From Bifidobacterium animalis subsp. animalis ATCC 25527 (lineage in GTDB: Bacteria; Actinomycetota; Actinomycetes; Actinomycetales; Bifidobacteriaceae): a stretch of DNA of 64,000 bases. Both the position numbers and the translations under genes were made by a program. The stretch covers positions 1,860,001-1,924,000 of the forward strand of contig NC_017834.1 in assembly GCF_000260715.1 (NCBI RefSeq). Reading direction: 5' to 3'. Positions 1 through 64,000 of this stretch are shown one piece after another. Below the pieces are notes generated by a model. It ran no database searches, was not told the origin of the DNA, and saw only the letters and a program-made list of their open reading frames with translations. Each line of letters opens with the position of its first letter. Position 1 is the stretch's first letter.

Positions 1-1298
<1,298 letters not shown>

Positions 1299-1540
1299 AC
1301 ATTGCAGAAAGCCAAAAACGACTCTCAAATCCATTTCAAAAGAAATCAGACGGACCATCCAATAAGGAAGGACGGTCACACAAAAAACCTCCGCCATCCA
1401 TCAAAACCCGACAGGATTACCCACACGAAACCATGCAGGCGGACAACGGAACTGGCATCATAAAAGACGACCAAGCACCATCACGGCCACGACAGCCGCA
1501 ACGACATCAACCTTGGTCAAGTAGTACAGTACACGCTATT

Positions 1541-1552
1541 GAGTTCTCAAAC
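1541..1552 (-). promoter_or_regulatory. rrn leader boxA-like antitermination element
   Basis: On the minus strand the leader reads GTTTGAGAACTC about 240 nt before the 16S. This matches the TTTGAGAACTC element typical of actinobacterial rrn leaders and their 16S-23S spacers. A related copy is in the spacer at 8190-8200, and the same element occurs at 10250-10261 in the second operon. Confidence 0.7.
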
Positions 1553-1621
1553 CACCACCACACAGCCGGCGAACACACCCGGACCCAGTCCAGAAGCTCA
1601 CCAACCGGCAGCAAGATGAAT

Positions 1622-1651
1622 AACTTACACGCCCCACCCCGAAAACACAAA
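1622..1651 (-). promoter_or_regulatory. Putative rrn promoter, left operon
   Basis: On the minus strand, TTTGTG (1646-1651) and TAAGTT (1622-1627) are separated by 18 bp, upstream of the boxA-like leader element. The arrangement fits a vegetative promoter. The hexamers are not perfect consensus, so the exact site is an inference. Confidence 0.45.
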
Positions 1652-1930
1652 CCCACCCCCAACCACACACCACAAAACCCCTAGAAAACACTCACCACCA
1701 CCGGCGTGTCGAAAACCAGCCAAAACACCAACCAACGGACAAAACAGCCTGACCCCAATCCCACCCCCAGATGCAACAAGAGACACAAAAGGAGACACAA
1801 GAAAACCTACGGCACCTTCCACTTCTGCCTTCACCATATTCGCCCCTGATTCTCGCCCGACCTCGAGAACGCGCGACTACGCTGAACCGCAGTACATAAT
1901 CTGCGATTCATAGAACGGGAGGGAATTCGA

Positions 1931-3838
1931 ATGATTATGAACAATGGCTTCGTCCCCGTGGCCACCGCATCGCCGCGCACACGCGTCGCCGATCCGATGG
2001 CCAATGCCGAACTGTGTTGCGATGCCATAGTCCGCGCCGCGAACGCAGGTGCCAAGGTGGTTGCACTGCCGGAGGTGGTGCTCACCAGCTACATCGCCGA
2101 TGACATGCTGTACCACGACATCGTGCTCGATGCCGCCGAGGAGGCGCTTGCGCATCTCGTCGCCGAGACCGCGAAGCTGGACGTCGTATTCTCGGTGGGC
2201 CTGCCGCTATGCGTGAACGGCAAGATCTACAACACGCTTGCCATTTGCCATGCCGGCGAGATCATGGGCGTCGTCCCCAAGACCTACATTCCCACCTATG
2301 GCGTTGATTTCGAAGGTCGTTGGTTCAGTTCAGGGCCTGCCGACGTCACCTATATCACCGTCGCCGGCCAGGAGCATGTGCCGTTTGGCTCGCATCAGGT
2401 GTTCCGCTGCCGCCAGATGCCGCAGCTATGCCTGGGATATGAGATTTGCGAGGACATCTGGTCGCCTGATCCGCCGTCGATCCATCTTGCTCTTGCCGGC
2501 GCGACGATTATCTGCAACGGTTCCGCGTCGAACGCGTCACTCGAAAAGGATCTGTACCGCCGTTCGCTGATCAGCGGGCAGAGCGCACGCCTGTTGTGCT
2601 GCTATGCCTACTGCAGCTCAGGTCAAGGCGATTCCACCGGCGACGTGACTGTGGGCGGACAGGAGATCATCGCCGAGAACGGCAGTATTCTCGCGCAAGC
2701 CGAGCCGTTCGGAGATGGGTTCGCCATCGCCGACGTGGACGTCGAAAGCCTGTGGGGCGCACGTCGCGGCATGTCGTCGTTCCACGTGGAACCAACCCCG
2801 CAATACGCCGATTACCACGAGACCATGTTCGACATGACCATTCCCGATCATCCGCTCATGCGGCCGGTCTCCAAGCAGCCGTTCATTCCGGCGGATGAGA
2901 AGATGCGCGCAGACTGCTGCTCGCTGGCTGTGACGATGCAGGCGCACGGTCTCGCCGCCCGCGTGGGCGCGCAGAATGCCGATCATCTCGTCATCGATAC
3001 CACGAACTCGAGTGTGACGAACACAGCGCTGGCGATGCTCGCCGTCGCGCGATTCTACGATCTGGAACGCCCCGCCGTGCCGGACATGTACGTGGCGATC
3101 TCACAGGATGTGCAAAACGGGCAATCTGCAAACGTGAAACTCATCGAACAGCTGGCGGATGCACTCGGCCTGCCCCTCGCCACACTCGCCTCCGCCCAGG
3201 CCGCGCAACAGGACACCGCACAGAGCAGCCCGGAGCACCCGGTACTCGATATTCAGGAGCTGATCGGCGACACCAGCTGGCTTATCGTGAATCCGAGCGA
3301 CATGACCCAGCTGGCACTCGGTCTCGTGCAGTTCCCCTTCGATCTCGGCCGCCAATACGGCATCAATTCGCAGATTGCACACACCTTCGTGCCGGTGATT
3401 CTGCGGCAGTACGCGCAGGAGTGCGCAGAAGGGAATCTGCAGACGTTGCTCGGCGCGATCTGCGACGCCGACGACGAGCTGCATATACCGGAACATGACA
3501 CGGTGAGCATGAGCGAAAGCGCGGAGCTCGGGCCAGCGATTGTGGAGGACTTCTATCTGGATGGCTTCCTGCGTGCCCAATACCGGCCCGCGAAAACGTT
3601 TGCGCTGGCTAAGCAGGCATTCGCCGGGGAGTATGGCGAACATGAGCTGCTCGTCTGGATGAAGGCGTTCTACGAGCGCTTCTTCGGCTCGCAGTTCCTC
3701 CGCCACAGCTTGCCCGACGGCCCGCGTATCGGCTCGGCGGGACTCGACCTGCGCGACGGCTTCATGATGCCGACGTATGCGCAGAGCACGCTGTGGATGA
3801 ACGAAGTGGACGCGCTGCTCAACGCGGCGGCCAAGTGA
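1931..3838 (+). CDS. NadE-like protein: intact nitrilase domain, degenerate NAD synthetase domain
   Basis: Residues 1-300 form a nitrilase-type glutaminase domain as in glutamine-dependent NAD+ synthase. The triad is visible: E48 in LPEVVLTSY, K117 in VVPKTYIPTYG and C173 in GYEICEDIW. Residues 320-635 follow the outline of the synthetase domain, but the ATP pyrophosphatase loop SGGxDS is replaced by TTNSSVTNT (357-365). The usual GTGDLSELALGW motif reads VNPSDMTQLALGL. Length (635 aa) is close to two-domain NadE proteins. ATG at 1931 follows GGGAGG with 7 nt spacing; a second ATG at 1937 is possible. It stands alone between two rrn operons and ends at a strong hairpin. NAD+ synthesis by the C-terminal half looks unlikely; amidase activity of the N-terminal half remains possible. 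Databases would probably label it NAD+ synthase. Confidence 0.85.
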   Translation: MIMNNGFVPVATASPRTRVADPMANAELCCDAIVRAANAGAKVVALPEVVLTSYIADDMLYHDIVLDAAEEALAHLVAETAKLDVVFSVGLPLCVNGKIYNTLAICHAGEIMGVVPKTYIPTYGVDFEGRWFSSGPADVTYITVAGQEHVPFGSHQVFRCRQMPQLCLGYEICEDIWSPDPPSIHLALAGATIICNGSASNASLEKDLYRRSLISGQSARLLCCYAYCSSGQGDSTGDVTVGGQEIIAENGSILAQAEPFGDGFAIADVDVESLWGARRGMSSFHVEPTPQYADYHETMFDMTIPDHPLMRPVSKQPFIPADEKMRADCCSLAVTMQAHGLAARVGAQNADHLVIDTTNSSVTNTALAMLAVARFYDLERPAVPDMYVAISQDVQNGQSANVKLIEQLADALGLPLATLASAQAAQQDTAQSSPEHPVLDIQELIGDTSWLIVNPSDMTQLALGLVQFPFDLGRQYGINSQIAHTFVPVILRQYAQECAEGNLQTLLGAICDADDELHIPEHDTVSMSESAELGPAIVEDFYLDGFLRAQYRPAKTFALAKQAFAGEYGEHELLVWMKAFYERFFGSQFLRHSLPDGPRIGSAGLDLRDGFMMPTYAQSTLWMNEVDALLNAAAK

Positions 3839-3858
3839 TCACGGCACCGCGCGCATAA

Positions 3859-3901
3859 GCAAATGGGGCTGCAGATATCGCATATCTGCAGCCCCATTTG
3901 C
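3859..3901. terminator. Hairpin terminator after the NadE-like gene
   Basis: A perfect 20-bp stem (3859-3878 with 3882-3901) and a 3-nt loop start 20 bp after the stop codon. There is no long T tract, as often seen in bifidobacteria. It lies between convergent genes and could serve both. Confidence 0.8.
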
Positions 3902-3942
3902 TTCCCTGATTTCACGGATCGTCATGCCCGCAGATTACGTTG

Positions 3943-4245
3943 CTAGCCGCCGAATATCTCCTCATGGGTGCCGGTGCGCATGAACACGGCAAAGGAATCC
4001 TCCCGCACCCATACCGCAAGTCAATCGCCCGCGTTGCCCACATGACACTCAACCACACCTTGCCAATCCTTGCCTTTGAGTCGGTGCGCTCGATGCCGGA
4101 CGCGCAGGATCTCCTTGGATTCCTCCGTGTTCTCCAGGACCAGACGTATGACGTTCTTCAGCTCCGTCAGATCGGCGTGTTTGCGCTGCAGTCGCTTGAC
4201 GTCACGACGAAAAGCCGATGTGTAGTCCGCTTCCAACCGCGCCAT
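3943..4245 (-). pseudogene. YafQ/RelE-family toxin interrupted by a TGA codon
   Basis: The gene starts with ATG at 4245, 2 nt after the antitoxin stop. It runs 74 codons to a TGA at 4021-4023. Translation in the same frame continues for 25 more residues, LAVWVREDSF... to RTGTHEEIFGG, and stops at 3943. This tail is the conserved YafQ C terminus; in E. coli YafQ the matching segment is HVEPDWILIYK...RTGTHAALFG. The TGA sits exactly where the conserved Trp (TGG) of the DW motif is expected, so a single G-to-A change explains it. The catalytic-region THxxxF segment is therefore not translated unless the stop is read through. Family role: ribosome-dependent mRNA interferase neutralised by DinJ. 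Total length including the tail is 100 codons, close to the usual ~92. Confidence 0.85.
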
Positions 4246-4247
4246 GC

Positions 4248-4517
4248 TCAGATTCCCAACGAATCGAACATCGCGTCGGCATCCTGGAACCGAGGCGCCC
4301 CCTCCTTGGCCATGCGTCGCGCTTCAGCCAATGCTTCCAACGTTTCCTCGGGAACGTTGCTGTAGGACAGATTCAATGGGATGCGCCGCTCACGCACGAT
4401 CTGCCGGTAAAACGCGCGCGTGACACTCGACAGGTCGAAACCGAAATCCTCTGCGATGTCAGAAGCCTGCTTCTTCGTATCCTCGTCAACCCGGACCGTG
4501 ACCGATGTCATGCTCAT
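4248..4517 (-). CDS. RelB/DinJ-family antitoxin
   Basis: The 89-residue protein begins MSMTSVTVRVDEDTKKQA, the ribbon-helix-helix start typical of DinJ/RelB, followed by SDIAEDFGFDLSSVTRAF. Its C-terminal half (residues about 45-89) is the flexible toxin-binding part. ATG at 4517 is chosen because AAGGAG lies 5 nt upstream (4523-4528); an in-frame start 48 bp further upstream has no ribosome site. It precedes the toxin by 2 nt in one operon. The family represses its own promoter through the N-terminal domain. With the toxin truncated, this is probably an orphan antitoxin or regulator. Confidence 0.88.
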   Translation of the reverse strand: MSMTSVTVRVDEDTKKQASDIAEDFGFDLSSVTRAFYRQIVRERRIPLNLSYSNVPEETLEALAEARRMAKEGAPRFQDADAMFDSLGI

Positions 4518-4620
4518 AACCACTCCTTGACAAACGTAAGACAATATTAAGCTCAAGTATTGCAATAATCAAATAGTTAACGAATGTGTCGGAGGGGCTG
4601 CATTTTGCTTGGGATATGCG

Positions 4621-4652
4621 AAGGCCCGGGGAACGTGTGTTCCCCGGGCCTT
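4621..4652 (-). terminator. rrn operon terminator hairpin
   Basis: A perfect 13-bp stem (4621-4633 with 4640-4652, GC-rich AAGGCCCGGGGAA arm) with a 6-nt loop lies just downstream of the 5S gene on the minus strand. No T tract follows. Confidence 0.8.
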
Positions 4653-4663
4653 CGGTGAAGTGT

Positions 4664-4783
4664 GGTTGCGGCGGTGTGCTACTCTCCCATGTCCTCTCGG
4701 GCATAGTACCATCGCCGTGCCAGGGCTTAGCTTCCGGGTTCGGAATGGGACCGGGCGTCTCCCCTGGGCCATGGCCGCCGCAA
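4664..4783 (-). rRNA. rrf: 5S rRNA
   Basis: The minus strand reads a typical 5S: GCGGCGGCCATGGC near the 5' end, then CATTCCGAACCCGGAAG in the conserved loop region, and a 3' end complementary to the 5' end (CCGCCGCAACC). It is the last gene of the operon, about 120 nt after the 23S. Ends are approximate. Confidence 0.93.
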
Positions 4784-4907
4784 AATTCTGTTATTCTCTG
4801 TTCGGGTGGCGGATTGGGAACCGGATCGTGGACGCGGGTGTTGAAGGATGTTGGTGTTCGTGCCGCCATGATGATGTCGCCGGGGTTGTCCTGGCTTGTG
4901 TCATGGT

Positions 4908-10438
<5,531 letters not shown>

Positions 10439-10602
10439 CCCAAACCAACCAAACAACCAACACACAACCAACCAAAAATGCCAGCACGGGAACGAACATT
10501 CCATCAAACAGCTTCGCCGCCACGCAAAAGACCACCACAGATGCCACATCCATCCCCAGCGCATAACACCCGTGACACGAGCTACACAGCCTCCTCCCCA
10601 CA

Positions 10603-10722
10603 CGTAAAAGGAGACAACAACCACACCACACACGACCCAAATTACGCAAAATGGGTCATACCAGACCATCCCTCGACGTAAAAGGAGACGAAACCCGTGC
10701 CACAAACGACCCAAATTACGCA
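10603..10722 (+). repeat. Two copies of a GTAAAAGGAGAC...GACCCAAATTACGCA element
   Basis: Copy A (10603-10648) and copy B (10677-10722) each start with CGTAAAAGGAGAC and end with GACCCAAATTACGCA, about 46 bp long with unlike centres. The ends are imperfect inverted repeats (CGTAA / TTACG). Three more family members occur at 22927-23234. The element lies in the 425-bp gap between the rrn promoter region and the Sir2 gene. I see no gene in the rest of that gap, which is C/A-rich. Confidence 0.7.
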
Positions 10723-10863
10723 GGCTAGGCAGCCAACCCTGCAACACGGAGACAGTCGGGCGCAGTCAGCCAAGATGCACGTACCGCACCGAAATGCGAA
10801 GTGGTGTAGAACTGGGAACAGAAGCAATCTGCAAACACAGCAACAAGCAACAGAGGAGCAGGC

Positions 10864-11622
10864 ATGGCACAGAAACAGATCGTGGTACTCACCGGCGCGG
10901 GAATCTCCACTTCGGCGGGAATTCCGGACTTCCGCGGGCCGGACGGCGTATGGACCAAGCACCCGGACCAGATGCAGGTGTACGACATCGATGCGTTCCT
11001 CACCGATAAAGAGGCGCGCGAATACTCCTGGCGTTGGCAGAAAGAGTCCCCGGTGTGGAACGCGAAACCGGGCAAAGCGCATTATGCACTCGTCGACCTC
11101 GAGAAAGCGGGCATGCTCAGTCTCATCGCCACGCAGAACTTCGACGCACTGCACGAAAAGGCGGGGAATTCGCCGAGCAAGATCGTGAATCTGCACGGCA
11201 CCATCGGCACGTCGCACTGCATGAAGTGCCATGCGAAATATGACACCGCAGACATCATGGCACGGCTTGACGAGGAGCCGGATCCGCATTGCCATCGCCA
11301 GCTGCCGTACCGCGGGAACATGCCCTGCAACGGGCTGCTCAAGACGGACGTCGTCTACTTCGGCGAAGCGCTGCCGGAAGGCGCGATGGAACGGTCTATC
11401 CGCGCCGCACAGCAGGCCGACGAACTGTGGGTGGTCGGGTCCACGCTCGAAGTGTTCCCCGCGGCGTCGATTGTTCCGGCCGCGGCTCAGGCGGGAGTGC
11501 CGATCACCATCATGAACATGGGTCGCACACAGTACGATTCGCTCGCCACGCGCCTCATTCACGAAGACATCGCGGTGGCGCTGCCGGAGCTCGTGCAGCG
11601 GACCATCGCAGACAACAGGTGA
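10864..11622 (+). CDS. Sir2-family NAD-dependent protein deacylase (sirtuin)
   Basis: The 252-residue protein has the full sirtuin signature. GAGISTSAGIPDFRG (11-25) is the NAD-binding loop, TQNFDALH (90-97) follows, H111 in LHG is the catalytic histidine, and C119, C122, C143 and C155 form the zinc site. GSTLEVFPAA (192-201) closes the cofactor pocket. The family removes acetyl or acyl groups from protein lysines, consuming NAD+ and releasing nicotinamide. ATG at 10864 is preceded by GAGGAGC. It is a single-gene unit ending at a strong hairpin. Substrate preference (acetyl or longer acyl) cannot be read reliably. Confidence 0.93.
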   Translation: MAQKQIVVLTGAGISTSAGIPDFRGPDGVWTKHPDQMQVYDIDAFLTDKEAREYSWRWQKESPVWNAKPGKAHYALVDLEKAGMLSLIATQNFDALHEKAGNSPSKIVNLHGTIGTSHCMKCHAKYDTADIMARLDEEPDPHCHRQLPYRGNMPCNGLLKTDVVYFGEALPEGAMERSIRAAQQADELWVVGSTLEVFPAASIVPAAAQAGVPITIMNMGRTQYDSLATRLIHEDIAVALPELVQRTIADNR

Positions 11623-11644
11623 GCGCACGGCGTTCCCGCACATA

Positions 11645-11687
11645 GTATTGGGCCCGCGTTCCAGTGCACGGAACGCGGGCCCAATAC
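11645..11687. terminator. Hairpin terminator after the sirtuin gene
   Basis: Perfect 18-bp stem (11645-11662 with 11670-11687) and 7-nt loop. It lies between the convergent sirtuin and threonine ammonia-lyase genes and may terminate both. Confidence 0.85.
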
Positions 11688-11779
11688 ATTGCTTGGCAAC
11701 AAACGTACCAGATTAGCAGATAATCGCCGGCGGGCAATCTGCAGACCGGCAGATGAAACCGGGAGGCGAGATCGCGGAA

Positions 11780-13045
11780 TCAGTAGATTCGCTTGGGTGA
11801 ATAACCAGCATCGCGCAGCATCTGCATGACCTGTTCGATATGGTCCGGGCCGTTCGTCTCCACGGTCACGCCGAGCGCCACCGAGTTCGTGTAATGACCG
11901 TTCGCCTTGAACTGGTCATGATCGAGCGCGATGACATTCGCGCGCGCCTTCGCGAGGATCGTCGCGACCTTGACCAGCTGGCCAGGGGTGTCGGGCAGCT
12001 CGACCTCGAAATTCATGATGCGGCCGCGCGCGATCATACCCTTCTGGATCACCGCGCCGATCGTCACCGTGTCGATGTTGCCGCCCGACATGATCGACAC
12101 GACGACGTGCTCTCCCGGCGCCTCCGCGAACTTGCGCGAACGCAGATTGAGATGTTCGAGCGCAGCGAGCGAAACGGCGCCCGCGGCCTCCACGACCATC
12201 TTGTGCTTCTCGAGCATGAGCAGGATCATCTCGTTGATATCGCGCTCGGAGACCTCCACAAGGTCGTCGAGGAACTCATTGAGCAGCGCGAACGTGAGAT
12301 CGCCGGGACGACGCACCGCCACGCCCTCCGCAGACGTGACCACCTTGTCGGCCGGCACCACGTGACCGGCGTTGAACGACCTGCGGAACGCCGGCGAACC
12401 CTCCGGAATCGCGCCGATCACGCGCACCTCAGGACGGAACATCTTCACGGCGAGCGCGACGCCAGCACCCAGGCCGCCGCCGCCAAGAGGCACGACGATG
12501 TCGGTGACATCCGGAACGTCTTCGAGAATCTCCATGGCGATGGTGCCCTGCCCGCACAGCACCTCGTAATCGTCGAACGGCGGCACGTAGGTCATGCCCT
12601 CACGCTGGCTCAGCTCGATCGCGTAGGCCGCGGCCTCGTCGAACACATCGCCGTGCAGCACGACGTCGGCTCCGTACGCCTTCGTCGCGTCCACCTTGAG
12701 CGGCGGCGTGATCTCCGGCATCAGAATCGTCGCCTTCGCCCCACGCTCACGGGCCGCATAGGCGACGCCCTGCGCATGGTTGCCTGCCGAGGCGGTGACA
12801 ATACCGCGCTCGAGCTCCTCGTCGGTGAGCGAGGCGATCTTGTTGTAAGCGCCGCGAATCTTGAACGAACCTGTGACCTGCAGATTCTCCGGCTTGAGCA
12901 GGATCGTGTGCCCGGTCATCTCCGACAGCACCGGCGACGCGATGATCTGCGTGTGCTTTGCAGTCCCCTCGAGTCGTTCGGCGGCCATCTTCAGTTCCGC
13001 AGCGTGATCCCTGCGCATTGCTTGCAACACATCTTTCTGTTCCAT
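11780..13045 (-). CDS. ilvA: Threonine ammonia-lyase (dehydratase) with ACT domain
   Basis: This PLP enzyme (421 aa) converts threonine to 2-oxobutanoate and ammonia, the first step toward isoleucine. K62 in GSFKIRGAYNK is the Schiff-base lysine, GGGGLGAG around 185-192 binds the PLP phosphate, and SGGN near 320 is the second cofactor contact. Residues about 335-421 form a single ACT regulatory domain (LPDTPGQLVKVATILAKA), so the protein is of the short TdcB/IlvA2-like type rather than E. coli IlvA with two regulatory lobes. ATG at 13045 is chosen from the family N terminus; no clear ribosome site precedes it, and a TTG three codons earlier is possible. Monocistronic. Confidence 0.92.
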   Translation of the reverse strand: MEQKDVLQAMRRDHAAELKMAAERLEGTAKHTQIIASPVLSEMTGHTILLKPENLQVTGSFKIRGAYNKIASLTDEELERGIVTASAGNHAQGVAYAARERGAKATILMPEITPPLKVDATKAYGADVVLHGDVFDEAAAYAIELSQREGMTYVPPFDDYEVLCGQGTIAMEILEDVPDVTDIVVPLGGGGLGAGVALAVKMFRPEVRVIGAIPEGSPAFRRSFNAGHVVPADKVVTSAEGVAVRRPGDLTFALLNEFLDDLVEVSERDINEMILLMLEKHKMVVEAAGAVSLAALEHLNLRSRKFAEAPGEHVVVSIMSGGNIDTVTIGAVIQKGMIARGRIMNFEVELPDTPGQLVKVATILAKARANVIALDHDQFKANGHYTNSVALGVTVETNGPDHIEQVMQMLRDAGYSPKRIY

Positions 13046-13153
13046 GGGAGCCAAGTTTAAGAAAAAACCGCGCGCGCGTCACACTCTGTCCGACTGCTGA
13101 CATAGTTCGTCTTCCAGCGTGAACAGATGCGGCCCTGTTTCCCGCATTCGATG

Positions 13154-13169
13154 TGTTTCACGGGAAACA
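13154..13169. promoter_or_regulatory. parS-like site 1
   Basis: TGTTTCACGGGAAACA differs by one base from the parS form TGTTTCACGTGAAACA bound by chromosomal ParB. It lies in the 245-bp gap between ilvA and the accessory module. The similar site at 16564-16579 is on the other side of that module. Binding is inferred, not shown. A -10-like TACAAT for the next gene lies at 13242-13247. Confidence 0.55.
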
Positions 13170-13290
13170 CGGGCGCGAGTGCGAGCCGATGCAGGCTCGG
13201 AGATACCGAACAACCCCTGTACTTCCACTTCGACGCCAGTCTACAATGAGATAGATTGCCAACTGCGTCAACGAAGGAGAGGGGGAACTT

Positions 13291-14712
13291 ATGGGCATGA
13301 TCGTTGTGCTTGAACTAAGCGATGCCGACAACGAGTATCAATTTGATTCCCATATTGCCGCGGCGACAGAGAAAGCGCAACTGGAGCTGACGCGACTTGA
13401 CGACATCATTGGGGCATCTCGGATGTTGAGACCCGAATGTGACCGCCTCGATTACGCTTTGGCAGTTTCGTCCGGCGTGCTGTGCTCGCTGTTCGATATC
13501 TTTCTCGTCGGGGCGCCGAACGATTCGGAGCTGCAAAGTCAAACCGATCAGTGGTTCAGTTCTCGCATACAGAACTTTGCAAGGTTTTTCGGATGGGACG
13601 GCGAAAAGGGTGATCTGGCATCCGCCATCAAAAAGTTGGAGGACACGTTCGGGATTCCCTATGATCAGACAGGTCAGGGCATTTCCGGCACGATTGTTTT
13701 CAGCCTCTCCCCGATGAACCATCATTTCAAATCGCTCGGTCACAATCCCACTCTATTTGGTCTGTTCTTCTCCATTCTGGACCAATTCACCAATCAGTCG
13801 CATTTCGTGTCAGGCGGTCAGATGATTGCCTTGACCGAGGCCAGCGGTTCCTTCGAACTACGAGGCGCAACGGTTCCGGCACGCCTGTTCTGCGGATTCA
13901 CGAATTGGCTTGGGCATCTTTTCTCTGATATGACAGGCTCGTCGGGAAGCGCACGAAAAGGCAATCGCGGCATGGGTATCCCCTCTCCACTGTGGACATG
14001 GGCCAATGACGCGATAGCCACACTGCAGACTATGCGTATACGGATTCCGGACTGGCTGACGCAGTTCAATGAATTTGCGATGAACTTGTATTTGCAGGGT
14101 TATGACCTGCGATTCCAGGCCATGCAGGCCATCCCCGTAATGCTCAATGAACTGATTACACGACTGCTGTATCTCACACGCAGGCTCGTCGAATACTACC
14201 GAGAACATGCGCATGAATCGCTGTCACCTCAGGCAATGTGGACAGCATGTGAACCATTCACGAATCCCTCAGTCAAACGCATGCTTACGGTGGCACATGG
14301 CACCTTCTGCTTGTTTGACGCAACGGATGCCATCATTCGAGGGGCAACGAAAACGCCAGGTTCATTTGACGTACAGGAAATAGCGATGCGGCTCAATATC
14401 GTAGGAATCGGCCGTTTCGCCATCAGTCTGTACGGCGAAGGCAGGCGTGCCGGCCAGCTGCACAAAGTGGAGCAGCAAGCCCGATTCGCGAGCCGCGAGC
14501 GCATTATCGTCGAGGATTACCTCGCCGGATTGGTCGAGCTCGGTCGTTTGTATGACGATCGACAGCTCATCGATTTTACCGATGCTTTCAAAAACAGCGG
14601 TCCATATATCAGGGCATTCGAGAAATCTGCCCGGCTGGCCGCACTTCGCAGGGTCCCGAAAGACCAGATTCTCACCACAAAGTCAGACATCGATTCATAT
14701 TTCAACAAGTAA
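13291..14712 (+). CDS. Conserved hypothetical protein, first gene of a two-gene module
   Basis: This 473-residue protein matches no family I can name with certainty. Visible features: a hydrophobic stretch at 55-74 (YALAVSSGVLCSLFDIFLVG) without a signal peptide; a distinctive polar/aromatic block at 143-166 (NHHFKSLGHNPTLFGLFFSI and following residues); a second block at 202-219 (GFTNWLGHLFSDMTGSSG); and NRGMGIPSPLWTW at 225-237. The C-terminal third is alpha-helical and rich in Arg. ATG at 13291 follows AGGAGAGGGGGA. The SD of the next gene overlaps this stop codon, so the two are probably translated together. Base composition is visibly less GC-rich than the flanking housekeeping genes, which suggests transfer. 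From memory, similar sequences occur in gut Firmicutes as hypothetical proteins, but this is unverified. No enzymatic motif was found. Confidence 0.8.
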   Translation: MGMIVVLELSDADNEYQFDSHIAAATEKAQLELTRLDDIIGASRMLRPECDRLDYALAVSSGVLCSLFDIFLVGAPNDSELQSQTDQWFSSRIQNFARFFGWDGEKGDLASAIKKLEDTFGIPYDQTGQGISGTIVFSLSPMNHHFKSLGHNPTLFGLFFSILDQFTNQSHFVSGGQMIALTEASGSFELRGATVPARLFCGFTNWLGHLFSDMTGSSGSARKGNRGMGIPSPLWTWANDAIATLQTMRIRIPDWLTQFNEFAMNLYLQGYDLRFQAMQAIPVMLNELITRLLYLTRRLVEYYREHAHESLSPQAMWTACEPFTNPSVKRMLTVAHGTFCLFDATDAIIRGATKTPGSFDVQEIAMRLNIVGIGRFAISLYGEGRRAGQLHKVEQQARFASRERIIVEDYLAGLVELGRLYDDRQLIDFTDAFKNSGPYIRAFEKSARLAALRRVPKDQILTTKSDIDSYFNK

Positions 14713-14722
14713 AGGAGTTGCC

Positions 14723-16165
14723 ATGGGCAACAGTTTTTTCGATAACATCGGCAATGCGTTCAATGAGATTGGCAGGAATGTCAACAAAACCACTAACGAA
14801 GTGGCGAATAACGTCGGCAAGGTCGCAGGAGAGGTCGGGAGCAATATCACGCATATGGCCGGGGAGGTTAGTCAGAATGTCGGCAGGATTGCCGGCGAAG
14901 TCGGACAAGGCGTCAGCAATTTTGCCAACGAGAAAGGCCGTGACATTAGCGATATCGCGACAAACGCGGCACACAACGTAGCCAAAACGGCAGGGGACGT
15001 CGGACATGGCATCGCCGAATTCGCCGGCAAAGTCGGCGACAACGTGAATAAAACACTCGATCCGGAGCAGGAGAAAATGGAACAGGCGAACGCGGAGATG
15101 CAACGCGCACTGGATGAGACGAACACGCAGATCGAACGGCTCGGCGCCTGCGACAACGTTCTCTTTGACCACCTCAATGAGATTCAGACATGTTTCGACG
15201 CCATCAGAAACGTCCCTACCGAACAGCGACTGCAATACGAAGAGCTGGCCAAGATTCGCCTGGATTGGAAGAAAAAGGCGGAGGAGATCCAGGAGGACTG
15301 CGAGATTGCCGCAGTCAAGGCCGCAGGTGCCGGAGCCGCGGGCGCGGCAGCGGGTATTGGAGTTGCAGCCCTAGCTCCAACCGTCGCCATGGGAATTGCA
15401 ACTACCTTTGGCGTGGCATCCACAGGTACTGCAATTTCCGCACTAAGCGGCGCAGCTGCTACACATGCGGCCTTGGCATGGCTAGGAGGAGGGGCGCTGG
15501 CAGCCGGAGGAGGCGGTATGGCGGCAGGGAACGCCTTTCTGGCGATGTGTGGTCCTATCGGTTGGACAATCGCCGGCGTCGCATTGCTTACTAGCGGTCT
15601 GCTCATCTTCAAGAACATCAACGACAAAAAGAGACTCGAGAAGGTGTTCACGCTCATCAGCGAACGAGATACCAAGAAGTATCAACTGGCTACCGTGGAA
15701 CTCAAGGAACGCATTGTGCACATCGATGACGAGAACGACCGCCTCGCAGAAGCAATCGAACGTGTTAAATCGTTTGGGCTTGACTACGAGCAAATGAGTG
15801 AAGCGCAGCAATACGAGCTCGGATCCTATGTGAACCTCATGGGTGCATCCACGCAGCTTCTCATTAATCCGATTCTCGGACTCCAGACAAAGGTGACGGA
15901 GACAGACCTGTCCAAATTCGCTCTGTCTGTGAACACGCACCTCGATAAGAAACACACCGAAGCAATCGTTTATCTCGCGAATCTGCTGTACAAAATCGAT
16001 ATCGACGGCACCGATCGCAAGCTGCTGTGCACAGCGTTCTCTAAAAATGAAGAGTTCCTCCAGTCCGTGAATCTGGACAAGAAGGACTTCGACCTTTCAA
16101 TGTTCGAAACGGTGACCAAGCTGCTCATGTGGACGTACGGCAACAACGCAGCAAAGGACATATGA
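14723..16165 (+). CDS. Hendecad-repeat, glycine-zipper membrane-active protein, second gene of module
   Basis: The 480-residue product has four parts. Residues 8-106 are nine consecutive 11-residue repeats of the type NVGKVAGEVGS / NVGRIAGEVGQ / NVAKTAGDVGH, an amphipathic pattern like that of LEA proteins and synuclein, suited to lying on membranes. Residues 112-195 are charged and likely coiled-coil. Residues 197-296 are a long Ala/Gly-rich hydrophobic region with glycine-zipper spacing, ending in a strong membrane segment (GWTIAGVALLTSGLLIF). Residues 300-480 are a soluble helical domain. There is no signal peptide. ATG at 14723 has AAAGGAG 5 nt upstream, overlapping the previous stop. The architecture resembles membrane-perforating effectors, but function is unproven. 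It could also be a membrane-remodelling or stress protein. Confidence 0.8.
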   Translation: MGNSFFDNIGNAFNEIGRNVNKTTNEVANNVGKVAGEVGSNITHMAGEVSQNVGRIAGEVGQGVSNFANEKGRDISDIATNAAHNVAKTAGDVGHGIAEFAGKVGDNVNKTLDPEQEKMEQANAEMQRALDETNTQIERLGACDNVLFDHLNEIQTCFDAIRNVPTEQRLQYEELAKIRLDWKKKAEEIQEDCEIAAVKAAGAGAAGAAAGIGVAALAPTVAMGIATTFGVASTGTAISALSGAAATHAALAWLGGGALAAGGGGMAAGNAFLAMCGPIGWTIAGVALLTSGLLIFKNINDKKRLEKVFTLISERDTKKYQLATVELKERIVHIDDENDRLAEAIERVKSFGLDYEQMSEAQQYELGSYVNLMGASTQLLINPILGLQTKVTETDLSKFALSVNTHLDKKHTEAIVYLANLLYKIDIDGTDRKLLCTAFSKNEEFLQSVNLDKKDFDLSMFETVTKLLMWTYGNNAAKDI

Positions 16166-16208
16166 TCCCGGCAGCAGTCGCACTACCGTCAGTCCAGAGG
16201 AAGCGATC

Positions 16209-16454
16209 TCAGTTCGCTTCCTCTGCGCTTTTGATGATGGATAGCGCCATATCTTCGAGATTCTGTTCCAACTGATTGAACGCCGCATATTGACGCAAAT
16301 ACTCGCGCATGAACGGCATGGTGAACTCCACATAGCCCCAACCTGCAGGTTTGATGTAATCCTCGTGAATCAAGCGCGCACGGTACACGCTCGCATATTG
16401 CGGGGTCTTGTGCATGCGATGTGCAATCTCCGTCAAATCTGACAAATCTAACAA
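16209..16454 (-). pseudogene. C-terminal fragment of an AAA-type ATPase (winged-helix part only)
   Basis: The 81-residue frame reads LTEIAHRMHKTPQYASVYRA, then RLIHEDYIKPAGWGYVEFTM and MREYLRQY. This matches the C-terminal winged-helix region of large stand-alone ATPases (the orc1/cdc6-like family often annotated 'ATP-binding protein'). No Walker A or B part exists upstream; instead the frame opens inside a 9-bp tandem repeat that supplies its first residues (MLDLSDL). It is therefore most likely the remnant of a larger gene. It points toward the two-gene module, whose end is 43 bp away. Confidence 0.6.
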
Positions 16455-16493
16455 ATCTAATGAAATCTAACAAATCTAAAATTCATCTAACAA
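16434..16493. repeat. Short tandem repeat, CAAATCTAA type
   Basis: About six imperfect copies of a 9-bp AT-rich unit (CAAATCTAA / GAAATCTAA) run through 16434-16493. It borders the ATPase fragment and looks like the site where the rest of that gene was lost. Confidence 0.8.
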
Positions 16494-16563
16494 GATTGAC
16501 GACCTGTGTAGCAAGCCGCGCGGGTGAGGCACTCGCAGAAGGGCCGTGCCTCCCGGAACAGAA

Positions 16564-16579
16564 CGTTCCACGAGAAACA
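16564..16579. promoter_or_regulatory. parS-like site 2
   Basis: CGTTCCACGAGAAACA matches the parS form TGTTCCACGTGAAACA at 14 of 16 positions. The bases that follow (ACACGG-CGC...AGT...G...ATGC) also resemble those after the site at 13154. The pair thus forms an imperfect direct repeat of about 35-40 bp around the accessory module. Confidence 0.45.
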
Positions 16580-16610
16580 CGGCCGCAGAGTCTGCCAATG
16601 CGAGTATTCG

Positions 16611-18446
16611 CTACAGTTCGACGACGACGCCCTCCCAGCCGGCGAGCTCGCCGTTTGCCAAGGATTTCGCGGAGTGGATGGCATCGTACGTGCTCAGGAT
16701 GATCCGGTCTTCGCTCACGCCGTCGGCGAGCAGATCCGCAACCGGCTTCGGCAGCGCGGCATGCCGACCAGTCAGATTGATTGCCACCAGTACGCGCTTC
16801 GCCGTGCCGTCCGCGTTCGCCAGCGTGCGCGTGAACGCGTAGACCTGCTCGTCATCGTCGTCGGCGAGCGCCCATTCCCCGGCCGACACAACGGCACTGT
16901 TATGCCGCAGATTGACAAGCTTCTTATAGAACGCGTAGACCGAATCCGGGTCGTCGAACTGCGCGGCGGCATTGATCTCCACATGGTTCGGGTTCACCGA
17001 CAGCCACGGTTCGGTCTTGGCGTCAGCCGCGGTGAATCCCGCATATTTCGAACCATCCCACTGCATTGGCGTGCGCGCATTGTCGCGGCCGAACAGCGCG
17101 AGCGAATCCATCATGGACTCGCCGGACTGCACCTTCGCCTCTTCGACGCGCTGGCGGTATGCGTTGATCGACTCGAGATCGCGGTACTGGCCGAGTTCCG
17201 TGAAATGCGCACCTGTCATGCCGAGCTCCTCGCCCTGATAGATGTACGGGGTGCCGCGATGCAGGTGGATGAGCATGCCGAAGGCCTTCGCCGAATGCAC
17301 ACGATTCTCCTCATTCGAATCGTCGCCCCAGCGAGTGACCACGCGCGGTTGGTCGTGGTTACAGGTGAACAGACTTGCCCACCCGCGGTCGTGCACGGCC
17401 TCCTGCTGCGCCTTGAGCTGCTCGCGCAGGTGGCGCACATCGAACTTGACGACGTCCCACTTCGAATCGCCCTGGTCAATGCCCACATGGTCGAACAGGA
17501 ACAGCATATCGAGTTCCTTGTGGTCTGGATCGGTGATGTACTCGTTACGCGCAGCGTCCACACCCGGCGCCTCGCCGACGTTCATATAGCCCCCGCGCTT
17601 CTCGAACACCTCACGGCGCATCTCCTGCAGGAACTCGTCGATGCGCGGGCCGTCGGAGGAGAACGGGTACGGGCTCGAGTACCCTTCTGGGCCGGCCGGG
17701 TAGTCATCGATCTCAGAACCCGCTTCGCCCGGAAGACGGCCGTTCTTGTCGACCACCTTGGAGATCTGCGTGATCACGTCCATACGGAAGCCGTCGATGC
17801 CCTTATCCATCCACCAGTTCATCATCCGGTAGACAGCTTGGCGCACGTCGGGGTTCTCCCAGTTGAGGTCGGGCTGTTTCTTGGAGTATTGGTGGAGGAA
17901 GTACTCGCCACGCTTGGTGTCATACTGCCATGCGGAACCACCGAAGTAGGAGCCCCATTCGTTCGGCTCGGCGCCCGGTGCACCCGGTTCCATGCCCGGT
18001 TTGGCGGGGCGCCACCAGTACCAGTCGGCTTTGCTGGAGTTGGGGTCGCGTGACTCCTGGAACCATGCATGCTCGTCGGAGGTGTGATTGACCACGAGGT
18101 CCATGATCACCTTGATGCCGCGCTTGTGCGCTTCGGCGAGCAGCTCGTCCATGTCATCCATCGTGCCGAAGATCGGGTCGATGGCCTCATAGTCAGAAAT
18201 GTCATAGCCATTGTCGTCCTGCGGCGACTGATAGACCGGGCTCAGCCAGATCACATCCACGCCGAGATCGGCAATGTAATCGAGTCGGCTCGTGATGCCC
18301 TTGAGATCGCCGATGCCGTCGCCGTTAGAATCCTGGAAACTCCGCGGATAAATCTGGTACACCACCGCGTTCGCCCACCACGGGTTGGGTGTAGCGCCGT
18401 TCGTACGCACGGAATCGGGAAGCGCAGGCCTATTCATTGCGGTCAT
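16611..18446 (-). CDS. GH13 alpha-glucosidase (oligo-1,6-glucosidase type)
   Basis: The 611-residue enzyme has the GH13 motifs in order: DLVVNHTSDEHAWF (region I), GFRMDVI near residue 221 with the nucleophile Asp, VGEAPG near 290 with the acid/base Glu, and CNHDQPR near 365 with the third Asp. The opening WWANAVVYQIYPRSFQDSNG is typical of intracellular oligo-1,6-glucosidases and alpha-glucosidases, which cleave glucose from isomaltose, panose and related sugars. There is no signal peptide. ATG at 18446 has AAAGGAG (complement 18452-18458) at good spacing. It lies at the edge of the alpha-1,6-sugar region and starts next to the repeat array. Exact linkage preference cannot be read from sequence. 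Confidence 0.92.
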   Translation of the reverse strand: MTAMNRPALPDSVRTNGATPNPWWANAVVYQIYPRSFQDSNGDGIGDLKGITSRLDYIADLGVDVIWLSPVYQSPQDDNGYDISDYEAIDPIFGTMDDMDELLAEAHKRGIKVIMDLVVNHTSDEHAWFQESRDPNSSKADWYWWRPAKPGMEPGAPGAEPNEWGSYFGGSAWQYDTKRGEYFLHQYSKKQPDLNWENPDVRQAVYRMMNWWMDKGIDGFRMDVITQISKVVDKNGRLPGEAGSEIDDYPAGPEGYSSPYPFSSDGPRIDEFLQEMRREVFEKRGGYMNVGEAPGVDAARNEYITDPDHKELDMLFLFDHVGIDQGDSKWDVVKFDVRHLREQLKAQQEAVHDRGWASLFTCNHDQPRVVTRWGDDSNEENRVHSAKAFGMLIHLHRGTPYIYQGEELGMTGAHFTELGQYRDLESINAYRQRVEEAKVQSGESMMDSLALFGRDNARTPMQWDGSKYAGFTAADAKTEPWLSVNPNHVEINAAAQFDDPDSVYAFYKKLVNLRHNSAVVSAGEWALADDDDEQVYAFTRTLANADGTAKRVLVAINLTGRHAALPKPVADLLADGVSEDRIILSTYDAIHSAKSLANGELAGWEGVVVEL

Positions 18447-18570
18447 GGAAGCTCCTTTGCCTTTGAATAACAACCACCAACACTATAGAGATGGCTCCAT
18501 AGTAGGCACCCATGAATTAATTGCCCAGCGTAGTATGCGGACGGGCGTGTGGGAAAGTAATTCCGCGGTC

Positions 18571-19147
18571 ACATGCACGGGAATCTCCGCAAAATCGACC
18601 ATATACGGCGTTTGCGCGGCATACTTTACGGAAGTCTCCGCAAGGAATGCCATGCTGGAGCCTCTTTGCGGTCGGTCATGCGGAAGCATCCGTAAACCAT
18701 GCCGCGGCGGAGTCTGCAAATGGTGTATCTTACGGAACGCTCCGAGAACCATGCCAGCAAAAGACGTTTTTGCGGTCCATCTCAAGGAAACTTCCGAAAA
18801 CCATGCCACAAAGAAGCGCTATTGCGGCGCATCTTACGGAAGCTTCCGAAAAACACGGCGCAAGCGGGTACTCCTGCGGCATATCTCACGGAAGACTCCG
18901 AGAAACAAACCGTTTTGAGACCACCGCGCGGTCGGTCATGCGGAAGGTTCCGGGTAATGAGGTGCCATAGCGGCAATCTGCGGTACGTCGTACGGAAGGT
19001 TCCGGGTAATGAGGTGCCATAGCGGCAATCTGCGGTACGTCGTACGGAAGGTTCCGAGAAACACACCAAGGAGGAATCCAGAAATGGTATATCTTACGGA
19101 AGCTTCCGAAAAACAAGCCGCAAACAAAGCGCAAAACAGCGCTTCCA
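18571..19147 (+). repeat. Array 1: eleven 52-bp repeats with palindromic core
   Basis: Eleven units have cores (ACGGAAGNNTCCG or close variants) starting at 18577, 18628, 18680, 18732, 18784, 18836, 18888, 18940, 18992, 19044 and 19096: one step of 51 bp, then nine of exactly 52. The consensus is ATCTTACGGAAGNTTCCGAA, then AACCATGCCGCAAA, then about 10 variable bases, then TTTGCGGTC. Units 8 and 9 are almost identical; the others differ by 20-40 percent. The period is not a multiple of 3, so the reading frames through it are not real genes. Flanking TTTGCGG and CCGCAAA can pair around the core palindrome. It is not a CRISPR: the conserved part is degenerate and the variable part too short. 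Confidence 0.9.
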
Positions 19148-19246
19148 AGCGCCCATAGGCGCCAAATACGGTGGATAACGGCGAAGTTATCCACAAATTC
19201 CAAATCGGGATTGCACGGCATTCGACACTCCCCTACCGTCGAAAGC

Positions 19247-20203
19247 ATGAAAATAGATTCGCAAATCGAGCGACTCCTCGACGAGTCCCAGAACGCACAC
19301 CGATGCGCGGTGACGACCGACGTCAACCTGCGCCGCAAACTACGCCGCAGATGCGAAAGCGGCGAATTGACCATGCCATACCCGCAACTGTTTGCGCGGA
19401 AGGAAACTTGGGATGCGCTCAATCCGCGCGAGAAAAAGAGACATGTCATACTCGCCCTGGCAATGGTGCGCCCCGACTGGATTTTCTGCGCACAGAGCGC
19501 GGCTTGCCTGTACGGCATAGAACAGTCGTACCAGATTCACGACAATCCGATGATCCACATTGCATCCACACACGAAAGCGGCATATACCGGGCCAGGCGG
19601 AGTGATGCCGTGATGCACCGCGTGTACACGCCAAATCCGCAATACAACGTGATCAATGGAGCCAAGGTCACCACACTGCCGTGCACGATCTACCAATGCG
19701 CGCTCGTGCTGCCGTTCGAACAGATACTGCCGCTCGCAGATTCCGCAGTACGCAGCGGTATGGCGCTCGACGATCTGCGACAGTTCCCCGTTCACAGCGC
19801 GACCGAGGCACTCGCGATCGGCAACGTGCTCGAATACACCGACCCGCGCAGTGAGAACGGCGGCGAAACGCTCGCAAGAAGCCGATTCATCGAACGCGGG
19901 CTCATGATTCCACAGCTGCAGAAGGAGTTCCCGAATCCGCAGAACCCGGAATACCCGTTCCGCGTTGATTTCATTTGGATTCTGCCAGATGGACGCATGA
20001 TTGTCGCCGAATACGACGGCATGACGAAATACGGCAATGACCGCAAGACCATCGCAAACCGCGTGCACAGGGAGAAACTGCGCGACGAAGCGCTGCGGCA
20101 ACACGGCGTCACCGCGATCATCCATTTCGATTATGAGGATTTGCTCAATCCCAACGAACTCATTGCCAAGCTCGTCGCCGCCGGCGTGCCGTACCGCCGC
20201 TAA
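19247..20203 (+). CDS. AbiEi-like N terminus plus DUF559/Vsr-like nuclease domain protein
   Basis: The 318-residue protein has a helical, DNA-binding-like N-terminal part (residues 1-90, LRRKLRRRCESGELTMPYP) of the kind seen in AbiEi-type antitoxin regulators. It ends with a DUF559-type domain: FRVDFIWILPDGRMIVAEYD (about 236-255), then REKLRDEALRQHGVTAI and HFDYEDLLNP. That arrangement (VDF...AEYDG...R...L...G) is the Vsr/PD-(D/E)xK nuclease outline, with D and E candidate metal ligands. ATG at 19247 is chosen over a TTG 36 bp upstream; neither has a strong ribosome site. The gene sits between the two 52-bp arrays. Orphan genes of this type are common in actinobacteria and their function is unknown. 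Confidence 0.7.
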   Translation: MKIDSQIERLLDESQNAHRCAVTTDVNLRRKLRRRCESGELTMPYPQLFARKETWDALNPREKKRHVILALAMVRPDWIFCAQSAACLYGIEQSYQIHDNPMIHIASTHESGIYRARRSDAVMHRVYTPNPQYNVINGAKVTTLPCTIYQCALVLPFEQILPLADSAVRSGMALDDLRQFPVHSATEALAIGNVLEYTDPRSENGGETLARSRFIERGLMIPQLQKEFPNPQNPEYPFRVDFIWILPDGRMIVAEYDGMTKYGNDRKTIANRVHREKLRDEALRQHGVTAIIHFDYEDLLNPNELIAKLVAAGVPYRR

Positions 20204-20230
20204 GCATGCAGCGGATCTGGTCGCGACATG

Positions 20231-20550
20231 GTATGCGGAAGATTCCGAGAACCGTGCCGCAAACGTCGACTTTTGCGGTCGATCATGCGGAAGACTCCGT
20301 AAACCGTGCCTCAAAAGGCATCCCGCGCGGCATGGCTTACGGAAGGTTCCGAGAGTCGTACCGCAAACGGAGACTTCCGCGGTCAGTCTTACGGAAGGTT
20401 CCGTGAAAGCGACTATATTCAGGATTCAGGTCACTTTGCGGTCGAATATACGGACGACTCCGAAAAACAGACCACGAAACGGGGTCTGTGCGGTACAGCT
20501 TACGGAAGACTCTGAGAGCTGTGCCGAAAATGCATGCGGGCGCCGGATTA
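20231..20550 (+). repeat. Array 2: six 52-bp repeats continuing array 1
   Basis: Cores start at 20235, 20287, 20339, 20391, 20450 and 20502: steps of 52, 52, 52, 59 and 52. The units are in the same orientation and of the same family as array 1. Clear examples of the pairing ends are CCGCAAACGTCGACTTTTGC (20258-20277) and ACCGCAAAC. The 59-bp step carries a longer variable segment. The array ends at the stop codon of the GH36 gene on the other strand. Confidence 0.88.
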
Positions 20551-22440
20551 CGTAAGAGGCTGCAATACGCGCAGCTCGCACTCGCCGTAATGCAGCGTGA
20601 GCGCGAGGTCTTCGCCGATGCTCAGATGCACACGTCCGCCGGTCTGCGGATCGAACACCGTGAGAGGAGATTCCGTCGCGCGAATGTGGGCGGTCTGCGG
20701 GGCATCGGCGTTCAATCCGACGAACAGCAGTACCTCGTCGCCGCGGAACGTATTGCGAATGCCGAGTGGAACGTCGCCATGCACCGGGTCTGCGAGCAGA
20801 CTGTCGAGCACCGGCACGCCGACGCCGTCCGGATGCGTGAGATTGCCGTCGGCATCGAACAGCGGGGCGAGAAGATCGGAATCGGTCTCGCCAAGCTTGT
20901 CGGAACAGTAGATCGGGCCACCGCTTATCCAGCGCAACAGCATATGCGTGCGCGCGTGCGGGTGGCGGGTCCAGAACATATCCCAGTCGCAGTAGCAGAG
21001 GCAGCCCATGAGCAGCGAACAGTACGCGTTCTCGATGGCATGCTCGGTGAGCGATTCGGGAATGTTCGGGAAGAAGTCGTCGCTCGTGCGGGCGACTCCC
21101 TCAGCACAGCGCTGCCAATAGTTCTCGGGAGTCATGCCCATGCAGTGGATCACGGCGAGATGCGCGTATTCCCAATCACCATTGTCATCTTCGTGACGTA
21201 TCCAGTTGGTGGCGTATTCCACGGCATCATGGCGAACGCCTAGAGACGCATAGGATTCCAGGCCGCGTGTGAGCACAGGAAGTGTGCCCTGCGAATCCAC
21301 CTTCACGAAGTCGATGCCGGCGCCGTCCAAGTGCGTGTTCCATGTACGCCAGAACAGCGCTGCACACTCCGGATTCGCAGTGGGGATTGCCATGCCATTG
21401 GGTAGTGTTTCGAACGCGGATCGGCTCACGAGGAGCTTGGGATCCTCAACGCGCGCGTCCCCATACGGATACTCCTGCTTGTAGTACTCGTACCAATCAT
21501 CGTCGGATTCGGGCTTGCCGGCGAGCGCGTCCACATCCACGCCATGCCAATACCCTTGGAACGCCTGCCATACGCCGACGTACCGCACGCCGAAGTCGTG
21601 TTTGAGCACGTCAATGGTATGCGAGAGTCCCTGCGGGAAGCGCGTTGTGTCGGCGTCAAAACCGGTTAGCTTACCGTTCTCGACTTGAGACCAACCGTCG
21701 TCTATGAGCACCCACGAAACGGGCACGTGTTTGGCGGCGAACTCCTCCATTTTGGCGATAATGGCCTGCTCGCTCACGTTCGTGCCGAGCGAGTCCCAGG
21801 TGCACCAGCCAAAACCGCGCAACGATTCCGGCAGAGTCTGCTTCCACAATCTCCCCAAGCCACCGTTCTGCGACATGACCCACTCCGCGCATCCCCGAAT
21901 CAGCTCGTAAGGATCCTCGACTTTCCGATCGCTTTGCCGATGGACGAGCAGTGGCCCCTGCAATTGCACACGGTCAACCTGATTCGTGGAGACATCGAGC
22001 AGCAAGTCATTGTGGCCTCGCCCATCGCCGCGAATGTCAACGCGCATCTCGTGACGGAACACCGGCATCATCACATGCCACGCCTTCGCCGATTTCCACA
22101 GCACCAGCTGGGTGCGCTCCGGTATGTCACAGAAATGCTCGACCCATGCCGGCCGCATCCACCATTCCTTGTGCTGGTAAAGGCACAGAATCTGCCCCAC
22201 TGGTTTCAATCTGCCCAATTGCAGCCGTACGGACACCGACCGCCCGGCCAGCAATGTGGGATGCTCGAGAATCGGATTGGATTCCGGCAGCTGCGCACTT
22301 ATCTCCGTCACCGTTGCGCTACGCAGTGTGCGCCACGGTATTTTGTGTTCGCTCACCGAGTCCGGGGGCAGTTCGACTTCGCCGCGCTCATCGAACGGCC
22401 CGCATTCGGTATGCGCCACCACCGATCTCACCGTTATCAT
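20548..22440 (-). CDS. GH36 alpha-galactosidase of the raffinose-synthase/Sip1-like subgroup
   Basis: The 630-residue protein carries FGWCTWDSLGTNVSE and VLIDDGWSQ, typical of the raffinose synthase/seed-imbibition branch of GH36. FVKVDSQG (about residue 380) holds the likely nucleophile Asp and RTSDDFFP (about 453) the likely acid/base. There is no signal peptide, so it acts in the cytoplasm on imported alpha-galactosides or performs transglycosylation. ATG at 22440 follows AGGAGGGAG. It is unlike the second GH36 at 27972-30194, so the cluster holds two mechanistically related but divergent enzymes. It is separated from the transporter genes by a 900-bp repeat-rich gap and is probably transcribed separately. 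Confidence 0.85.
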   Translation of the reverse strand: MITVRSVVAHTECGPFDERGEVELPPDSVSEHKIPWRTLRSATVTEISAQLPESNPILEHPTLLAGRSVSVRLQLGRLKPVGQILCLYQHKEWWMRPAWVEHFCDIPERTQLVLWKSAKAWHVMMPVFRHEMRVDIRGDGRGHNDLLLDVSTNQVDRVQLQGPLLVHRQSDRKVEDPYELIRGCAEWVMSQNGGLGRLWKQTLPESLRGFGWCTWDSLGTNVSEQAIIAKMEEFAAKHVPVSWVLIDDGWSQVENGKLTGFDADTTRFPQGLSHTIDVLKHDFGVRYVGVWQAFQGYWHGVDVDALAGKPESDDDWYEYYKQEYPYGDARVEDPKLLVSRSAFETLPNGMAIPTANPECAALFWRTWNTHLDGAGIDFVKVDSQGTLPVLTRGLESYASLGVRHDAVEYATNWIRHEDDNGDWEYAHLAVIHCMGMTPENYWQRCAEGVARTSDDFFPNIPESLTEHAIENAYCSLLMGCLCYCDWDMFWTRHPHARTHMLLRWISGGPIYCSDKLGETDSDLLAPLFDADGNLTHPDGVGVPVLDSLLADPVHGDVPLGIRNTFRGDEVLLFVGLNADAPQTAHIRATESPLTVFDPQTGGRVHLSIGEDLALTLHYGECELRVLQPLT

Positions 22441-22576
22441 GGGCGTCTCCCTCCTGCCGTTCTTCGTTGACCTGCATTGGTTCCCGCCACAATAACCAGC
22501 TTTGGCTGCCGTTTCCAGCCCGCCACGCCGAGCGTCATTACTCCCTCAGCAAAACAGCAGCGCGCACTGCCTAACG

Positions 22577-22890
22577 CGCATTTGCTTGCAACTCCGGTCT
22601 CATGCGGGCAATCTGAACATGCACTCGGGTGTCGTTATTGCAATCGGATCTCAGATTGGCTCTTGGATCGCAGATTATCTCGCCGTATTTGCAAACGCAG
22701 TCTCATCATGGGCGACTATGACGCGTCTGCCTGGTCCCAGCGAGACCGCAGCTGCAGGACAGGCAATCTAGGAGCGCGCAGACGTGCCTTTCTTGCAAAC
22801 CCGACTATGGCAAGGCGCTCGCGAGCCGCTTGCTGTGCCATATTTGCAAACTCAGTCTCAATTTGCAGATCTTAATATGCAGATGCAGCC
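22577..22890 (+). repeat. Array 3: decayed repeats with ~52-bp period
   Basis: The motif TTGCAA, usually followed by AC(N)CAGTCTCA, recurs with GCAA at 22588, 22640, 22691, 22795 and 22846: steps of 52, 51, 104 and 51. Best copies are TATTTGCAAACGCAGTCTCA (22687-22706) and TATTTGCAAACTCAGTCTCA (22841-22860). The sequence is unlike arrays 1 and 2 but has the same period. No coding region is visible here. Confidence 0.55.
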
Positions 22891-22926
22891 ATAGATTCCC
22901 GCACTCCCGGATACGCATCTGCAATC

Positions 22927-23130
22927 TGCGTAAATGTGTAAAAAGGGACATCGCGGACCCGTGCACGTCCCCAATTACGCAAAACAACAGGGCAACAGAA
23001 CACAGGCGATCGCCGCCGAAAGACGCGGTGCCCGCTACAACTCTGCAGGAAAGAACTCTGCGTGAAAGGGAACGCTAGCTCTGCGTAAAAAGAGACATCT
23101 CCGACCCACAGATGTCCCAAATTACGCAAA
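22927..23130 (+). repeat. Two further GTAAAARGRGACA...ATTACGCA hairpin elements
   Basis: Copy C (22927-22981) runs from TGCGTAAATG, with GTAAAAAGGGACA inside, to GTCCCCAATTACGCA. Copy D (23082-23128) runs from TGCGTAAAAAGAGACATCT to AGATGTCCCAAATTACGCA. Both arms of D pair apart from an internal bulge. They belong to the family at 10603-10722 and to the perfect hairpin at 23184. A partial copy (CTGCGTGAAAGGGAAC) lies at 23058. I see no gene between 22441 and 23358. Confidence 0.7.
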
Positions 23131-23183
23131 GGATGAAAAGGAAGAAGGGGAAAGCAGAGACAAAGAATTACTGAAAGTAATAG

Positions 23184-23234
23184 TCTGCGTAAAAGGGGAC
23201 AGATAGAACGCCTATCTGTCCCCTTTTACGCAGA
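23184..23234 (-). terminator. Perfect hairpin downstream of the ABC permease operon
   Basis: 22-bp perfect stem (23184-23205 with 23213-23234, outer bases TCTGCGTAAAAGGGGACAGA) and 7-nt loop. It is 125 bp beyond the stop of the last permease gene and is the best-preserved member of the GTAAAAGG repeat family. It probably terminates the operon. Confidence 0.75.
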
Positions 23235-23358
23235 TGCGCTAGCCGCCCATGCACTGGCCGCAGACGGACCGGTCGCCGCTGCGCTGGCCGCAGATGCGCT
23301 ACCCGCAGACGCCCGCCCGCTCCACTCCCGCAGCGCAGTCGGCAGAACGGGTCGCGGG

Positions 23359-24264
23359 TTACTTCACGGCGCCGCGCATCACACCGCCGACGACCCACTT
23401 CTGGGCGAAGATGTAGACGACGAGCACGGGGGCCATGGCCATCAGGTAGCTCGCGAACGCCTGCGGGTAGTTCGTGGCGAACTGCGAGCTGAACACATAC
23501 TGTGCGAGCGGGATGGTCTGGTTGCTCTGATCGGTGAGGATGATAAGCGGGAGCAGGAAGTCGTTCCATGCCCACAGTGCGGTCATGATCGCAATCGTCG
23601 CGTTAATGGGCCCCATGAGCGGGAAGATGATCTTCCAGAAGATGCGCCATGTGCCCGCGCCGTCGATGCGCGCGGCCTCTTCGAGCGACACCGGGATTGA
23701 GCGAATGAATCCGGTGGCGATGAACAGGTTCGTGCCAAGGCCGAGAATCACGTACAAGACAATCAGGCCGGCCTGGTTGTCGAGGTGCCACGAGCCCATC
23801 TGCTTGGCGAGCGGCAGCATGACCACCGGGAACGGCACGAACATCGCAGCGATGAAGAAGTAGTAGAGGAAGCGGAAGAAACGCTTGTCCATGTTGCGCG
23901 CGATCGCGTAGGCGACGAAGGTGTTCGTCACGAGCGTGAGCGAGACGGCGAGCACGGTGATGATCGCCGAGTTGAGCGCGGCGCGCGGGTAGTCCACTTT
24001 GGCCGAGGCGGCCGCGAAGTTGCCCCACTGCCAGCTCGTCGGCAGCGAGAACGAGCCCGCCTCCGCCGGCGTCTTCAATGCGGTGACCACGGTGAAATAC
24101 AGCGGCACGAGAATCGTGAGGCTGAACACGGCGACGACCGCGGTGAGCCACCAATTGATGCGGCGGTCCTTGCGGAACTTCTCCGCTTTGGCCGGCGCGG
24201 TATTCATGGTTGCAGATTGTTGCGCAGACTGCTGCGACATGGTGTTTGCGGTTGCGGTGGTCAT
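23359..24264 (-). CDS. ABC sugar permease, MalG type
   Basis: This 301-residue inner-membrane protein has about six membrane segments and the EAA loop EEAARIDGAGTWRIFWKII near residue 195, which docks the ATPase. It ends with KWVVGGVMRGAVK, typical of carbohydrate-uptake CUT1 permeases. It forms one importer with the upstream permease and the binding protein. ATG at 24264 is preceded by AAAAGGTGTG; a GTG at 24273 that overlaps the previous stop (GTGA) is an equal alternative. The N-terminal 35 residues are polar and cytoplasmic. The ATPase is not in the operon and is probably supplied by the gene at 44207. Confidence 0.92.
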   Translation of the reverse strand: MTTATANTMSQQSAQQSATMNTAPAKAEKFRKDRRINWWLTAVVAVFSLTILVPLYFTVVTALKTPAEAGSFSLPTSWQWGNFAAASAKVDYPRAALNSAIITVLAVSLTLVTNTFVAYAIARNMDKRFFRFLYYFFIAAMFVPFPVVMLPLAKQMGSWHLDNQAGLIVLYVILGLGTNLFIATGFIRSIPVSLEEAARIDGAGTWRIFWKIIFPLMGPINATIAIMTALWAWNDFLLPLIILTDQSNQTIPLAQYVFSSQFATNYPQAFASYLMAMAPVLVVYIFAQKWVVGGVMRGAVK

Positions 24265-24269
24265 TGGTA

Positions 24270-25262
24270 TCACACCTTTTCCTTGCTGCCGAAGAACTTA
24301 AGCTGAATGAACGCGATGATCGCGAGGACGATGAAGAAGAGCACGGCGTTCGCCGTCTGGTATGCGTACTCTCCGCCGGTGAGGCCACCCTTCCAGATGA
24401 GGTAGGTGACGGTCTCGGTCTTCGAGTTCGGGCCGCCGTCGGTGAGCGCGACGACCTGGTCGAAGGTGCCGAGCGCGTTCTTCATGGTGAGCACGAGATT
24501 GATCGTGAAGAACGGTCCGATGAGCGGGAACGTGATCTTCCAGAACTTCTGCCAGGCGTTCACGCCGTCGATCGCGGCCGCCTCGTAGACCTCGGAGTCC
24601 ACGGTCTGCAGGCCGGCGAGATAGATGAGCACCGAATAGGCGACGCCCTGCCACACGGCGAGGAACACGATTGGAATCCACGCATAGCGCTCGCTGGTGA
24701 GCAGCGACTCGCTCAGCCAGCCAATGCCGAGCGCCTTGCCGAGCTCGGGCAGCGGCTGCATGAAGATGTACTTGAACACGTAGCCTATGACGAGCACGGC
24801 CAGCGTGTACGGAATGAAGTAGATCGCGCGGAAGCCGTTCTTGCAGGCGATCTTGCCGTTCAGCGCCACCGAGAGGAACAGTGCGATCACGTTGATGAGC
24901 ACGGTGATGGCGATGGCGATGAGGAATGTGAACAGGTAAGCGTGGCCGACCCGTTCGTCGCGGAACAGGGCGACGTAGTTCTGGAACCCGATCCAGTTGT
25001 AGCTGCCGTACCCTTGCGAATTCGTGAACGAGTACATGATGCCGCGCACGAAGGGCACATACAGGAACACCGCGAAGATCACGGCGGCCGGAACGGCCAT
25101 CCAGTAATAGGCGTGGTCCACCTTGCGGCGGGAGAACGCGGAGACCCTGCGCTTGCTCGGCGGTTTGCCCGCGGGTGTGCGCGAGTGATGCGTGTCGATG
25201 TCATTCGCAAGCACGTCCTCCATGGCGCGCGCCTGCTGGTCGGCATTGGCCAACGAAGTCAT
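24270..25262 (-). CDS. ABC sugar permease, MalF type
   Basis: This 330-residue permease has six predicted membrane segments (first at about 65-85, AVPAAVIFAVFLYVPFVRGI) and the EAA loop EAAAIDGVNAWQKFWKITF around residue 225. The first 50 residues are polar. It pairs with the MalG-type permease, which starts within or just after its stop codon. ATG at 25262 follows AAGGAAAG. In related bifidobacteria this arrangement imports raffinose-family and isomalto-oligosaccharides; that specificity is inferred from the neighbouring enzymes. Confidence 0.93.
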   Translation of the reverse strand: MTSLANADQQARAMEDVLANDIDTHHSRTPAGKPPSKRRVSAFSRRKVDHAYYWMAVPAAVIFAVFLYVPFVRGIMYSFTNSQGYGSYNWIGFQNYVALFRDERVGHAYLFTFLIAIAITVLINVIALFLSVALNGKIACKNGFRAIYFIPYTLAVLVIGYVFKYIFMQPLPELGKALGIGWLSESLLTSERYAWIPIVFLAVWQGVAYSVLIYLAGLQTVDSEVYEAAAIDGVNAWQKFWKITFPLIGPFFTINLVLTMKNALGTFDQVVALTDGGPNSKTETVTYLIWKGGLTGGEYAYQTANAVLFFIVLAIIAFIQLKFFGSKEKV

Positions 25263-25295
25263 TTTGCTTTCCTTCCCTTGTATCCCGGCCGCAGA

Positions 25296-26738
<1,443 letters not shown>

Positions 26739-27947
26739 ATGGAAACTAATTCGGATTCGCTTGATTTTCCACGCTGGTTCAGTCGTTCGGATGCCACGCA
26801 CAATGTGGCGCGCGGCATCATGCAATACGGCCCGATCGCGCGGACGCCGCTCGCACAGATCTTCAATCTGTCGCAAGGCGCACTCTCGCGCATCACCAGC
26901 GATCTCATTTACGACGGCGTGATCGAGGAGATGCCGGCTGGCAGCACGCAGGCGGGCAGATTGCCGCAGGGATTCGACCTGCGCGAGTCAGGTGAGCGTC
27001 GCGGCCGCCCACAGACCGCGCTGCGCATTCGCGAGGATTCGCATGCCTTCGTCGGCGTCAACATTCACGACGGCGCCATCACGGTGTCCGAGGTGAACGC
27101 GGTGTGCCACCCCATCGGCAGTGACATCACCGAAACCGTGTCGAACACCGCCCCACAGGCCGTGGTCGAGCAGATCACCCGCATGGTGCGTGAACTCGCC
27201 GCCTCCTCCCCTGACGCCCCCTCGCCCACCGCGCTTGGTCTTTCGCTCGGCGGCCACGTCGAAGACGACCGTTACGTCACCTTCGCGCCGTTCCTGTACT
27301 GGGATTCCACCGTCGATCTGGGCGGCATGCTGCAGCGGGCCACCGGCATTCCCACCAAGGTGTTCAACGACCTCGACTCGGTGCTGCTGCACGAATGCTG
27401 GTTCGGCGACGCCATTGGTGTCCCCAGATTCGCCGTCATCACGATGGGCGCCGGCGTGGGCTATTCGATCTCCGACCACGGCGACCCGATAGACAACCCC
27501 GACAAAAGCTATGGTCTGGCCGGACATGTGCTGATCGACCCGGAGGGGCCGCGCTGCTCCTCCGGGCATATCGGCTGCTCGCAATGCCTGACGTCCGACT
27601 CGATCGCCGAGGAATACTCGGGCATCATGGGGCATGTGACCACCTTCGAGGAGTTCTCGCACGATCTGCGGGCGAACCGGCCGCAGGCGCGCAGACTCGC
27701 CGAACGCACCTGCTACCGGCTCGGCGTGCTTGTGGCGACCGTCTCGAATCTGGCGATGCCCTCACGCGTGCTCGTCAGCGGGGAAAGCTCGTTCATTGCG
27801 AAGAAGAACCGCGAATTCATTCGCAAGGGCATCGATGCCTACCGGCACAGCCAGGCCGCGCCGGTCGAATTCTCGATTCCGCAGTTCAGCTGGCGGCTGT
27901 GGTCGGATTCCGCCGCCGCCCGCACCATCGCCACCTACATTCGCTAG
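26739..27947 (+). CDS. ROK-family transcriptional regulator
   Basis: This 402-residue regulator has an N-terminal winged helix (residues about 18-70, with PLAQIFNLSQGALSRITSDL) and a ROK sugar-kinase-like domain (GLSLGGHVEDD, then VITMGAGVGYSI, then GHVLIDPEG). The zinc motif CxCGxxGCxxC reads CSSGHIGCSQC, so one of the usual cysteines is Ser. ROK repressors bind operators until a sugar or sugar phosphate releases them. Divergent placement next to the importer suggests it controls the importer and the two GH36 genes. ATG at 26739 has no ribosome site but a -10-like box 9 bp upstream, so the mRNA may be leaderless. It ends 24 bp before the convergent GH36 gene. Confidence 0.88.
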   Translation: METNSDSLDFPRWFSRSDATHNVARGIMQYGPIARTPLAQIFNLSQGALSRITSDLIYDGVIEEMPAGSTQAGRLPQGFDLRESGERRGRPQTALRIREDSHAFVGVNIHDGAITVSEVNAVCHPIGSDITETVSNTAPQAVVEQITRMVRELAASSPDAPSPTALGLSLGGHVEDDRYVTFAPFLYWDSTVDLGGMLQRATGIPTKVFNDLDSVLLHECWFGDAIGVPRFAVITMGAGVGYSISDHGDPIDNPDKSYGLAGHVLIDPEGPRCSSGHIGCSQCLTSDSIAEEYSGIMGHVTTFEEFSHDLRANRPQARRLAERTCYRLGVLVATVSNLAMPSRVLVSGESSFIAKKNREFIRKGIDAYRHSQAAPVEFSIPQFSWRLWSDSAAARTIATYIR

Positions 27948-27971
27948 CGAAGGCGCGGCCGCAATGACGTG

Positions 27972-30194
27972 CTACACGCGCGTCACGCTGAACAGCACCG
28001 CGTTAGCGGGGTGAATGCTCGGCGGTCGCAGACCGTAGCTTGCGAGCGCCTCGCCCGTCATCTCGACGCCGTTCGCATTCCACCAGCCGAGTTCACTCTG
28101 CCCGTTGCCGATCTCGCTGAATGGCTCGCCACTCGCCATATTCAGTGCGAGCGGACGCACCCGGTAGGTGGCGTGCGCGTCGAGTCCGGGAAGCGCAACG
28201 GGTGCGGCCGGGTAGGTCTGCGACGTGGTGAGCTGGGTGAAGCGGTAGACGGCACGCGCACCGTCCGCGCTGATCACACCGTCCACGCGCACGGCCGGGT
28301 CGGCGGCGTCGCCATGCACGGCGACGCCATGTTCGAAGTCGACGCGGTGCTCCTTGTAGGCGCGCACCCATTCGCCCAGCAGGTCGAGGTCGTGCTGCGG
28401 CTCCTTGAGCAGATTCCATTCGATGCCCAGGTGCCCGAAGAACGCCATCGCCATGCGCATCTCCTGGCTCGTCGCGCGGTGCGTGGAGTGTGCGGGGCTG
28501 GCGCCGACATGCTCGCCGATCATCTCCGGAGGCACGAGCAGCGAGGTGTAGCGCTGGATGTCGGCACGCTCCACCGGATCCACGCAGTCGGAAGCCCAGA
28601 TGCGGTCTGCAAGCTCGAGAATGCCCATGTCGACGCGGCCACCGCCCGACGAGCAGCTTTCAATCTCCAGACCGGGGTGGGAGGTCTTCAGGTCGTGGAA
28701 CATGCGGTAGACGGCGAGCGTCTGCCCATGGACGGCAGGGCGGCCCGTGCGCGGGGAGGCCGCTTCGGTCACATACTTGTTGTGGTCCCATTTGATGTAG
28801 TCGATGCCGAGTTCGCCGACGAGCGAGTCCATGCAGCCGTACACATATGCGTACGCCTCGGGATTCGTCAGATCGACGACCTGCTGGTTACGCCCCTGCA
28901 TCGGCAGACGGTGCGCGGTGGGCATGAGCACCCAGTCGGGGTGCTCGCGGTACATGGCGGAATCCGGGTTCACCATCTCCGGTTCGAACCACAGGCCGAA
29001 CTCCATGCCCTTGGCATGCACGTAGTCGGCAAGCGCCTTGAGCGAGTGCTCACCGTCGGGCCACACCTCCTGGGAGATCTGCCAATCGCCCAGTCCCGCC
29101 GTGTCGCCACGGCGGTCACCGAACCAGCCGTCGTCGACCACGAAGCGCTCGACGCCGCTGGCGGCGGCCTTGTCGGCGAGTTTGACGAGCGTGTGGTAGT
29201 CATGGTCGAAATACACGGCCTCCCAGGTGTTGAGAATCACCGGCCGCGGTTTGCCGGCAATGCCATGCTCGGCACGCCAACGCGCATGGGTGGCGCGCAG
29301 ATCGGCGTGGAACCGCGCGGCGACTTCGTTGAGCCCCTCGCCGTGGGAACCGTAGAGCCACGGCGTGGTGTAGGAGTCCGCGGAATCATGCAGCGTGATC
29401 TCGCCGCCGGCAAGCACTTCCGCGCCGCCGATCACACCGGTCGTGTATGGCAGGCGCTCGGCCGACATGAGCGAATTGCCGCTCCATGCCACGTGCACCG
29501 AATACACGTCGCCATGCGTGAAGCCGAAGCCGGGGCGGCCTGCATTGAGCAGCAGCGAGGCGTCGAAGTCGGGGCGGCCCACCATGCTCGCCTTCTGGAA
29601 CCGACCGATCGTCAGCGGCTGGCGCTGTGGTGAACGCTCACGCAAATGATGCCCGGTGGTGGTGAGCAGCTCGGTCATGTCGGCCGGCACCGGGAAGCCG
29701 AGTTCCACCTTGCCAATCTCCAGATTCCCCGCGCCCAGATTGCGCACGTCCGCGCGCTGACGCACCAGGCCGCTGTCGCGCATCTCGCAGGTCCAGGTGA
29801 TCTCGACCCCCTGTTCGGCGTCGCTGGCGGTGACGGCAACCCCGGCGTCACCCACCGCGGTGTCGGTGACGACGAAACGGCAGAAGAGCTCCACGCCATC
29901 GCGACGCACCACGAAACGCGGCTCGCCGGTCCATGCCTCGGCCGGCGTGGGCAGCACGCTCGGCCATGTGGTCTCGTCGAGCGCACCGGAGACCCGTTGC
30001 GGGCGCAGGGCGTCCACCGCGCTCACCAGCGTGCGCGGCTGGGTGAGGGGGCGCCCCCAATGCACCACACGCGGCAACTCGTCGGCCACGAACGCGAGCG
30101 CGAACGCCGAATCCGCGTCGTGGTTCTCCATGGAGACCACATGCAATGCCTCGCCGGCGTGCGTGGTCGCGTTGAATTCGGAAATCTGCGTCAT
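27972..30194 (-). CDS. GH36 alpha-galactosidase
   Basis: The 740-residue enzyme has all bacterial GH36 landmarks: VVDDGWFGDR, GLWFEPEMVN, YIKWDHNK near residue 468 with the nucleophile Asp, ESCSSGGGRVDMG, and WASDCVDPVERADIQ near 534 with the acid/base Asp. An N-terminal beta-sandwich (about 1-320) and a short C-terminal beta domain complete it. There is no signal peptide; it removes galactose from raffinose, stachyose and melibiose inside the cell. Length fits tetrameric GH36 enzymes (about 720-750). ATG at 30194 follows AAAGGGG. It converges on the ROK gene. Confidence 0.95.
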   Translation of the reverse strand: MTQISEFNATTHAGEALHVVSMENHDADSAFALAFVADELPRVVHWGRPLTQPRTLVSAVDALRPQRVSGALDETTWPSVLPTPAEAWTGEPRFVVRRDGVELFCRFVVTDTAVGDAGVAVTASDAEQGVEITWTCEMRDSGLVRQRADVRNLGAGNLEIGKVELGFPVPADMTELLTTTGHHLRERSPQRQPLTIGRFQKASMVGRPDFDASLLLNAGRPGFGFTHGDVYSVHVAWSGNSLMSAERLPYTTGVIGGAEVLAGGEITLHDSADSYTTPWLYGSHGEGLNEVAARFHADLRATHARWRAEHGIAGKPRPVILNTWEAVYFDHDYHTLVKLADKAAASGVERFVVDDGWFGDRRGDTAGLGDWQISQEVWPDGEHSLKALADYVHAKGMEFGLWFEPEMVNPDSAMYREHPDWVLMPTAHRLPMQGRNQQVVDLTNPEAYAYVYGCMDSLVGELGIDYIKWDHNKYVTEAASPRTGRPAVHGQTLAVYRMFHDLKTSHPGLEIESCSSGGGRVDMGILELADRIWASDCVDPVERADIQRYTSLLVPPEMIGEHVGASPAHSTHRATSQEMRMAMAFFGHLGIEWNLLKEPQHDLDLLGEWVRAYKEHRVDFEHGVAVHGDAADPAVRVDGVISADGARAVYRFTQLTTSQTYPAAPVALPGLDAHATYRVRPLALNMASGEPFSEIGNGQSELGWWNANGVEMTGEALASYGLRPPSIHPANAVLFSVTRV

Positions 30195-30310
30195 GGTTCC
30201 CCTTTCGGCATGCGTCGTTGCAATGTGACTACGCTGTCATGCTACGCAATCGCGCATTCCTTGCCACGCCATGGTGTGTTCCGCGCACACGGCAAGTAAT
30301 TCACCGCAGA

Positions 30311-30778
30311 TCAGGCATGCCGGCGGTCACGGAAGAACTCGGCGAGCAATGCCGTGCACTCGCGCTCGCACACGCCTCCGTACACCTCGGGCTCATGACC
30401 CACATGCGGGTCGCGCGGAATGTCCCACACCGAACCGCACGCCCCCAACTTGGCATCCCAGCCGCCGAACACGATGCGGCCGATGCGCGTCTGCAGGCAT
30501 GCGCCCGCGCACATCGGGCATGGCTCGAGCGTGACGACGAGCGTGCAATCGGCCAGATTCCAATTCCCGCGCACCGCTGCCGCGTCACGCATCGCCACGA
30601 TCTCGGCATGGGCAAGCGGATCCGCATCGCGCTCACGCAGATTGCAGCCGCGCCCGATCACCTCACCGCGCGCATCGAGCACGACCGCCCCCACCGGCAC
30701 ATCGCCCGAGGAGCGCGCCAGTCGCGCCTGCGCGAGCGCCTCGCCCATCGCCTCTTCGAATCGTGCCATTGCCGTCAC
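30311..30778 (-). CDS. tadA: tRNA-specific adenosine deaminase
   Basis: This 155-residue enzyme converts A34 to inosine in tRNA-Arg(ACG). Zinc and catalytic residues are visible: HAEI (His ligand and catalytic Glu) and PCPMCAGA (two Cys ligands). GGWDAKLGACGSVWDI follows, as in TadA. GTG at 30778 is chosen because GGAGG lies 8 nt upstream; the internal ATG three codons later lacks a ribosome site. The sequence extends slightly beyond the compact E. coli form at neither end. It is divergent from the antiporter gene. Confidence 0.92.
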   Translation of the reverse strand: MTAMARFEEAMGEALAQARLARSSGDVPVGAVVLDARGEVIGRGCNLRERDADPLAHAEIVAMRDAAAVRGNWNLADCTLVVTLEPCPMCAGACLQTRIGRIVFGGWDAKLGACGSVWDIPRDPHVGHEPEVYGGVCERECTALLAEFFRDRRHA

Positions 30779-31011
30779 CGCATCTGCCTCCGTGTATTCC
30801 CGTGTATTCCCATTGCATTGCCCAGATTTCGCCATCGCCCACCCGCCCCATTCCGAGCGCTTAACCGTTCGACATCTGGTTTTGCTAGGCTCTCAGACGA
30901 CGGCTCTGCCTATACAGCATACTGAAGCCAGATAGCATATGAGAAGATTGGCCACAGACCGTGCCCGCAGCAGCCAACCTGCCCATCGACACGCATACAG
31001 AAAGGAAGCCT

Positions 31012-33084
31012 GTGAGCGTTCTTATTCTCATTCTGTGCATTCTCGGCGCCGTGTTGCTCTCATCGTTCCTGAGCCGCTTCCTGCCGCGCATCTCCACGCC
31101 GCTCGTGCAGATCGTGCTCGGTCTCATCGCCTCGCAGATGCCGTTCTTCCCGGATGTGCAACTCGACCCGGAGCTGTTCCTCGTGTTGTTCATTGCGCCG
31201 CTGCTCTACCTTGAGGCGCATGAGATCAACAAGAGCCAGCTGCTCGAATCGCTCAAGCTGTCGCTGTCGCTCGCCATTGGTCTGGCCATTTTCACGATGG
31301 TGGTCGTCGGATTCTCGCTGCACGCACTCTGGCCCATGTTCCCGTTGGCCGCTGCACTGGCGCTCGGCGCCGCACTCGGCCCCACCGATGCGGTCGCCGT
31401 GAGCTCGCTGAGTCATGAGGCCACGTTGACGCAACGCCAGATTGGCGTGCTCAAAGGCGAATCGCTGTTCAACGACGCCTCGGGCATCGTCGGCTTCCAG
31501 TTCGCGATCGCAGCCGCCGTCACCGGCCAGTTCCGCGTCACCGAGGCGGCCTGGGAGTTCCTCATCACCTTCTTCGGAGGCGCCATATTCGGCTGCATTG
31601 TGGGTGTGCTGGCCAATTGGGTGTTCGAATCCTCGCGCCAACTCGGTTGGGAGACCACCACCACACGCATTCTCATGGAGCTGTTCCTGCCGTTCCTGCT
31701 GTATCTGGGCGCCGAGGCCGTGCACGTCTCGGGCATTCTCTCGGTGGTGGCCGCAGGCCTCGTGATCCGTTTCGACCGCACCGGCATAGGGCCGAATGTG
31801 GCCCGCACGAACATCGTCGCCTCAAGCGTGTGGTCGGTGCTCTCGTTCTCACTCAACGGCGCCGTGTTCATTCTGCTCGGCATGCTGCTGCCGGGGGCTA
31901 TGCGCACGAGCTGGGATAACCCGATGGTGAGCAACTACACGCTGCTTGCGATTATTCTGTGCGTCTCCGCGCTCGTCGTGGGACTGCGCTTCTTGTGGGT
32001 CTCGGGCATGCTGCGTCTCGCCCGCGCGCAGGATTCCCACAAGAGGCGCCGCATGACGCCCGGACGCTGGCGTTCCGCCGCCGTGATGACCTTCGGCGGG
32101 GCCAAGGGCACCATCACGCTGTCGTTGATGTTCACGATCCCGTACACCATTGCCGATGGCGAATGGTTCCCGATGCGCGACGAACTCATCTTCATCGCCG
32201 GCGGCGTGATCATCGTGACGTTGCTGCTCGCGAACTTCCTCCTGCCCGTAATCGCGCCGAACAGCGCGAAGGACGCGTCACGCGAGACCACCGAGGCCTC
32301 CATAGAGGTGCTGCGGCGCACGGTGGAGGAATTGGCGGAACTGACCACCGACGAGAACCGTTCCGCCGTGATGGTGGTGATCAACTCGTACACCCAGCGC
32401 ATCGGCCGGCTCAAGAACCAGCTGGGCACCATAGACCCTTCGGCACGCATCGAACTGCAGATCGACGCGCTCAACTGGGAGAAGGAGTACGTCAAGCGCA
32501 GGCTCGCCGAATTCCGTTTCGACCCCACGCTCAGCGAGCGCGAACGCGAGGTTAATGTCGAGGCATGCGAACGTCTGCTCGACCAGATCATGGACACCCT
32601 GCGTCACACGAACACGAAACACGACTCCTCGCACGTGGTCTGGCAGGTCAAAGGGCGTGCCCATTCGGCGCAGCGCCGTCTGGTCCTGCTCTCCCGCCGT
32701 GCCGCCAACACGATTCGCCGCAGCACGCCGCTCGTCAATGAAAGCGAGATCTACGCGAGTCTGCGCAATCTGGAACTCGGCGCCTTCGATCATGTGATCG
32801 ACAGGCTGTACGAGGAGATGAGCAGCAACACCTACGGCACGGAGTACGTATCGTCGCTGCTCATGGATTACCGGCGCGCGGAAGCGGCGCTCAAATCGCG
32901 CCCGAACATGGCGAATTCCGCCTCACTCGTCACCCAGATCGAAGACGTCAAGCGTGAAAGCTTCGGCATCGAGCTCAGCGTGATCCAGAACATGGTGGAG
33001 GCCGGCGACATCACGCGCGCGCAGGCACGTCAGCTGCGCAAGAACGTGTATGTGATGAGCGTGGCCGCCGATTCGAACTTCTGA
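31012..33084 (+). CDS. Na+/H+ antiporter, CPA1 family
   Basis: The 690-residue membrane protein has about twelve membrane segments in residues 1-410, including ALGPTDAVAVSSL and GESLFNDASGIVGF, the family's ion-binding segments with the conserved Asp residues. Residues 420-690 are a long hydrophilic, helical cytoplasmic tail, as in bacterial NhaP-type exchangers. The family exchanges Na+ or K+ for H+ across the cytoplasmic membrane for pH and salt control. GTG at 31012 follows AAAGGAAG; an upstream in-frame GTG at 30961 is less likely because it would add a polar leader. It is monocistronic. Confidence 0.92.
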   Translation: MSVLILILCILGAVLLSSFLSRFLPRISTPLVQIVLGLIASQMPFFPDVQLDPELFLVLFIAPLLYLEAHEINKSQLLESLKLSLSLAIGLAIFTMVVVGFSLHALWPMFPLAAALALGAALGPTDAVAVSSLSHEATLTQRQIGVLKGESLFNDASGIVGFQFAIAAAVTGQFRVTEAAWEFLITFFGGAIFGCIVGVLANWVFESSRQLGWETTTTRILMELFLPFLLYLGAEAVHVSGILSVVAAGLVIRFDRTGIGPNVARTNIVASSVWSVLSFSLNGAVFILLGMLLPGAMRTSWDNPMVSNYTLLAIILCVSALVVGLRFLWVSGMLRLARAQDSHKRRRMTPGRWRSAAVMTFGGAKGTITLSLMFTIPYTIADGEWFPMRDELIFIAGGVIIVTLLLANFLLPVIAPNSAKDASRETTEASIEVLRRTVEELAELTTDENRSAVMVVINSYTQRIGRLKNQLGTIDPSARIELQIDALNWEKEYVKRRLAEFRFDPTLSEREREVNVEACERLLDQIMDTLRHTNTKHDSSHVVWQVKGRAHSAQRRLVLLSRRAANTIRRSTPLVNESEIYASLRNLELGAFDHVIDRLYEEMSSNTYGTEYVSSLLMDYRRAEAALKSRPNMANSASLVTQIEDVKRESFGIELSVIQNMVEAGDITRAQARQLRKNVYVMSVAADSNF

Positions 33085-33154
33085 TCTGCCTTCTGATCGG
33101 CACTGCGCGGCACGGTTTGCGGAAGAGTCTGAATACGGCGGCAGTGGTTGCGAA

Positions 33155-34075
33155 TCAGATGATGCCGGAGGCGATGTCCTGGTCGAGCAGCCACTGGCGT
33201 AGGTCGGAGAACTCCTCCATGCTCACCGCGTGGTCGAGTCCGCGGTAGCCGCGTGCGGTGAGCCAGGTGTGTTCCTCGAGCCATGCGATTGTCTCGTAGA
33301 TCATGTATTTCGGCAGCACCGTGTCGAGTTCACCGTACCCGTAGAACACCGGGATGTTCAGATCGGCGAGAATGTCGTCGTACGGAGTGGTCTCGGGCAC
33401 ATTGCCGGGCGCCACGAATCCGGAGAGGGAGATCGCCGCGCGGTAGCGTTGCGGGTGCACGCGCAGCAGCTCGACGGCGAGCGTGCCGCCCTGCGAGAAG
33501 CCGATTGGCACCACATCGCGGTTCTCGTCCACGTTCGTGGTCACCCAGTCGTCGATTGCGCAGGCGGCGGCATAGGCGTCATAATCAAGATCGTCGCCCA
33601 CCGGCACCGCGTCATGGAACCAGCTGTAGGCACCCGGCTGCATGGCGAATCCGCGTGACGACGCCTCCTGCAGCACGAGCGGCGCCCGCAATGACACGAA
33701 ATCGTTGTATGGCGCCACATAGCGCATCATGCCGGCGAGGTCGTCCTCATTCGACCCCCAGCCATGCAGGCAGACGAACAGTGGTCGGTTCGGCTGCGCA
33801 TTGCCGCCGCCTCGCGAGGCCAACGCCTCGGTCACGGCAAGCCGGTCGCCGAAATGCCCGGGCACCACCGAGGCCACGCGGCCCACCGGCGGCTCCATGC
33901 GTTTGCGTTCACCGGCGCTCTGCCCGGCATACGGGCCCGACGGCGTCGTGTTCGCTGCCTCGTTCATTTCATGCTCAAGATTGGCGAAATCAACCAGATC
34001 GTCGAGCTCGCGCGACAGATCGTCGGAGGGCTCGAACGGATCGTGGGGGTTCGTGGTGTCGTCTGCAGTGCTCAT
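33155..34075 (-). CDS. Phospholipase/carboxylesterase-family alpha/beta hydrolase
   Basis: The 306-residue protein has an acidic N-terminal extension (residues 1-85) and then a carboxylesterase fold: PLFVCLHGWGSNEDDLAGMM, the nucleophile elbow GFSQGG, the acid region YGELDTVLP and the histidine region GLDHAVSMEEF. These form a Ser-Asp-His triad. The family hydrolyses short esters or lysophospholipids; the true substrate is unknown. No signal peptide. The ATG at 34075 has no ribosome site, but TATATT ends 7 bp upstream, so a leaderless mRNA is likely. Its start faces away from the coiled-coil protein gene, which ends 95 bp upstream on the same strand. Confidence 0.85.
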   Translation of the reverse strand: MSTADDTTNPHDPFEPSDDLSRELDDLVDFANLEHEMNEAANTTPSGPYAGQSAGERKRMEPPVGRVASVVPGHFGDRLAVTEALASRGGGNAQPNRPLFVCLHGWGSNEDDLAGMMRYVAPYNDFVSLRAPLVLQEASSRGFAMQPGAYSWFHDAVPVGDDLDYDAYAAACAIDDWVTTNVDENRDVVPIGFSQGGTLAVELLRVHPQRYRAAISLSGFVAPGNVPETTPYDDILADLNIPVFYGYGELDTVLPKYMIYETIAWLEEHTWLTARGYRGLDHAVSMEEFSDLRQWLLDQDIASGII

Positions 34076-34169
34076 GCGTCTTAATATACGCGCATTACCT
34101 CTGCACCCGCTTGGTCTGCCATGCTGTACGCCAAATGGGCATGGTGCCACGCGCACGCGCCGCATGAGG

Positions 34170-35672
34170 TCACTGAGCGGCGCCCGTGGTATCGCCGTTC
34201 GACGGCGTATCACCGCCGTTGGTGGTGGTGTCGGTCGTATTGGGCGTAGTGGTGTCGGTGTTGGCCGCACCAGCGTCCCCGGCGTCGGGTGTGGTGGGCT
34301 GTGTATTCTGCTGGGCCTGCGCAGCCTGCTGTTGCGCCTGCTGGGCTGCTTGCGCCTCGGCTTCGGCCTGACGTTGCGCCTCCTCGGCCGCCTGCTGGGC
34401 CGCTGCAGCCTGCTGGTTCGCATACTCGGTCTGCGACTGCTGTACGGCGGTGCCGGCATCGGTAAGCGTCTTCACCATGGCCGACACATCCTCCGCGTTC
34501 AGATTCTGGCCGTCCGCCAGCTTGCGCGCATCTGCGATGCGGTTCTCCAGATCGGTGCGAACCTGCTCGTCGGTCACGGCGTTGGCGCTTGCGTCGAGAA
34601 TCTTCTGCGCGTCGTCTATGGCCTTCGTCAATTCGTCGCGTGCGGCCGACTGCGATTTCGCGTTCTTCGAATCGTTCACCGCCTTCGTTGCCGCGTCAAC
34701 CGCGCTCTTGGCCTTGGTGATCTCGTCTGTGGTGTTGCGCAGCGCATCCGTGGTCTTCTCGATCGCAGCCGCGTCGGCATCCGCCGCACATTCCGCCACC
34801 GACTGCTGGTCGAGCTTCTCGGCGTCGGCCACGGCGCTCTTCAACGTGTCGAGCGTCTTCGCATCGGCGACCTGATCGGCCGGCGTGCCGGCAAGACCAT
34901 TGGCATCCTTCAATGCCGCCGCCAGTGCGGTATGGGCATCGTCGTACGAATCACGCGTGTTCTGACACAGCGTGTATGCATTCCGCTGTGCGTCGTTCTT
35001 GCGACTGCTCGACCACCATGCAATACCGCCAGCGATGAGCGCGATCACGAGCACGCCAACAACAATGCCCACGATGAGCTTCGTATGGCTCTTGCCGCCA
35101 CCATTTGCCGAGTGATGAGGGGCTTCCTCGTCGGGCTCGTCACCCGATCCATCTGCATTGCCGTCCGCATCCGTCGGCGGAATGGTCGGCGGCATCGCGG
35201 CCGGGGCGGCCGGCGGCATCACCGACGTCTGCGAATCTACAATCTGCTCCCATTCCGAGGAGACGACGCGCGTCGGTGCATCCGCCGGCAGCGGAGGATT
35301 GACCGAGACGCCCGCCAGCACATCGTCATGGGGCGACGTGAACAGCTGCGTGGGCGCGGCATCGCCCGCAGACGCGCCGTTCACCGTGTTCGCCGCATGA
35401 CGGCCGGCACTGGGCTGGGGTGTGATGAGCGGCTGGGTCGCGGCTAGCGTGGGCGCCGCGGAATCCGCAGGGGTCTCATCCGGCGTCGGCGTTGCATCAT
35501 GTGCGCCCGAACGCGCGGTGCGGCGCGCGTGATCATGCGGATGCCCACTCGCCGGCGGCGCGGGAATCGCAGCCGTATTCGCCGAGCCCGCAGATTGCAG
35601 CTGGGTTTCGTGTGCGGCGGCATGCGACGGATCGTCGTCCATGCTCGGGAATTCGAGCGCATCTTTGTCCAC
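34170..35672 (-). CDS. Single-pass membrane protein with extracytoplasmic coiled coil (possible N-terminal frameshift)
   Basis: From the GTG at 35672 the frame gives 500 residues: a proline/alanine-rich cytoplasmic segment (1-195), one membrane helix (LIVGIVVGVLVIALIAGGIA, about 199-218), a long Ala-rich helical region (220-440) with repeats of the AAAQQAAEEAQRQAEAEAQA type, and a Thr/Asn/Asp-rich tail. Family and function are unknown; the layout suggests a surface stalk or wall-associated protein. An AAGAGAGG-preceded ATG at 35751 opens another frame encoding MTDSENPSDLQFPVSPEPRD followed by FDVTHV. It would join this one if a single base near 35670 were removed, so the true N terminus may be 26 residues longer. 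See findings. Confidence 0.7.
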   Translation of the reverse strand: MDKDALEFPSMDDDPSHAAAHETQLQSAGSANTAAIPAPPASGHPHDHARRTARSGAHDATPTPDETPADSAAPTLAATQPLITPQPSAGRHAANTVNGASAGDAAPTQLFTSPHDDVLAGVSVNPPLPADAPTRVVSSEWEQIVDSQTSVMPPAAPAAMPPTIPPTDADGNADGSGDEPDEEAPHHSANGGGKSHTKLIVGIVVGVLVIALIAGGIAWWSSSRKNDAQRNAYTLCQNTRDSYDDAHTALAAALKDANGLAGTPADQVADAKTLDTLKSAVADAEKLDQQSVAECAADADAAAIEKTTDALRNTTDEITKAKSAVDAATKAVNDSKNAKSQSAARDELTKAIDDAQKILDASANAVTDEQVRTDLENRIADARKLADGQNLNAEDVSAMVKTLTDAGTAVQQSQTEYANQQAAAAQQAAEEAQRQAEAEAQAAQQAQQQAAQAQQNTQPTTPDAGDAGAANTDTTTPNTTDTTTNGGDTPSNGDTTGAAQ

Positions 35673-35800
35673 TTACATGGGTGACATCGAAATCGCGCGG
35701 CTCCGGACTCACCGGAAACTGCAAATCAGACGGATTCTCCGAATCAGTCATGCCTCTCTTCGCCCTTCTGTGTCAATCTGTACATCCATTCACCGAGACA

Positions 35801-36382
35801 TCAGTCGGTGATCTGCGCGCGGTAGAAGTTCTGGTACGAGCGCGACGGCGTCGGGCCGCGCTGCCCCTGGTAATGCGAACCAGTGGTCTCGGAGCCGTAA
35901 GGGTGCTCCGACGGCGAGCTCAGCTGGAAGAAGCACATCTGGCCGATCTTCATGCCAGGCCAGAGTTTCACGGGCAGTGTCGAGACATTCGACAGCTCAA
36001 GCGTGATATGCCCCTCAAAACCGGGGTCGATGAACCCGGCAGTCGAATGGGTGAGAATGCCCAAGCGACCGAGCGAGCTCTTGCCCTCCAATCGTGCGGC
36101 GAGCGTCTCGTCGATCTTCACGTACTCCCAGGTAGAACCCAATGCAAACTCGCCGGGGTGCAGAATCCACGGTTCGTCCGGGCCCACTTCGAACTGTTCG
36201 GTGAGCTCGCCCTGGTTCTCCGCCGGATCCACGTAGGTATACGCATGGTTGTTGAACAGGCGGAAGAAACGGTCGAGACGAACGTCAATGGACGCTGGCT
36301 GCACCATTTCGTCGGTCCACGGATCAAGCGAGATATGACCCTCGGCGTGCGCGGCACGGATGTCGCGGTCAGATAGCAGCAT
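35801..36382 (-). CDS. dcd: dCTP deaminase
   Basis: This 193-residue enzyme deaminates dCTP to supply dUTP/dUMP for thymidylate synthesis. The conserved core is present: [16 protein letters not shown] (27-42), [13 protein letters not shown], then [13 protein letters not shown] and [20 protein letters not shown], then [12 protein letters not shown] and [12 protein letters not shown]. The catalytic Glu lies in the GHITLELS segment. [11 protein letters not shown] rather than the E. coli TAHRIDPGWQG is the form seen in actinobacterial enzymes, some of which also hydrolyse dUTP. ATG at 36382 follows AAGGAG. Homotrimeric in the family. Confidence 0.93.
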
Positions 36383-36560
36383 CAGCTTCTCCTTGCAAAG
36401 GACGATGAGTGTTCCTGCGCACGTCGGACGCATGCATACGCTGCCATGCCCCTCGCGCGCACATATACGGCCCAGTGTAGTAATACCAAGCGAATTCACC
36501 GGCGGCATGAGCGAACACCGCCATCGACCCAGCCGTGGCCGCATTCAGTGCCCGGAAAAC

Positions 36561-36593
36561 GCAAGGGCCTGCCACGACCGGCAGGCCCCTTGC
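36561..36593 (-). terminator. Terminator hairpin after the P-type ATPase gene
   Basis: GCAAGGGCCTGCC (36561-36573) pairs with GGCAGGCCCCTTGC (36580-36593) with one bulge. It lies 17 bp past the ATPase stop codon on the minus strand. Confidence 0.75.
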
Positions 36594-36609
36594 GGGAATC
36601 CAAACGGAA

Positions 36610-39600
36610 TCAGTGCTTCGCACGCATGCGCAGGAAGATCTTGCGAATCTCCGATGCGATGAGCACGATGGCGGCCAGGCCAATGCATTCCAGCCATGCC
36701 ATCGGAGGCAGCGGCGTGGTGCCGAATGCAGTGTTGAGCCATGGCACGTAGATCACGAGCAGCTGCAGCACAATCGACAGCGCGATGGCGCCCCACAGCC
36801 ACTTGTTCGAGAACAGCCCCCTGAAGGCGCTCTGCAGGTGCGAGCGCGAGGCGAGCGCGTTGAACAGCTGGGCGAACACGAGGATCGTGAAGCCCATCGT
36901 GCGCGCCTCGACCATCTGGGCGTCGTGGCCGAGCGCATCCACGGAACGGTCGGTGAACAGACCGCCGCTCAGGTGCATATCCATGCCGATCAGCGTCACA
37001 ATGGCCATGATGAGGCCGATGTAGACGATGTCACCCCACATCGCGCCATCGATCACACGGTCGGTGAGCTTGCGCGGCTTGCGGTTCATTACGTCTTCGG
37101 TCGTTGGATCCACGCCCATCGCGAGCGCCGGGGCGGCGTCGGTGAGCAGGTTGATCCACAGCAGCTGGGTGGCGAGCAGCGGCACCGTCACACCCACGGA
37201 ATCCGGGTTCTTGATGCCCAGGAAGCCGGCGAGCACGACGCCGAGGAACACGGTGAACACCTCGCCCACATTCGAGCTGAGCAGGTAGCGCAGGAACTTG
37301 CGAATGTTGTCGAAAATGCCGCGGCCCTCGCGCACGGCGGCGACGATGGTGGAGAAGTTGTCGTCGGCCAGGATCATCTTGGCCGACTGCTTCGTCACCT
37401 CGGTGCCGGTGATGCCCATGGCCACGCCGATGTCGGCGGCCTTGACCGCAGGCGCATCGTTCACGCCGTCGCCAGTCATGGCGGCGATGTTGCCCTGGCG
37501 CTGCAGGCTTTCCACGATCTTGAGCTTGTGCTCCGGGGCCACACGGGCGTACACGGAGACCTCGGAGGTCGCCTTGTCGAGCTGCTGCTCGCTCATGGCG
37601 TCGAGTTCGTCGCCGGTGAGCGCCTTGCCGCCCTGTTCGATGATGCCCAGATCGGAGGCGATGCGGGCCGCGGTGAGCGGGTGGTCGCCGGTGATCATGA
37701 CCGTGCGCACGCCTGCACGATGTGCTTCGGCCACGGCGTCACGCACCTCCACGCGCGGCGGATCGATGATGCCGACCATGCCGGTCCAAATGAGCTGATG
37801 TTCGATCACATCCGCCTGCTCCGAGATGTCGGAGACGTCTCCCGCGGCATTCGTGCGGATGCCCGGCACCTCGCTCAGCGAAGCGGTCTCGAGCGGTCGG
37901 TATGCCTCGCCGAGCGTGCGGTAGGCGTTGCGGGAGAGCTCCTCCACCTTGTTGAGAATGTCCTGGCGATCGCCTTCGGTGAGCTTGCGCACGGCACCGT
38001 TGACGAAGATGCGGTCGCAGTAGCTCAGCAGCACGTCTGGGGCGCCCTTCGCGAACACGGTGAGCTTGCTCGAGTCGGTGTCGTTCTTCGTGATGACCGA
38101 CATGCGCTTGCGCTCCGACGTGAACGGGATCTCGGCCACACGGGTGAAGTGGCGGAAACGCTTGTCGGCGTGCGTCTTGCGGGCTGCCACGACGAGCGAG
38201 ACCTCGGTCGGGTCGCCGACGATCTCCCATGTGCCGGGCTTGGGGCCCTCGCGCAGTTCGCCGTCGTTGGCCAGCGTGCCGGCGCCCAACGTGGCGTACA
38301 CCTCGTGCGAGATGTTCTCCGGCACGGCATCGCCGTTCAGCGAGACCATATCGCCCTCGGGCGCATAACCGGTGCCGGTGAGTTCGACTTCGCCGCTCGG
38401 CACGACCACGCGTTCCACGGTCATTTCGTTACGCGTGAGCGTACCGGTCTTGTCGGAGCAGATGACGGATGCGGAACCCAGCGTCTCCACCGAATGCAGC
38501 TTCTTCACAATGGCATGGTGCGCAGCCATCCGCTGCACGCCGAGAGCCAGCACGACGGTGAGAATGGTCGCCAGACCTTCCGGCACGGCGGCGACAGCGA
38601 GCGAGACGGCGAGCAGCAGAGAATCGATGACGTCATGCACGCTGTGGAAGCCTTCGAGCACGGCGAGCGCCAGCAGCACCACCGCTGCGATGATGCACAC
38701 GGCGATGCCGAGGATCTTCGAGACGTGGTTCATCTCCTTCTGCAACGGCGTGGTGTCGTCTTCAGTGGACTGCAGCAGGTCGGCGATCTTGCCCACCTGC
38801 GTGTTCATGCCGGTGCCGGTCACGATGGCACGGCCGGTGCCCTGCGTCACGGACGTGCCGTTGAACACCATGTTCGAGCGGTCGCCCAAGGCCTTGGCCT
38901 TCTCAAGCGTCTCCGGCTTCTTGCTCACCGGCACGGACTCGCCGGTGAGCGATGCCTCCGCGATGCGCAGGCTGGCGGCGGCGAACAGACGGCCATCGGC
39001 CGGCACCGTGTCGCCTTCGCCGAGCACCAGCACGTCACCCGGCACGATGTCGGTGGTGGCGATGCGTTCCACCCGGCCGTTGCGCAGCACATTGGAGGTG
39101 GGCGCCGTCATTTCGGACAGTGCGTTGACCGCCTCGTCGGCCTTCGCCTCCTGCACATAGCCGAGCACGGCGTTCACAATGAGGATCAGCACGATCACTA
39201 TGGCATCGAAGGGCAGCGCCTCGCCACCCTCGGCACCGGGGGTCGCATTCACCTTCTCGATGATCCACGCGACCAGCGAGATGGCCGTCGCGGCGAGCAG
39301 CAGGTAGACCAGCGGGTCCTGGAATTGCTGCAGGAACTTCTTCCACTTGGGCACGGGCGGTGCGGAGGCCAGTTCGTTCGGGCCGAACTCCCCGAGTCGG
39401 CGTTTGGCTTCTTCGCTGCTCAGGCCGGTGCGGGTATCCACATTGAGGGCCTTGGCCACCTCGTCGGCGCTGGCGAGCGACGGGTCGACGTCATGGAGCA
39501 GCGCCTCTTGGGCCTTCACTTCCTTGGATTCTTCGGCATCCGCAGGTTCCACATGGGGTTCGCGGTTCAGTGCGGATGGATCTATGATGCGATCATCCAT
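36610..39600 (-). CDS. P-type cation-transporting ATPase (P2, Ca2+-like)
   Basis: The 996-residue pump has an N-terminal cation-ATPase domain (about 35-105), the actuator motif TGES (219-222), PEGL in M4 (340-343), the phosphorylation site DKTGTLTR with D383, MTGDGVNDAPA in the hinge and about ten membrane helices. The PEGL ion-site motif and overall layout match bacterial P2-type pumps related to SERCA/PMCA; Ca2+ export is the best guess, with Mn2+ or Na+ possible. ATG at 39600 follows GAGGAG. It is monocistronic and ends at a hairpin. Some databases label such proteins 'calcium-translocating' or 'HAD-IC family' ATPase. Confidence 0.93.
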   Translation of the reverse strand: MDDRIIDPSALNREPHVEPADAEESKEVKAQEALLHDVDPSLASADEVAKALNVDTRTGLSSEEAKRRLGEFGPNELASAPPVPKWKKFLQQFQDPLVYLLLAATAISLVAWIIEKVNATPGAEGGEALPFDAIVIVLILIVNAVLGYVQEAKADEAVNALSEMTAPTSNVLRNGRVERIATTDIVPGDVLVLGEGDTVPADGRLFAAASLRIAEASLTGESVPVSKKPETLEKAKALGDRSNMVFNGTSVTQGTGRAIVTGTGMNTQVGKIADLLQSTEDDTTPLQKEMNHVSKILGIAVCIIAAVVLLALAVLEGFHSVHDVIDSLLLAVSLAVAAVPEGLATILTVVLALGVQRMAAHHAIVKKLHSVETLGSASVICSDKTGTLTRNEMTVERVVVPSGEVELTGTGYAPEGDMVSLNGDAVPENISHEVYATLGAGTLANDGELREGPKPGTWEIVGDPTEVSLVVAARKTHADKRFRHFTRVAEIPFTSERKRMSVITKNDTDSSKLTVFAKGAPDVLLSYCDRIFVNGAVRKLTEGDRQDILNKVEELSRNAYRTLGEAYRPLETASLSEVPGIRTNAAGDVSDISEQADVIEHQLIWTGMVGIIDPPRVEVRDAVAEAHRAGVRTVMITGDHPLTAARIASDLGIIEQGGKALTGDELDAMSEQQLDKATSEVSVYARVAPEHKLKIVESLQRQGNIAAMTGDGVNDAPAVKAADIGVAMGITGTEVTKQSAKMILADDNFSTIVAAVREGRGIFDNIRKFLRYLLSSNVGEVFTVFLGVVLAGFLGIKNPDSVGVTVPLLATQLLWINLLTDAAPALAMGVDPTTEDVMNRKPRKLTDRVIDGAMWGDIVYIGLIMAIVTLIGMDMHLSGGLFTDRSVDALGHDAQMVEARTMGFTILVFAQLFNALASRSHLQSAFRGLFSNKWLWGAIALSIVLQLLVIYVPWLNTAFGTTPLPPMAWLECIGLAAIVLIASEIRKIFLRMRAKH

Positions 39601-39915
39601 AAATAATCTCCTCGGTCAGCCGCGGAGTAGTCAACCATGCTCTGTCTGGCCTGCAACTGCCTCTGTTCGCAACATCCGCAGAGTCTGCATACGCAATCTG
39701 CACAGTATTGCACAGACTGCAACTGTTGCTGCAACGGTTTGCAGGGCCGGCACACGCTTGGCTGCGCGGTTATGGGCATACGCTTTGTCGCGCAATGCTA
39801 ACGGTTGCCATTATTCCATATACCGCGACGCAACCCTTTGCCTGTAAGTGAATATGGTGTGCAGCCCCTTGTTTTTTCACCGATTCTTGACAACGGGTGC
39901 TGAGAGAATGAGCGC
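39601..39915. other. Intergenic region between ATPase and methyltransferase genes
   Basis: This 315-bp region separates divergent genes. It contains scattered CTGCAA/TTGCAG words (for example at 39718-39740) but no reading frame worth calling and no clear hairpin. A TTGACA lies at 39886-39891, about 25 bp before the methyltransferase ATG, and may be part of its promoter. Confidence 0.5.
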
Positions 39916-40911
39916 ATGGTTACTAAGAAGGGCCCGACCAAGGGGTCGGGCGGCAAACATCGTAATTCCCTGCGCGGCAAGGGCCCCACCCCGAAGGCCG
40001 AGGACCGTGTCTACCATAAGGCGTACAAGGCGAAGAAGCAGGCCGAGAAACGCCAGCGCTCCGATCCGCGACTGGCCGCACGCCGTCGCGCCGCACATTT
40101 CACGTCGAACTCCGACGATCTGGTGATCGGCCGCAACTCGGTGCTCGAGGCATTGCGCGTGGGCGTTCCCGCCAGTGTGCTGTACGTGGCGAACCGCATC
40201 GAACACGACGACCGCACGCGCGAAATCGTGCGTCTGGCGGGTCAGCATGGTCTGAACCTGCTAGAGGCGGACCGTTTGGAGATGGATCGCATCGCACGTT
40301 CGGGCAATCACCAGGGCGTAATCCTCAAGGCCGACCCGTTCCAGTACTCGTCGCTGCATGAGCTGGTGGAACGCGCGGAGCGCAAGGCACGTGCTATGGA
40401 GATGGCGGATTCCAAGGCCTCCCGCCTGAGCGCACGCCCACTGTTCATTGCCCTCGACGGCATCACCGACCCACAGAACCTAGGCGCCGTGATCCGTTCC
40501 GCCGCCGCATTCGGCGTCAACGGCGTGATTCTGCCGGAACGCCGCTCTGCGTCGGTGAACGCCGCCGCGTGGAAAGTCTCCGCCGGAGCCGCCGCGCATA
40601 TGCCGATCGCCCGCGTCGTGAACCTCACGAAGGCAATCGAGGCGCTCAAGGAACACGGTTACTACAGCATCGGCCTCGACGGCGGCGGTAGCAAGCTCGT
40701 GGGCGAGACCGGCTTCGAAACCGATCCGCTCGTCGTGGTGCTCGGTTCCGAGGGCAAGGGCCTGAGCAGGCTCACCCGCGAGGCATGCGACGCCATCGCG
40801 AGCATTCCGATCACCAGCGCCGTGGAGTCGCTGAATGCCTCCGTGGCAGCGGGCATCGCCCTCTACGCCACCGTGAATGCACGGCGCAAGGCCGGCGAAG
40901 CCGCCAACTAA
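39916..40911 (+). CDS. rlmB: 23S rRNA (guanosine-2'-O)-methyltransferase-like SpoU family enzyme
   Basis: The 331-residue protein has a Lys/Arg-rich N-terminal tail (1-65), an SpoU substrate-binding domain starting at DDLVIGRNSVLEALR (about 70-84), and the trefoil-knot catalytic domain with ALDGITDPQNLGAVIRSAAA, VVLGSEGKGLSR and ITSAVESLNASVAAGIALY, the three SpoU motifs that bind SAM. RlmB methylates G2251 of 23S rRNA, but substrate assignment within SpoU is uncertain. The basic tail is typical of actinobacterial members. ATG at 39916 has no good ribosome site. It is followed by an imperfect hairpin. Confidence 0.88.
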   Translation: MVTKKGPTKGSGGKHRNSLRGKGPTPKAEDRVYHKAYKAKKQAEKRQRSDPRLAARRRAAHFTSNSDDLVIGRNSVLEALRVGVPASVLYVANRIEHDDRTREIVRLAGQHGLNLLEADRLEMDRIARSGNHQGVILKADPFQYSSLHELVERAERKARAMEMADSKASRLSARPLFIALDGITDPQNLGAVIRSAAAFGVNGVILPERRSASVNAAAWKVSAGAAAHMPIARVVNLTKAIEALKEHGYYSIGLDGGGSKLVGETGFETDPLVVVLGSEGKGLSRLTREACDAIASIPITSAVESLNASVAAGIALYATVNARRKAGEAAN

Positions 40912-40915
40912 CACC

Positions 40916-40975
40916 CCGGGCATCACGCTCGTCATCTGTTCCAAGCTGCAGTCAGAGGACGAGTATGATGCCCGG
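40916..40975 (+). terminator. Hairpin after the methyltransferase gene
   Basis: CCGGGCATCACGCTCGTC (40916-40933) pairs with GACGAGTATGATGCCCGG (40958-40975) with two mismatches and a 24-nt loop. It lies between convergent genes. Confidence 0.65.
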
Positions 40976-41023
40976 TTTGTATTTCATCGCATGCCGTCGG
41001 CGAGGTCGCGAACATGACCCACC

Positions 41024-42409
41024 TTAGGCGAGCAGTTCGTTGAACGCTTCGGTCATGGTGGGATGCGTGAAGATGGCATCGCGCAGGTAGGCGGCATCGG
41101 CATGGAAATCCATCGCCACCTTGGCCGTGTTGATCATCTCATACGCCTCCGGGCATAGCAGCGTCACCCCGAGCAGCTGCCCGGTGGCGGGGTCGGTGAG
41201 CGCCTTGAGCAGTCCTTCGGTCTCGCGCATCACCACGGCCTTCGGCACCGCGGCGGTGGGCAGCGTGTGCACCTGCACCGCAATGCCCTGCTCGGCGGCA
41301 TCGCGTTCATTGAGACCCACACGCGCGTACGGCACATGCAGGAACACGCACGACGGCACATTGCGGCGCTGCGCGCGGTTGTATTCCGGCGCATCCGGCG
41401 CAATCTGAGACCAGACGATGCGGTAGTCGTCGAGTGAGATGTACGTGTGCTGCGGGCCGCCGTTGCAGTCCCCCATCGCCCAGACATTCTCGTCGGTGGT
41501 GCGCAGCAGATCGTCCACCACAATGCCGCCGTTCGCATCGGTCTCAATGCCTGCGGCGGCCAGATCGAGGTCTGCCGTCTCGGGAACGCGTCCGGCGGCC
41601 ACCAGCACCGCATCGGCGCCGAACACCGCGGCGGCTCCGTTCACTTCGGCGTCCACCCGAACCGAAGCGCCCTCACCGGCATGGCCGCCGGATCCCGGAC
41701 TCACACGGGTGACGACCGCGTCGGTCACCACTTCGACGCCCTGTCGCTTCAGCATGTCGAGAATGGCCTCGGCCATGTCGGCGTCCTCACGTGGCAGCAC
41801 GCGATCGTTGTGCTGGAGCACATGCACCTCGGAACCGAAGTCTGCAAGCATCGACGCGAATTCCAGGCCAATGAACCCTGCGCCCAGAATCACCACGCGT
41901 TTGGGGAATGCGGGCAGCGAGAGCATGCCCGTGCTGTCATACACACCGGGCGTGGTGCGAATGCCTTCGATATCGGGAATCCGTGGCTTGGCGCCGGTGT
42001 CGATGTAGATGCGGTCGGCCTCCAACACCGTCTGCACACCATCCGCGCCATCCACCAGCACGGTGTGCGCGGCGGTGAACCGCGCCGTGCCATCGAGCAC
42101 CGCCACGCCGTCGAGCACATCGAGCTTTCGGTAGTTCGCCGTGCGCAGCTTCGACGTGAGCGCCGTTTTCGCCGCCATCGCCTCGGCGAAGGCCTGCCGC
42201 GGCTCGGCACCATGCCGGTCTGCCGCATAGGCGTCGAGAATGAGCGACTTCGACGGCAGGCAGCCGATGTTGATGCACGTGCCGCCGTACATGTTGCGAT
42301 CACGCTCGACCAGCGTGACATGGCCGCCCTCCTTGGCGATGCGCGCGGCCAAGGTCTTGCCTGCCTTGCCGAAACCGATGATGAGATGCTCTACATGCCT
42401 GGATTCCAT
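41024..42409 (-). CDS. rclA: RclA-like pyridine nucleotide-disulfide oxidoreductase
   Basis: This 461-residue flavoprotein resembles E. coli RclA closely: HLIIGFGKAGKTLAARIAK at the FAD-binding start, YGGTCINIGCLPSKSL with the redox cysteines C45 and C50, TTPGVYDSTGML, then NVWAMGDCNGGPQHTYISLD, and the C-terminal IFTHPTMTEAFNEL dimerisation motif. RclA-type enzymes reduce hypothiocyanous acid and Cu(II) with NAD(P)H and protect against oxidants made by host peroxidases. ATG at 42409 follows GGGAGG; this gives 20 residues more than E. coli RclA overall. No RclR-like regulator is next to it. Mercuric or dihydrolipoamide reductase roles are less likely because their signature flanks are absent. 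Confidence 0.85.
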   Translation of the reverse strand: MESRHVEHLIIGFGKAGKTLAARIAKEGGHVTLVERDRNMYGGTCINIGCLPSKSLILDAYAADRHGAEPRQAFAEAMAAKTALTSKLRTANYRKLDVLDGVAVLDGTARFTAAHTVLVDGADGVQTVLEADRIYIDTGAKPRIPDIEGIRTTPGVYDSTGMLSLPAFPKRVVILGAGFIGLEFASMLADFGSEVHVLQHNDRVLPREDADMAEAILDMLKRQGVEVVTDAVVTRVSPGSGGHAGEGASVRVDAEVNGAAAVFGADAVLVAAGRVPETADLDLAAAGIETDANGGIVVDDLLRTTDENVWAMGDCNGGPQHTYISLDDYRIVWSQIAPDAPEYNRAQRRNVPSCVFLHVPYARVGLNERDAAEQGIAVQVHTLPTAAVPKAVVMRETEGLLKALTDPATGQLLGVTLLCPEAYEMINTAKVAMDFHADAAYLRDAIFTHPTMTEAFNELLA

Positions 42410-42548
42410 ATTCGCCTCCCGTAGACGTGGTGTGGCTCTCACGCTAACGGACGACGCGCTGTTCGCGAACAAGCATCTCCGTACGCGAAGAACCGCACAC
42501 CGCCATACAGAATGCGGCGATTTGCATCAATTCACATCGAGGGGCCGC

Positions 42549-43997
42549 TCAGTGCGCCCATACGGCGGCATCCGGGTCGTCCTCGGGATTGTACCCGTCG
42601 TCATGAGCGGTCGCCGGCGCAGTGTGCTCACTGTTGTTCGAGGCGTCGTCATACGTGTATTCGTCGTCGACCACACCGGCATCGGCATCGGCGTTCAGCT
42701 CGTTCACCGTCTTCGTGTCGAGCTGGTACTGCGGCAGCACGTTCTTGATGTAGCTTTGCACGGCCTCGGCCATCGGCACATCGTGGCCGGCCTTCTCGGC
42801 CATGTACCAGCGGTGGTCGAGCACTTCATGGAAGAACTGCGCGGGCTCGATCTGCGAACGGTATTCGCGTGGAATCATGCGCACCGTCGGCTCGAATACC
42901 TCGCGCATCCAGTCGGTCGCCACAATCTCGAGATCCTCGCCGTCACGCCAGCTCGAGGCGCGGTAGGCGTCGAGGTCGTTGAGCAGTCTGCGGGCCTGGT
43001 TCTCCTGCACGTCGAGGCCGGTGAGGCGCAGCAGTTTGCGGTTCGCATAGCCAGCATCGACAACGCGCGGGCGCACGAGCACACGCTTGCCGTCCTCGGC
43101 GGTCTTCATCTCGAGCTCATCCACATCGAAGCCAAGCTCGTTGAGACGATTCACGCGCTTCTCGATCTTCCACATCTCGTTCGGCGAGAAGTTGTCGGTG
43201 TCGGTGAGCGCGCTCCACAGCGAATGGTAGCGGTCGACGAGCCGGTTTCCTATGGAGATCTCGTCCACATCCGGCGGCAGCAGCTCACCCGAGCTCAGAT
43301 CCATGAGTTCGCCGATGATGTTCGTACGGGCCAGATCGATATCGTACTCGCGCTGCCCGGAGGTCAGTTCAATCTGCAGATCGCCCGTCTCGGCGTCGAC
43401 GAGGAATGCGGAGAATGCGTCTGCATCCTTGAGGAAGAGCACGTTCGACAGCGAGACATCGCCCCAGTAGAAGCCTGCGAGATGCAGACGCACCATGAGC
43501 ACGGCCAACGCGTCAATCAGGCGTTCCGCGGTGTCGGGCCGCAGCGTGCGCGCAAACAGGGCGCGGTATGGCATGGAGAAACGCAGGTGCTTGGTCACCA
43601 GGATCGCCTCGAGCGGCTCGCCACTGTCGTCATGCCTGCCGGTGACCACGGCGATCGGCTGCACAGTGGGCAGATTCAGCTTCTGCAGCTGGCGCAGCAA
43701 CTCGTACTCGCGTTCGGCCACGGTGCGCGTGATCTCCTTCATCGCGTACACCTCGTCGCCCACGTGCACGAAGCGCACGATATGGCGGGAGATGCCTCGC
43801 GGCAGATTCACCAGCAGTTCCGGCGGCCAGGTGGCAAGCGGCTTCTCCCACGGCAGCGTGAACATCTTCGGGTCCGAGCTCGCCGCTGTGATCTTCAACG
43901 TCGATGGCTCGGAGCCTGGCGTCGCGGGATCCTCGGCCTTCACCGACGTCGCTTTCAACGCGCGCGGATCCAATTGCGGATTATCGGTTATTCCCAT
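42549..43997 (-). CDS. DUF4032 protein with kinase-like fold
   Basis: The 482-residue protein follows the DUF4032 actinobacterial family: an N-terminal kinase-like (LPS kinase-type) region with VYAMKEITRTVAEREYELLR (the Lys and Glu of a kinase N-lobe), GFYWGDVSLSNVLFL (HRD-like loop) and FLVDAETGDLQ (DFG-like), then the helical DUF4032 domain. The last 60 residues are acidic and disordered. Function unknown; the preserved D-x-x-x-x-N arrangement suggests it may bind ATP. ATG at 43997 follows GGTAGGG. It is read after the msmK-type gene but a strong terminator separates them. Confidence 0.82.
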   Translation of the reverse strand: MGITDNPQLDPRALKATSVKAEDPATPGSEPSTLKITAASSDPKMFTLPWEKPLATWPPELLVNLPRGISRHIVRFVHVGDEVYAMKEITRTVAEREYELLRQLQKLNLPTVQPIAVVTGRHDDSGEPLEAILVTKHLRFSMPYRALFARTLRPDTAERLIDALAVLMVRLHLAGFYWGDVSLSNVLFLKDADAFSAFLVDAETGDLQIELTSGQREYDIDLARTNIIGELMDLSSGELLPPDVDEISIGNRLVDRYHSLWSALTDTDNFSPNEMWKIEKRVNRLNELGFDVDELEMKTAEDGKRVLVRPRVVDAGYANRKLLRLTGLDVQENQARRLLNDLDAYRASSWRDGEDLEIVATDWMREVFEPTVRMIPREYRSQIEPAQFFHEVLDHRWYMAEKAGHDVPMAEAVQSYIKNVLPQYQLDTKTVNELNADADAGVVDDEYTYDDASNNSEHTAPATAHDDGYNPEDDPDAAVWAH

Positions 43998-44110
43998 GCC
44001 CTACCCATCCTTGTGCCATACAGTGCGGTATTCAGATTTCAGATTCCCAGATTACCCGCATTCCACGCCGGACACCCGAATAATCTGCAAAAGGAAGAGA
44101 ATGCGCCCGA

Positions 44111-44151
44111 ATATGCGAAGGACCCCGTGTATAACGGGGTCCTTCGCATAT
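44111..44151. terminator. Terminator after the sugar ABC ATPase gene
   Basis: Perfect 18-bp stem (44111-44128 with 44134-44151; arm ATATGCGAAGGACCCCGT) and 5-nt loop, 55 bp beyond the ATPase stop. Confidence 0.85.
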
Positions 44152-44206
44152 CATGTCAACGCCCTACATGTGCGCTTCCGCCTGTTTCCAAGCGGATGCG
44201 CTTGGC

Positions 44207-45340
<1,134 letters not shown>

Positions 45341-45493
45341 GTGCTGTTCATCCTTTCATCGGCAGGTACGTGCCGAACGATCCGTTGTGAGGGGATTACT
45401 GTGTTGTGTTGTTTCCGTTTGCAACCGTCGTCTTCGACTAGGCCACAACCTTCCACTGCTCTGTGAAGTGTTTCTCTTCGATGAGCTCTCTTC

Positions 45494-45521
45494 ACTATAC
45501 ACAATCCGGCGAACAAAGCAA
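45494..45521 (-). promoter_or_regulatory. Putative promoter of the sugar ABC ATPase gene
   Basis: On the minus strand, TTGCTT (complement 45516-45521) and TATAGT (complement 45494-45499) are 16 bp apart, about 150 bp before the ATG. The remaining leader has no recognised riboswitch. Confidence 0.5.
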
Positions 45522-45701
45522 ATCCCTCCGCCTTGCACGCCGTCTCGTGCATATGCACAAGCTTCCCCACTTGCCCGAACTGGTAGGTTCGTGATAGCCA
45601 TCTTGCCAAATTTGCCGTGCGACACGCAAGCATGTCCACAGAACGGGCACATTGGCGTCCATGTCACGCGCGGAATCGATGTCGATAATAGAATCGGCAC
45701 T

Positions 45702-46760
45702 ATGACGGCAAGAAAAAGCGCACGACGGCCCGGTCTGACACTGCACACCTGGCAGCACTACACGAACGCACCCATGTTCGTGCTCTCCGCATTCTTCCTG
45801 TTCGCGTACTCATGGCAGATTCTCGCAGGCACCCACACACGGCTGTGCAATCTGGTGATCAACCTGGTCTGGGTGCTCTACGGCATCGACTACGCCGTCT
45901 CGCTGTACCTCGCGCCCAACCGGTGGAGCTGGTTCAAAAGCAACCTGATCCTGCTCATCACGATGATTCTGCCGATGTTCCAGCCGTTGCGGCTGCTGCG
46001 CTTCGTCCCCATGCTGCACATGTTCAACCGCTCGGCCGGCACGGCCTCGCGCGGCCGCATCACGTTGTACGCGGTGGCCGTGGTCTCAATGCTCATCTAT
46101 GTGGGCGCGCTCGCCGAATACTCGGTGGAGCACAAGGCTCCCGGTGCCACGATTACCAGTTTCCCGCTGTCGATCTGGTGGGCGTTTGTCACGGTGACCA
46201 CGGTCGGCTACGGCGACGTCTACCCGGTCACCACACTGGGCAGATTCATCGCGATCATTCTCATGATCACCGGCATCGCCGTCATCGGCATCGTGAGCGC
46301 CATGATCTCGTCGTGGGTGATCGACCAGGTCAACGTGGCCCGCCAGCCCATGCCGCCATTGGCGCACACCGCGAAAACCGCCACTTCGGGCGACGCTGCT
46401 TCCAAGGGGACGCAGGGTGCGACGCAATCCGTCTCGAGCAGTTCACAGGAGGTTCGCGAAGACTTCGACGCCGAGGACTACACCACTGGCGATGAGGACA
46501 TCATCGACGCACCCGATCCGCTCAAGGAGGAGATTCTCGGGCCGAATCTGAACACCGCACAGTCGAAGATCATGCAAGCGGAACTGCTGCGGCTCACCGA
46601 TTCGGTGAATCGTCTGCACAACGAGATCGAGCGCATGCGGCGTGCGGAACGCAGGCATGCGCACACCTCCGGGCAAACCACACGCAAATCGAAATGGCGC
46701 GGGGATCGCAGCGGGCACATGCCGCCCCACGACTCCCATGAGGGCGACGAACCGGCCTGA
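45702..46760 (+). CDS. Potassium-channel-like membrane protein
   Basis: The 352-residue protein has about five or six membrane segments, with a pore loop carrying the K+ selectivity filter TVGYGD (167-172) between segments at about 120-140 and 180-205. An Arg-containing segment (LRLLRFVPMLHMFNR, 96-110) resembles a voltage-sensor S4. The C-terminal 140 residues are cytoplasmic, acidic and end in a coiled coil (LRLTDSVNRLHNEIERMRRA). It likely conducts K+ as a tetramer. ATG at 45702 is chosen because TAGAAT ends 7 bp upstream (leaderless start) and the protein then begins just before the first membrane segment. Confidence 0.85.
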   Translation: MTARKSARRPGLTLHTWQHYTNAPMFVLSAFFLFAYSWQILAGTHTRLCNLVINLVWVLYGIDYAVSLYLAPNRWSWFKSNLILLITMILPMFQPLRLLRFVPMLHMFNRSAGTASRGRITLYAVAVVSMLIYVGALAEYSVEHKAPGATITSFPLSIWWAFVTVTTVGYGDVYPVTTLGRFIAIILMITGIAVIGIVSAMISSWVIDQVNVARQPMPPLAHTAKTATSGDAASKGTQGATQSVSSSSQEVREDFDAEDYTTGDEDIIDAPDPLKEEILGPNLNTAQSKIMQAELLRLTDSVNRLHNEIERMRRAERRHAHTSGQTTRKSKWRGDRSGHMPPHDSHEGDEPA

Positions 46761-46828
46761 GTCGACGCGCCCACCCGCTTTTCGCACATTTGTTCGCATC
46801 GCGAGTGCGTTCGCTATACGATAGGCGT

Positions 46829-48925
46829 ATGACTGATGTATACGCATTGCAATTGCAGCCCGGAGACGTGGTGGGCGGCTACACGCTCGAGTCACGCCTT
46901 GGTTCCGGTGCCATGGGTTCCGTATGGCGCGCCGTTGACGGCGGAGGCAATGCGTATGCGATGAAGATCCTGCGGGCGTCGCTCTCCGATTCCGACGACG
47001 GCAATCCGGATTCGCCCGAATACCGCGCGCAGGTGGTCGCCCGTGAGCGCTTGCGCCGTGAGGCCGTGGCGATGCGCAAGATCCGCAATTCGGGAGTCTG
47101 CCAGATTGTCGACATGGAGATAGACGATTCGCTGGCATTCCTGGTGACCGAACTCATCGAGGGCGAGAATCTGCGTGAGGATGTTCGCCATAACGGCAAG
47201 TATGTGGGAGACGATCTCGAACGGCTCTCCAGCAAGCTCATCGACGCCGTGCATGCAGTGCATGAGGCGGGAATTGTGCACCGCGACATCAAGCCGACCA
47301 ATGTGATGATTTCGGTGACGGGTCCTGTGCTCGTGGATTTCGGCATCGCGATGACGCCGGGGGAAAGCCATGTGACCAGCACCGGGCTCGTGATGGGCAC
47401 ACCCGGCTTCATTGCCCCCGAGGTCATCGAGGGCGCCGAATCCACGGCGGCCAGCGATTGGTGGTCGTTGGCCTCGGTGCTCGCATTCGCGGCGACCGGC
47501 GAACCGGTGTTCGGCACATCGCCCATGATGGCGGTGCTGCAACGCGAGGCATCCGGTCACGCGAATCTGGCAGGGCTGCCCCCGCACACACTGGAGGCGT
47601 TCCGTGCCGCATTGAACCCCGACCCGGCCCAACGCTGCACCCCACAGGAACTGTTGGAGGCCATTCGAACCGACGCGTGGACCAGTGACGGCGAGGCGAT
47701 GCTCCCTTTTGATCTTCGCCGCATAGGGCGCAGGGAAACCGATGCTCCCGGGGTGCCAGGCAGCGTGCTCAGCACCCATGAGCGTGTGGAGAACCCGCGC
47801 ACATTATGGCACCGCCAGTCGTTGCCCACCGAGGCCATGCCGGTGAATGTCTCCACAGGTACGGTGCCCCTCCCCCCTATAGCCCGGGCATCGCATGCGG
47901 CAAACGACAATGGCGATATCGTCACACCTTCCTTCAACGATACCGAGAGCACAGTTGACACAAGGGTTTTACCCCAACAGAGCTTTTCCCGACAGTGGGA
48001 CTCCGAGCATACGGTGACGATGCCCCAGCCGCAACCGACCACCCCACTTACGGACACACCACTCCTCGAAGCGGCGACTCAGGCCATGCGCCCCATGCAA
48101 TCCGCAACCGGGTTCCAACCCGTCGGCCCTGAGGCAAACAACGCAGAGGCCTCCCCAAATCTCGACCAGTCCCAATATGATGCGCCCAATGGTGCGTATG
48201 CCCCGCAGACACCTGCCTTGCCCAGTGATTACGGACCGGTCGCGACTGCGTACCAGAACACCGTGCGCATGCACCGCACCCGCGGGATTCTCCCCGTGCT
48301 GCTCGCCACACTGCCGTTGATGGCCTTGGCCGCCGCCTGTCCCATGGGCGCAGGCATCGCCGCCAGCATGCTGATCTGGGTGGAGCTTACATTGGGCATG
48401 AACCTCAACACACATGTGGCCCATGTGCTCAGGCGCAATGGGCAGGAGGGCAACGGGTCCAAGGTGTTGCGTGTAGCCCAGCTGCCGTGGCATGCCTTTG
48501 CGGCGTTGTTCATGTCGCTCTGGAGTCTGTTGCTGTTCTGGGCGATCTATGTGGCGCTAATGCTCGCGGCCATCTATCTCACCGGATTCCCCACGTTCAC
48601 CATGGATGCACCATCGCCGTTGCCGATCAGTCAGATACGGCTGCTGGCGGCATCGCCGGAGTCCACGAGCGGAGCCTGGCTTGCCGTCTCCGCGGCATTG
48701 GCATGGCTGTTCTCGCAATTCGGGCCGTATTCCGCGAATCTACGCGCCGGGGGTGGCGTGATCATCGGGCTGAGCCCCAAGCAAAGGCACATGCTCAAAC
48801 CGGAGGGCAAACCCAACAACATCCGCAGGTTCATCGTCCTTGCCATCTGGATCGCGCTGCTCATCGGATCGGTCACACTACTCATCACCACCCCTTTCAT
48901 CGACTGGTGGCCCATCCTGCCGTGA
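46829..48925 (+). CDS. Eukaryotic-type Ser/Thr protein kinase with C-terminal membrane segments
   Basis: Residues 12-275 are a complete kinase domain: GSGAMGSV (26-33), K46 in AMKIL, HRDIKPTN (151-158) with catalytic D153, and DFG at 170-172, with an APE-like segment. Residues 280-500 are a Pro/Thr-rich linker. The rest has four strong hydrophobic stretches (for example LLATLPLMALAAACPMGAGI), so the kinase is membrane-anchored at its C terminus, unlike PknB with one helix and PASTA repeats. Substrates unknown; regulation of cell wall or transport is typical. ATG at 46829 has TACGAT ending 6 bp upstream, suggesting leaderless translation. A tandem hairpin follows. Confidence 0.9.
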   Translation: MTDVYALQLQPGDVVGGYTLESRLGSGAMGSVWRAVDGGGNAYAMKILRASLSDSDDGNPDSPEYRAQVVARERLRREAVAMRKIRNSGVCQIVDMEIDDSLAFLVTELIEGENLREDVRHNGKYVGDDLERLSSKLIDAVHAVHEAGIVHRDIKPTNVMISVTGPVLVDFGIAMTPGESHVTSTGLVMGTPGFIAPEVIEGAESTAASDWWSLASVLAFAATGEPVFGTSPMMAVLQREASGHANLAGLPPHTLEAFRAALNPDPAQRCTPQELLEAIRTDAWTSDGEAMLPFDLRRIGRRETDAPGVPGSVLSTHERVENPRTLWHRQSLPTEAMPVNVSTGTVPLPPIARASHAANDNGDIVTPSFNDTESTVDTRVLPQQSFSRQWDSEHTVTMPQPQPTTPLTDTPLLEAATQAMRPMQSATGFQPVGPEANNAEASPNLDQSQYDAPNGAYAPQTPALPSDYGPVATAYQNTVRMHRTRGILPVLLATLPLMALAAACPMGAGIAASMLIWVELTLGMNLNTHVAHVLRRNGQEGNGSKVLRVAQLPWHAFAALFMSLWSLLLFWAIYVALMLAAIYLTGFPTFTMDAPSPLPISQIRLLAASPESTSGAWLAVSAALAWLFSQFGPYSANLRAGGGVIIGLSPKQRHMLKPEGKPNNIRRFIVLAIWIALLIGSVTLLITTPFIDWWPILP

Positions 48926-49001
48926 TCCGGCTTGAAGACCATGCAAGACGCTGCGGTCAGCTCCGGGCGAATCGCGCCAGTCATTCATCAGGTATCTCCA
49001 A

Positions 49002-49090
49002 ATGGGAAGAAAATATGCAGTGCAGGTTTTTCTTCCCATGAAAGACCTCATATCTGGGAAGAAAATATGTGGGCCCAGTTTTTCTTCCCA
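49002..49090 (+). repeat. Tandem pair of identical-arm hairpins
   Basis: Two inverted repeats share the arms TGGGAAGAAAA and TTTTTCTTCCCA: copy 1 at 49002-49039 and copy 2 at 49055-49090, 53 bp apart. The stems end in T-runs on both strands. They follow the kinase gene by about 80 bp and may act as a double terminator. The rest of the 48926-49262 gap has no gene. Confidence 0.75.
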
Positions 49091-49262
49091 TGAACGCTGT
49101 ATATCAGGCAGACGAACCTTGCGAAGCGCAGCAGTGAAGCCGCCGTACCGAATGCCCTGACGAGCGGAGAGCCAAGCGCGCCCTACCCGAATGCCGCAGC
49201 TGCACGCGATTGCCAAAGCATGGGCGTTGCCATAGACTGCTTAGGGTAAGGAAAGGACGGGC

Positions 49263-50294
49263 ATGGCCGCAAAGACACCAAAACGGGAAAGCCGGGCTCA
49301 ACGCCGGCAGGAGGAGCAGGCGCGCGCACAAGCCGAGCGCGAGCGACTGCAGAAGGAACGCAGAACACAGACGATCATCGGCATCGTGGTCACCGTGGTG
49401 CTCATCGCACTCATCGCCATTGCCGGCATCGCCGTGTACCGCAACACGCATCCGAGTGCCGCCAAGCAGCAGGAGGCGGCGAACGAACAATCCGCAGCGC
49501 AGGCCACGCTCAAGGACTCCAAGGTGAAGCCGGCGAAGGCCAGCGAGCTCGGAGGCCTACTCGTGTCGAAGAACGGCTACAACAAGCCGGTGGAGGGCGT
49601 GCCCACCGTAGGAATCTACATGGACTTCATGTGCCCTGGCTGTGGCAATCTCAACCGCAACCTCGACCAGGACCTCGTGAAGATGATGGATGCAGGCCAG
49701 ATCAACATCGACCTGCACATCATGAGCTTCATGGACCGTTACTCGTGGATCAACGGTGATTCGAACAATGTCGACGATTACTCGAGCCGCACCGCCAATG
49801 CGGCGATCTACGTGGCAGAGCACGATGACGACCCGAATCATCTGCTCAACTTCATCACGAACCTCTACGCCAAGGATTTCCAGCCTGAAGAGGGTTCCGG
49901 GTACAAGCAGGTGACCGACGACCAGATTAAGGCCCGCATGGATGGCACCGGCATCTCCAAGGATGTGCAGGACAAGGCGATGCAGCGCGGCTACGACAAG
50001 TGGCTCGATGCCGTGAACACCTACACCCCCACCCGTTCCGAGCTGTTCAACCGTTCCGGACAGCTCAAGGGTGCGATGAGCACCCCGACGATGACGATCA
50101 ACGGCTACTACTGGGATATGAACAGCAGCGAGGTCACAAGCCACAAGACGCTCGCCGAGGCGTTCCTCGAGGCAATCGGTCTGGCCCAGAACAAGGTGGG
50201 TGATGCCGAGGTGCGTCCGTCGATTGGCGCGACCGGCAAGCCGCTCATCGGCTATGCCGACAACAACACCGGGGCTGCCACGAACTCACAGTGA
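49263..50294 (+). CDS. Membrane-anchored DsbA-like thioredoxin-fold protein
   Basis: The 343-residue protein has a charged cytoplasmic N terminus (1-35), one membrane helix (IIGIVVTVVLIALIAIAGIA, 38-57) and an extracytoplasmic DsbA-like domain with active site CPGC (124-127, in FMCPGCGNL). The cis-Pro region is in AMSTPTMTINGYYW. It probably forms or isomerises disulfides in exported proteins. ATG at 49263 follows AAGGAAAGG. No VKOR or DsbB partner is adjacent in this window. Confidence 0.9.
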   Translation: MAAKTPKRESRAQRRQEEQARAQAERERLQKERRTQTIIGIVVTVVLIALIAIAGIAVYRNTHPSAAKQQEAANEQSAAQATLKDSKVKPAKASELGGLLVSKNGYNKPVEGVPTVGIYMDFMCPGCGNLNRNLDQDLVKMMDAGQINIDLHIMSFMDRYSWINGDSNNVDDYSSRTANAAIYVAEHDDDPNHLLNFITNLYAKDFQPEEGSGYKQVTDDQIKARMDGTGISKDVQDKAMQRGYDKWLDAVNTYTPTRSELFNRSGQLKGAMSTPTMTINGYYWDMNSSEVTSHKTLAEAFLEAIGLAQNKVGDAEVRPSIGATGKPLIGYADNNTGAATNSQ

Positions 50295-50451
50295 CCCACC
50301 CGGCGATAGCGGGGCCACGAAAATCTGCAGCTAGACACGCACGTACACCATGCCCTCGCCTCACGTGAGGTATACTCTGTGACGACCGTGGAGATATTCC
50401 ACATACCGAGCCGAGATTGTGAAAGCTCTGTGTGACACGCGCGTGGCCGGT

Positions 50452-50481
50452 TTGCCAGCGATTCCGGGCATCTGCTATGCT
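50452..50481 (+). promoter_or_regulatory. Promoter of tRNA-Thr
   Basis: TTGCCA (50452-50457) and TATGCT (50476-50481) are 18 bp apart. Initiation would fall about 20 bp before the mature tRNA 5' end. Confidence 0.55.
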
Positions 50482-50508
50482 CGGCTGTTGACGTCGAGCG
50501 CACGTTGC

Positions 50509-50582
50509 GCCTCCTTAGCTCAGATGGCCAGAGCGGCCGCCTTGTAAGCGGCAGGTCGTCGGTTCGATCCCGACAGGAGGCT
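50509..50582 (+). tRNA. tRNA-Thr (anticodon UGU)
   Basis: A complete cloverleaf: acceptor arms GCCTCCT and AGGAGGC, D loop with AGCTCAGATGGCC, anticodon loop CTTGTAA with TGT at 50543-50545, and T loop GTTCGATCC. CCA is encoded at 50583-50585. It reads ACA codons and, by wobble, ACG. Confidence 0.96.
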
Positions 50583-50588
50583 CCACGG

Positions 50589-50617
50589 TTGTGTCGGGGG
50601 AATGTATCGCGTACAAT
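50589..50617 (+). promoter_or_regulatory. Possible promoter for a small RNA
   Basis: TTGTGT (50589-50594) and TACAAT (50612-50617) have 17-bp spacing, just after the tRNA. A weaker alternative is TTGAAT/TAAGAT at 50645-50671. Confidence 0.4.
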
Positions 50618-50623
50618 GAAGGT

Positions 50624-50823
50624 ACATTTCCTTTGAATTGATAATTGAATAACACTTACCACGAGTAAGATCCAGAAGTCTTCCCCCCCAACCATGAGAC
50701 TTCTGGACTGAGCAGCGACCCTCCCCTAGCGGTCGCGCTCAACGGGGGCGAGATAACCCCCTTCTCTCTCGCCCCTATTACCTCAATGGCTTCAGCGTTT
50801 CGGCGCTGAAGCCATTTCTTTTA
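50624..50823 (+). ncRNA. Candidate structured RNA with C-rich loops
   Basis: Four hairpins follow one another: 50672-50706 (10-bp stem, loop TCCCCCCCAACCATG), 50715-50736 (6-bp stem, loop CTCCCCTAGC), 50745-50775 (9-bp stem, loop TAACCCCCTTCTC), and 50786-50815 (12-bp stem) followed by TTCTTTTATT, an intrinsic terminator. Three of the loops expose C-runs able to pair with G-rich Shine-Dalgarno sequences. There is no matching reading frame. It could be a trans-acting regulatory RNA or the leader of the G5-domain gene ending in an attenuator. I do not recognise a known RNA family; SRP RNA, 6S and tmRNA features are absent. Confidence 0.5.
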
Positions 50824-50963
50824 TTCACGTTCACTGTCTATGCAGAAGGTGAGTTGCTGCCGGTACAATCGATAGCACATATTCACAAGCACCTGCTCGA
50901 CGACCACGCCTGCGGCGCAAGATGCAGGGGCTCCGTTGCAACGGAAAACGGGAAAGAGGAACC

Positions 50964-52511
50964 ATGGCGAGACGTTGGACTCCGCAGCGCATGATGCGAT
51001 TGCGGACCATTCGCATTGCGTCGAGTATGGTCACCATTGTGGCCCTGCTGCTCGGTTTCTTCGTGTGCGCACGAAAAACCGTGGCGCTCGAGGTGAACGG
51101 CGAAACCACCACCGTCACCACGTTCGCGACCACGATTCCCGGGTTTCTACGCGAACAGCATGTCAAGCTCAAAACTCACGATCTGGTGCGCTCCTCCACT
51201 CCGGGCCAGCTCACCGACAACTCCACCGTCACCGTGCAGAGCGCCTACCAGACAACCATCTCAATCGACGGCCAGCAGATGCCGTTCTGGACGGTCGCCG
51301 ACAGCGCGGAACAGCTCATCGCCTTCTTCGAACAGAACGAAGTGGCCGCGAACCGCATCACCGTGGACATCAAGAACGTGTATAACCAGCTCACCGGCGG
51401 ACTGGTGATCAACGCCGACGGTCCGGTCACCGTGATCGCGGACGGCAAGACCTCCATTGCCCCCAACGGCAAGCTCCCCGCCGCCTCCATAATCGATTCG
51501 AAAGGCATCACGCTGGGCAAGAACGACCGCGTGAGCGTTTCGAAAGACGGCTCGCAGACTATTCTGCGCGTGGAGCGCGTGACCACCAAGGAGATCACCG
51601 AAACCGAGGATGTTCCGTTCTCCACGCAGACGATTGTGGACGACTCGCTTGAACCCGGGGTCACCGAGGTACGGCAGGAGGGCAGGAACGGGCAGAATCA
51701 GCTGCGCTACCGCGTGACCTACGTAGACGGCAAGGAGGACTCCCGCGAACTGTTGGACACCACCCCACTGTCCACCCCAATCGACCGGATCATCGCCATA
51801 GGGCCTGAACCCGTGAAAGAGACGCCCCAGAAGGAAGACAACCCCGGCGCGTCCAACGACGAAGTGCAATCCGCAGGCCAATCTGCAGGCAATTCCGCGG
51901 GTACGAACGACAAGCAGTCCGCAACGGAAAACAACACCGGAGACGCCGCGGAACCAAGTGCTGAATCCTCCCCCACCCCCTCGGCACAACCGAGCCAGCA
52001 GCCCAGCGCGAAGCCGAGCGAGCAACCGACGAGCAAGCCGACGCAATCCGCACAGCCCACACAGAAACCGTCTGAGCAGCCTACGCAGCAACCGTCCGCG
52101 CAGCCCACCCAACAGCCGAAGCCCACGCCGACACCTACCCAAAAGCCGACGCAGCAACCGGAACAGCCCACGCCATCGAATTGCCGCCTGTGCAAGCCGA
52201 GTCCGAGCGCCGCGCAAGCGTATGCGGCCGGCGCCGCAGCACAATACGGGTGGACCGGCAAGAACTGGGAAGATCTGGTGAAGCTGTGGAACCGCGAATC
52301 AAACTGGCTGTGGTATGCGGAGAACAAGTCGTCGGACGCATACGGCATACCGCAATCCCTGCCGGGCAGCAAAATGGCGCAGTTCGGCGAGAACTGGAAG
52401 GAAGACGCCGCCGTGCAGATTGACTGGGGACTCAACTACATCGCCACGCATCCGAAGTACGGCAGTCCGAGCAAGGCGTGGGCCCACTCCGAGAAATACG
52501 GGTGGTATTAA
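50964..52511 (+). CDS. Secreted G5-domain protein with C-terminal transglycosylase-like domain
   Basis: The 515-residue protein has an N-terminal hydrophobic anchor/signal (ASSMVTIVALLLGFFVCARK, about 19-38), DUF348-type ubiquitin-like domains (40-210), a G5 domain (ITETEDVPFSTQTIVDDSLE, about 212-285), a Pro/Gln/Ser-rich wall-spanning linker (300-410) and a C-terminal lysozyme-like domain with LWNRESNWLW (catalytic Glu) and SSDAYGIPQSLPGSKMA. This is the layout of resuscitation-promoting-factor-like/transglycosylase wall enzymes, which cut peptidoglycan. ATG at 50964 follows AAAGAGGA. It lies upstream of rsmA. Confidence 0.88.
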   Translation: MARRWTPQRMMRLRTIRIASSMVTIVALLLGFFVCARKTVALEVNGETTTVTTFATTIPGFLREQHVKLKTHDLVRSSTPGQLTDNSTVTVQSAYQTTISIDGQQMPFWTVADSAEQLIAFFEQNEVAANRITVDIKNVYNQLTGGLVINADGPVTVIADGKTSIAPNGKLPAASIIDSKGITLGKNDRVSVSKDGSQTILRVERVTTKEITETEDVPFSTQTIVDDSLEPGVTEVRQEGRNGQNQLRYRVTYVDGKEDSRELLDTTPLSTPIDRIIAIGPEPVKETPQKEDNPGASNDEVQSAGQSAGNSAGTNDKQSATENNTGDAAEPSAESSPTPSAQPSQQPSAKPSEQPTSKPTQSAQPTQKPSEQPTQQPSAQPTQQPKPTPTPTQKPTQQPEQPTPSNCRLCKPSPSAAQAYAAGAAAQYGWTGKNWEDLVKLWNRESNWLWYAENKSSDAYGIPQSLPGSKMAQFGENWKEDAAVQIDWGLNYIATHPKYGSPSKAWAHSEKYGWY

Positions 52512-52652
52512 GGAGCGCCACATGTTGGCACGCATCCGGTCTGCCCGACAGTGGTGCGGCCGCACATGCAGCAGATGAAGACGCCTACACTTGGTATTGA
52601 GCATTTGACAGACAGGATCACACAAAGATCACACAAGGATTCGGGAGCAAGC

Positions 52653-53546
52653 ATGGGCACAGCGCAAGCAGACGGCGGGAACCTGCTGGGAGCGGCCGAT
52701 ATTCGCAGAATCGCCGCCGAAGAGGGCATCACGCCGACGAAGAAGTTCGGGCAGAACTTCGTGATCGACCCCGGCACCGTGCGCAAGATTGTGCGCGAGG
52801 CGGGCGTCGACGCCGGTGACCAGGTGATGGAGGTGGGTCCCGGGCTCGGTTCGCTCACCTTGGCGATTCTCGAGACCGGCGCCGACCTCACCGCCGTGGA
52901 AATCGATCCGCCGTTGGCACAGCGCCTGCCGCAGACGATCGCCGAGTTCATGCCGAATGCGGTTAACAGATTCCGTGTGGTCAACATGGATGCGCTCAAG
53001 GTCACGCCGTCGCAGTTGCCGCAGCTCGCCGACGCCGCGACGTTCACACTGGTGGCCAATCTGCCCTACAATGTGGCGACGCCGATTCTGCTCACGCTGC
53101 TCGAACGATTCGGCAATCTCGACTCCTTCCTCGTGATGGTGCAGAAAGAGGTGGCCGAACGCCTCAGCGCACAGCCGGGATCCAAGGTCTACGGCACGCC
53201 GAGCGTAAAGCTCGCCTGGTACGGCACCGCGAAAAGCGTGGGCAATATTGGCCGCAACGTGTTCTGGCCAGCGCCGAACGTTGATTCCGCACTGGTGCGG
53301 TTCGAACGCCATGCCGCAGACGATCCGCGCAATCCCAACAACCGCAATGTGGAACGCGATCTGGTGTTCCGGCTCATCGACGCCTCCTTCGCGCAGCGAC
53401 GCAAGACACTGCACGCGGCATTGAGGAAAATCGTGCCCCCCGGCGCATTCGAACGCGCGGGAATAGACCCGACTCGCCGTGGCGAGACGCTTGACATAGA
53501 TGAATTCGTGGCGCTCGCCACCGCATGCAAGGAGCTTGAAGCATGA
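52653..53546 (+). CDS. rsmA: 16S rRNA (adenine1518/1519-N6)-dimethyltransferase
   Basis: The 297-residue enzyme (KsgA) has KKFGQNFVIDP near the N terminus, the SAM motif VMEVGPGLGSLT, and LVANLPYNVATPIL with the NLPY catalytic motif. It dimethylates two adjacent adenines near the 3' end of 16S rRNA; loss gives kasugamycin resistance. ATG at 52653 follows GGGAG; longer in-frame starts lack a ribosome site. Its last four bases overlap the next gene (ATGA), so rsmA and ispE are translationally coupled, as in other actinobacteria. Confidence 0.95.
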   Translation: MGTAQADGGNLLGAADIRRIAAEEGITPTKKFGQNFVIDPGTVRKIVREAGVDAGDQVMEVGPGLGSLTLAILETGADLTAVEIDPPLAQRLPQTIAEFMPNAVNRFRVVNMDALKVTPSQLPQLADAATFTLVANLPYNVATPILLTLLERFGNLDSFLVMVQKEVAERLSAQPGSKVYGTPSVKLAWYGTAKSVGNIGRNVFWPAPNVDSALVRFERHAADDPRNPNNRNVERDLVFRLIDASFAQRRKTLHAALRKIVPPGAFERAGIDPTRRGETLDIDEFVALATACKELEA

Positions 53547-54499
53547 GCGCACCCAACGGCGCCCGATTCCAGACCCCCATGCTCCGCGCAGACTACGCCA
53601 GCGTGCATGTGGACTGCCCTGCCAAGACGAATCTCACATTGCATGTGGGGGAACGCCGTGAGGAATGGGACGGCAGACATACCTTGGAGACCATCTACTG
53701 CGGCGTGGGCATATACGACACGGTGACGGTGACCGCCAAGGAACCGGGAACCGGCTTCTCCCTCGATCTCGCTGGCACTCATTTGGGAGACCTGGCCGCG
53801 TCAACGAGCGACATGCGCAGGAACCATGCCGTGCTCGCCATGTTCGCGATGGCGCAGGCCAGCGGGCACGAACCTGACGTCTCCATTAGCATAGAGAAGC
53901 GCATTCCCGTCGCAGCCGGCCTGGGAGGCGGCTCGGCGGATGCGGCAGGCACACTGCTCGCGCTCAATGCGTTGTGGAATCTCAATTGGCCAGTGGCACG
54001 ACTCCGCGAGATAGCGGCCACCTTGGGCGCCGACATGCCGTTCTGCGTTACCGGCGGCCTGGCTTTGGGCACCGGCTTCGGCGAGCGTATAGAGGATCTG
54101 ACCGCATCCGACCCGCGTATCGAACATGCGGTGGGCGATCTGTTCGCAGATGCCCCCTCCGGCGATGGCGCGCACATGCTCGTCGGCGCATACCTGTCAC
54201 AGCTGAGCACGCCAGAAGTCTACTCCACCTTCGACGTGCTCGGCGCAGGAGAAGGCGACCTCAACGAGTTGCAGCACGCCGCCGTCTCGCTGCATCCGCG
54301 CAGCGGCGTGGCCATCCGCGAAGCTCAGCAGGCGGGCGCGACGAGTGCCTTCGTCTCCGGATCGGGCCCTACCGTGATCGCCGTGGTGCCTAACGACCGG
54401 GTGCGCGAGGCGACGCGCGCGGCATGGCAGGCTTCCGGGGCCGTCGACCGCATCATCGAAGCACAGGTGCCGGCCGTACCGCTCATGCGAGCCGAGTAG
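53543..54499 (+). CDS. ispE: 4-diphosphocytidyl-2-C-methyl-D-erythritol kinase
   Basis: The 318-residue GHMP kinase phosphorylates CDP-methylerythritol in the MEP isoprenoid pathway. Motifs: PAKTNLTLHVGERREEW near the start (substrate pocket), PVAAGLGGGSADAAGTL (ATP-binding loop, about 117-133) and SGSGPTVIAVV near 272-282. It starts inside the rsmA stop region (ATGA overlap). Length fits the family (about 290-320). Confidence 0.94.
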   Translation: MSAPNGARFQTPMLRADYASVHVDCPAKTNLTLHVGERREEWDGRHTLETIYCGVGIYDTVTVTAKEPGTGFSLDLAGTHLGDLAASTSDMRRNHAVLAMFAMAQASGHEPDVSISIEKRIPVAAGLGGGSADAAGTLLALNALWNLNWPVARLREIAATLGADMPFCVTGGLALGTGFGERIEDLTASDPRIEHAVGDLFADAPSGDGAHMLVGAYLSQLSTPEVYSTFDVLGAGEGDLNELQHAAVSLHPRSGVAIREAQQAGATSAFVSGSGPTVIAVVPNDRVREATRAAWQASGAVDRIIEAQVPAVPLMRAE

Positions 54500-54570
54500 C
54501 GGGCAGCCGGACCGCCGGGCGTCAGGGCTTATGCGATACTGGAACCACCGGTTACATGTAAAGGATTGAC

Positions 54571-55197
54571 ATGGCAGAGAATAATGACGCCCGCGAAGAA
54601 CGCCGGGAGTACATGCACAGGCGCCAGACGATCGTGTTCGCGGTCGTGGGCGCGGTTCTCGTGGTCGCGCTGTTCATTTCGTCGCTGTTCCTGTTCCACG
54701 TCGGTGGTCTGGGCGAGGTGAAGACCACTGCCGAGGGGGCGAACCACGGTGTGGTGGCGCCCTGCGTATCCCCTGCCGAAGATGGCAGCAAACCGAAGTA
54801 CCTCGACAGCAAATCCGTAACCACGCGCGTGCTCAATGGCACGAAGTTCTCCGGGTTCGCGAATGCCGTCGGCCAGGCGCTGCAGAACCGCGAATTCGTG
54901 GTGCAGAGCATTGACAACTACGACAATGCGAAGGTGGAGCGCACCACCATCGTGTTCGGCAAGAACGCCATTCCGCAAGCGTACACGCTTGCCGCGAACT
55001 TCCCTGACGCCCAGCTGCAGATGGATGATCGGCAAGACAAACTGGTGGACGTGATTCTGGGCGCCACGTTCCAGAACCTCACGAAAACCGATGAACTGCC
55101 CAAGACCGGCTCCGAGATCCCGAACATCGAAGGCTGCAAGCCGGCGAACGACATGAAAGACCTTCCCAAGGCCCCCGAGCATACCCCGGTGGGCTGA
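54571..55197 (+). CDS. LytR C-terminal-domain membrane protein
   Basis: The 208-residue protein has a cytoplasmic start, one membrane helix (VFAVVGAVLVVALFISSLFL, about 22-41) and an external LytR_C domain (TTRVLNGTKFSGFANAVGQA, about 85-160). A Pro/Lys-rich tail ends it. LytR_C domains accompany wall-polymer ligases but also occur alone, as here. Function unknown. ATG at 54571 follows AAAGGATTGAC. A large palindrome follows. Confidence 0.85.
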   Translation: MAENNDAREERREYMHRRQTIVFAVVGAVLVVALFISSLFLFHVGGLGEVKTTAEGANHGVVAPCVSPAEDGSKPKYLDSKSVTTRVLNGTKFSGFANAVGQALQNREFVVQSIDNYDNAKVERTTIVFGKNAIPQAYTLAANFPDAQLQMDDRQDKLVDVILGATFQNLTKTDELPKTGSEIPNIEGCKPANDMKDLPKAPEHTPVG

Positions 55198-55258
55198 TTC
55201 CCCTTCGTCCGCCTGAAACGGCACCTTTTCGGCATGATTGTGGTCGGGGCGGGACCTC

Positions 55259-55341
55259 GCTTCGTCAAACGCTCGCTACGGCGGCTTTGCTACCGCGGCT
55301 CGCGGCAGCAAAGCCGCCGTACGGAGACGCTTCGACGAAGC
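55259..55341. terminator. Nested palindrome between convergent genes
   Basis: Inner 15-bp stem TACGGCGGCTTTGCT (55277-55291) with 55307-55321, and outer GCTTCGTC (55259-55266) with GACGAAGC (55334-55341). It lies between convergent genes and may end both transcripts. Confidence 0.65.
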
Positions 55342-55392
55342 GGGGGCGTCGGTCGGGACCCGCACACGGCACACCGGCATTCCTACAGCGCA

Positions 55393-56811
55393 CTACTCGG
55401 CTTGCGAGGCATACCAGTTGTGGAGCTCAGCCACAGCGGTGTCGTGATCGACGGGGCCGTTGTCGAGACGATATTCAAGCATGTGTCGGTACGCCTTGCC
55501 CACCAACGGCCCGGGGGCGATGCCGAGTTCGGCCATGATCTCGTCGCCGTTGAGATCGGGGCGAATCGCATCGATGTCCTCCTGCTCCTTGAGCTTGGCG
55601 ACCCGTTCCTCCATCTCATCCATCGCATGCTCGAACATGAGCGCCTTGCGTCGGTTCTGCGTGGTGGCATCGGCACGCGTCAGCCGATTGAGACGGGCGT
55701 AGAGCGGGCCCGCGTCCTTGACGTAGCGACGCACGGCGGCATCGGTCCACGGTTCGTCCACGTAGCCATGGAAGCGCAGGTGAAGGTCGACCAAGTCACT
55801 CACCTGCTCCACCACATGATGGTCGAAGCGCAGCGCCCTGAGCCGTTTGCGCGTCATCTTGGCACCCACCGCATCGTGGTGGTGGAAGCTCACTTTGCCT
55901 CTCGGCTCGAATCTGCGAGTCTTCGGCTTGCCAATGTCATGCATCAGGGCCGCCAAGCGCAGCACCAAGTCCGGGGCCGGCACCGGGCCATCCGGGCCGG
56001 TCTCCAATGCCACCGCGCGGTCGACTACGATCATCGTGTGGTCGAACACATCCTTGTGGCGGTGGTGTTCGTCAATCTCCAAGCGCAGAGCGGGAATCTC
56101 GGGCAATACGACATCGGCAAGACCCGAATCCACCAATGCCTCAATGCCGGCACGCGGGCGGTCGGAGAGCAGCAGCTTCGTCAGCTCGTCACGCACACGT
56201 TCCGCGGAGACGATCTCAATGCGGTCGGTCATGCGCGTAATCGCCTCGGCGGTCTCGGGTTCAATCGAGAAGCCGAGCTGCGCAACGAAGCGAACCGCCC
56301 GCATCATGCGCAACGGGTCGTCGTCGAAGCTCTGATATGGGTCCACCGGCGTGCGCAGCACCCGCTTGTTGAGGTCGTTCGCCCCGCCGAACGGGTCTAC
56401 GAATTCAAGGTCGGGCACAGTGAGTGCCATTGCATTCACCGTGAAATCACGGCGGGAGAGATCTCCGTCGAGCGAATCGCCGTAGCTCACCTCCGGCTTG
56501 CGCGAATCCGGGTCGTACACGTCGGAGCGGTAGGTGGTCACCTCCACCTTGACCTCGGTGCCATCCGGCCGCCGGCGCATCGCACCGAGTGTGCCGAACT
56601 TACGGCCCATGTCCCAGAAGCCATCGTGTCCAAAGCGCCGCAGAATCGGCTCGAACTGCTCCGGACGCGCATTCGTGCAGAAATCGAGGTCATGCGAGCG
56701 CCGGTGCAGCAGCAGGTCACGCACCGGGCCGCCCACCAGCGCCAGTTCAAAGCCTTCATCTGCGAACATCTGCCCCAGCTCAATCGCCTCAGGCCACACC
56801 TCGAAGTTCAC
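55393..56811 (-). CDS. pcnA: CCA tRNA nucleotidyltransferase / poly(A) polymerase family
   Basis: The 472-residue protein has the nucleotidyltransferase core LALVGGPVRDLLL and SHDLDFCTNARPEQ (metal-binding DxD), then GDLSRRDFTVNAMAL, RTPVDPYQSFDDDPLRMMRA, and a C-terminal HD domain (LAALMHDIGKPKTR). In actinobacteria this family adds CCA to tRNA 3' ends. GTG at 56811 is chosen because AAAGGTG lies 6 nt upstream and the protein then starts just before the conserved WPEAIELG; longer starts would add about 54 non-conserved residues. It is divergent from the nudix gene, as pcnA-mutT4 is in mycobacteria. Confidence 0.9.
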   Translation of the reverse strand: MNFEVWPEAIELGQMFADEGFELALVGGPVRDLLLHRRSHDLDFCTNARPEQFEPILRRFGHDGFWDMGRKFGTLGAMRRRPDGTEVKVEVTTYRSDVYDPDSRKPEVSYGDSLDGDLSRRDFTVNAMALTVPDLEFVDPFGGANDLNKRVLRTPVDPYQSFDDDPLRMMRAVRFVAQLGFSIEPETAEAITRMTDRIEIVSAERVRDELTKLLLSDRPRAGIEALVDSGLADVVLPEIPALRLEIDEHHRHKDVFDHTMIVVDRAVALETGPDGPVPAPDLVLRLAALMHDIGKPKTRRFEPRGKVSFHHHDAVGAKMTRKRLRALRFDHHVVEQVSDLVDLHLRFHGYVDEPWTDAAVRRYVKDAGPLYARLNRLTRADATTQNRRKALMFEHAMDEMEERVAKLKEQEDIDAIRPDLNGDEIMAELGIAPGPLVGKAYRHMLEYRLDNGPVDHDTAVAELHNWYASQAE

Positions 56812-56984
56812 GCCGCACCTTTCATTTGCGCCCGCCCATGCGAAACGCCCAATCTGCAATACAAGAACCTGACGGGTGCGCAAAAGCGGCGAAACGCCCA
56901 TAACGCCACGGCTGCATGCCTTGGCCGCAGCACCCGTCATTCCGCCATCAAGCATACCGATACCCATACGCACATTTATTGAGT

Positions 56985-58001
56985 ATGGTTGAAACCATGA
57001 TCACTCCCGCAGACGTTGCTCGCATGCATGCCAACGCTGCGGTGAACCATGCCCTGAGCCCCGATGACCCGGATTTCGACCTGCTGGTGCCGGACGAGCT
57101 CATGTACACGTCGCAGACCACCACGGTGCATCTGAACACGGTGCTCGATGAGGCCGGGGCGGTCAAGGCGAAACTCAGGGCGGAACGGAGCGAAACAGCC
57201 TCCGCACAATCGGCACATATACCAACGCCGGCGGATATGCCGTCGCACCCGACCGCCCACGAAGCCACGCAGGAACAATCCGAACCCTCTGGGGCCCCTG
57301 TGCCGAATCAAGCGCGCAGCACACGTCGTATACCGACTCCGGCACAGGTGGCGCAGGCCGCCCATGCAGCACACATGATGCAGGCATTGCACGCCACGCA
57401 GCCCCTGTACAGTTCGCAGCCCATGCTGGCGCAGAGCACAGCAGTTCCGGCGCACCCCATGCGCAACGCGGCACCGCGTGACCCTGGCAAACCGACCCCG
57501 GCAATGATGCCGCAACGGCGCAGCACCGACCGCCGTAGATCATTCGCCTCGCTCGACGCCCAGGAACTGCCAGTGGTGCGCGAATACTCGGCGGGTGGAC
57601 TCGTGTTCGACGCGCATGGCCGCGTGGCGATTATCGCCCGGCATTCGCGCAGCGGGCATCTTGAATGGTGCCTGCCGAAAGGCCATATAGAGAAGGGCGA
57701 GACACCCCAGCAGACCGCCGTGCGCGAGATTCACGAAGAGACCGGCATCATTGGCGAGGTGGTAGATTCCATAGCCACGATAGACTATTGGTTTACCGGA
57801 ACAAGTCAACGCGTCCACAAGTTGGTGCATCATTTCGCATTACGGCAGACGGGCGGCGAGCTCACCGTTGAAGGAGACCCCGATCACGAGGCCGAAGACG
57901 CCATATGGGTGGATTTCGCAGACCTCGACGATGTGCTCAGCTACCCTAATGAGCGTAAGATTGCATGGCTGTACGCAAGGAAACTGAATAGGCAGGCTTA
58001 A
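56985..58001 (+). CDS. Nudix hydrolase (MutT4-like position)
   Basis: The 338-residue protein has a long, Ala/Pro-rich disordered N terminus (1-190) and a C-terminal nudix domain starting at EYSAGGLVFDAHGRVAIIA, with the nudix box GHIEKGETPQQTAVREIHEE then TGI. Family enzymes cleave nucleoside diphosphates linked to other groups; the substrate is unknown. It occupies the place of Rv3908/mutT4 in mycobacteria. ATG at 56985 or 56997 is possible; no clear ribosome site exists. The DUF6049 gene begins 2 bp later. Confidence 0.88.
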   Translation: MVETMITPADVARMHANAAVNHALSPDDPDFDLLVPDELMYTSQTTTVHLNTVLDEAGAVKAKLRAERSETASAQSAHIPTPADMPSHPTAHEATQEQSEPSGAPVPNQARSTRRIPTPAQVAQAAHAAHMMQALHATQPLYSSQPMLAQSTAVPAHPMRNAAPRDPGKPTPAMMPQRRSTDRRRSFASLDAQELPVVREYSAGGLVFDAHGRVAIIARHSRSGHLEWCLPKGHIEKGETPQQTAVREIHEETGIIGEVVDSIATIDYWFTGTSQRVHKLVHHFALRQTGGELTVEGDPDHEAEDAIWVDFADLDDVLSYPNERKIAWLYARKLNRQA

Positions 58002-58003
58002 AC

Positions 58004-60253
58004 GTGAATCCACACCGCACCGACCTGCGCCACACGGCACGACAGCGGTGCAAGGGCACCGCGCTGCTCACGGTGCTGTTCACGCTCATACTGGCATTGT
58101 GCACCGGCTTCGCAGTCCGACCGGCACATGCCGAGGAACCCGACACCACGACGAATACCGACCAGGCCGCCAAACCCGGCGTATCAATCACGGTCAACTC
58201 GATGACGCCGGTGATCACGCCATCCTCCGGCTACAAACTGAATCTGACCGTCATGAACAACACCGACGCGGATGTGGACCACGGCTCCATAGACGCACTC
58301 ACGAACTTCACCTACAATTTCATCTCCCGCACCGACCTGCAAGAATGGGCCGAAGGCCGAGGGCAGATTCCGTTGCCCGACCTGCTTGTCACCCTGCACG
58401 TGCCGCGCATCGCCGCACACAAATCGGTGACCGTGAACAGTTCGCTGCCTGCGAGCGAGCAGATTCTCAAACAGTTCAATTCGTGGGGTCCGCGCCCGCT
58501 CGCACTCGACTACCGCAGCGATGACGGCGCGCAGACGAGCACGCTGCACAGTTTCGTCACGCGCTCGCAGGATGGCTTGCAGGGCGAGCGCACACCGCAG
58601 CTCCATATGACGATGCTGATGCCGCTCACTGCCGGCGACTGGTCGCTCGACGAGACCACACTCAAGGCGCTGCGGGCGGATCGCTCGGCGAAGACGCATG
58701 CCTCCGCCATCGCAGCCTTGGACAGCAAGAGTACCGAGGCACTGCGCGCCAAGGACCAGCTCATGCAGCGCTTCCCCCATGTGCAGACGCTCGCGGATCC
58801 GCAGGTGCTCGCCACGCTGCAGACCCCTCACACGCAGGCGCTCATGCAACCCGCCGATTTCGACATTACTCGCTACAGCTATGCCGGCAATGCGAACGGA
58901 TATGTGAATGCCGGCGTCCCGTTATCGAGCTGGGCCTCCTCCAATTCGGTGCAGACGCTGCGCACCGTGCTCAACGACGGCACTGCCGAGCGCCCTGTCT
59001 ATGCGATGCAGGGTGTGGGGGCTTGGAACACCGAGGCCCTCGATACGGCGCGCATGCAGGGGTATGACACGGTGATCGCCACCCATGACTTCGATGATCA
59101 GGATGACACGGCAGCCCACACCGGCGTCTATCGCGTGCCCACCGCCCACGGCGACGTCACGGTGATGGCCACGCATCCCATGCTCTCGCAGCTGGCGGCG
59201 GGCCAAGCCACGTCGCAGCAGGCGCAGGCGGAGACGAACACCGCCGGCCGGCTGCAGAGGTTCATCGCCCAGAGCGCCTTCTACCAAATGGAACAGCCGT
59301 ACCAGAACCGTTGCCTGCTGGTGAGTTTCGGCCCGGATTCCTCTGCCGCGAACGTCTCCACCTTCATGGGGGCGCTGCAGGAGGCGAGTTGGCTCGATCT
59401 CACCGATCTGGAGACGCTCCGTGCCAGCGAGCCGTACATGAGCGGCGATGACGCGGCGGCCGTGGCCGACACCACCACCGTCGACCCGGCTGTATATGAC
59501 ACGGCAACGCTTAACACGACCTTGACCACCTTGGCACACACACGCCGTGACCTCCAGCACTTCAACACCTCCGTGCTGCTCGCCGATGGCAGTATGCCGG
59601 GCGACTCCGCGGCACAGGCGGGCGATGCCAACAACACCAAGCCCGGCAACGGCGATGCCAACGATACCGGTGATGCCAACGACAATGCCACGTCAGACGA
59701 TTCCGGTGATGCGTTGGGCGCCCTCCAATGGAGCAACCGCTGGCTGCAGGCCCACGATGAGCTCGCGCTGCTGTCACTCAATGCGAACACCGCACGTTCC
59801 AGCGCGCTCACGGTCGCCACACAGGCCATGGTCGACTATCTGCGCCAAGGCATCGGCCTTACCAACCCCACCAATGTGAACGTCGTCTCCGAATCGGCCT
59901 CGCTGCCGGTGACCGTGACGAACAGCCTGCCCTACCCGATCTCACTGCGCATCTCGTCGCGCACCGATTCAATGGAGATCGTCACCTCCCGTTTCGTCGA
60001 CGTGAATGTGCCGCCGGACAGCGAAGCGCCGGCCACGCTGGAGATTCGCGTCTCCACCTCGGGCACCACGGTGGCCAATCAGGAGCTCGTGAATCATGAA
60101 GGCGTGCCGCTCAGCGGCATCCACACCACCACGATCACCTCGTCGCTGCAGATCAGCGACAAAAGCGGCATCGTGTTCATCATCATCGCGGTGCTGCTGG
60201 GCATTGTAGGCCTGTGGCGCCAATTCCATCGCAAGAAGGACCCCGACGAATGA
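58004..60253 (+). CDS. DUF6049-like secreted/membrane protein
   Basis: The 749-residue protein has a signal peptide (TALLTVLFTLILALCTGFAV, cleavage near AHA-EEP at about 44), a large exported region with beta-rich start (SITVNSMTPVITPSSGYKLN), and a C-terminal membrane helix (IVFIIIAVLLGIVGLW) followed by RKKDPDE. It takes the place of Rv3909 between the nudix gene and MurJ, an order conserved in actinobacteria. Function unknown, likely in cell envelope assembly. GTG at 58004 is the only start before the signal sequence. Its stop overlaps the next ATG (ATGA). Confidence 0.85.
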   Translation: MNPHRTDLRHTARQRCKGTALLTVLFTLILALCTGFAVRPAHAEEPDTTTNTDQAAKPGVSITVNSMTPVITPSSGYKLNLTVMNNTDADVDHGSIDALTNFTYNFISRTDLQEWAEGRGQIPLPDLLVTLHVPRIAAHKSVTVNSSLPASEQILKQFNSWGPRPLALDYRSDDGAQTSTLHSFVTRSQDGLQGERTPQLHMTMLMPLTAGDWSLDETTLKALRADRSAKTHASAIAALDSKSTEALRAKDQLMQRFPHVQTLADPQVLATLQTPHTQALMQPADFDITRYSYAGNANGYVNAGVPLSSWASSNSVQTLRTVLNDGTAERPVYAMQGVGAWNTEALDTARMQGYDTVIATHDFDDQDDTAAHTGVYRVPTAHGDVTVMATHPMLSQLAAGQATSQQAQAETNTAGRLQRFIAQSAFYQMEQPYQNRCLLVSFGPDSSAANVSTFMGALQEASWLDLTDLETLRASEPYMSGDDAAAVADTTTVDPAVYDTATLNTTLTTLAHTRRDLQHFNTSVLLADGSMPGDSAAQAGDANNTKPGNGDANDTGDANDNATSDDSGDALGALQWSNRWLQAHDELALLSLNANTARSSALTVATQAMVDYLRQGIGLTNPTNVNVVSESASLPVTVTNSLPYPISLRISSRTDSMEIVTSRFVDVNVPPDSEAPATLEIRVSTSGTTVANQELVNHEGVPLSGIHTTTITSSLQISDKSGIVFIIIAVLLGIVGLWRQFHRKKDPDE

Positions 60254-63200
60254 GCTCTTCCATAGGACGCAATTCGCTTATCATGGCCTCGGGCACGGCC
60301 GCGAGCCGTATCACCGGCCAGATTCGTACGATTCTGCTGGCGGCCGCCATAGGCACCACCGGTATGGCAGCCAATGCCTACCAAGCCGGCTCGATGATTC
60401 CGCAGGTGATCTTCACGCTCGTCTCCGGCGGCGTCTTCAACGCCGTGCTGGTGCCGCATATCACGCGTACGCTCAACAGCGACAACGCCCAGGAGACGCT
60501 CGATAAGATCGTCACCTTCGCACTGACGCTGCTGCTCGGCGCCACCGTGATCATCGCCGCGCTCACCCCCGTGCTCACCCGCATCTACGTGAACGGCAGC
60601 CCGGATCTCGTGGGATTGTCGATGGCATTCATGCTGTGGTGCACCCCGCAGATTTTCTTCTATGGCCTGCATATGCTCCTCGGGCAGATTCTCGCCGTGA
60701 AGAACCGATTCGGCGCCTACGCGTGGAGTTCCGTGGGGGCGAATGTGATCAGTTGCCTCGGCTTCGGCGTGTTCATTGCGATGTTCGGCAATGCGGCGCA
60801 GCAGCCGATCGGGTTCTGGACTCCCGCCACCCTTGCGCTCACCGCCGGCACCTGGACGCTTGGCGTGGCATTCCAAGGCTTGGTGCTGCTGATTCCGCTC
60901 AAACGGCTTGGCTTCCACTTCCACCTGCGCTTCGGCGTGCGTGGCATTGGCTTGCGGTCCATGGGTCCAGTGGCCGGCTGGAGCCTAGGCATAGTGGGCA
61001 TTGACCAGGTGGTCAATGTGATCACCACACGCATTCTCACCAGCGCCCCGTCGATCGCCGAACGCACCCTGCATATGAACCAGTTCGACGTGGCCGGCAA
61101 CGCCACCTACCAGAACGCCTACACGCTCTACATACTCCCCTACTCGCTCATCGCCACCTCCGTGGCCACCGCATTGTTCCCGCAGATTTCCCAAGCCATC
61201 GCCACCAAGGACCTCGACGGCGCCCGCACAGACCTGTCAAGCGCGCTTCGCACCGTCGGCGTCATCATGTGCTTCTTCTCGTCGGCATTCATTGTGATGC
61301 CGCTGGCCATCACGCGTTCGCTGCTGCCCACGGTGGGTGTCTCGCAGGCGCTGCTCATCTGCGGTCCGCTCGTGGGCATGAGCATCTGCCTGCCGCTGGC
61401 GAGTGCCTACCTGCTCATTCAGCGCACATTCTATGCGTTCGAAGACGGTCGCTCGCCGTTCATGTTCATGGCGCTCATGTATGCGCTGCAGCTCGTGCTC
61501 ATTTTCATCGGCACCAGGGTGTTCCCTGCCACGGATTGGGCCACGATGGTGGGCCTGTGCATGTCGCTGGCGTACGTGCTGTCGTTCACTCCGCTCGTCG
61601 TGATGCTGCGCAAGCGTTTCAACGGACAGCTCGACGGTCGCCGCATCGCCGTCACGTACGGCAAGGCGTTGCTCGCCGCCGCGGTCACGATCATCATCGG
61701 CATGGCACTGCGCAACCCCGTCTACTCAATCGCGCAGGTGCTCAAACCCAGACTCGGCGTCACCGGCTGGATTCTCACCGTGCTGGCCACTGGTGTGCTC
61801 GCCGTGGTGCTGCTCGTCATCTATGTCGCCGTGCTCTGGGTGTTGAGATGCGCGGAGCTCATGGGCATCATCGCCACGCTCAAGGCGCGCTTCGGGCGCA
61901 AGAGCCCGGCCCCGCAATCCGAGACGTCCACGACTGCCGGGGGATCCGCCAGCACCACGCCGGCAGTCGGCCGCAGAATATCTGCAAGCACGGCACGACC
62001 TGTGGAGATGCCGCCGAGCTTCCCGCCCAGTTTCCCTCCCAACATCCCCTCGAGCATGCCGCCGAGCTTCCCGCCGAGCATGTCCACCGACCTGCCCGCC
62101 GAACCCTATGGGCAGATCGAACAGCTTGGCGTGGTCGAGCCGATCGAGTTGGCCGAAAACCCCGTTGCGCTGCAAGATAATCAGTCTGAGGGATTATCGC
62201 AGCCGACCAGTGGCAACAGTAGAATCGAATCAACTTATAGGAGAGCGCAGAGCACAGATGGGGAGCATATGAGGCCGCACTTAGGAGACACCGTTCTCAA
62301 CCGGTACACATTGGTATCACCACTCCGCGAGGAGCCGGGACTGCAGGCCTGGAAGGCGAACGACCGCGTGCTCTCGCGCGACTGCCAGCTCTTCATTGTG
62401 AACAACAAGGCCGTGCTCAAGAACACGAACGCCGTCGCCGGCACGCTCGCCGCCACCAAGGACCCACGATTCACCCCGGTGCTGCAGCTGCTCCACGACG
62501 GGCCCGTCGCCGTCGTGCTCACGCAACTCGACGCGGGTGTCTCGCTCACCGAATACCTGCAGCGTCCCGATTCCTCCCCGCTCAGCTACGAGGCCATGCG
62601 CACCGTGATCGGCGAAACCGGCAAGGCACTCGCCTCGCTGCAGCGCGATCATCTCACGCATCACGCGGTCTCCACCGACACCGTGCGCATCACCGTGGGC
62701 GGCATCCAGCTCGCCGACGCGTCGATCAGCACCGCGCTGGCCGACACCTCGGGGGCCTCGCCCGCCGACAACGACGAGCGTCTCGCCGTGCGTCAGCTCG
62801 CCAGTGTGCTCTACGGCATGCTCACGCGCCGCCCGTCCACCTTCCCGCCGAAGTTCAATCTCAACGATCTGCCTGCAGATGTGCCAATGGAACTGTTCGT
62901 GATCTGCAAGCGTGGTCTCGAACTGCAGGACGGCACCACGCCGACGATTCCACTACTCACGCTCAACGAGCTCGAAGCGCTGCTCGGCCCATACAAGCCG
63001 CTGCACATGCTCACCCGGCACGATCTGCGCATTCCGAACGCGGAGGGCGCCTGCTCAGTGGTCTATGCGCCGGTGCGCCCGATTCTGCCCAGCGATCTGC
63101 TCGAACTGCCGGATTCCCTGATCTCCTCGCAGACGCTTCCCTCGCTCACGTTCGCCTCCACTGCAGGTCCCGAATTCGCCGCCGTGGAAGTGGATGACGA

Positions 63201-64000
63201 AGACGAGACCCCCGGCGAGAAGACGGAATCCATGCCGGCGAACTCGTTCAAGGCGCTCTGGAACAAGAGCAAGGCCTACATGGAAGGCGGGGAGGACGCG
63301 GCAAGCGCCATTCCGGAGATCTCGCCGGCCGACGCCACCGAGATGTTCTCGGCCTTCGACCCGAACGCGCAGAACGAACCGCCTATGCAACCCTCGCGCA
63401 TGACCGTGCCGGTGGATGTCTCCGGCGTGCGTGACGGGTCTATGGACGCGACGCGCGGCGTCACCACCACGGGGCGCATCCCGCTCATCGACGACCAAGG
63501 TAACGAAGTGCCGAACGGCACCGAATCGCAGCGTGCGCTTGAAGAGGAGCGGAAGGCAATCGACGCCGCATATGCAGCCGGCACGCCGGCGCTGCCGCCG
63601 AGCTTCGCACCGCAGAGCAATCCGGGCGCGAACACCAATCCACCGCATGCCTTCACCACCGCCGGCGAGGAGAAGAAGAAGCGCAGCAAGGGTGCCACGG
63701 CGGCCGTCATCGTCGTGATCGTGGCTCTCGTCGCCGTGCTGGGTGTGGCGATCCACAGTCTGGCAACCGGCGGCACGCTGTTCGGCTTCGGCAAGCAGAA
63801 CACCAATTACTGGCCGAGCGACGCCGACATCGAGAAGGTGCCGTTCGGCACCCGCTCCGGCGAAGATGTGCAGAACAAGTCGAAGGAGCCGTCCGAAGAG
63901 GTCAAGCCCACCCCGCCACCCACGGAGACGAAGAAGCCCGAGAACACCACGGCCTACCCGGTCGCCTCGCAGCGCTTCCTCGACCGCCCAGGCGGCCAGC
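60250..64000 (+). CDS. murJ: MurJ lipid II flippase fused to a pseudokinase domain (cut by window end)
   Basis: Translation from ATG at 60250 stays open to the window end (1,250 codons). Residues 1-550 are MurJ/MviN: ASGTAASRITGQIRTILLAA at the start, then about fourteen membrane segments that flip lipid II for peptidoglycan synthesis. Residues 555-670 are a Pro-rich linker (PPSFPPSFPPNIPSSMPPSF). Residues about 674-930 resemble a Ser/Thr kinase fold (GDTVLNRYTLVSPLREEPGL) but lack the VAIK lysine, HRD and DFG, so it is a pseudokinase. A membrane helix lies at about 1147-1170. The same fusion exists in mycobacterial MviN (Rv3910), where the pseudokinase domain binds FhaA. An internal in-frame ATG at 62269, preceded by GGGGAG and AGGAGAG, could start a shorter product. 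The start overlaps the previous stop. Confidence 0.9.
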   Translation, partial: MSSSIGRNSLIMASGTAASRITGQIRTILLAAAIGTTGMAANAYQAGSMIPQVIFTLVSGGVFNAVLVPHITRTLNSDNAQETLDKIVTFALTLLLGATVIIAALTPVLTRIYVNGSPDLVGLSMAFMLWCTPQIFFYGLHMLLGQILAVKNRFGAYAWSSVGANVISCLGFGVFIAMFGNAAQQPIGFWTPATLALTAGTWTLGVAFQGLVLLIPLKRLGFHFHLRFGVRGIGLRSMGPVAGWSLGIVGIDQVVNVITTRILTSAPSIAERTLHMNQFDVAGNATYQNAYTLYILPYSLIATSVATALFPQISQAIATKDLDGARTDLSSALRTVGVIMCFFSSAFIVMPLAITRSLLPTVGVSQALLICGPLVGMSICLPLASAYLLIQRTFYAFEDGRSPFMFMALMYALQLVLIFIGTRVFPATDWATMVGLCMSLAYVLSFTPLVVMLRKRFNGQLDGRRIAVTYGKALLAAAVTIIIGMALRNPVYSIAQVLKPRLGVTGWILTVLATGVLAVVLLVIYVAVLWVLRCAELMGIIATLKARFGRKSPAPQSETSTTAGGSASTTPAVGRRISASTARPVEMPPSFPPSFPPNIPSSMPPSFPPSMSTDLPAEPYGQIEQLGVVEPIELAENPVALQDNQSEGLSQPTSGNSRIESTYRRAQSTDGEHMRPHLGDTVLNRYTLVSPLREEPGLQAWKANDRVLSRDCQLFIVNNKAVLKNTNAVAGTLAATKDPRFTPVLQLLHDGPVAVVLTQLDAGVSLTEYLQRPDSSPLSYEAMRTVIGETGKALASLQRDHLTHHAVSTDTVRITVGGIQLADASISTALADTSGASPADNDERLAVRQLASVLYGMLTRRPSTFPPKFNLNDLPADVPMELFVICKRGLELQDGTTPTIPLLTLNELEALLGPYKPLHMLTRHDLRIPNAEGACSVVYAPVRPILPSDLLELPDSLISSQTLPSLTFASTAGPEFAAVEVDDEDETPGEKTESMPANSFKALWNKSKAYMEGGEDAASAIPEISPADATEMFSAFDPNAQNEPPMQPSRMTVPVDVSGVRDGSMDATRGVTTTGRIPLIDDQGNEVPNGTESQRALEEERKAIDAAYAAGTPALPPSFAPQSNPGANTNPPHAFTTAGEEKKKRSKGATAAVIVVIVALVAVLGVAIHSLATGGTLFGFGKQNTNYWPSDADIEKVPFGTRSGEDVQNKSKEPSEEVKPTPPPTETKKPENTTAYPVASQRFLDRPGGQ

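Follow-up and report, generated by a model that had tools for sequence, protein, structure and literature searches.

The window, by which we mean the whole 64,000-nucleotide stretch analysed here (C1:1860001-1924000 of the 1,932,693 bp genome C1 of Bifidobacterium animalis subsp. animalis ATCC 25527), contains a gene that lies between two tandem arrays of diverged, dyad-symmetric units (Table 1). The predicted fold of the gene product is that of AbiEi (a winged helix plus an NTase-like domain) fused to a Vsr-type PD-(D/E)XK nuclease. Candidate catalytic residues are nearly invariant across the family: E207 and D241 are found in 33 of 33 sequences, and E255 and K261 in 32 of 33 with one gap. 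We infer which of these four are catalytic, and the nuclease activity itself is predicted. The protein matched neither PDB sequences nor NCBIfam, and a protein 99% identical to it is present in B. animalis subsp. lactis CNCM I-2494. One family member, from Bifidobacterium vansinderenii, is named 'CTP synthase' in databases, apparently wrongly given the fold. A Pfam scan of the four ORFs neighbouring the gene found no adjacent AbiEii (DUF1814) toxin gene, and two overlapping + strand ORFs that follow the gene match no Pfam family.

Table 1. Features at the array locus, in window coordinates (genome coordinates in brackets)
Feature	Position	Strand	Remarks
Neighbour ORF	16614-18473	-	Alpha-amylase (Pfam)
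Array 1	18562..19124 (C1:1878562-1879124)	+	11 dyad units; steps of 51 bp, then 9 x 52 bp
Recent tandem duplication	18928..19031	+	Two adjacent 52-nt stretches, 92% identical; copies start at 18928 and 18980
Inverted DnaA-box-like pair upstream of gene	19170..19195	.	GGTGGATAA at 19170-19178; perfect TTATCCACA at 19187-19195
Gene, 318 aa	19247..20203	+	ATG at 19247; AbiEi-like DNA-binding part (~residues 1-199) and Vsr-type nuclease domain (~200-318), both predicted
Array 2	20220..20530 (C1:1880220-1880530)	+	6 dyad units; steps of 52, 52, 52, 59 and 52 bp
Neighbour ORF	20551-22440	-	Raffinose_syn (Pfam)

A recount of both arrays gave the same 17 units (11 + 6) that an earlier, sequence-only reading of this DNA had described, and the within-array steps are exactly 52 bp in 13 of 15 cases (the exceptions being 51 and 59 bp), again as that reading had it. 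Its estimate that units differ by up to 40 percent was too low, given that pairwise identity over 52 bp falls to 0.38 (median 0.56, maximum 0.83). A spaced core-pair pattern matched the window 14 times and had no match in 100 dinucleotide shuffles. Away from the arrays, window positions 33104-33147 contain a lone unit of this dyad family with a weak matrix score (18.5). The view that this is not a CRISPR holds, since the units are only 38-83% identical: they are not near-identical repeats with unique spacers, and they are dyads that can be flipped at a constant step.

When the genome was searched with a profile of the unit, as the sequence-only reading had proposed, the array type recurred at about 20 further places. 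A matrix rescan placed 120 units in 23 clusters within the stretches scanned, three of the clusters being single units, and the 97 within-array steps comprised 88 of 52 bp, 5 of 51 bp, and one each of 40, 59, 103 and 104 bp. Each unit is a 44-bp dyad with the consensus TCnGCGGCAnATCTTACGGAAGCnTCCGnAAAACnnACCGCnAA (from 86 units of the B. animalis genome), its strongest columns being GCGG(C/T), CGGAA, TTCCG and (G/A)CCGC. The linkers carry almost no information, and their columns in the genome-wide alignment are close to random, in line with the hypervariable stretch of roughly 10 bases noted earlier between units; the outer TTTGCGG and CCGCAAA said to enclose the palindrome are, genome-wide, only a tendency. 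Adjacent units at 51-52 bp are flipped relative to each other in 25 of 93 cases, as the dyad allows. By simple ORF calls the arrays are intergenic, mostly no more than ~220 bp behind the stop codon of a gene; some calls do overlap arrays (e.g. at 25670 and 538745), which we take to be start codons placed too early.

The constancy of the step stands out against the divergence of the sequence. Linker identity is 36.6% between adjacent units and 30.9% between different arrays, with a chance expectation of 25.7%, and this divergence implies ∼1.4 changes per site. Under assumed indel:substitution ratios of 0.03-0.1, between 16 and 57% of linkers would be expected to keep their length unchanged, and yet 93 of 97 steps are 51-52 bp. 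This is difficult to reconcile with simple slippage, in which a 52-bp unit would have been tandemly duplicated and then have diverged neutrally. There is one recent duplication within array 1, and neighbours are slightly more alike than are units of different arrays (0.575 versus 0.521); but the centre-to-centre step is kept where adjacent units are flipped, and unrelated arrays of other species share the same two periods, so that we give slippage almost no credence. The nearly saturated linkers with conserved steps, together with the ~52 and ~62 bp periods found across the gene family (see below), support the earlier suggestion of selection on geometry, and homologous loci with freely drifting spacing were looked for in the comparison across species and not seen. 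The two periods amount to about five and six helical turns, which fits the idea that proteins, if bound, would be aligned on one face of the helix.

The symmetry of the unit could in principle serve a protein dimer or a hairpin, the latter having been raised in the sequence-only reading. In B. animalis the two halves of a unit pair no better with each other than with shuffled partners (11.72 versus 11.98 of 22 pairs, z -1.6, 120 units). Each half is thus conserved on its own, as would be expected if a dimer bound duplex DNA, and this lack of covariation fits double-stranded protein sites over hairpins. An Rfam scan of 17500-21600 gave no match. In a second species, G775, whose arrays are described below, the six positions outside GGCAC do form more pairs inside a unit than after shuffling (3.26 versus 2.34 of 6, z 4.4, 31 units), with 2.64 of 6 against the neighbouring unit of the same array, but the inner nine positions show no covariation (z -1.1); a longer stem or palindrome-templated repair could be the cause. 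The hairpin proposal is not supported in B. animalis and has some covariation in its favour in G775, and we regard it as highly improbable that the unit is transcribed or extruded and recognized as an RNA hairpin or cruciform.

Relatives of the gene were found in 36 of 41 sampled bifidobacterial genomes, with 1 to 12 matches each. B. animalis has four further places of the family besides the window gene (a sixth, weak match at 765 kb, E 0.044, was left out), and these too lie beside dyads. The gene at 672 kb has strong 52-bp arrays of other sequence (z 9.6 and 11.5), as does that at 1451 kb (z 11.3; an array missed by the narrower windows of the first flank scan, at z 3.5 and 2.9). Two weaker sets, both below z 6 with seeds chosen by eye, are four dyads 53-54 bp apart at 1532 kb and four dyads, three of four 73-86 bp apart, at the broken gene at 1697 kb. 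A further array of the 1451-kb family (GAGACAAACCAAG) lies at ~184.0-184.3 kb and has six units at 52 bp; a protein search of the genome found no family gene there. B. animalis also has long dyads that occur singly and scattered (TGCGTAAAAAGAGTCA..TGTCYCTTTTTACGCA) and are related to those at the broken 1697-kb gene (22 matrix matches in 220 kb, 15 of them listed, some weak). The idea that the gene is incidental and merely interrupts an array, no paralog lying at an array of the same motif, was rejected because the paralogs have arrays of other motifs.

To extend this comparison we used 34 loci, namely 30 among the matches listed of more than 150, plus the four additional places in the same genome, with one broken gene entered by one part per test (L082 in the z-scans, L081 in the promoter and period-set tests). 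In the flank scan 33 of the 68 flanks reached z 6, 22 of them with a period not divisible by 3, compared with 15 of 159 control windows, 2 of them with such a period. With finer windows, 30 flanks at 22 loci reached z 6 at 50-54 or 60-64 bp; in 23 of these signals, at 16 loci, the period is not a multiple of 3, and the remaining 7 have periods that coding can mimic, one (L250) being coding by eye. The periods 52, 53, 61 and 62 bp at z ≥ 5.5 were found in 25 of 68 flanks (18 of 34 loci), against none of 68 for each of four other period sets at the same loci and 18 of 377 other 1-kb windows, array stretches included. A dyad-symmetric consensus (z > 2) accompanied 20 of the 30 finer-window signals and 16 of the 23 with a period not divisible by 3, and the motifs differ from locus to locus among the family loci listed. 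On the protein tree, loci of one period class cluster weakly (4 changes versus 6.6 when shuffled; 19 and 24 of 500 shuffles as low), with one false label (L250) included. Family genes in bifidobacteria thus often appear to adjoin or sit inside their own arrays, with units spaced by about five or six helical turns. This gene-array pairing over the family, with the predicted fold, supports the suggestion in the sequence-only reading that a nuclease-like gene is linked to the arrays.

The promoters of these genes share a further feature. The perfect box upstream of the window gene, TTATCCACA, is the type A DnaA box of B. longum (PMC2430713), and the reverse complement of its partner GGTGGATAA is TTATCCACC, the B. 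longum type E. Of 34 family genes, 24 have TTATCCACA in the preceding 300 bp, in most cases between -58 and -60 or between -77 and -93, compared with 11 of 1164 control windows. In B. animalis the interval separating dnaA from dnaN has seven copies of this box, and 153 kb elsewhere have four. The family gene of G775 has one TTATCCACA upstream; none was present within the 700 bases read at L128. These boxes suggest that the genes may be controlled by replication initiation.

The sequence of the array motif is far more restricted than the gene family. Searching 112 Bifidobacterium genomes with the 86-unit profile gave 78 matches in the genome of origin and one weak match in each of four others (among the best 56 candidates per genome), and core-pair patterns matched the genome of origin alone. 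The four weak matches led to dyads that are related but different. With the first unit profile, 18 of 29 relatives had hits at E ≤ 1, the genome of origin counted apart from chance-level ones. The G775 family (GGCACTT-N19/20-AAGTGCC) comprises 12 arrays of 3-4 units within the stretches scanned, with 33 centre steps of 61 to 62.5 bp, one of them to a weak unit; its pattern was matched in 1 of 112 genomes, and its half-site resembles that of B. animalis. Between two of the G775 arrays lies an ORF related to the window gene (31%, E 3e-50), and both B. animalis and G775 have an array in the upstream interval of an fhaA-like gene. Two other Bifidobacterium genomes (L181 and L182, 1492-1580) have a pair of dyads at a distance of 45 bp, upstream of an ORF recognized by eye as rlmH-like; the half-site is of GGTC type, as in B. 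animalis.

Beyond the bifidobacteria, a Coriobacteriaceae locus found by its array DNA alone has a family gene beside the array (HMM E 4e-83; BLASTP 32%), and the same genome has further unit pairs elsewhere. It came from a scan of the species genomes in which the search pattern had the 52-bp spacing built in, so that none of the 69 stretches returned is counted as evidence for 52 bp. A periodicity count covered all 69, of which 16 were listed; many are chance or coding, and some are genuine arrays of 51-52 bp from Bacillota and other taxa. The family gene was present at 1 of the 69, the Coriobacteriaceae locus. Pairs searched with free spacing matched in 6 of 348 genomes of the phylum of L111 and in 6 of 346 Actinomycetota, with repeated matches in the genome of origin alone and the rest single, one of them (in the seed genome) at 52 bp.

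Several arrays of other taxa are recorded here as observations in their own right. In Trichococcus flocculiformis (L140, 3264-4472) a NERD-domain gene (PF08378, E 9e-11), nuclease-related but of a different kind, lies between two 52-bp arrays, as does the AbiEi-Vsr gene in the window. The 52-bp-restricted search also gave other 51-52-bp dyad arrays close to gene ends and terminators in Bacillota (L111, L105, L096 and L090 in Bacillaceae; L132 in Paenibacillus agaridevorans; L124 and L140 in Trichococcus). In Lachnospiraceae GAM79, 52-bp tandem arrays (GCCCCGGAAG..TTCCGACAAGCGGGGC; L142, 2700-3420 and L122, 7530-7840) lie between long inverted repeats that, by eye, recur at both places, and the whole looks like an element of its own. 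A further 52-bp array (L103, 4830-5000) comes from a MAG labelled Klebsiella pneumoniae, probably wrongly, the sequence looking by eye high-GC and not enterobacterial.

On the B. animalis chromosome the arrays found are confined to the origin-proximal part. The dnaA gene was recognized by eye at 122-1882 of C1, dnaN likewise, and dnaA matches its G775 relative by tblastn; C1 therefore begins at the origin, and none of the 19 array centres is more than 560 kb away from it (Kolmogorov-Smirnov P = 5.7e-5, with the single units at 29826 and 1893104 omitted and two double arrays merged). The complete + strand list (69 pairs) has no unit pair between 559.7 kb and 1601.8 kb, and it is mainly on this list that the emptiness of the interval from 560 kb to 1.60 Mb rests, the matrix search having covered the best 150 of 815 candidates; at least four single two-mismatch cores fall in that interval among the matches listed. 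The two sides of the origin are uneven, one arm having 87 units and the other 33. No common function was found among the 20 array-flanking ORFs scanned of 30 listed, for which reason the operator of a regulon was rejected as an explanation. Mobile DNA was also rejected, there being no match in viral contigs (one pattern) or plasmids.

This placement raises the alternative of an origin-region organizer or segregation element, in which the arrays would be centromere-like anchors and the nuclease fold would have turned structural. Sites such as parS and those of RacA are symmetric and concentrated around the origin, and the origin-proximal array centres resemble them loosely; the DnaA boxes in the promoters and the varied flanking genes are also consistent with such a role, as are four G775 arrays that lie ~50-106 kb from dnaA, the other eight being on unplaced contigs. 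In contrast to parS and RacA sites, the B. animalis sites form regular long arrays with a nuclease gene inside, and their motif was confined to one species of 112 apart from the four weak matches given above. The nearly invariant nuclease motif would be unexpected in a structural protein, and neither several gene copies per genome nor the uneven arms favour an organizer, which we consider unlikely and the second of the rival explanations.

The closest known parallel to the protein and its putative sites is AbiE, a type IV toxin-antitoxin system whose AbiEi fold (S. agalactiae AbiEi, 6y8q; Rv2827c, 1zel) is shared, as predicted, by the window protein. The site bound by AbiEi consists of two inverted repeats of 23 bp with a 3-bp gap, and in the Rv2827c promoter there are two pairs in tandem, the gap being 13 bp inside a pair and 4 bp from one pair to the next (PMC7319586). 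Our own sums from these published operators, ~53 bp (with a similar gap) and 63 bp, agree with both period classes. Unlike in AbiE, the window protein carries a fused Vsr-type nuclease and has no AbiEii-type gene among its four neighbouring ORFs, and the sites here make up long arrays that flank the gene on one side or on both and also occur elsewhere on the chromosome; DnaA boxes are a further difference. What sets the system apart from Vsr-like nucleases and the homing endonuclease I-Bth0305I (3r3p) is the fusion of the nuclease domain to an AbiEi-like DNA-binding part and its pairing with arrays.

REPIN-RAYT systems consist of a gene beside its own family of dispersed, intergenic palindromic repeats (PMC3116915), and the present gene is likewise flanked by its own repeat family with dispersed copies; dispersal is wide in two of the families and amounts to a single extra array in one more. 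This likeness underlies the main rival explanation, that of a selfish pair similar to REPIN-RAYT or a homing endonuclease: the nuclease would nick or break the arrays and repair would copy units, and sometimes the gene, to new sites, making the arrays targets and by-products with no host function. The units are, however, old and diverged rather than near-identical copies, and their spacing has been kept, helically phased. The perfect DnaA boxes in 24 of 34 promoters and the origin-proximal placing also speak against a selfish pair. The Y1 transposase (PF01797) was found in neither of two genomes searched (a control search detected it in 5 of 14 known genomes), and a RAYT was rejected on that basis. 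A selfish, homing-like history thus seems to us doubtful as the full account, though it and the other readings are not fully exclusive. We file the system under neither REPIN-RAYT nor AbiE; searches of the open PMC literature yielded no description of such a gene-array system, in keeping with the earlier statement that no described system fits.

The explanation that we favour, with reasonable though not strong confidence, is that the nuclease has its cognate operators, of AbiEi type, in these tandem arrays, and that the system is probably linked to replication. Our confidence is tempered by the coding-like periods of seven of the 30 finer-window signals and by the presence of the gene at only 1 of the 69 array stretches from other genomes. 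Two subunits of the AbiEi-like protein, whose gene lies between the arrays, would bind each 44-bp dyad. With a step of 52 bp, five helical turns would separate one site from the next and align bound protein on one face. The gene and its flanking arrays would form one unit, with further arrays of the same family elsewhere, origin-proximal in B. animalis, and the promoter DnaA boxes would couple the gene to replication initiation. The chromosomal arrays may then hold the Vsr-type nuclease in a phased, regulated assembly, whose most likely use, we infer, is as a replication-linked genome-defence or addiction device. More speculatively, this may be a new two-component genome system of Actinomycetota, in which a DnaA-controlled AbiEi-Vsr nuclease is held by phased operator arrays that mark the replicating chromosome as self; loss of occupancy, of the arrays or of DnaA control would free the nuclease against invading or mis-replicating DNA, and private motifs would permit several orthogonal systems per cell.

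The analysis ties together a widespread bifidobacterial protein family, a quantized DNA geometry of about five or six helical turns, and DnaA boxes, which have so far been unlinked. If the proposed binding is true, the family would offer many natural, perhaps orthogonal, protein-array pairs for direct tests of helical phasing, and would represent a new kind of chromosomal nuclease control as well as a handle on the organization of the origin region in bifidobacteria.
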